From a virus, in the IMG/VR virus record IMGVR_UViG_3300030109_001062, positions 1 to 23,969 of that record: a stretch of 23,969 bases of DNA, one strand, 5' to 3'. Under the pieces are notes generated by a model, which saw only the letters and a list, made by a program, of their open reading frames with translations, ran no database searches and was not told the origin of the DNA. Shown piece after piece: positions 1-23,969 of the stretch. The position numbers and the translations under genes were made by a program. The stretch's first letter is position 1; the number at the start of each line of letters is the position of its first letter.

Positions 1-821
1 ACTTTAATACTACCTGCACCACTAGCTGTAGCAAAGTTGTCTTCATCAAACGGAACACTAAACACTAACTCTTGTGGTGTACTAGACATTCCTGAGTAGA
101 ACATATGGCTCTTAAATGCAGCTACGTGTTTAGCACCAGTAACTGCTGTAGTTACTTCTCCACCCCCTGCTGATGATACATCTGTAGCAGATAGAGATGT
201 GTTAAATACAGTTGGTGCATTTACTTGATCTACAAAAATAAACTTATCGTTGCCATCAAAGTTAAATCTTTCAAATCTATACCTAGCAGCAGACGTTCTA
301 CCTGTATCTCTTACTGTCCAACTTTCCGATACAATGTCTGACGCTGCGTGTGCAGCAGCAGTTGTACTACTTGCAGCTCGTGTTACACCTGTAAGAGTTG
401 TTGCTGTCTTACCTGTATATGTAAATATCTCTGAGTTAATACCTACAGTACCACTAGAACTAAATGAAGTTGTTGATACTACATTGAGAGTACCAGACCC
501 TGTCATACCAGTAGAAGATGCGACCTTTTGACTCAGTGTTGTACTAGCTGAACTATAAACTTTCTCACCTCTAGCAGCAAGAATGTAGTTGCTAAACAAT
601 GCAGACATTAATATAGGTTCAGTACTTAGTGTAGTTTCAGGAACTTGTTGAAAAATATAAGGTTTGAAACCATTGATACGTCTGTACCCACCTTCAACGT
701 CTGGCTCAAAGTTAGTTAACTCTAGTGCCTGTCCGGGTTCCATAATAAAAGTAGACTTGTTTAAAACTAGCCCACCTTCACAATTAAAAGAAAACGGTTG
801 TACTCCTGACTGATCAGCCAT
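1..821 (-). CDS. Tail tube / tail stabilisation protein (T7 gp12-like position), partial
   Basis: The gene starts at ATG 821 and runs off the left edge, so about 273 N-terminal residues are visible. The start overlaps the stop of the upstream tail-tube gene by one base (TAATG), so the two are probably translationally coupled. The N-terminus (MADQSGVQPFSFNCEGGLVL, then NKSTFIMEPGQALELTNFEP and GGYRRINGF) matches what I know as the start of the second tail-tube protein in marine podovirus-like phages: a short lead, a statement-like MEPG turn, then NFEPDVEGGYRRI. Residues of about 99-165 form a Ser/Thr/Gly-rich module ending TGVTRAASSTTAAAHA, which the upstream protein also carries. The gene order head, tube A, tube B supports the call. 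The C-terminal part and any tail fibres must lie left of the window. The exact structural role is inferred from family and position. Confidence 0.75.
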   Translation of the reverse strand, partial: MADQSGVQPFSFNCEGGLVLNKSTFIMEPGQALELTNFEPDVEGGYRRINGFKPYIFQQVPETTLSTEPILMSALFSNYILAARGEKVYSSASTTLSQKVASSTGMTGSGTLNVVSTTSFSSSGTVGINSEIFTYTGKTATTLTGVTRAASSTTAAAHAASDIVSESWTVRDTGRTSAARYRFERFNFDGNDKFIFVDQVNAPTVFNTSLSATDVSSAGGGEVTTAVTGAKHVAAFKSHMFYSGMSSTPQELVFSVPFDEDNFATASGAGSIK

Positions 822-1759
822 TAATTAACTCGTAATACTGTTTTTGAATTTCCTACATAACCTGTTGAAGGTATATATGTAGATCTTATATACTCAAATC
901 TATTAACTAATAAACTCTGCATATTTTTTATACCTTGTTCAAATCTTTCAAAGTTTATACCGTACTGTTGTAACTCACCTCTGTATTGATATATAAATGC
1001 AGTTGCACCATCTACTATAACTGCAGCAAATCTATCAGGTATAGTTGTTGTACTGTCGTGTGCAGCCATGTCTGTAGGATACGTAAAGTAATCAAACTTT
1101 ATTACGTATGATTTATCAGGGTACGGATACATTAAATAGTTATTATCGGGTGTTCGCACTACGTGAGTAGGTACACTTCCTTTATCAAACTGTGCAACTG
1201 TAACTCCACTAGCGTGAGCAGATGCAGTACTAGAGCTTGCACCTCGTGTTACACCTGTAAGATCGTTACCAAGTGTGCCTGTGTAAGATATAATTTCGTT
1301 ACCTATATGTGCAGTACCTGAAGAATCAAACCCTGTAGTAGATGTAAGTGTCAGTGTAGTTACTGAGTCAGAGTGTGATCCATTTAATGTTGTAGTTGTT
1401 ATTTCATCTTCTTGTTCTACTGCTCTACTTACGTAGTCATTATAATTTAAGATAGAAAGTTGACCTCCGCTAACTGCCAAGTCACTATCTTTAACTATTC
1501 TAAATGTGTTGTAGTCTACAACTTTGGTGGTTGTAGGCAATGAGTATCTAACTACTCCAGCCGTAAGTGTTTGTGATTTTGTTGCGTGATTAAAAGGGTA
1601 GTTATATTCTCTTTGATTTATATATCTTACAGCTTCATTGATAGCAGTCTTAGCTTGTGTTTGAATACCTCTAGACGATGAAAAAGTTGAACTAGTTAAT
1701 TCAACTTCGTTTAATCGTGCAAGTACTTTATTAGTTAAAGTTAGATATGTTTCTGCCAT
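821..1759 (-). CDS. Tail tube protein A (T7 gp11-like position), head-tail connector component
   Basis: This 312-residue protein begins MAETYLTLTNKVLARLNEVE and continues with a helical segment containing AKTAINEAVRYINQREYNYP. That pattern is typical of the gp11-like tail-tube/adaptor proteins of marine podovirus-like phages. It should sit below the portal and connect head to tail. Residues of about 135-190 are a beta-rich insertion (NEIISYTGTLGNDLTGVTRG) also found in the next gene. The C-terminal region (NNYLMYPYPDKSYVIKFDYF, then DRFAAVIVDGATAFIYQYRG) is usual for this family. The start at 1759 has only a weak purine stretch ahead of it. A GC-rich hairpin lies between it and the preceding structural gene. 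The stop overlaps the next start. The assignment rests on recognised family-like sequence plus gene order, not on a search. Confidence 0.78.
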   Translation of the reverse strand: MAETYLTLTNKVLARLNEVELTSSTFSSSRGIQTQAKTAINEAVRYINQREYNYPFNHATKSQTLTAGVVRYSLPTTTKVVDYNTFRIVKDSDLAVSGGQLSILNYNDYVSRAVEQEDEITTTTLNGSHSDSVTTLTLTSTTGFDSSGTAHIGNEIISYTGTLGNDLTGVTRGASSSTASAHASGVTVAQFDKGSVPTHVVRTPDNNYLMYPYPDKSYVIKFDYFTYPTDMAAHDSTTTIPDRFAAVIVDGATAFIYQYRGELQQYGINFERFEQGIKNMQSLLVNRFEYIRSTYIPSTGYVGNSKTVLRVN

Positions 1760-1791
1760 CTAAATATCTTTCATAATTTAAAGTAAGCTTT

Positions 1792-1816
1792 GGGGGCCAA
1801 GTTAGACCCAGCCCCC
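1792..1816 (-). other. GC-rich intergenic hairpin
   Basis: GGGGGC at 1792-1797 pairs with GCCCCC at 1811-1816 around a 13-base loop, in the gap between the 159-residue structural gene and tail tube A. On the leftward transcript no U-run follows it (the next bases are AAAGCTTACTTT), so it is a poor intrinsic terminator. A partial attenuator or an mRNA-stabilising stem that sets capsid against tail gene expression is possible. This is inference. Confidence 0.4.
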
Positions 1817-1828
1817 GATATGCTTTTA

Positions 1829-2308
1829 TTAGGCCAATGTGTCTCTGTCGACTTCATCGGCTGATGTGCTTCCCTGTTCGGAAACGTCCATCAATAGAGC
1901 GTAAACTCTAAGCTTACCTGCTGAGAAGGTAGCACCAGAACCTGCAAAAGTTAGGTCTAGTGTATCTGCTGAAGACAGGACAACTTCTGCTGAAGGTGTA
2001 ACGCTTGGCGCATATGCCAAGTCTGAAGCACCGTCAATGTCAAATGCTGTTACATATTCGTCAGCGTCTGCTGCACCCAATGTTATAGTAGCATCTGTAC
2101 CTGTGTTCATAGTTGCTGAAGTTACAACTTGGACACCAGCATGAAGTATATGAGTGTTAGCTGGTAGTGTAATACATTGTACTACGTCACCAGATGAACA
2201 ATCAATAGCTTGTGCAGTCAAGTCAATTATTAGTTCGACTTGATACGGCATACGGCCTCTGTTAGAGTTACCTGTAGCAGGAAGTAAAAGTGATGTTATA
2301 GTAGCCAT
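1829..2308 (-). CDS. Virion structural protein, possible capsid decoration or head-associated protein
   Basis: This 159-residue protein lies 14 bases behind the major capsid gene and has a strong ribosome site (GGGGAG, ten bases before ATG). It is Ser/Thr/Ala/Val-rich with many predicted short beta strands and few Lys residues. Stretches such as DLTAQAIDCSSGDVVQCITL and NTGTDATITLGAADADEYVT resemble small jelly-roll-like structural proteins that often follow capsid genes in marine phages. Its place between major capsid protein and tail tube A, and its high-expression context behind the capsid promoter, suggest an abundant virion component such as a decoration or head-fibre protein. I do not recognise a named family, so the role is inferred from position and composition. 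It is acidic at the C-terminus. Confidence 0.6.
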   Translation of the reverse strand: MATITSLLLPATGNSNRGRMPYQVELIIDLTAQAIDCSSGDVVQCITLPANTHILHAGVQVVTSATMNTGTDATITLGAADADEYVTAFDIDGASDLAYAPSVTPSAEVVLSSADTLDLTFAGSGATFSAGKLRVYALLMDVSEQGSTSADEVDRDTLA

Positions 2309-2322
2309 TTCTTAATCTCCCC

Positions 2323-3396
2323 TTACGCTGCGTTATATACGGCTTGAACAAGAGCTTCTGGACGAAGGATCTTTCTGCCATACAAGTGCATACCACGAAC
2401 AATGTCAGCAAAGCTGTCAGGGTCACGATATGATTCGGTTTTATTGATCTGCTCTGCAGTAGCAACAGCAGAATCGTGTCCAGCCATAATTACACCGTAG
2501 TTAGAAAGCTGGTTCGCTGTACCAGAAGTACCCGGACCTGTTCCAACTGCAGGTAAGTTGCTTGAACTGTATACTCTGAAACCGCCTAAGTTGTTAACAA
2601 CTAGACCATTACGTATACTTCCTGATGCTCCGAAGTCTGCATTGTGAAGACGAGAATCCTCATCACGTAGCATCTCCATGAACACTGGATCTACAACTAG
2701 CCAACGTCCACCTGAATCAACTTGCTGTTGATCAAGTAGTCTAGCCATACGAGATACAACCATCAATGGTGATGCTGTAGCTGTTGGCAAGGATGTTGCA
2801 CCCGGCATACGTGGAGTCAGCGGAATGGAGTGCGTTCCTGCTGAAGTAGTAGTGATGTTACCAAAGTCACCTTTATTTAGTTTCATGCTGGAAAGAAGTT
2901 CATCTGTTCCTGCAGTTGAAACTGCCACACTACCATTTACAGTTGAGTTAACTGTATCTGCTGCACTGTGAATTGATGATTGTTTGTAACCTGATAGGTA
3001 GCCCAATACATCTTGGTCGTACTGGTCAGCCAAACGATATGCTGCTCTATCAGAAGCAAGTTGCATAAAGTTTACGTGGCTGTGAGCTTCTTCAATGTCG
3101 TCAATCTTGAAAGCAAAGTAGTTTGATTTGTCGATTGTCAACGAGAAGTCCTCATCGTCAAGGTCTTGTGGTAGAATAGTTGTACCACGAGCATATGCCT
3201 TAACTGAGATTTCAGGCTCTTTGATTATTTTAACAGTATCGCCTTGTGACGCAATTTCACCGAAGTAATCAGAGTTAGTAATATCTCCAACTACGGTAGA
3301 CTTGCGAAAAGCAACCTGTACTTTCTTCGAGTAGATAATCGAAGAGAAGTTTCCGTTTGGCAGGTTACCATAACCTGCTGCTGTTGAAAAAGCCAT
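2323..3396 (-). CDS. Major capsid protein
   Basis: This 357-residue protein begins MAFSTAAGYGNLPNGNFSSI and continues with YSKKVQVAFRKSTVVGDITN and SDYFGEIASQGDTVKIIKEP, which closely match my memory of the major capsid proteins of HMO-2011-like marine phages (HK97-type fold expected). The DDIEEAHSHVN segment and the C-terminal KILRPEALVQAVYNAA are also typical. The length is normal for the family. It is preceded by a near-perfect ribosome site (AGGAGG, eight bases before ATG), a leader of about 215 bases, and a dedicated sigma70-like promoter at 3619-3647, as expected for the most abundant virion protein. The scaffold gene lies immediately upstream and a likely decoration gene immediately downstream. 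Confidence 0.92.
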   Translation of the reverse strand: MAFSTAAGYGNLPNGNFSSIIYSKKVQVAFRKSTVVGDITNSDYFGEIASQGDTVKIIKEPEISVKAYARGTTILPQDLDDEDFSLTIDKSNYFAFKIDDIEEAHSHVNFMQLASDRAAYRLADQYDQDVLGYLSGYKQSSIHSAADTVNSTVNGSVAVSTAGTDELLSSMKLNKGDFGNITTTSAGTHSIPLTPRMPGATSLPTATASPLMVVSRMARLLDQQQVDSGGRWLVVDPVFMEMLRDEDSRLHNADFGASGSIRNGLVVNNLGGFRVYSSSNLPAVGTGPGTSGTANQLSNYGVIMAGHDSAVATAEQINKTESYRDPDSFADIVRGMHLYGRKILRPEALVQAVYNAA

Positions 3397-3618
3397 GTTA
3401 AATTCCTCCTATGGATGTTTGGCTTACGAATTAAGCTAAACGGTAGTAATAAGAGGCTGAACGGTCAGGGTGCAATTAAAGCAAGACTAGCTATTCTTAA
3501 CTTTTATTGGGCCTTTGGTATCAGGTAGGTCTTATCGGTTAGTTTAGACTTTGTGTTGAAATATAAACACTGTGGGTAGCTTACTTAAAAGGGCCACTAG
3601 TTTTTATAGGTAGTACTA

Positions 3619-3647
3619 GTTATATCAAAGTGAGACATATTTGTCAA
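3619..3647 (-). promoter_or_regulatory. Strong sigma70-type promoter for the capsid gene
   Basis: Reading leftward, TTGACA (3642-3647) is followed after exactly 17 bases by TATAAC (3619-3624). It lies directly behind the stop of the scaffold gene and points at the major capsid gene. The predicted start is near 3612, giving a long 5' leader of about 215 bases. It shares the words GTGTTGACA and TGATATA with the leftward promoter at 21894-21922, so one host-type RNA polymerase holoenzyme probably reads both. Confidence 0.75.
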
Positions 3648-3656
3648 CACTTTTTT

Positions 3657-4562
3657 TTATCGGGCTGCACCTGTCATATCGTAGACAAATCGCCCTGTAC
3701 GCATCGCTTCCATTATTTCATCGGAACGATCTTCGTATTCTTTAGCTGACATTTTATTTACGTCAGACTCTGTAATTTTACTGCTAACTTCATCTGCATC
3801 TACAGAGGTACGTCCTTTCTTAGTGACGATAGCTGCTGCTGCTTTTTTAGCTGATGCTTTTTTAGTTTTATTAACTATGTTATTGTCTGCTTTATACAAA
3901 TCTATTACACGAGCAACTGATGCTGCGTCATCTGAGTTTTCGTATAGAGCATCTTTAACCCATTTAGGTTGTATTTCTACCCAATCATGGAACACATCAC
4001 TTTCTTTTAGCTCATCAAAGTCAGAATGTATAGCTCTTATCTCTGCTTCAGCTTTAGCTCTATTAGCTTGTTCAGCTATTTCATCTAGACGAGTAAGTCT
4101 TTCATCGGCTGCATCGTACATAGCTTTAGCTTCTTTCTTTGCTAATGTAGCTACAATGTTTGCAACATCAGGATACTTTTCTTTCCAAGCTTCTAGTTCT
4201 GCTTCAGTAGTAGGAGCAGCAAAGTTTGCAGGATCAGCTACTTTAGCTTCTAAAGTTTTAACTTGTTCAACCAATTTATTTTGGTGTCTACGAAGATCAT
4301 CATACCGTTTTTTGTATGTTTTTTCTTCTCGTGTTAAATCTGTGTCGTCTTCTGCTTTAGCTTCTACTTCTTTTGGAGCTTCTGTTTTTGCAGTCGTTTC
4401 TACTACTTCTTTTTCTTCTTCAACTGCTTCTTCTTTTCCAGTTTTTAATAGTTCTTCTAGTTCTTTTTCTTCTTTTTCTGCTCTGCGTCTATTTGCATTA
4501 GTGTGTTTGCTGTCAACAAAGCCAGCAGTCTTAGGTGTTTCCATAGTTGATAGTTCGGGCAT
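3657..4562 (-). CDS. Capsid scaffolding protein
   Basis: This 301-residue protein is directly upstream of the major capsid gene. It is dominated by Lys, Glu and Ala and predicted to be almost entirely helical or disordered. The N-terminal third is acidic (GKEEAVEEEKEVVETTAKTE) and the middle is coiled-coil-like (YKKRYDDLRRHQNKLVEQVK). A Lys/Ala-rich stretch (KKASAKKAAAAIVTKKGRTS) precedes a conserved-looking end, MEAMRTGRFVYDMTGAAR. These are hallmarks of phage scaffolds, which guide procapsid assembly and bind the coat through a charged C-terminal segment. The ribosome site AAAAGGAATATAAT precedes ATG. The last codon runs straight into the promoter of the capsid gene, which allows the coat to be made in excess over the scaffold. 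Confidence 0.85.
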   Translation of the reverse strand: MPELSTMETPKTAGFVDSKHTNANRRRAEKEEKELEELLKTGKEEAVEEEKEVVETTAKTEAPKEVEAKAEDDTDLTREEKTYKKRYDDLRRHQNKLVEQVKTLEAKVADPANFAAPTTEAELEAWKEKYPDVANIVATLAKKEAKAMYDAADERLTRLDEIAEQANRAKAEAEIRAIHSDFDELKESDVFHDWVEIQPKWVKDALYENSDDAASVARVIDLYKADNNIVNKTKKASAKKAAAAIVTKKGRTSVDADEVSSKITESDVNKMSAKEYEDRSDEIMEAMRTGRFVYDMTGAAR

Positions 4563-4626
4563 ATTATATTCCTTTTATGTTGGGGCCAGCATCACCGGGT
4601 AGCCTTATAGTTGTTTTGCCTTATAG

Positions 4627-6336
4627 TTATTTTTTAGTCTTGGTCTTCTTTTTAGTAGGTTTCTTTAGTAGTCCACCTTTTTGATAAGCACCTGAACTAC
4701 CTCCACCAACTCCTGTGTAAGATACAGAAGGACGCATTGGAGCAGGTCTACTTTGACTTACAGCCCCACTACTACTTGAGTCAGAACTAGATGGTTGACT
4801 TCTACTACCTCCACCGTACTGACCTTCTCCTCTTGGATCATCTAGTCTATCATCTGAACCTGTCATGCCACCACCATAAGTAGCAGTTCTTCCAGTAGGT
4901 GTACTTCCAATAGGTCCACCGCCTACTCCACCTAAATCTTCGTCACGTATTTCTTTAGTTAATGTTTTAGATACTCCAGTAGGAGCTACAATTTTTGCTC
5001 CTCCTTTAGGTGTAAGGTCTTCACCTTTTGTATCAGCATCAGGAGTAACTGTTTTGTATTTAGATTGAAACTTAGTAACAATAGGGTCAGTAGATTTAAA
5101 CTTAGTATTTATTTGATCTTTAGTTAATGTTTTGTATCGTGAACCTAAGAAGCTTTCTTCTTTTGTTAAAAGCCCTTTAGTAATCATGCCATCTCTAAAG
5201 AGAGTTTTATCAAATACACCATCTTTTTTTGCACCATCTCGTATTTCTTTTATTTGAGTTAAATACGCTACCATTTCAGGACTTACCTTTTCTTGCTCTC
5301 GCATTACTTTGCCTTTTAGTGGTCCTTCTGTATGAAACACAATATTTCCTGCTGCATCTCGTAATGCATTTTGACCTACACTTCTTGTTCCTTTATCAAT
5401 TATATGCTCAAGAGCAGCGTCTATATCGTTTTGATATACTTTACTACCACCCATTACACCACTAAGAATTTTTGATCCTAGTCCGGGTAACTCCATACCG
5501 CCAGATTCTAAGATTAAATTTACAAGTTCTTCTGGGTTAGCCCCCATAGGTGTAGGTCTAACTCCTTCAGCAGGATCATACATTTCATCTTGTTCTTTTC
5601 TTTGTTTATATGCAGCTAACTCTTCACTATCTTGTATAAAGAACCCTTGATTAATTAGTGCATTGTAAGCTTCTATATTAGCAGGTTCACCTCCTATGTA
5701 TTGTAGTACTTGTAATGCTCCTGTTGCAGGGTTTACAAATGTTACAAATGTAGATTCAGATCCTGCAGGAGTAGGTGCTGTAGTTTGTGTTTGCTCTAAA
5801 GCTTGTACATTAGGGTTTAAATTAGGGTTGTATACACTTGCACCCGGAGTTGCGTACTGAGTTAAAGGGTACTGTAAAGGATTATATGCAGTTGATGTAT
5901 ATGTTGTGTTGTCTCCACCTGTTTGATATTGACGTACAACACCACCTTCATTCATTAGACCTTTTAACATTTCCATTTCGTTGTTATTAATATCAGGTTT
6001 AACATCTGCCATTTGATCTTGCATAGGCATAGCTACAGGAGTAGGAGTAGATGTAGGTTCGCCACCTATTCTACCAGCTCTATCCATAGCAGCTAATCCT
6101 TGCATAGCTTGTGTACGTAAATCTTCAAAGAACTTAACACCAAAGAATCTAACTACGTTAGCTGGAACTACATACTCACCATCACTAAGTCTAGCTTCTA
6201 CATCATCTCGTACTTCTTTAGCCATACTTCCGGGTGGTATTGGGTTGCCGCTTACAGGATCTACTTTTAGTCCATCATCATCTAGTTTTCCCATATCACG
6301 TTTACCAAACATTTCCATTTGTTGTTCTATAGCCAT
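4627..6336 (-). CDS. Putative virion/internal structural protein with KGGL basic tail
   Basis: This 569-residue protein is encoded between the portal and scaffold genes. Residues of about 37-75 carry the phrase EVRDDVEARLSDGEYVVPAN and then VVRFFGVKFFEDLRTQAMQG, a recurrent motif in marine phage virion-associated proteins whose function I do not know. The rest is low-complexity: Pro/Thr/Gln/Gly-rich linkers, an MNEGGVVRQYQTGGD segment, and a Gly/Ser-rich region (residues of about 480-550) ending AYQKGGLLKKPTKKKTKTKK. The tail is strongly basic and could bind DNA or mark the protein for packaging. The start codon overlaps the stop of the 71-residue gene by one base (TGATG). Its place among head genes suggests a minor head or ejected protein, but no enzymatic domain is visible. 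Confidence 0.55.
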   Translation of the reverse strand: MAIEQQMEMFGKRDMGKLDDDGLKVDPVSGNPIPPGSMAKEVRDDVEARLSDGEYVVPANVVRFFGVKFFEDLRTQAMQGLAAMDRAGRIGGEPTSTPTPVAMPMQDQMADVKPDINNNEMEMLKGLMNEGGVVRQYQTGGDNTTYTSTAYNPLQYPLTQYATPGASVYNPNLNPNVQALEQTQTTAPTPAGSESTFVTFVNPATGALQVLQYIGGEPANIEAYNALINQGFFIQDSEELAAYKQRKEQDEMYDPAEGVRPTPMGANPEELVNLILESGGMELPGLGSKILSGVMGGSKVYQNDIDAALEHIIDKGTRSVGQNALRDAAGNIVFHTEGPLKGKVMREQEKVSPEMVAYLTQIKEIRDGAKKDGVFDKTLFRDGMITKGLLTKEESFLGSRYKTLTKDQINTKFKSTDPIVTKFQSKYKTVTPDADTKGEDLTPKGGAKIVAPTGVSKTLTKEIRDEDLGGVGGGPIGSTPTGRTATYGGGMTGSDDRLDDPRGEGQYGGGSRSQPSSSDSSSSGAVSQSRPAPMRPSVSYTGVGGGSSGAYQKGGLLKKPTKKKTKTKK

Positions 6337-6551
6337 CAGTAAAATCCTTTTGTTTTATCGTCATTGTTAAATTCATCTCGCATATACTTTAAACGTCTGA
6401 GTGCAGCTATCTCACCTTGCGCTCTGTATATCTTTTCGACATCTACTTCTTGTTCTAGTCTTTTGTGTACTAAAGTAATAGTCTCATCTAAATATTCTAA
6501 AAAAGAATCCCATACAGGTTTTTGATTTACTATTTGTTTTAATTCTCTCAC
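6336..6551 (-). CDS. Conserved small phage protein, function unknown
   Basis: This 71-residue protein is helical and charged. The core phrase NQKPVWDSFLEYLDETITLV followed by IYRAQGEIAALRRLKYMRDE is one I recognise as a small conserved protein encoded just after the portal in marine podovirus-like phages. A role as an assembly chaperone or head-completion helper is possible but undemonstrated. Its ATG overlaps the end of the 935-residue gene by four bases (ATGA) and its stop overlaps the next start (TGATG), so it is translationally locked between two large putative virion proteins and probably made in similar amounts. Confidence 0.6.
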   Translation of the reverse strand: MRELKQIVNQKPVWDSFLEYLDETITLVHKRLEQEVDVEKIYRAQGEIAALRRLKYMRDEFNNDDKTKGFY

Positions 6552-9355
6552 GCTGCTACACTCGTGCTTCTTGACATTAAGCCTTTCTTTTGTAAGTTAC
6601 CTACAACTAAACCACCCTTACTAAATTCTAACACAAAGTCTTGCTTGCCTAGTTTTTCACTTAGTTTGCTGATATCTATTACTAAAGCGTTTTGCTCTGC
6701 TATTCTTTTTGCTTGAGTAGATTCACGCAAAACTTGTCTTTCGTTTTCTACTAATTTAATTAATTTTAGCATAACGTCATTGGGACTCGTAAAAAGACTT
6801 TCTGTTTCATATTTGCTAGCTCTAAAAGCTAGTAACTGAAGACGAGTATGTGTTTGTTTTAGTGGGAATGTTTGATACTGACTAGGGCTATAAGTACCGT
6901 ATTTTATAACATTTATCCAAGCATCTGTAAAATCTTTATTGTTGGATTGCATAATATCAGGAGGAAGTCTATTGTCTTTTATATTTTTTGTAACAAAGTC
7001 GTCATCAAAAAATTCATTTCTTAAACGAGGAGAAAGCTCTGCAATTAAGTCTATATAATTTCTTAATTTTTTTTCTAAATTTTCTATATTTGTGTTAAGT
7101 GTTTTATTAATATAAATAGGGTCTGCAGGAATAAGATCTGTTTTCCTTGTTATTTCTTCTGAACTCCTTTGATTATCTGCTACTTTCATAAAGTTGTCTA
7201 GTGCTTCATTGTATTTACCTATTCCTTTTTTACGTTTGTTATAAAACTTGTCTAATTCATCATATCTTTGTTTGCCTCTGAAAACTTCTAAACGTAACTC
7301 GTCAAGTTTCATAAGTTCTTTTATAGAAATCTGTTTATCTATTTTTTTTAAGTCTATTCGTTGTGAACTAATACTTAAGTCTTTTGGTATTACAGGAGAG
7401 TATACAGGAGTTGGCGTTTCAAATGTTGTAATTAATCCGTCTTTCTTTAATTTTTTAAGTGCATTTTTTATAGCTGTATCATAAGTTTGAAAAAACAATC
7501 CTTGTGTTACTTTTTTGTGATACCTTTCTATGCTTTCGTTGGGATCTCGTACATTCATCCCCATTTTTACTCTTGAGTCAAATGGTACTCTAAATATACT
7601 TTTGTCTCGTAAAGAAGCAATTTGTTCAACAGAAGGAATAACAATTTGTTTTATGTTATTTTTATGAGCGTAAGCTATAGTTGCTTGAAGTAGTTGTTTC
7701 ATTACAGCAGTCATACTTTCTGCAGGTAAAGGGTATAACTTAGGTTTAGGAATAGAACCACTTTTTAGAAAATCTTTATCTTCACTTATTTTTCTATTAA
7801 ATTCAGGGTATCCTAAATAATTATTTTGATCTGTAAAATCTGATTCTTTAAATCCTTGGTCGTCAAGTGTATCACGTGTGATTTTTCTTTTTACAGGCAC
7901 ATTAAGAATACTTTGTTTCATTAAAGCTTTGTGATATCTGAGTGTTTCTTTGTCATCTTTAAATGCTTTTAATAATGTTTCATTGTCTAACATAAATGAT
8001 TGTAGTAAATCACTTTGGCCTTCAGTAAGATACACATATTTTGTATTTAATTTTGAGTTAGGGTTTTTCTTTCTCCATTCAGAAAACGTATTTAAATACG
8101 CAGACTCTTGAAAATTGCTTCCCTGTTTTGACGGAAACTTGCTAAGTGTTTCTGGAACAATTCTAGTTTCATCTACAATATCTATTCTAGCGTGAGCTAA
8201 TGTATCAGCAGTATAATGTTGATTACCGTCTGCTAAAACATCTAAAAGTCTTTTATCGTACAGATTAACTAATTCTTCAAACCCTTTATGTGGAACAAGT
8301 CTAAGTCTAATAGTAGCGTAAGTCGGTCCTTTTTTAAAATCATATAGGGGAGTTCCGTCATGTCTATCAAATCCATAAGTATCCATCTTTTTTTTAAGAG
8401 CTACTGTATTGGGATGATCTAGTCCTTTTATTACTGCAGAACTATTGTATGCCTCTACTATTTTAAGATACTTTGAACGAAGACGAAAATAATTATCTAA
8501 ATAAACTCCCGGTCTTTGGTACTTTTGATAATCACTTGCTCTACTAAACGCTTGTGCAAAACCTTCTCTAGAGTCTATGTCTGCAATCTGAGGGTCAAAT
8601 ACATTATTTTTTGCAAGTGTATTTACTCTATCATTTATAACTTCTACACCCTTATTCATTAATTTTACTGGATCAGTTTCATCTATATAAACAGCTTCTA
8701 ATCTAATAGCGTTTCTATTAATTAAATCTTGAGCTGCATCTTTATCAAATCTATCTAAATCAGTTACACTAAATATTTTATCAAATTCAGTATCTTGTCC
8801 TGTTGGAATATTATACTCATTTGCTAATTTTTCTTTAATTTGTTTTAAAGATAATCCTTTTTTAGGAAACTTTATATCATTTATTGCAACTGCTAAAGGG
8901 CTATAAAAATCAGCTAATTTTTTATATGCATTGCTTTCTAGTTTAACGTGTCCAAAACCTTCTTCAAGATCAATTAATGCTGTGTCAATTTCTCCTGTTT
9001 CAAATGCCATAGCTGCTTCATGTCGGGCTTCTTCATATGCTCTTCTATCATAGCCTGCTGCTTCTAACACATCATCAGTTGCTTGTCCTTCCCTCAAAAG
9101 TTTATCTGCTTCACGTAATCGTTTCATTTTAGGATTAGCTTCAGGACTAAACGCATCACTAACTTTAGCTTGGCTTTCAAGAACTTGCATACGAGTTTCA
9201 TCTTTTGTGCTAAAAGGTTCTAACTTAATAGGTTTTTTCTTTTTTCCTCTTGCCATTAAACCTAATACTTCTTCATCTTTAACAACAGGTTTAGGAGTAG
9301 GAGTTTTTATGCCTCCTATTATTCTATCAAAAAATCTTTTTACAGCACTAGACAT
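6548..9355 (-). CDS. Large putative ejected polyvalent-type protein
   Basis: This 935-residue protein lies directly behind the portal gene (TAATG overlap). I see an ordered set of motifs that parallels a module found in very large phage and mobile-element proteins: FYSPLAVAI at about 150, NAIRLEAVYI at about 215, HYTADTLAHARID at about 380, VYLTEGQSDLLQ at about 441, SMTAVMKQLLQATIAYAHKN at about 547 followed by IKQIVIPS, and FFQTYDTAIKNALKKLKKDG at about 621. In the usual form these are FYS.L, N.VQV.EV, LAHIR, EIQSDWHQ, LALKR.L..AAE.GYD.IAW and FYDKILPN. The E-x-QSD core is kept here but the following W is lost. The N-terminus is basic (RGKKKKPIK). The last third is coiled-coil-like and Lys-rich, ending in KGGLVVGNLQKKGLMSR. 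Delivery with the DNA is inferred from position, size and family habit; the biochemical activity is unknown. Confidence 0.55.
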   Translation of the reverse strand: MSSAVKRFFDRIIGGIKTPTPKPVVKDEEVLGLMARGKKKKPIKLEPFSTKDETRMQVLESQAKVSDAFSPEANPKMKRLREADKLLREGQATDDVLEAAGYDRRAYEEARHEAAMAFETGEIDTALIDLEEGFGHVKLESNAYKKLADFYSPLAVAINDIKFPKKGLSLKQIKEKLANEYNIPTGQDTEFDKIFSVTDLDRFDKDAAQDLINRNAIRLEAVYIDETDPVKLMNKGVEVINDRVNTLAKNNVFDPQIADIDSREGFAQAFSRASDYQKYQRPGVYLDNYFRLRSKYLKIVEAYNSSAVIKGLDHPNTVALKKKMDTYGFDRHDGTPLYDFKKGPTYATIRLRLVPHKGFEELVNLYDKRLLDVLADGNQHYTADTLAHARIDIVDETRIVPETLSKFPSKQGSNFQESAYLNTFSEWRKKNPNSKLNTKYVYLTEGQSDLLQSFMLDNETLLKAFKDDKETLRYHKALMKQSILNVPVKRKITRDTLDDQGFKESDFTDQNNYLGYPEFNRKISEDKDFLKSGSIPKPKLYPLPAESMTAVMKQLLQATIAYAHKNNIKQIVIPSVEQIASLRDKSIFRVPFDSRVKMGMNVRDPNESIERYHKKVTQGLFFQTYDTAIKNALKKLKKDGLITTFETPTPVYSPVIPKDLSISSQRIDLKKIDKQISIKELMKLDELRLEVFRGKQRYDELDKFYNKRKKGIGKYNEALDNFMKVADNQRSSEEITRKTDLIPADPIYINKTLNTNIENLEKKLRNYIDLIAELSPRLRNEFFDDDFVTKNIKDNRLPPDIMQSNNKDFTDAWINVIKYGTYSPSQYQTFPLKQTHTRLQLLAFRASKYETESLFTSPNDVMLKLIKLVENERQVLRESTQAKRIAEQNALVIDISKLSEKLGKQDFVLEFSKGGLVVGNLQKKGLMSRSTSVAA

Positions 9356-11532
9356 TATTGAACATTTCCTGTAAATCCTTGTTCACCCGGATTAGGAACT
9401 GTACCTGTTCCTATAGTACCACCACCTGCTCCTGTAGTATCTCGTACTTGAACTCCAGCAGGAGGTTGTTGTGGTGAAGGTGGTTTACCAGCAGGAGGTT
9501 TCATTGGTCCACCTGCAGGAGGTGCAACAGGTGGTGCGCCTTGTGGTGCTGCTTCAGGTACAGCTTCAGGATTTTCTTCTTTAAACTTTTTAAATATCTC
9601 TGCTTGTATAGCTGCATCACTCATAGAGTTAGTAACTTTATCTGGATCTAAATCCATACTTTTAGCTATCTCTCTAATGATAAAGTCCATCTTAGCAAAT
9701 GGTGCAAGTATTGGATTTTGAACTACACCTAAGAACTGCATTAGTCGTTGACTACGTACTTCGTTAGCCATTAGACTTTCTGTACCATTAGCTCTTATTT
9801 CTAAGTCGCCTTTAATTTCAGTATCGTAATCAAACTGCATATTAAAACTAAAGAAAGCTTTACCTAGTGGGCCTAGTAAGTAGTCGTCAACATTTTTAAC
9901 TACTGTTCGTATGCTACCATTTGCCGCACCCATAAGCATAGAGATACCCGATGCAGTTCGTCCTACACCTGACACACCAGTTTGTCCGTGAGCAAAGCTA
10001 GGAAAGCCTGTGCTTTCATCTGCAAGTACACGAGCCTTATCAAATAGCTGCATATTTTCTTGAGCTACATTAGGAAACTTAGTACCAAAGATGCCTTGAC
10101 CCGGTGCGCCACCTTGTCTACGGAATACTTTACCGGGATACACACTCATGTCTTGACCGGGAACTAAGTTAGTCTCGTCAACTTCTATGAGTAAGTTACC
10201 ACTAAGTACAGCATTGTCTACAGCCATACGCATAAATCCATTCATAAGAGTTTGTGTATCGTCCATGTTTTCAGCTATGCCTACACCAAAAAAACTATAA
10301 GGGTTAATTTCGTAAGGTACAGCGTAGTAAGGTAGTATAGCTGGTTTAAAAGGGTTCATAACTAGACGCAGTACTTGTCCGTTACATACCCAGACGTTTG
10401 TGCTTACTTCATCTAAATCTTTTAATTCATTAGGTATTTCAATGTCGTGTTCTTTTAATAACTCAACATCAACATATCCCCAAAACTCTTGTACATCGTA
10501 ACGCTCTGCAGAACTTTGCTGGGCGTCATCTTCCATTTCTTGTTCCCACCATTTTTTTTCGTAAGACTCACCTAATTCAACAGCGTTATCTATTGCATTA
10601 GATCTAAAGAAAGGGCGTTTCTTTAAAGCTCTCATTTGTGAGCGAGACATCTTGTGACGTTCTAAACAATACTCTGCTTCATCCATGTTAGCTGCATCAG
10701 GGTCAGGATAAAAATTCCACACTGATACATAGTTAGTTGCAGGTACAGTTTTAACTACAGGATCGTAGTTACCTTCGTCATTCCAATTAGGGTATTCTTT
10801 ATTAACAGCTAACGGTCCTTTCATAATACCTGTACCAAATAAAGACAACTCAAATGCAGCTAAACGTAATTGTTTATTAGCATTAGACTCTTCAAGTTGG
10901 TCATGTATTTTCTTTTGCATTTTTTTAGCTGCAACCATTGCAGGATGAAAAGATACAGATGTAGGTGTAATAGGAGTAGTCTCTACTATTAAATCACTTA
11001 CTGGCTCTAGTTTTTTTTCTAGTGGTCCTAATCTTTCTTTTAAACTAGTTAGCGTGTCTCCCGGTTCTAACACAGTATCTGGTGTTATTAAAGGTTCAGG
11101 CTTAGAAAAAGTTTCAAGAGACTCTTCTGCAATTTTTTTACCCATATCATCTGTTTCAAATGACACAGTATCAGCTACCCCTTCAGGTAATTTAGTTGGA
11201 TTTACACTTAATGGAAATGTATTATTTCCAAATAGTACATCTACAATTTGTCCATATGCAGCAAGAGTTTTAGTTTTAGTTACTTTAACAAATACCCTAG
11301 ATCTTTCTGCTTCTGTAAACTTTACATCTGCAGAATACAAACCTCTGTAGTTTCTGTAAGCACTCATCCATCTTTGCTCATCAACAAATCTAGCATCTTC
11401 AGCTTTTTTAAAGCGATCTTCTACAAGTTGAACTATGCTTCCTGATTTAGGATCATCTGAGTTTTCTGTATCTTTAATGTCATCTAATGAAGAAGATGCA
11501 TCAGTTTCCATAAAGTTGTTTGTATCAGTCAT
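9355..11532 (-). CDS. Portal protein
   Basis: This 725-residue protein sits between the large terminase and the 935-residue gene. The N-terminal region (FVDEQRWMSAYRNYRGLYSA, then SRVFVKVTKTKTLAAYGQIV and DVLFGNNTFPL) and the middle (VSVWNFYPDPDAANMDEAEY, then PYYAVPYEINPYSFFGVGIA) are typical of the long portal proteins of marine podovirus-like phages. A helix-rich crown and barrel follows, with a clip-like segment around GVGRTASGISMLMGAANGSI. The last 70 residues are Pro/Gly/Ala-rich (PPVAPPAGGPMKPPAGKPPS) and likely disordered. The portal forms the dodecameric DNA entry and exit ring and docks the terminase. Its ATG lies five bases after the terminase stop, and its own stop overlaps the next start by one base. 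Confidence 0.9.
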   Translation of the reverse strand: MTDTNNFMETDASSSLDDIKDTENSDDPKSGSIVQLVEDRFKKAEDARFVDEQRWMSAYRNYRGLYSADVKFTEAERSRVFVKVTKTKTLAAYGQIVDVLFGNNTFPLSVNPTKLPEGVADTVSFETDDMGKKIAEESLETFSKPEPLITPDTVLEPGDTLTSLKERLGPLEKKLEPVSDLIVETTPITPTSVSFHPAMVAAKKMQKKIHDQLEESNANKQLRLAAFELSLFGTGIMKGPLAVNKEYPNWNDEGNYDPVVKTVPATNYVSVWNFYPDPDAANMDEAEYCLERHKMSRSQMRALKKRPFFRSNAIDNAVELGESYEKKWWEQEMEDDAQQSSAERYDVQEFWGYVDVELLKEHDIEIPNELKDLDEVSTNVWVCNGQVLRLVMNPFKPAILPYYAVPYEINPYSFFGVGIAENMDDTQTLMNGFMRMAVDNAVLSGNLLIEVDETNLVPGQDMSVYPGKVFRRQGGAPGQGIFGTKFPNVAQENMQLFDKARVLADESTGFPSFAHGQTGVSGVGRTASGISMLMGAANGSIRTVVKNVDDYLLGPLGKAFFSFNMQFDYDTEIKGDLEIRANGTESLMANEVRSQRLMQFLGVVQNPILAPFAKMDFIIREIAKSMDLDPDKVTNSMSDAAIQAEIFKKFKEENPEAVPEAAPQGAPPVAPPAGGPMKPPAGKPPSPQQPPAGVQVRDTTGAGGGTIGTGTVPNPGEQGFTGNVQ

Positions 11533-11537
11533 AAGTA

Positions 11538-13109
11538 TTAATATCCAAATGTAGGATCAGACGCTTGAAAGCCTGATCGTTGTGTTGCTGGGTTAAAGTC
11601 CCAAATAGAACTACGAGGTCGTGTCATTATACCGTATCTTAACGCATCATACAAGTGATCTTCTGATTTAGTATCTACATCCTCTGAGTTATTTTTATCT
11701 AATGGTAACGCAGGTATCTGCGATATTGTATTTGTACAGGTAGACATGAATACGAGGCGAGGTGCGTCAGTAAACTCATCTACCTGCAGGCGTCTATGTA
11801 GCTCGTTTTTACCTGCCACTCGTGAGCCTTTAGAACGATCAGAAGGACGCCATCTGCATCCCTTCATATTCATCTGTTCAGCAAGGCTTGGACCTGTATC
11901 ACCTCTCTTATGCCAAAGGGAGCTATCCAAGACACCGTATCGAATTGTTCCATCTTCTTGTTCAGCATTTAAGATCATATCTGCTAAGTCTGTCGCTGTA
12001 ACTTTAGAACAATATAATTCTCTGTACACAATTAATTGATCATCAGGAGCAACTGCAATCCAAAGTACACCTGTGTGACTCCCATATCCGTAATCACAGG
12101 CCCGAAATCTAGCCCAACTTTGAGGTATTTTAAAAGGATCAATTACGTGTATGCTTCTATTAAATTCAGGGAATGCTGCACCTTCGCTTACATCCCAGTT
12201 TCCATCTAGTAGTTGTTTTCTTTGATGCTCTGGTAATGACAAAAGCATTGCTTCGTAGTCACCACCTTCAGCAAGATAAGGGTTATCAAATAAACTAGCA
12301 GGTATAAACCTACGTTTAAATAAAGGTTCACCCTCTTTAGTGTGGCCTTTAGGAAATGTAATAGTATCTCCTGTTTCAATGTTTGTAGCCCAAAAAGGTT
12401 CGTTATAAGGTGAAGGGTCTATAAACATTTTTTTAACCCATTGATGTCCTGCACCTCCGGGGTTTGTTGTAGCTCTCATGTACAAACCTAATTCCTTAGA
12501 GTATGCACTACGCAAACGAGATCTCATATAGTCCCAAGCGTAAGGAGAACTCCATTGTGTTAACTCGTCAAAGCCTATCCAGTTAAACGCTTGTCCTTGA
12601 TATCGTGTTACATCTAAGTCTTTATCTAAGTACGACATCCAAAGTCTGCCACCTCTAGGTGATATCCATTGGCTTTTTCTTTCTGACCACTTTATACCGG
12701 GTATAGCACGAGGATATAACTCTTGGCTTTTTTGTATAAGTTCTCTTAGTTCTTCTGTAGTGTGTCTAACTAGTAGCCCACTAAAGTTTGCGTTGTTTAA
12801 TCCGTGTAACGGATCAGCTAACATAGCGTAAGATTTACCGCCACCTGCTGCACCACCGTAAAGTACTTCTCTTTCCGATGAAGACAAGAAGTCCGTCTGT
12901 GGTCCGTCATTAGCTTTGAAGACTACGTCTTGGGCTTCTTGTACATCGTATGCTGGTGCTATAGGTTTAGCAGGTACAGCTTCAATTTCTTTAACTAGAG
13001 TAGGTTCCGACTTTTTGCGTTTCGAGGTTCTCAATTTCTTGGAGCGTTTGGGCAAGTTTTTGGGCAAGCCTACGTTTAATAGCAACTGTTTTTTTACGTT
13101 TTCGCTCAA
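11538..13109 (-). CDS. terL: Terminase large subunit (DNA-packaging ATPase/nuclease)
   Basis: This 523-residue protein has the full set of terminase motifs. The Walker A loop is LYGGAAGGGKSYAML (residues of about 83-97) and Walker B is FNWIGFDELTQW (about 175-186), followed by the coupling motif RATTNPGGAGHQW. In the nuclease half, CDYGYG (about 338-343), VLDSSLW and DHLYDALRYG supply the acidic residues of the RNase H-like site. It translocates DNA into the procapsid through the portal. There is no ATG: the frame opens at TAG, ACA, then TTG at 13109, and further in-frame TTG codons follow. The first ~40 residues are Lys/Arg-rich and overlap the upstream gene by up to 119 bases, so the true start may be one of the later TTGs. 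The core is unambiguous. Confidence 0.95.
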   Translation of the reverse strand: MSENVKKQLLLNVGLPKNLPKRSKKLRTSKRKKSEPTLVKEIEAVPAKPIAPAYDVQEAQDVVFKANDGPQTDFLSSSEREVLYGGAAGGGKSYAMLADPLHGLNNANFSGLLVRHTTEELRELIQKSQELYPRAIPGIKWSERKSQWISPRGGRLWMSYLDKDLDVTRYQGQAFNWIGFDELTQWSSPYAWDYMRSRLRSAYSKELGLYMRATTNPGGAGHQWVKKMFIDPSPYNEPFWATNIETGDTITFPKGHTKEGEPLFKRRFIPASLFDNPYLAEGGDYEAMLLSLPEHQRKQLLDGNWDVSEGAAFPEFNRSIHVIDPFKIPQSWARFRACDYGYGSHTGVLWIAVAPDDQLIVYRELYCSKVTATDLADMILNAEQEDGTIRYGVLDSSLWHKRGDTGPSLAEQMNMKGCRWRPSDRSKGSRVAGKNELHRRLQVDEFTDAPRLVFMSTCTNTISQIPALPLDKNNSEDVDTKSEDHLYDALRYGIMTRPRSSIWDFNPATQRSGFQASDPTFGY

Positions 13110-13392
13110 TGTCTATTCTTTTCTTTAGTCCCATGTGGGATATACTTCGGCCTGTTTGTCTAGATAACCACTGAGCTACTTCTCTGTAACTGTATTGTAG
13201 TAAATGTCTTTTAGCTACTTCTAGTGCTTCTAGCTCATCAATTACAGGATCTAATAGTCTGTCATTGTTGTCATTAATTTTATAACCAAACGGAACAGTT
13301 TTTAACGATACTCTAGCAATCGTATGCCAATGTTTTTCTTTTCCTCTTTTAGGTTTAGGTAATTCCCAATACCCTAAGTCTTCACGTTTTAT
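12991..13392 (-). CDS. HTH-like conserved phage protein with apparent ATA start
   Basis: A 133-codon frame runs from ATA at 13392 to TAA at 12991. It has no ATG, GTG or TTG until residue 87, yet is clearly a conserved protein: REDLGYWELPKPKRG, HWHTIARVSLKTVPFGYKIN, LLDPVIDELEALEVAKRHLL, then YSYREVAQWLSRQTGRSISH and GLKKRIDIERKRKK. The SYREVAQWLSRQTGRSISHMGLKKR region (shown here in part as a helix-turn-helix-like pattern) is followed by a basic coiled coil. I know close relatives next to terminase genes in marine phages; a small-terminase or DNA-recognition role is plausible. The ATA lies in an ATAA overlap with the preceding stop, mirroring the ATGA joins elsewhere, and a purine-rich ribosome site (GAAGGT) sits about eight bases ahead. 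The end overlaps terL by up to 119 bases. Confidence 0.7.
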   Translation of the reverse strand: MKREDLGYWELPKPKRGKEKHWHTIARVSLKTVPFGYKINDNNDRLLDPVIDELEALEVAKRHLLQYSYREVAQWLSRQTGRSISHMGLKKRIDIERKRKKTVAIKRRLAQKLAQTLQEIENLETQKVGTYSS

Positions 13393-13760
13393 TCGTTCTT
13401 ACCTTCTTTAGCTGGTAATATAAATACACCGCCACCAGATGAATTAACATCTACACGATCTACTTTACCAAATCCACCTCTGTCTAATAAGTCTTTAGCG
13501 GCTGACATCTTGTCTCGTATACCTAACTCTGTAGGATCATCTAATGCTCTAGCCATAGCTACAGCAGCTTTAGGTGCAATCTGAGCTAAGTAATCAGTAG
13601 TTGCACTAACGATCTCGTCTTTTAAAGAATCAGTTACAGCTTTAGTTGGTGTGTTTTCACTGTACCCTGCAAGTTTTTTTGCAGTAACGTGACTACCTCC
13701 AGCTTCTTCAAACAATACTTCTAAAAACTTTTTTTGATTGTCAGTTAATACTCGTGTCAT
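13389..13760 (-). CDS. Putative terminase small subunit
   Basis: This 123-residue protein opens with an HTH-like region (LTDNQKKFLEVLFEEAGGSH, then VTAKKLAGYSENTPTKAVTD). It ends in a segment I associate with small terminase subunits of marine phages: DKMSAAKDLLDRGGFGKVDR followed by VDVNSSGGGVFILPAKEG. It would recognise the packaging site and hand DNA to the large subunit. It lies two genes upstream of terL. ATG 13760 overlaps the stop of the preceding small gene (ATGA), and its TAA overlaps the apparent ATA start of the next gene. Because the next gene is also HTH-like, which of the two is the functional small subunit, or whether both take part, is not settled by sequence alone. Confidence 0.7.
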   Translation of the reverse strand: MTRVLTDNQKKFLEVLFEEAGGSHVTAKKLAGYSENTPTKAVTDSLKDEIVSATTDYLAQIAPKAAVAMARALDDPTELGIRDKMSAAKDLLDRGGFGKVDRVDVNSSGGGVFILPAKEGKNE

Positions 13761-13903
13761 TTTTTGTGAACTTTCTGTACTTCAAACGAAGCTTTCTTTA
13801 CTGCGCCTGCGTGAGGTTTATATTCACCTTTCATTAGCTTGTATCCTTTACCTGCTTTCATCCAGTGAAAACCTTTTGGTGCTTCTACAGTTTTGTTTGC
13901 CAT
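13757..13903 (-). CDS. Small conserved basic phage protein, function unknown
   Basis: This 48-residue protein starts at ATG 13903, one base after the endolysin stop. Its ribosome site (GGAGAA) lies inside the end of the endolysin gene. The sequence (MANKTVEAPKGFHWMKAGKG, YKLMKGEYKPHAGAVKKASF, EVQKVHKK) matches a small protein type (KGFHWM...LMK..Y.PH.GA...ASF..QKVHK) that recurs in marine phage contigs, so it is a real gene in spite of its size. It is basic and has a short beta-rich look. The stop overlaps the small-terminase start by four bases (ATGA). Its location between lysis and packaging genes gives no clear hint of function. Confidence 0.75.
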   Translation of the reverse strand: MANKTVEAPKGFHWMKAGKGYKLMKGEYKPHAGAVKKASFEVQKVHKK

Positions 13904-13904
13904 G

Positions 13905-14423
13905 TTATTCTCCTGCCATTTCTAATGCTGCTTCTAATGTCTCATCGTTTCTACGTGACCACCCTCTACCAAATGTTTTAAACGTAGAAAGGCTTTCGTA
14001 AAACTCTTGACGAACAGAGTGCATCTTAACTATTACATCGTGAGGTTTCATAGCGTGAGTAGCTTTAACTGTCATAGGGCCAATAGCACCATCAGCAGTA
14101 GCACCAACCACCCTCTGTAACGCTTTCGCTGCCCTGCCCATTCCACTATTAACACCCCAATCAAACACAGACCAATCCACTCCACTAGGTAGATCATCAC
14201 AATGCCCCCTATCCCAGTAATTACTTCTGTATATAGGTGAGACATCAATCTTTGTTAATGCTCTCATCTCAGCTTCAGTAGCGTTACGCTTGATGTACTT
14301 TTCGTATACTGCTTTCGTAACACCTAAGTTGGTCATGCCACCCGGATCGTCAGGATGATTTACGAAACCACCTTCGTGGTGTAAAAGCATATCTAAACAT
14401 TTAGAGAAGTTTGCTGCACTCAT
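13905..14423 (-). CDS. Endolysin, GH108-family muramidase
   Basis: This 172-residue protein begins with LHHEGGFVNHPDDPGGMTNL and GVTKAVYEKY, the signature of glycoside hydrolase family 108; the Glu of HHEGG is the expected catalytic acid. SNYWDRGHCDDLPSGVDWSV and FDWGVNSGMGRAAKALQRVV follow. The C-terminal half carries the peptidoglycan-binding pattern typical of the family (GATADGAIGPMTVKA) and ends in GRGWSRRNDETLEAALEM. The length is normal for GH108 endolysins. No signal peptide is seen, so it would need the holin encoded immediately upstream to reach the cell wall. Its ATG overlaps the holin stop by four bases (ATGA), a classic holin-endolysin arrangement. Confidence 0.92.
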   Translation of the reverse strand: MSAANFSKCLDMLLHHEGGFVNHPDDPGGMTNLGVTKAVYEKYIKRNATEAEMRALTKIDVSPIYRSNYWDRGHCDDLPSGVDWSVFDWGVNSGMGRAAKALQRVVGATADGAIGPMTVKATHAMKPHDVIVKMHSVRQEFYESLSTFKTFGRGWSRRNDETLEAALEMAGE

Positions 14424-14818
14424 TTCTTAGCTATGCCTTTGCTCTTTTCATAGCTACGTAAACCGCCAAGTCCTAACATTCCCATAAGAACAGTCATAAG
14501 ACTACCCATATCAAATGCAGGTAAAGGTGGTAGTGTAGCTCCAAACATTGTAGCAAAGAATAAAATGCAAGGCTGCAAGATAAAGTGATACAGCAATGCA
14601 ATTCCACAGATCCAACCCACAAAAGGTCGCCATCCTCCGATAAACAAAGAACCAGACTTTGCCTCTTCTTGATTAACTTTAATCTGAGACATTGCTAGTT
14701 CTTGTGCGTGGCGTTCAGCCATAGTGCTTATCTCGTGAGCGAGAGCATTCTTTTGGTCTTTGTCTTCAATAAACTTGTCAAGAAGACCAGTGACAGGTGA
14801 TATAAGTTGAGCTAACAT
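14420..14818 (-). CDS. Holin of the GTA three-transmembrane type
   Basis: This 132-residue protein has a hydrophilic helical N-terminus (KFIEDKDQKNALAHEISTMA). The phrase SGSLFIGGWRPFVGWICGIA begins the membrane region, with LLYHFILQPCILFFATMFGA continuing it, and a last membrane segment lies near DMGSLMTVLMGMLGLGGLRS. SGS-FIGGWRPFVGW is characteristic of the holin family first noted in gene-transfer agents and common in alphaproteobacterial phages. It should form the inner-membrane lesion that releases the endolysin. It is coupled to both neighbours: TAATG with the upstream Gly/Lys protein and ATGA with the endolysin. The C-terminus is basic (YEKSKGIAKK), as in many holins. Confidence 0.85.
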   Translation of the reverse strand: MLAQLISPVTGLLDKFIEDKDQKNALAHEISTMAERHAQELAMSQIKVNQEEAKSGSLFIGGWRPFVGWICGIALLYHFILQPCILFFATMFGATLPPLPAFDMGSLMTVLMGMLGLGGLRSYEKSKGIAKK

Positions 14819-15090
14819 TATTTAACTTTCTTCTTTGCCATACCACCTTTATTCATAAAGCCCATTTTATTACGTACAGCTTTAGGTAGTTTCTTTAAAC
14901 CTTTTTGATTAGCTGCAGGTTTTTTCATAGACATTCCACCTTCTGCATAACCCATCATTTTTTTCTTTTTAGCCATGCCGCCACCCATCATTTTAGCTGC
15001 AGGTTTTTTCTTTGCCATTCCACCAGCCATCATCTTAGCTTTTGGTGGTCTACCTTTTTTACTTCCATATGTACCTTTTCCTCCGGGCAT
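14818..15090 (-). CDS. Gly-Met-Lys repeat protein, basic
   Basis: This 90-residue protein is built from repeats of the type MMxGGMAKKK: AKMMAGGMAKKKPAAKMMGG, GMAKKKKMMGYAEGGMSMKK, and a final FMNKGGMAKKKVK. It is extremely basic and low in aromatic residues. Proteins of this style are common in uncultured marine phages but have no assigned function that I know. DNA binding inside the capsid or an ejected-peptide role are both guesses. It has a strong ribosome site (AAAAAGGAGAAG) before ATG 15090, and the stop overlaps the holin start. The neighbouring 58-residue protein shares the same repeat unit, suggesting local duplication. Confidence 0.65.
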   Translation of the reverse strand: MPGGKGTYGSKKGRPPKAKMMAGGMAKKKPAAKMMGGGMAKKKKMMGYAEGGMSMKKPAANQKGLKKLPKAVRNKMGFMNKGGMAKKKVK

Positions 15091-15123
15091 ATGCTTCTCC
15101 TTTTTATAATAGTGTTATTATTA

Positions 15124-15300
15124 TTATTTTTTCTTTTTAGCCATGCCGCCATACATATAGCTCATGCTTTTCTTTTTAGCCATGCCACCACCCATATAGT
15201 TTGATGGTTTTTGTTTAGTCATACTGCCAGCTAATTTTAACTTCATTACATCCATTCCTCTACCTGCACAGCCACCACTTTTTTTCTTTGTCATTGCCAT
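15124..15300 (-). CDS. Second Gly-Met-Lys repeat protein, 58 residues
   Basis: The frame from ATG 15300 to TAA 15124 encodes MAMTKKKSGGCAGRGMDVMK, then LKLAGSMTKQKPSN, and ends in two repeats, YMGGGMAKKKSM and YMYGGMAKKKK. The repeat unit is the one seen in the 90-residue protein downstream, so the two are probably paralogues. Its start lies inside the end of the DUF1127 gene with a 10-base overlap, which argues for coupled translation. Strongly basic; function unknown. Confidence comes from the shared repeat, the operon context and the overlap, not from a recognised domain. Confidence 0.65.
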   Translation of the reverse strand: MAMTKKKSGGCAGRGMDVMKLKLAGSMTKQKPSNYMGGGMAKKKSMSYMYGGMAKKKK

Positions 15301-15440
15301 TGTTTATAAATCCTTTTACTAATTTCAAAACGCTCAACACCGATGTCTCGCAGTTCTCTGTCTGTCATGTTTTGTAATCTCCAGTAGTTGGCTCTTCGTT
15401 CTTGTGCAGCTACTGCTCTGCGCCATAAATTTTTTAGCAT
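15291..15440 (-). CDS. DUF1127-family small protein
   Basis: The frame from ATG 15440 to TGA 15291 encodes 49 residues: MLKNLWRRAVAAQERRANYW, RLQNMTDRELRDIGVERFEI, SKRIYKQWQ. The phrase NMTDRELRDIGVERFEI is the DUF1127 core (LsDreLrDIGlsR.dI), a family abundant in alphaproteobacteria, where some members bind RNA and tune sRNA or mRNA turnover. It is the first gene after the promoter at 15510-15538, with an AAGGAAG ribosome site. Its place ahead of the lysis genes raises the possibility that it adjusts host or phage RNA metabolism late in infection; that is inference. The protein is short and basic, as is usual for the family. Confidence 0.85.
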   Translation of the reverse strand: MLKNLWRRAVAAQERRANYWRLQNMTDRELRDIGVERFEISKRIYKQWQ

Positions 15441-15463
15441 GATATACTTCCTTTTTTTAATAA

Positions 15464-15488
15464 AGTAGGTCAGGAAATCTGACTTACT
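15464..15488 (-). other. Leader hairpin upstream of the DUF1127 gene
   Basis: Ten-base arms at 15464-15473 and 15479-15488 enclose a five-base loop. In the leftward RNA nine of ten pairs form (one A-C mismatch), and TTTATT follows. It lies between the promoter at 15510-15538 and the first gene, so it could be a weak terminator or attenuator, or a 5' stabilising stem. Confidence 0.5.
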
Positions 15489-15509
15489 ACGGAAGTTATA
15501 TCACACTTA

Positions 15510-15538
15510 GTTATAACATAAAATTGTTTTTATTGCAA
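15510..15538 (-). promoter_or_regulatory. Sigma70-type promoter for the DUF1127-lysis-packaging block
   Basis: Reading leftward, TTGCAA (15533-15538) is followed after 17 bases by TATAAC (15510-15515). It lies in the 113-base gap between the membrane-protein gene and the DUF1127 gene. The -10 is identical to that of the capsid promoter. A second TATAAC (word TGATATAACT) lies a few bases further downstream but has no good -35. Confidence 0.6.
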
Positions 15539-15553
15539 CCCTGTTATGTGTTT

Positions 15554-15796
15554 TTACTTCTTTTTACAATCACAGAAACCTGACCACCCAAATAGGTATA
15601 GTATAATTCCTGTAGCAATTAGTCCTGCAAGTCCAGTGCTGCCTAACATTTCAATTAGCTCGACTATGTTAGCAACTGCATTACCTAAGAATATTAGATT
15701 ACTTGATCCTACTAACATCGAAGCTACGATAGATAGTGTGATAAGTGAAATTCCTATTTCAGTAATACTTGCAATAGATGTTCGTATTTTATCCAT
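15554..15796 (-). CDS. Small two-helix membrane protein
   Basis: This 80-residue protein has two hydrophobic stretches, around ISLITLSIVASMLVG (residues 16-30) and GLAGLIATGIILYLFGW (about 55-71), and ends CDCKKK. The layout (short polar N-terminus, two membrane helices, charged tail) fits a second holin, an antiholin or another membrane-modifying peptide, but I do not recognise a family. The ribosome site AAAGGAAC precedes ATG 15796. It is the last gene before the promoter that starts the block with the recognisable holin, so it is not in the classical lysis cassette; a role in regulating lysis timing would be speculation. Confidence 0.6.
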   Translation of the reverse strand: MDKIRTSIASITEIGISLITLSIVASMLVGSSNLIFLGNAVANIVELIEMLGSTGLAGLIATGIILYLFGWSGFCDCKKK

Positions 15797-15835
15797 AATG
15801 TATGTTCCTTTTAGTTATTAAACTTAAAGTGGCTG

Positions 15836-16585
15836 TTATCTAAACAGACCTGTCTTTCTCATATCTATTAATCCTCCCTTTGCTCGTTTAGTTGCTACAC
15901 CTCTTTTGTAACGCTTTTTACGTTCTTGTTCTAATAGATCTGCTTCTCTTTCTATACGTGTTCTAGTATCTCTTTGATTTCCTGCTCTTCTAGCATCTCG
16001 TTCTCTTTCTTCTTTATTATCCATACGTAATGCTCTGTCTAATGCATCTTGATCTTTTTTTCGCTCTTCCATTTTTTGTACTATTTTTCTAGCAGAATCT
16101 CTTTCTGTAGCTTTTCTATCTGCTTTTTTTATTCTAAACTTAGCAACTGCTTTTGATAAATTGTCTAACGCTTTAGCAGCTTCAGGTCTTCCTCTGACTA
16201 CAGTAGTAGTAGTAGATGTTACTTTAGCTCTTCCTCCTGAAGATTCATCAGGTGTTTTACTATTAGGTTTTTTAGCTACAGTATCTATCTTTTTAGTTTC
16301 TGTTTTCTTTCTTGTTGGTCTTTTAGGTGGGGCAGCAGAAGTTTTAGGTGCAGCAGATTCTTTTTTCTTTTTTGCTGGTCTTTTCTTAGGTGGTGGTGAA
16401 GTTTTTAAATCTTCAGCGTAAGCTGCAATCATTATGTTGCCATTTTTATCTGTGTAGTAAAGACTTCCTGCCTTTTTAGCTGCAGCAATACTTCTATACT
16501 TACCTGCATTTTTTTTAGCTTCTTTAACGGAAAGCCCTTTAGATTTTAATTGAGCATTAATCCATCTTGTTAATCTACTTGCCAT
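15836..16585 (-). CDS. Basic, largely disordered phage protein with KGGL tail
   Basis: This 249-residue protein has a short folded-looking N-terminus (MASRLTRWINAQLKSKGLSV, then AGSLYYTDKNGNIMIAAYAE). A Lys/Pro/Ala/Thr-rich disordered middle (KKRPAKKKKESAAPK) leads into a long charged helix rich in Arg, Lys, Asp and Glu (residues of about 145-235). It ends RAKGGLIDMRKTGLFR. The N-terminal AGSLYYT.K.G..MIAAYAEDL pattern recurs in marine phage contigs. The C-terminal KGGL motif is shared with the 935- and 569-residue head-region proteins, which might mean a common packaging or maturation signal. The charge suggests nucleic-acid binding; no enzymatic motif is visible. Confidence 0.55.
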   Translation of the reverse strand: MASRLTRWINAQLKSKGLSVKEAKKNAGKYRSIAAAKKAGSLYYTDKNGNIMIAAYAEDLKTSPPPKKRPAKKKKESAAPKTSAAPPKRPTRKKTETKKIDTVAKKPNSKTPDESSGGRAKVTSTTTTVVRGRPEAAKALDNLSKAVAKFRIKKADRKATERDSARKIVQKMEERKKDQDALDRALRMDNKEERERDARRAGNQRDTRTRIEREADLLEQERKKRYKRGVATKRAKGGLIDMRKTGLFR

Positions 16586-16602
16586 TGTGTGTCCTTTTTA
16601 TT

Positions 16603-16812
16603 TTATGTATCTGTGCCTGTATTATTCTTATCCCAGTTTATACATTTTACATCTATTATTTTAGAAGCAGGAAATTTTTGTCTTAAATAAGGTAATCCTA
16701 CAGTTTGTAATTGTTCATAGCATATTGCTTCTGTTTTAAATACAGGTCCACCAAATGTCGTACATTCTGTACTAACATACATAGAACATATGAGAGCTAA
16801 CGGTGTCCACAT
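16603..16812 (-). CDS. Small cysteine-containing, possibly exported protein
   Basis: This 69-residue protein begins MWTPLALICSMYVSTECTTF, a short hydrophobic stretch that could be a weak signal peptide or membrane anchor. It has four Cys residues (in ICSM, ECTT, ICYE and KCINW) that could form disulphides if exported. The middle, FKTEAICYEQLQTVGLPYLR, looks helical. It follows the 92-residue gene by four bases and lacks an obvious ribosome site, which suggests coupling. I do not recognise a named family. Several neighbouring genes also encode envelope-directed products, which supports an extracytoplasmic location, but this remains an inference. Confidence 0.5.
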   Translation of the reverse strand: MWTPLALICSMYVSTECTTFGGPVFKTEAICYEQLQTVGLPYLRQKFPASKIIDVKCINWDKNNTGTDT

Positions 16813-16816
16813 ACAG

Positions 16817-17095
16817 TTACCACTTTACTTTATCTGCCCAGTAAGCTGCACTTAACTTACCACGCTTAATGTTTTTACGATGTCTAGCTTTAAAACTTTT
16901 ACGTTTAGCTTTCATCTTTGCAGACTCGCCAGCTTTAGCTTTACCTGCAGTCTTTGCGCCTTGCTCACCAAAGCGTATCATTTTTATAGTGTCGCCTTCT
17001 TTAGCGAGAACTACGTGAGATTTAGTTGGATGTTTAGGAGTACGTTTAGGTTTGTTGTACCCTGCAAATGTTTCGCCTCTATACGTTATACTCAT
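16817..17095 (-). CDS. Small conserved basic phage protein (DUF6321-like)
   Basis: This 92-residue protein has a conserved-looking core: YNKPKRTPKHPTKSHVVLAK, MIRFGEQGAKTAGKAKAGES, and KRKSFKARHRKNIKRGKLSA followed by AYWADKVKW. The pattern K.IRFGeqG.k.aG..kageS.rmKaKRKSFkARHrknIk.Gk.SAaYWAdKVKW is one I know from marine phages and cyanophages. I think it belongs to a small DUF family (possibly DUF6321), but cannot confirm this here. It is highly basic; a nucleic-acid contact is likely but unproved. The ATG is directly abutted to the stop of the upstream coiled-coil gene (zero spacing). Confidence 0.65.
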   Translation of the reverse strand: MSITYRGETFAGYNKPKRTPKHPTKSHVVLAKEGDTIKMIRFGEQGAKTAGKAKAGESAKMKAKRKSFKARHRKNIKRGKLSAAYWADKVKW

Positions 17096-17737
17096 TTAGT
17101 TACCTGCCAATGGGTTATCTATTGCACGTTGTATTTTTTTATCTAAGGCTGCTTCTAAGTTATCTAACTTCTGATCTAGCTTTGACATCTTAGAGTCCAT
17201 ACGTTCTTCAAAAGAACTGATAGTAGATTCAAACCGTAGTTCAAAAGTATTAATAACTCCTCGTACATCTTCTATGTTTTGGCGATTACGAGAGTCTTGT
17301 TTTTCTAAACGTGCTTCTTGTTTATCTATATTAGCGTTTATCTTGTCTGACTTAACTTCAATAGCGTTGTTTGTCTCTGCTGTATCTTGGTTAAGATCCA
17401 TTCGTAGATCGTGTAGATCTGTTTGTAGTTGAGCAGAAATAGCTTTGACAGAATTAATTTGCTCTCGTATTACTGCTGAAGTTGAAGCATCTACTTCTTT
17501 GAGTGCATTAAACTCTGCACTTATAATACCTAGCTCACCTTCTACCATAGTCATATGATTATCTATATGAGATAAATCAGGAGATACAAAGTTAGCTATC
17601 TTTTTTTCCATAGATAAATATCTTTGATAGGCTTCAAAGCCACCCCAGAGTCCACCTATGATTGTACCTATAAGTGGAATAATAAGTAGAAGCTTTGACC
17701 CTCCTACTTTTATACCTTTGTATTCTACTTCAGCCAT
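17096..17737 (-). CDS. Membrane-anchored coiled-coil protein
   Basis: This 213-residue protein has one transmembrane segment near the N-terminus (residues of about 15-33, LLLIIPLIGTIIGGLWGG). A long soluble helix follows with clear coiled-coil periodicity (QINSVKAISAQLQTDLHDLR, DKINANIDKQEARLEKQDSR, MDSKMSKLDQKLDNLEAALD). The topology resembles an inner-membrane spanin (i-spanin), which also has an N-terminal anchor and a periplasmic coiled coil. No paired outer-membrane lipoprotein is visible, so this is only one option; a signalling or membrane-scaffold role is equally possible. Its ATG overlaps the stop of the 81-residue gene by one base (TAATG). Confidence 0.6.
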   Translation of the reverse strand: MAEVEYKGIKVGGSKLLLIIPLIGTIIGGLWGGFEAYQRYLSMEKKIANFVSPDLSHIDNHMTMVEGELGIISAEFNALKEVDASTSAVIREQINSVKAISAQLQTDLHDLRMDLNQDTAETNNAIEVKSDKINANIDKQEARLEKQDSRNRQNIEDVRGVINTFELRFESTISSFEERMDSKMSKLDQKLDNLEAALDKKIQRAIDNPLAGN

Positions 17738-17982
17738 TAGACTTTCCTATACGATCTAGTTTTCTTAGCTATAGTCTTAGGTTGTTTACTAAACTGTTTA
17801 CCTTTTTTAGTATCTTGTCTTTTCTTTCTTGTAGTTGCAGCGTATTCGCTACTAGATAAAGACTTAATTGCGCTTGAAGGTAAATATCTTTCACCAGTTT
17901 TACTAGATGGTTTCCCACTTTTAGTTCGCCACTTCTGTTTTGTCCATGATTTTAAACTCTGTTGACTAGGCTTGACTACCAC
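17737..17982 (-). CDS. Small basic phage protein (DUF5872-like)
   Basis: This 81-residue protein carries SLKSWTKQKWRTKSGKPSSK, TGERYLPSSAIKSLSSSEYA and ATTRKKRQDTKKGKQFSKQP. The pattern W..QKWrTKSGKPS...GERYLP..AIksL...EYAATT.KKR.DtkkGKQFSKQP is one I recognise from marine phages and large algal viruses, where it has been grouped as DUF5872. I cannot verify the assignment. Function unknown; it is very basic. Its ATG overlaps the stop of the 60-residue gene, and its own stop overlaps the start of the coiled-coil gene, so three genes in a row are tightly coupled. Confidence 0.65.
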   Translation of the reverse strand: MVVKPSQQSLKSWTKQKWRTKSGKPSSKTGERYLPSSAIKSLSSSEYAATTRKKRQDTKKGKQFSKQPKTIAKKTRSYRKV

Positions 17983-18164
17983 TATGTGTATCCTCCACCT
18001 TTAGCTTTATATTGTTTAGCCAGCATCTGGGCTTTACGCCCAGACCACTGACCGGGATTTCCGCCCTTGCTTCCTGATTTTATGCTGCTAAATAATCGTT
18101 TACGCATTGTTGGTTTAGTATAGTTACCAGCTTTGTTAACAGTTGATTTCTTTTTTACAGCCAT
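17982..18164 (-). CDS. 60-residue basic phage protein, function unknown
   Basis: The sequence (MAVKKKSTVNKAGNYTKPTM, RKRLFSSIKSGSKGGNPGQW, SGRKAQMLAKQYKAKGGGYT) matches a small conserved type in marine phages: AGNYTKPtmRKRLF..IK.gsKGGnpGQWSgRKAQmLAkqYkakGGGYt. In my memory it usually sits beside a DUF5872-like gene, as here. Strongly basic with Gly turns, so nucleic-acid or peptidoglycan contact is possible. The stop overlaps the next start by one base. Confidence 0.65.
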   Translation of the reverse strand: MAVKKKSTVNKAGNYTKPTMRKRLFSSIKSGSKGGNPGQWSGRKAQMLAKQYKAKGGGYT

Positions 18165-18177
18165 GTTAATCTACCTA

Positions 18178-18729
18178 TTAGCTAAAGCTATGACTTACAG
18201 TACCATCTCCGAAGAGTGTACCACTCACTAGCCAAACTGCAGCAGTAATAGCTACGCATTTTACGTATCCACCGATGAAACGTCCATCTGTGTCAGCATC
18301 TAATGTCAAACGATAGTCTGCTGCTGCTGGGATATTCCAACCTGCAGTGTCAATGTTTTCGTTAAGTGCTACAACTGAACCTAGCTCATCTTTGTCTAAG
18401 GATAGAATTGCGCCTTGCATTGTGTCGTCACTGGATGCACCTTGAATAATGCACGTACCAGTAAATGTTGTGCCTACGTGGAACTCATAGGTTAGACCTG
18501 CGGCTGCTGTAGGTAACGTAACTGTAATACCGCCAGCACGATTCAATGAGAAAATTGTACCTGACTGCGCTGATGTCGGTGAATAGGTTGCGTCAGTAAT
18601 GCTCACAACAGGTTGTAAAAATGCTGCTGAACCTGATATAGTTGCATTACCTGTAATGTCTACTCCGTCTTTAAATTCAACGGATGTTTCGTATTCTTCA
18701 ATACCTTGTGTAATTGTAGTAGTTGCCAT
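18178..18729 (-). CDS. Probable virion beta-protein
   Basis: This 183-residue protein is Thr/Ser/Gly/Ala-rich with alternating hydrophobics and almost no Lys after the N-terminus. Residues 1-35 (MATTTITQGIEEYETSVEFK) are followed by repeated strand-turn patterns such as RAGGITVTLPTAAAGLTYEF, and LTLDADTDGRFIGGYVKCVA and AVWLVSGTLFGDGTVSHSFS at the end. The GITVTLP..aaGL.Y.F.vG pattern is seen in phage and giant-virus surface proteins. A capsid decoration or fibre-associated role is likely, but its location far from the main virion block is unusual. The ribosome site AAAAGGATAATA precedes ATG 18729. Confidence 0.55.
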   Translation of the reverse strand: MATTTITQGIEEYETSVEFKDGVDITGNATISGSAAFLQPVVSITDATYSPTSAQSGTIFSLNRAGGITVTLPTAAAGLTYEFHVGTTFTGTCIIQGASSDDTMQGAILSLDKDELGSVVALNENIDTAGWNIPAAADYRLTLDADTDGRFIGGYVKCVAITAAVWLVSGTLFGDGTVSHSFS

Positions 18730-18761
18730 ATTATATTATCCTTTTTTAAATATGTTTATTT

Positions 18762-19079
18762 TTATTGTAGTACCAAACGCATAGTAACGTCACTGCCGCC
18801 TACACGTTGATAATTTAAGTACTGTAGTGTAGTACCTGATTTGGGTACAACTAAAGTATGTAACCCTGCCGCAAGTTTTAAATCATTTGCTGTAGATATT
18901 GCGGCTGTTGAAGATGCACTAAAATTGTAGTATATCTCCGCTGATAGATGTACGATAACGGCTGCTGCAGTTGTTACATTTGTACTACCTGCACTGCTCC
19001 CTACAGTGACAGCAGACTGAACTGAAAAGCTGCTATTAGTTCCTACATCATTAATGGATGTTGTTGACGATGTTGTCAT
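18762..19079 (-). CDS. Small Ser/Thr-rich probable virion protein
   Basis: This 105-residue protein (MTTSSTTSINDVGTNSSFSV, then AVIVHLSAEIYYNFSASSTA, ending RVGGSDVTMRLVLQ) is rich in Ser, Thr, Val and Ala with a beta-sandwich-like pattern. It resembles small decoration or tail-surface proteins in composition and sits beside another beta-rich protein of similar style. I do not recognise a family. A ribosome site (AGGAGAG) precedes ATG 19079. It is placed in the accessory block after the two exported proteins, so an extracellular or virion-surface position is plausible. Confidence 0.5.
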   Translation of the reverse strand: MTTSSTTSINDVGTNSSFSVQSAVTVGSSAGSTNVTTAAAVIVHLSAEIYYNFSASSTAAISTANDLKLAAGLHTLVVPKSGTTLQYLNYQRVGGSDVTMRLVLQ

Positions 19080-19091
19080 ATTATATCTCTC

Positions 19092-20789
19092 CTATTTATA
19101 TTGCAAATCAATTAATGCATTCATATTTACGTGGGACTTTCCTGTTAGCATAAAGGACGCAAAGTTATTATCGCTTATTTTTGCGTCAGGTACAACCCCA
19201 CTTGTAAAGAAACCTTGGATATCTGGCAACATTTTTTGTGCTGAAAAGAACTCCTTAGTGTCTCCTAGTACCTGCATTACAATGAGTGTCTTTAATTGAT
19301 TCGCAGAATCATATCTGCCTTTGTCACCCATCTTCTTAACGATCTTACTACCTGCTTTTTGTTTAGCTTCTTTTTTTTCTGCTTTAGTTTTTGGTTTAGT
19401 AGCTTTCTTCTTTATTACTTTAGCTGCAGGTTTTTCTTTTGTTTCTTCTTGTTTTTTAGTTTCTGTTTTCTTAGGTTCAGGTTTAGCCTCTTTTTCTGTA
19501 GGCTCTTCCTTTACTTCTTCTTCCTGAGTCTCTGTTTCTGGTTCGTCTTGCGTTTCAGGTTCTGGCTCTGGCTGTGACTCAGGTTCTGATTCTACTGTTT
19601 CTTCTTGCGGCTCTGGGTCAGGAGTACTCTCTGCTGGTTCAGGGTCTGCTACTGCTGCCACTTCTATTTCTTCTACTGGTGCTTCTGTTACTTCTACAAC
19701 TTCTACGTCCATTTCCATTTCTACATCTACTGCAGTTACTGGAGCTTCCATTGTCATGTCTGGCATATCAAACTCTAGATCCATCTCTGGCATTTCTAAG
19801 TCCATCTCAAAATCCATCTCAAAGTCTAGCTCTAGTTCTAGTTCTACGGACTCATATGTATCTTCGTTTGTGTCTCCTCCGTCTATGGGTTCAAAATCTA
19901 AGTTACCGTCTGGTTGTTCTACTGGTATATTATTATCAAAGATTTCTTTTACTATTTCTATTTCTGTTTCAGTAGCACCGTCATTATGTAGTACATATTG
20001 TTCAACTGTCGTTATTGACTGTAGTACAATCTGACTCACTACGTTATACAACACATTGATCGTCACATCATCAAACATTGGCCCTACAGCCAAGTTGATA
20101 TCTCTGCCTCCTACTTCAACGATGAGAGAAGTAAGAGAATCAGCAAAGTCAAAACCACCAGTGTACTCTGCATATCCGCTTGATACACCTGCTGCTGATA
20201 GTACGTCTGTTCCTGCGAAAGCGGTAGTAGTTCCATCTTTACCTGTAATGTGCATATAGATACTGTCACTAGCATCTTGTTTGTCTACTTTAATGGTATA
20301 AGTTGTTCTTCCACCTTTTTCTATATTTAGACTAGATATATTTATCGTTTGTATAAAAGTTGTACCCATGTTAGGTACACCCATTGTAGATGTTGAGTTA
20401 CCACTTCCAGTTATCATTGCACATCTATCTGTGCCTAAACTACCACACGAATTGCCAGTTGGCATACTTGCTGGGCCTTGACCTCCCCAATCACTGTCCA
20501 TATCACCTTGTTTGCTAGATGATACATAGGTAGAGTCAGATGATATAAGGTTACCTGAGTCTTCATTAGTTACTGTATCAGTTGTCGTTACAGTTGTTGT
20601 TACAGTAGTCGTTAAAGTTCCTTGTCCATCGTTTTGTGTTGTCTCTGTTACAGTCTCTACAATCGTTTCTAGTACTGTAGGATCACAAAGACCTACCGTT
20701 CCTGATGGACATATCTCTTCTGCCTTAGATAAGGAGCAGCATAAGGATAGCACCAATAGGTTTAAACCACATATGCTTTGTACCTTCAT
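19092..20789 (-). CDS. Exported charge-block protein of marine phages
   Basis: This 565-residue protein has a clear N-terminal signal peptide (MKVQSICGLNLLVLSLCCSL, cleavage near SKA-EE). A Thr/Val-rich stretch (residues of about 38-72) is followed by a folded-looking domain (about 90-260) containing DMDSDWGGQGPASMPTGNSC and STSTMGVPNMGTTF, which I recall from other uncultured marine phages. Residues of about 310-430 are extremely acidic with repeats (ELDFEMDFEMDLEMPEMDLE, and Pro-Glu alternation like PESEPEPEPE-type linkers). A Lys-rich block follows (about 435-490), then a C-terminal domain of about 70 residues. The acidic/basic Pro-rich spacer recalls periplasm-spanning linkers. Its start overlaps the upstream exported gene by 65 bases. 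Function unknown. Confidence 0.65.
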   Translation of the reverse strand: MKVQSICGLNLLVLSLCCSLSKAEEICPSGTVGLCDPTVLETIVETVTETTQNDGQGTLTTTVTTTVTTTDTVTNEDSGNLISSDSTYVSSSKQGDMDSDWGGQGPASMPTGNSCGSLGTDRCAMITGSGNSTSTMGVPNMGTTFIQTINISSLNIEKGGRTTYTIKVDKQDASDSIYMHITGKDGTTTAFAGTDVLSAAGVSSGYAEYTGGFDFADSLTSLIVEVGGRDINLAVGPMFDDVTINVLYNVVSQIVLQSITTVEQYVLHNDGATETEIEIVKEIFDNNIPVEQPDGNLDFEPIDGGDTNEDTYESVELELELDFEMDFEMDLEMPEMDLEFDMPDMTMEAPVTAVDVEMEMDVEVVEVTEAPVEEIEVAAVADPEPAESTPDPEPQEETVESEPESQPEPEPETQDEPETETQEEEVKEEPTEKEAKPEPKKTETKKQEETKEKPAAKVIKKKATKPKTKAEKKEAKQKAGSKIVKKMGDKGRYDSANQLKTLIVMQVLGDTKEFFSAQKMLPDIQGFFTSGVVPDAKISDNNFASFMLTGKSHVNMNALIDLQYK

Positions 20790-21360
20790 TATCTACTGGC
20801 CTTTTCTTAGGTTTATTCTTTCTTAGTTCTCTTTCTTTTTTAGCTTTAGCTATCTCAGCTTGTTTTTCTTTATCAGCTTTAGCTAATGCTAGTTCTTCTT
20901 GTTTTTCTTCTTCACGTAACCGTATCTCTGACTCATCAGGCATAATGTTTAGATTACTTTCCCATGCAGCCTTGGCTTCGTTACCTATCTTACCCATGAA
21001 GGGGCAGGGAGTGCCTGACATCCACATTGCGTCAAAGACACGATGATCTCTGCAGAGGGTGGACACTGCAGCTACCTTCATTCCCATACCGTAAAGAGAA
21101 CGTGCAAGCTTTATACGCTCACAGTTCTCATCTGTAATCGTTATACCTGTAGCGACACCTAATACTTGCGTCTGTATGCTGGCTGCTGCGCCTGACTTAC
21201 AGATGTCTGAATTATTTACTACTACTGACGGTGCAGAAGCAGTAGGTGGAGCCTTGTCAGTTACGACAGTGCTAGATACAGTGTTACTGTCGGCTGCATA
21301 CGCCATACTACACGACAGAAGTAGTAGTACAAAGAGTGCATAGGACAGTATATGTCGCAT
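20725..21360 (-). CDS. Exported protein with C-terminal membrane helix
   Basis: This 211-residue protein has a signal peptide (MRHILSYALFVLLLLSCSMA, cleavage near AYA-AD). A linker is followed by a conserved-looking core, NNSDICKSGAAASIQTQVLG, NCERIKLARSLYGMGMKVAA and HRVFDAMWMSGTPCPFMGKI, with four Cys that may pair after export. A charged helical stretch (residues of about 143-190) leads to the C-terminal hydrophobic segment MWFKPIGAILMLLLI. I know relatives of the core from marine phages (NSD.C, QTQVLG, NCER.KL...LY.MGMKVAAV), always unassigned. The final 65 bases also encode the signal peptide of the next gene in another frame. Two membrane-directed ends suggest an envelope-spanning protein. 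The role could be superinfection exclusion, envelope remodelling or lysis control, all speculative. Confidence 0.65.
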   Translation of the reverse strand: MRHILSYALFVLLLLSCSMAYAADSNTVSSTVVTDKAPPTASAPSVVVNNSDICKSGAAASIQTQVLGVATGITITDENCERIKLARSLYGMGMKVAAVSTLCRDHRVFDAMWMSGTPCPFMGKIGNEAKAAWESNLNIMPDESEIRLREEEKQEELALAKADKEKQAEIAKAKKERELRKNKPKKRPVDNEGTKHMWFKPIGAILMLLLI

Positions 21361-21362
21361 AC

Positions 21363-21458
21363 TTAGCCTACTACAGTGTTATATGCTAATACACAGATAA
21401 CTATTGCAGCTACAATGATTAGTTTATTCTCTTTTATCCAAGTCCATGATGCTTTCAT
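21363..21458 (-). CDS. 31-residue single-pass membrane peptide
   Basis: ATG 21458 to TAA 21363 encodes MKASWTWIKENKLIIVAAIV and ICVLAYNTVVG. There is one hydrophobic helix after a basic/aromatic N-terminus. A good ribosome site (AAAAGGAATATAAC) precedes the start, and the stop is two bases ahead of the next ATG. It is short but well formed and in operon with other envelope-directed products. Function unknown. Confidence 0.6.
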   Translation of the reverse strand: MKASWTWIKENKLIIVAAIVICVLAYNTVVG

Positions 21459-21479
21459 GTTATATTCCTTTTAAAATTA

Positions 21480-21755
21480 CTAAAAATAGTCTTGTCCTTT
21501 AATGTATTGTCGCTTTCTGTCGGGGTCAAGTACCTCTCTTCTAGTTAAATGACCTTCCACGTACATAGCTCTTTCTACATGGTCTAACGTATACCACTTT
21601 CCTGTGTCATCATAGATGGCTCTACGTACATAGAACACATCTGACTTAGGAATGTGTACCTTATTTACTCCTCTTACGTCATTATTAGCTAAAGTTCTGT
21701 AAAACTCCTCAATGACAGACTCTGTTGCATATAGTTTTACTTTATTTTTGTTCAT
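21480..21755 (-). CDS. Conserved marine phage protein, first gene of the leftward block
   Basis: This 91-residue protein begins at ATG 21755; a TTG six bases upstream is also in frame but I prefer the ATG. Its core (KLYATESVIEEFYRTLANND, VRGVNKVHIPKSDVFYVRRA, DDTGKWYTLDHVERAMYVEG, HLTRREVLDPDRKRQY) is a pattern I recognise from uncultured marine phages: YATE..I..FYR.LA...v.GVNKVyIPKSDVFY.R.AIY.DTGKWY.LDHVERAMY.EGHL.RR.VLDPDRK. No function is known to me. There is no Shine-Dalgarno ahead of it, and a terminator-like hairpin at 21789-21824 lies between it and the nearest promoter, so its expression may be controlled in the leader. Confidence 0.7.
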   Translation of the reverse strand: MNKNKVKLYATESVIEEFYRTLANNDVRGVNKVHIPKSDVFYVRRAIYDDTGKWYTLDHVERAMYVEGHLTRREVLDPDRKRQYIKGQDYF

Positions 21756-21788
21756 TGTCAATACTTATTTAGAGGGTAAAGGTAAAAA

Positions 21789-21824
21789 GTGTCGCAAAAT
21801 ACAACTAATTGTACGTTACGACAC
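21789..21824 (-). terminator. Terminator-like leader hairpin
   Basis: Sixteen-base arms (GTGTCG...CGACAC at the base) close over a four-base loop. In the leftward RNA there is one true mismatch and two G-U pairs, and five U residues follow immediately. This is a textbook intrinsic terminator, but it lies between the promoter at 21894-21922 and the first leftward gene, so it would act as an attenuator unless bypassed. It could also be an RNA-processing stem. Confidence 0.6.
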
Positions 21825-21893
21825 CTAAGTTACAACTTAATTACATAGATTAAGTCTTATTATAGGAGTTATACAGTTATAACTAATAATAAA

Positions 21894-21922
21894 ACTATAT
21901 CATATACAAATATATATGTCAA
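21894..21922 (-). promoter_or_regulatory. Strong leftward sigma70-type promoter
   Basis: TTGACA (21917-21922) and TATAGT (21894-21899) are separated by exactly 17 bases. The start would lie near 21887, about 130 bases before the first leftward gene. Shared words with the capsid promoter (GTGTTGACA, TGATATA) suggest the same polymerase reads both. A 10-base palindrome AGTTATAACT (21875-21884) lies just past the predicted start. Confidence 0.7.
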
Positions 21923-22045
21923 CACCTGTAGTTTAACTCTTAAAGTTTAATGACCTAAGTCCAGATGTCTTTTAGTTACTATGTTTTTATTTATTACATT
22001 TTTATTTGACTTTAAAGTTTAACTACCTCCTGCTCCTGCTACGCA

Positions 22046-22073
22046 GTTATACATATTTTAGAGGCTGTGTCAA
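22046..22073 (-). promoter_or_regulatory. Second leftward promoter
   Basis: TTGACA (22068-22073) and TATAAC (22046-22051) are separated by 16 bases. The spacing is slightly short but both hexamers are near consensus. It is in tandem with the promoter at 21894-21922 and would feed the same leftward block. Confidence 0.5.
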
Positions 22074-22150
22074 TAGAAAAACGTATATAGTGCGACAATA
22101 TGTACCACATACTATTATTATACTAGTTAGTACACTTTAATTGTGATCAC

Positions 22151-22180
22151 ATTCTAGTTTACACCTACATATTGTGTCAA
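22151..22180 (-). promoter_or_regulatory. Possible third leftward promoter
   Basis: TTGACA (22175-22180) and TAGAAT (22151-22156) are separated by 18 bases. The -10 is weaker than in the other two. Tandem placement is the main support. Confidence 0.4.
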
Positions 22181-22234
22181 TCCATAGATATAAATAGCTT
22201 CAAGAGCAAAAAACCTCGTGTGTGTACTTGTGTA

Positions 22235-22251
22235 TATACGTATAACGTATA
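22235..22251. repeat. Palindrome TATACGT-ATA-ACGTATA
   Basis: A perfect 7-3-7 inverted repeat, TATACGTATAACGTATA, lies just before the C-tract at 22254. The half-site ACGTATA recurs at 22081-22087 and 22564-22570, so it may be a binding site for a regulator or replication initiator. No protein partner is identifiable in the window. Confidence 0.5.
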
Positions 22252-22440
22252 GACCCCCCCTGTCCCTCGCCCCCCTTGCCTATCGACTAGTCAAAATTCT
22301 GTAGAATATCTATTGGCTAGGCTAGTAGATTGATAACTAATAATATTACTAGTGATTATCTATCACTTGCCTAATAAGAATATCTAGAAAGCACGATAAA
22401 AAAGAATTGAATGTTTAGTTTTAAAATTCATGCATACTAC

Positions 22441-22493
22441 ACCCCCCTAAAAAGTTATTCTAAAATAGGTATACCCCCCCTAAAAAAATATTC
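22441..22493. repeat. Direct repeat of C-tract/A-tract units
   Basis: Two near-identical units, ACCCCCCTAAAAAGTTATTC (22441-22460) and a 21-base version with one more C and more A (22473-22493), are spaced 32 bases apart, about three helical turns. The second unit runs directly into the palindrome at 22491. The C6-7TAAA word returns in the hairpins after the first rightward gene. Confidence 0.6.
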
Positions 22494-22507
22494 CCTACCG
22501 TAGGGAA
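22491..22507. promoter_or_regulatory. Operator-like palindrome, copy 1
   Basis: TTCCCTACCGTAGGGAA is a perfect 8-1-8 inverted repeat, 11 bases upstream of the rightward -35 hexamer. An identical copy lies at 23461-23477, and both are followed by AACTT. The position suits a repressor or activator site for the early genes; the binding protein is not seen in the window. Confidence 0.65.
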
Positions 22508-22517
22508 AACTTTTTAT

Positions 22518-22545
22518 TTGACACTGTTGAGAATTGCCCTATGCT
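22518..22545 (+). promoter_or_regulatory. Rightward promoter of the first early gene
   Basis: TTGACA (22518-22523) is followed after 16 bases by TATGCT (22540-22545). The -35 is perfect and the -10 is moderate, which fits a promoter that is helped or blocked by a factor at the adjacent palindrome. Confidence 0.5.
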
Positions 22546-22602
22546 AGTCAGTAGTTATACAAGACGTATAGCGTTTAACCTTTTAACAATCGGAGATTAA
22601 TT

Positions 22603-23187
22603 ATGACAAAATCAAACACAGCAAAAAAAGTACAAGCCCCAGTCGTTTCAGTAGACGGTCTAGTACATATTGGAAAAGATAAGTTTAGCCGCATTGATGC
22701 TGTTAACGTGATAGTGGACAACTTGAACGCTATGGCAAGCGATCAGATAGCTATCAAATCTTTTGGATTAAAGAATATTGATAGAATTATAATGAATGGT
22801 AAATACGATCTAGCTATTGAAGCTTCATTCGATACTACAGTGAATTATAAAAAGTGGAAAAGAGAAGCAAAAGATTTACCAGAGATTTATGTGCTAGCTA
22901 GTCAACGCCTATCTGAAATGCGAAATATAGCCGCTAATGCTCGAATAGCGAAACGCCTAGTTAAAGATAATCCAGAACTAGGTAACTTTGGTTCGCAAAA
23001 GATACTCAACACTTGTAAGAAAGATCCGAAATTTAAATCTATTAGCGGCAAACGGAAAAAACCTACTGTAAAAGTTAAAAGTAAAATTACGGCTAAGACA
23101 ATAGCTACTGATTTACTAGCTACTCTTAAGGCTAATAATATCGAATTGAAAAGCTTCTTAGTAGAGATAACTAATCTAACTAAGTAA
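22603..23187 (+). CDS. Early protein of unknown function
   Basis: This 194-residue protein is the first rightward gene, with a CGGAG ribosome site seven bases before ATG. It is basic and mostly helical. An N-terminal segment includes GLVHIGKDKFSRIDAVNVIV and a middle one LPEIYVLASQRLSEMRNIAA. The Lys-rich C-terminal linker KSISGKRKKPTVKVKSKITA is followed by a short helical end (TIATDLLATLKANNIELKSF). The composition suggests a nucleic-acid or host-protein binding early product, but I recognise no family. The gene is closed by two GC hairpins. The palindrome upstream suggests regulated early transcription. Confidence 0.7.
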   Translation: MTKSNTAKKVQAPVVSVDGLVHIGKDKFSRIDAVNVIVDNLNAMASDQIAIKSFGLKNIDRIIMNGKYDLAIEASFDTTVNYKKWKREAKDLPEIYVLASQRLSEMRNIAANARIAKRLVKDNPELGNFGSQKILNTCKKDPKFKSISGKRKKPTVKVKSKITAKTIATDLLATLKANNIELKSFLVEITNLTK

Positions 23188-23194
23188 GCCTATA

Positions 23195-23213
23195 GCCCCC
23201 CCTAAAGGGGGGC
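23195..23213 (+). terminator. GC hairpin copy 1
   Basis: GCCCCCCCTAAAGGGGGGC forms a seven-pair GC stem with a five-base loop, eight bases after the stop of the 194-residue gene. It is followed by TTATTAG rather than a solid T-run, so termination efficiency is uncertain. It is part of a 31-base unit (23190-23220) repeated identically 49 bases on. Confidence 0.55.
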
Positions 23214-23243
23214 TTATTAGCTACCCTATAGAGTTACACTATA

Positions 23244-23262
23244 GCCCCCCCTAAAGGGGGGC
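23244..23262 (+). terminator. GC hairpin copy 2
   Basis: The same 19-base hairpin as copy 1, again with TTATTAG after it. Together they form a double terminator or a tandem RNA structure between two early genes. Confidence 0.55.
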
Positions 23263-23337
23263 TTATTAGTTTGTATTCATAAGCTGTAAAGATAAGCTTT
23301 ATAGTTTAACGTAGAAACTAATTAAGGAGTATAAAGA

Positions 23338-23448
23338 ATGCTACATACATTTTTATTGAGACTGTTAATTTCAATAGCTATTATATTTTGTATAGTTTTA
23401 ACTATAATGCTGGCTATATCTTTCGGTATGTTTTTAAGTGTACCTTGA
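23338..23448 (+). CDS. 36-residue membrane peptide
   Basis: ATG 23338 to TGA 23448 encodes MLHTFLLRLLISIAIIFCIV and LTIMLAISFGMFLSVP, an almost wholly hydrophobic peptide with one or two Arg/His near the N-terminus. A strong ribosome site (AAGGAG, nine bases before ATG) supports expression. It could be an early membrane-acting peptide, for example one for superinfection exclusion; that is speculation. No family recognised. Confidence 0.6.
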   Translation: MLHTFLLRLLISIAIIFCIVLTIMLAISFGMFLSVP

Positions 23449-23460
23449 TAGCTAAAATTA

Positions 23461-23477
23461 TTCCCTACCGTAGGGAA
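23461..23477. promoter_or_regulatory. Operator-like palindrome, copy 2
   Basis: Identical to the 17-base palindrome at 22491-22507, including the following AACTT. It lies between the 36-residue membrane gene and the next early gene, 970 bases from copy 1, so one factor could control both units or loop between them. Confidence 0.65.
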
Positions 23478-23501
23478 AACTTAGAGCGTAACCTATGCCT
23501 A

Positions 23502-23531
23502 TTGACTATCAATATGTTTTAGTTGTATGAC
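23502..23531 (+). promoter_or_regulatory. Possible rightward promoter before the 90-residue gene
   Basis: TTGACT (23502-23507) is followed after 18 bases by TATGAC (23526-23531). Both are imperfect. The palindrome 25 bases upstream mirrors the layout of the first early promoter and is the main support. Confidence 0.35.
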
Positions 23532-23577
23532 TAATGGTACGCATAAATTTTAATTAAATATTAAGGAGAATAAAATA

Positions 23578-23850
23578 ATGGACTATGATATGCCCGAAAT
23601 TACAATAATGAAACGAGTAGATAATTTTATTGATGCATCTTATGATAAACAATTATTTGTAGAAGAAAAGAACGTGCATGGCACGACAAGATTTTATCCT
23701 GATTGTAGTGTCAGTAAATTCTTATTACTTATTAAACGTAGAACTTCTTTTAATGAAGATGACTTGAAAGAGTTAAATAAATATGGCTTCTCTTTTCACA
23801 AGAAATCTAAAGCTATATTCTTTAATAGAAAAGGAGATAGATTATCATGA
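23578..23850 (+). CDS. 90-residue early protein of unknown function
   Basis: The protein (MDYDMPEITIMKRVDNFIDA, then ARG/LYS-rich SKFLLLIKRRTSFNEDDLKE and LNKYGFSFHKKSKAIFFNRK-type end) has mixed alpha/beta character and no motif I recognise. The ribosome site AAGGAG lies nine bases before ATG. Its stop overlaps the next start by four bases (ATGA), so the two proteins are probably made together. Position among early genes suggests a takeover or regulatory product, but no function is claimed. Confidence 0.65.
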   Translation: MDYDMPEITIMKRVDNFIDASYDKQLFVEEKNVHGTTRFYPDCSVSKFLLLIKRRTSFNEDDLKELNKYGFSFHKKSKAIFFNRKGDRLS

Positions 23851-23969
23851 TTATATATGATGGCGCATCTATGATTGATGGCGTACCTATTATCTGTATT
23901 GCTACAGGTTTTAAATCTAATTCAAGTAACATAAAAACTGGTAGCATGATCCAGACTTGGATACTCGTA
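23847..23969 (+). CDS. Conserved phage protein, N-terminal part only
   Basis: The first 41 codons are visible before the window ends. MIIYDGASMIDGVPIICIAT, GFKSNSSNIKTGSMIQTWIL looks like the N-terminus of a conserved phage protein type (MIIYDGAS..DG.PIv.IATG...S.N.KTG.M.QT.Il) that I recall from marine and other phages, usually followed by a Cys motif outside this window. No function is known to me. The ribosome site AAGGAG lies in the end of the previous gene, and the ATGA overlap couples the two. Confidence 0.65.
   Translation, partial: MIIYDGASMIDGVPIICIATGFKSNSSNIKTGSMIQTWILV

Follow-up and report, generated by a model that had tools for sequence, protein, structure and literature searches.

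Polyvalent proteins, as described by Iyer et al. (2017), combine at least two domains with disparate activities in a single polypeptide (PMC5512222). Among virion-delivered proteins, P1 DarB has the domain order LPD36-methylase-helicase (PMC5512222); its gene is numbered beside the portal gene (ORF 10 and 11), and its N-terminal 30 residues carry a reporter into the capsid (PMC9024508). The T4 proteins Ip1, Ip2, and Ip3 have nothing in common but an N-terminal packaging leader, and the type IV restriction enzymes that they inhibit differ (PMC12373910). HMO-2011-type phages are reported to be a marine viral group that is dominant and widely distributed (PMC9038755); polyvalent and internal virion proteins are not mentioned in the main paper on this group.

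The window analysed here is a stretch of 23,969 nucleotides from an uncultured marine virus (IMG/VR record IMGVR_UViG_3300030109_001062). Its portal protein is 60-75% identical to those of Roseobacter phages CRP-x and Puniceispirillum phage HMO-2011, which identifies the window as a fragment of an HMO-2011-type podovirus. It resembles HMO-2011, CRP-x, and HTVC115P in the arrangement of portal, terminase, small post-portal ORF, scaffold, and capsid; unlike the HMO-2011-type isolates examined, it has a further gene, P0001, in a portal-adjacent position (slot 1), and this gene carries a diverged form of a module named here after the motif EIQSDW. The late block runs terminase, portal, P0001, 71-aa gene, 569-aa gene, probable scaffold, and major head protein (Table 1). 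P0001 shares one base with the portal stop codon at its start and four bases with the 71-aa gene that follows, which places it within the late block. The ORF is real and lies on the minus strand, next to the portal as in the preliminary description. In viruses without slot 1, a small gene of the 71-aa type lies directly behind the portal. A PHROGs tape-measure label for the 569-aa neighbour was set aside because the match spans only part of the protein.

Table 1. Coordinates of P0001, its sequence features, and its neighbours in the window.
Feature	Coordinates	Strand	Length or residues	Description
Portal protein	9355..11532	(-)		SU10-type; 60-75% identical to HMO-2011-type phages
P0001	6548..9355	(-)	935 aa	Solo diverged EIQSDW-type module in portal-adjacent slot (slot 1)
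N-terminal region	8912..9355	(-)	residues 1-148	Replaces the short leader of relatives; no profile match to leader
N-terminal lobe of module	8681..8911	(-)	residues 149-225	FYSPL...NAIRLEAVYI; direct match to canonical profile
Mostly helical insertion	8327..8680	(-)	residues 226-343	Contains conserved QR (YQKYQRP 276-282)
QHYTADTLAHARID	8180..8221	(-)	residues 379-392	Conserved H380, H388, R390; strand beta-3 of model
TEGQSDLLQ	8000..8026	(-)	residues 444-452	Invariant E445, Q447, D449; end of strand beta-4 of model
MKQLLQATIAYAHKN...KQIVIPSVEQIASLRD	7604..7702	(-)	residues 552-584	Helix-strand-helix; conserved P574 and R583
FFQTYDTAIKNALKKL	7448..7495	(-)	residues 621-636	Invariant Y625; counterpart of canonical GMKGFYDKxLP
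Helical insertion	6701..7405	(-)	residues 651-885	Low model confidence; absent from compact members (L026 type, 483 aa)
C-terminal strand and tail	6569..6688	(-)	residues 890-929	ALVIDIS...FSKGGLV...KGLMSR; matches cassette tail of relatives, FNKGGLVKGLMSR
71-aa protein	6336..6551	(-)	71 aa	Small conserved post-portal protein of the group
569-aa protein	4627..6336	(-)	569 aa	Slot-2 constant part; LSDGEYVVPA... near N-terminus; without N-terminal cargo here
Probable scaffold protein	3657..4562	(-)		phrog_13678 (unknown function); putative function from position
Major head protein	2323..3396	(-)		phrog_267

Direct searches with P0001 against Pfam, PHROGs, NCBIfam, PDB, phages, and plasmids gave nothing useful. 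Relatives were collected via the portal, and comparison of their post-portal ORFs revealed a clearer motif series: FYSPL, LAHTRYS, LIEELQSD, IDEIVLPP, and GSGFHNTY. A first profile, built from nine of these ORFs, found P0001 at E 1.6e-7. With a profile of 56 non-redundant environmental relatives, from which the window sequence was excluded, P0001 scored 89.1 bits versus 3.7 for the next of the 49 window ORFs, and the motifs were matched in order. The motif series in P0001 is far above chance.

Since the marine seeds had first been noticed through P0001, we built an independent canonical set from proteins chosen solely by DNA encoding EIQSDWHQ. Run against 5,358 portal-locus ORFs, the canonical profile picked mainly post-portal ORFs and found P0001 at E 0.015. 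Profile-profile comparison by hhalign gave P0001 a score of 39.6 against the canonical-only set, versus a maximum of 27.8 among 210 controls (60 shuffles of P0001 and 150 other ORFs); this direct match spans residues 148-230. The marine family as a whole matched the canonical profile at E 1.8e-12 across 383 columns.

All six strings quoted in the preliminary description were located in P0001 in the order given there: FYSPLAVAI (residues 150-158), NAIRLEAVYI (215-224), LAHARID (386-392), TEGQSDLLQ (444-452), MKQLLQATIAYAHKN (552-566), and FFQTYDTAIKNALKKL (621-636). The order is conserved but the spacing, also claimed to be shared, is not; LAHAR and E-x-QSD lie ~20 residues apart in the canonical model versus 59 in P0001, and long helical stretches are inserted in the latter. 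E-x-QSD is retained and the tryptophan lost, as had been observed, so that P0001 reads LLQ after QSD in place of the W-H-Q of the canonical branch. This tryptophan is missing across the whole marine branch, and its loss is thus not peculiar to P0001; the glycines behind EIQSDWHQ are lost in the marine branch as well. The polar core is conserved: residues invariant across an alignment of 57 sequences and kept in P0001 include H388, R390, E445, Q447, D449, P574, and Y625, and the corresponding H, R, and EIQSD positions of the canonical set vary little or not at all. Elsewhere, P0001 has lost the first E of EExQSD, and where other members have an invariant lysine behind the conserved Tyr, it has Asn.

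Searches of Pfam and NCBIfam showed that neither has a model covering the module. Among 19 large canonical proteins, Pfam detected ART-PolyVal in 8, LPD38 in 3, and RadC in 2, with single cases of LPD22, ddrB-ParB, PBECR5, SLT, GGDEF, and an SNF2-type helicase. In Pseudomonas aeruginosa plasmids, the module lies within a ~5,000-aa protein annotated as LPD23 domain-containing, and in L034, a relative that has it at the locus corresponding to that of the window, it is fused to LPD23 (E 1.5e-21) and a HELQH motif (HExxH); L034 and a second same-locus relative (L042) have the multi-domain make-up of polyvalent proteins. The module of pelagiphage HTVC028P is located in gp34, between genes annotated as internal protein A and internal virion protein, and elsewhere a phrog_342 internal virion protein, which also has an endolysin domain, contains the module as a fusion. 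The canonical module model matched 27 phage proteins at E < 0.001 among viral models (BFVD), several of them named large polyvalent or ART-PolyVal-like. This company is the polyvalent-protein setting described previously (PMC5512222).

Taken with the profile scores and the retained invariant residues, this company supports P0001 as a distant, insertion-swollen member of the conserved module that large polyvalent proteins of phages contain. The family link proposed in the preliminary description was upheld by profile-HMM and profile-profile comparison, residue conservation, domain company, and synteny. The two findings named there as counting against it were looked for; profile matches were obtained, and no confident match to an unrelated fold appeared. 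With one recognisable module, P0001 has this module on its own and is not itself a multi-domain polyvalent protein. Like large polyvalent proteins, it has the ordered motifs and invariant residues and is encoded among head genes, here with portal, capsid, and terminase neighbours; unlike them, it has large insertions and no other enzyme domain. It also differs from DarB. Although both are large and portal-adjacent, with an N-terminal capsid signal known for DarB, no LPD36 is present in P0001, and a search for the methylase and SNF2 helicase domains found neither.

The marine module was found in 93 ORFs; 80 of them come immediately after the portal gene, and the others lie at contig ends. Two layouts were distinguished. 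In the first, to which the window belongs, the start of the module gene overlaps the portal stop, and behind it lie the small gene and, as a gene of its own, the homologue of the 569-aa gene; in the second, the small gene precedes a gene in which the module is joined to the front of a 569-like part, giving slot-2 proteins of ~800-2,060 aa. The first-layout slot proteins of relatives have constant ends: a leader of 13-20 aa, MAGLSRLIAKELSxxLG, and a tail, FNxGGLVQRPxR or FNKGGLVKGLMSR. The leader codons differ synonymously between lineages, so conservation acts on the protein. Between these ends lie the EIQSDW module, a DIPAY/GPLVLAK domain (L051, L287), or a third unrelated protein (L006, L293), and the slot is almost empty in L017 (61 aa) and L021 (65 aa). 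These unrelated cargoes led us to reject the view that slot 1 is a single, fixed structural gene.

Pairwise comparison disclosed how sharply the cargoes are bounded. L018, with the module, and L287, with the DIPAY cargo, are 99.66% identical over 4,678 bp, to base 38 of the slot gene; nothing is shared through the cargo, and the match resumes in the last ~36 bases of the slot gene and beyond. The same swap pattern was found for L288/L287, L293/L287, L017/L287, and L280/L051, and on the portal tree the cargo differences fall among nearly identical portals. In these uncultured relatives, slot 1 is an exchange cassette that holds unrelated cargoes between constant ends. The apparent mutual exclusion of slot-1 and slot-2 cargo (raw counts 31/6 versus 9/43, Fisher 3e-10) is not relied on, because the portal tree shows just three changes in slot 1, so that the test is not independent. 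The marine form of the module was found in no isolate of the collections searched.

P0001 occupies slot 1 of this layout. Its C-terminus (FSKGGLV...KGLMSR) resembles by eye the tail of L018 and L293. The leader could not be detected, since the leader HMM ranked the P0001 N-terminus 7323 of 7374, at background level; the leader claim is thus made for the relatives and not for the window.

To consider a possible fold, we compared models of the canonical module (mean pLDDT 86, pTM 0.82) and of P0001 (mean pLDDT 64; ~130 residues around the motifs exceed 90). The strand and helix order of both is compatible with that of GNATs, b1-a1-a2-b2-b3-b4-a3-b5-a4, with large insertions. In the modelled layout, LAHxR forms strand 3 and E-x-QSD ends strand 4, followed by a helix, a strand (IVIPS), and the Y625 helix. 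Neither model had a significant PDB match; the best for the canonical module reached E 0.047 with a probability up to 0.66, and GNATs came first in its list and made up ~20 of its best 50 rows (NatD, Eis-type, Naa50, and others), while NAT10/Kre33, EsaI, and NAA60 recurred among the non-significant matches of P0001. Sequence searches recovered no GNAT family. The CoA pyrophosphate loop, Q/RxxGxG/A, was not seen by inspection after EGQSD in P0001, nor in the marine branch, in contrast to GNATs. A GNAT-like fold for the EIQSDW module is a tentative lead from the models and the weakest step of the explanation that follows.

These observations suggest that P0001 is probably the slot-1 occupant with a diverged EIQSDW cargo that is packaged, ejected, and acts enzymatically on a host or defence target. 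From the gene order and overlaps, P0001 would be made together with the late head genes. It may then enter the procapsid near the portal and be ejected along with the DNA; in the new host, the H-H-R-E-Q-D-Y core could provide the enzymatic activity against such a target. The likeliest fold would be a highly modified GNAT-like acyltransferase core, in which the E-x-QSD glutamate (strand 4) and Y625 (following helix) might occupy the usual GNAT base and acid positions. The refilling of the slot with unrelated cargoes in sister viruses is what one would expect if its products are delivered into the host cell, and it would fit selection by changing host defences.

We infer the ejection role, as the preliminary description did, and it is now better supported by the adjacency to portal, scaffold, and capsid genes, by the internal-virion neighbours in HTVC028P, and by the T4-IP-like cassettes in relatives. 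Packaging and ejection rest on two precedents that have been tested, T4 Ip1-3 and P1 DarB. The sister viruses of the window resemble T4 in having one leader and unrelated cargoes at one locus; slot 1 differs in phage lineage, polyvalent-type cargoes, constant C-terminal tail, and portal overlap, and its packaging is presumed, unlike that of the T4 proteins. A broader reading is possible, though we advance it with reserve: a widespread uncultured HMO-2011-type branch may have a portal-overlapping delivery cassette with a constant leader and GGLV tail around cargoes that are exchanged as a whole, and these cargoes, the GNAT-like EIQSDW module included, would be taken into the head and act, once ejected, as interchangeable counter-defence effectors. 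On this same tentative footing, the window would hold an extreme insertion-swollen form of one such cargo.

The portal-adjacent position, the annotated internal-virion neighbours in HTVC028P, and the fusion to the phrog_342 protein could also describe a non-enzymatic part of an internal core or ejection channel at the portal, which would aid DNA exit and have no host target. We consider this unlikely, because the module is dispensable, with slot 1 and module both absent from isolates CRP-9, HMO-2011, and HTVC115P, and near-identical viruses hold unrelated cargo or almost nothing in its place. In addition, the strict conservation of polar residues is more suggestive of a reaction centre than of a component of the shell, and elsewhere the module is joined to many enzymes.

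The exchange between constant ends would also be expected of an ordinary accessory insertion site in the late operon, whose product stays out of the virion and works within the cell that makes it, superinfection exclusion being one example. Exchange of accessory genes between conserved flanks is common, the P0001 N-terminus is without a leader, and packaging of slot products is itself deduced. However, the exchanged genes of the relatives keep their first 13-20 codons and tail at the protein level despite synonymous change, and in other members the same module forms part of the large slot-2 protein, where it likewise ends in a GG-type motif. These features make a site of this kind improbable. 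Finally, P0001 as a decaying, drift-swollen copy without function, as its extreme divergence (W, first E of EExQSD, and lysine lost) and long low-confidence helical stretches might suggest, is very improbable given 935 open codons with start and stop overlapping both neighbours, the retention of every residue invariant across the 57 sequences, and a near-identical copy (one base different, F415L) on a separate contig.

Both the polyvalent idea and loci combining a leader with cargo are already known. The EIQSDW family, for which Pfam and NCBIfam have no model, its solo marine branch, and the exchange cassette that overlaps the portal gene in HMO-2011-type viruses seem not to have been described; neither EIQSDW nor QSDWHQ was found in the literature searched, a limited collection that gives weak evidence of novelty. 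If the cassette delivers effectors, its first 13-20 codons would provide a packaging test and a handle for ejected effectors of uncultured marine phages, and the solo setting of the P0001 type would be a compact one for learning how the EIQSDW module acts in polyvalent proteins. Despite the reported dominance of the group, slot 1 and the module are missing from the searched isolates and from Pfam and NCBIfam; the HMO-2011-type isolates examined carry proteins of 335-1395 aa behind the small ORF.

In the related loci L018, L287, L288, L293, L017, L280, and L051, the cargo of slot 1, the gene directly after the portal gene, is swapped wholesale between near-identical flanks, and the leader and tail codons remain constant around the exchanged cargo. 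A second exchangeable domain (DIPAY ... DPEWxQVGFDPRR ... QVGPLVLAK) is carried by L051, L287, L014, L007, and L083 (CRP-9 gp54), where it is found both as slot-1 cargo and within large slot-2 proteins; it matches almost no model, apart from a weak match to phrog_586. The slot gene of L006, L293, and L022 carries a third cargo (NYIVMGKKPQDVSDKTFQNLFITPRTSNKELSGG...), for which Pfam and PHROG gave no match. The P. aeruginosa plasmid p382 (L285) encodes an LPD23 domain-containing protein, as annotated, whose length is about 5,000 aa and which includes a full canonical EIQSDW module.

The motif (F/Y)xxGG(L/M/A) recurs close to protein ends and domain junctions, including the module ends of fused relatives. 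The 41 fused ORFs contained 79 occurrences, against 4.9 expected after shuffling. This motif is a possible processing or docking site.

Features of the window
Position	Strand	Feature	C-terminal (F/Y)xxGG(L/M/A)
3-821	-	Shares one segment with adjacent protein	
821-1759	-	Shares one segment with adjacent protein	
4627-6336	-	569-aa slot-2 protein	Yes
6336-6551	-	Small conserved post-portal protein, 71 aa	
6548-9355	-	935-aa protein	Yes
13905-14423	-	GH108-type endolysin	
14818-15090	-	90-aa protein, largely KKK-MMGGGMAKKK-type repeats	Yes
15836-16585	-		Yes

The small post-portal ORF, of about 60-75 aa across the group and possibly encoding an assembly factor, is kept in nearly all related loci, positioned after the portal gene or slot 1 and before the 569-like gene.

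The lysis gene is replaced within the HMO-2011-type group, as HMO-2011 carries a phage lysozyme of a different family (annotated as PF00959) in place of the GH108-type endolysin of the window. The two adjacent, otherwise different proteins at 3-821 and 821-1759 have in common a segment of the TTGFxSSGTxxIxxEIxxYTGxxxxxLTGVTRxAxSxTAxAHA type, which is also matched in large structural PHROGs.
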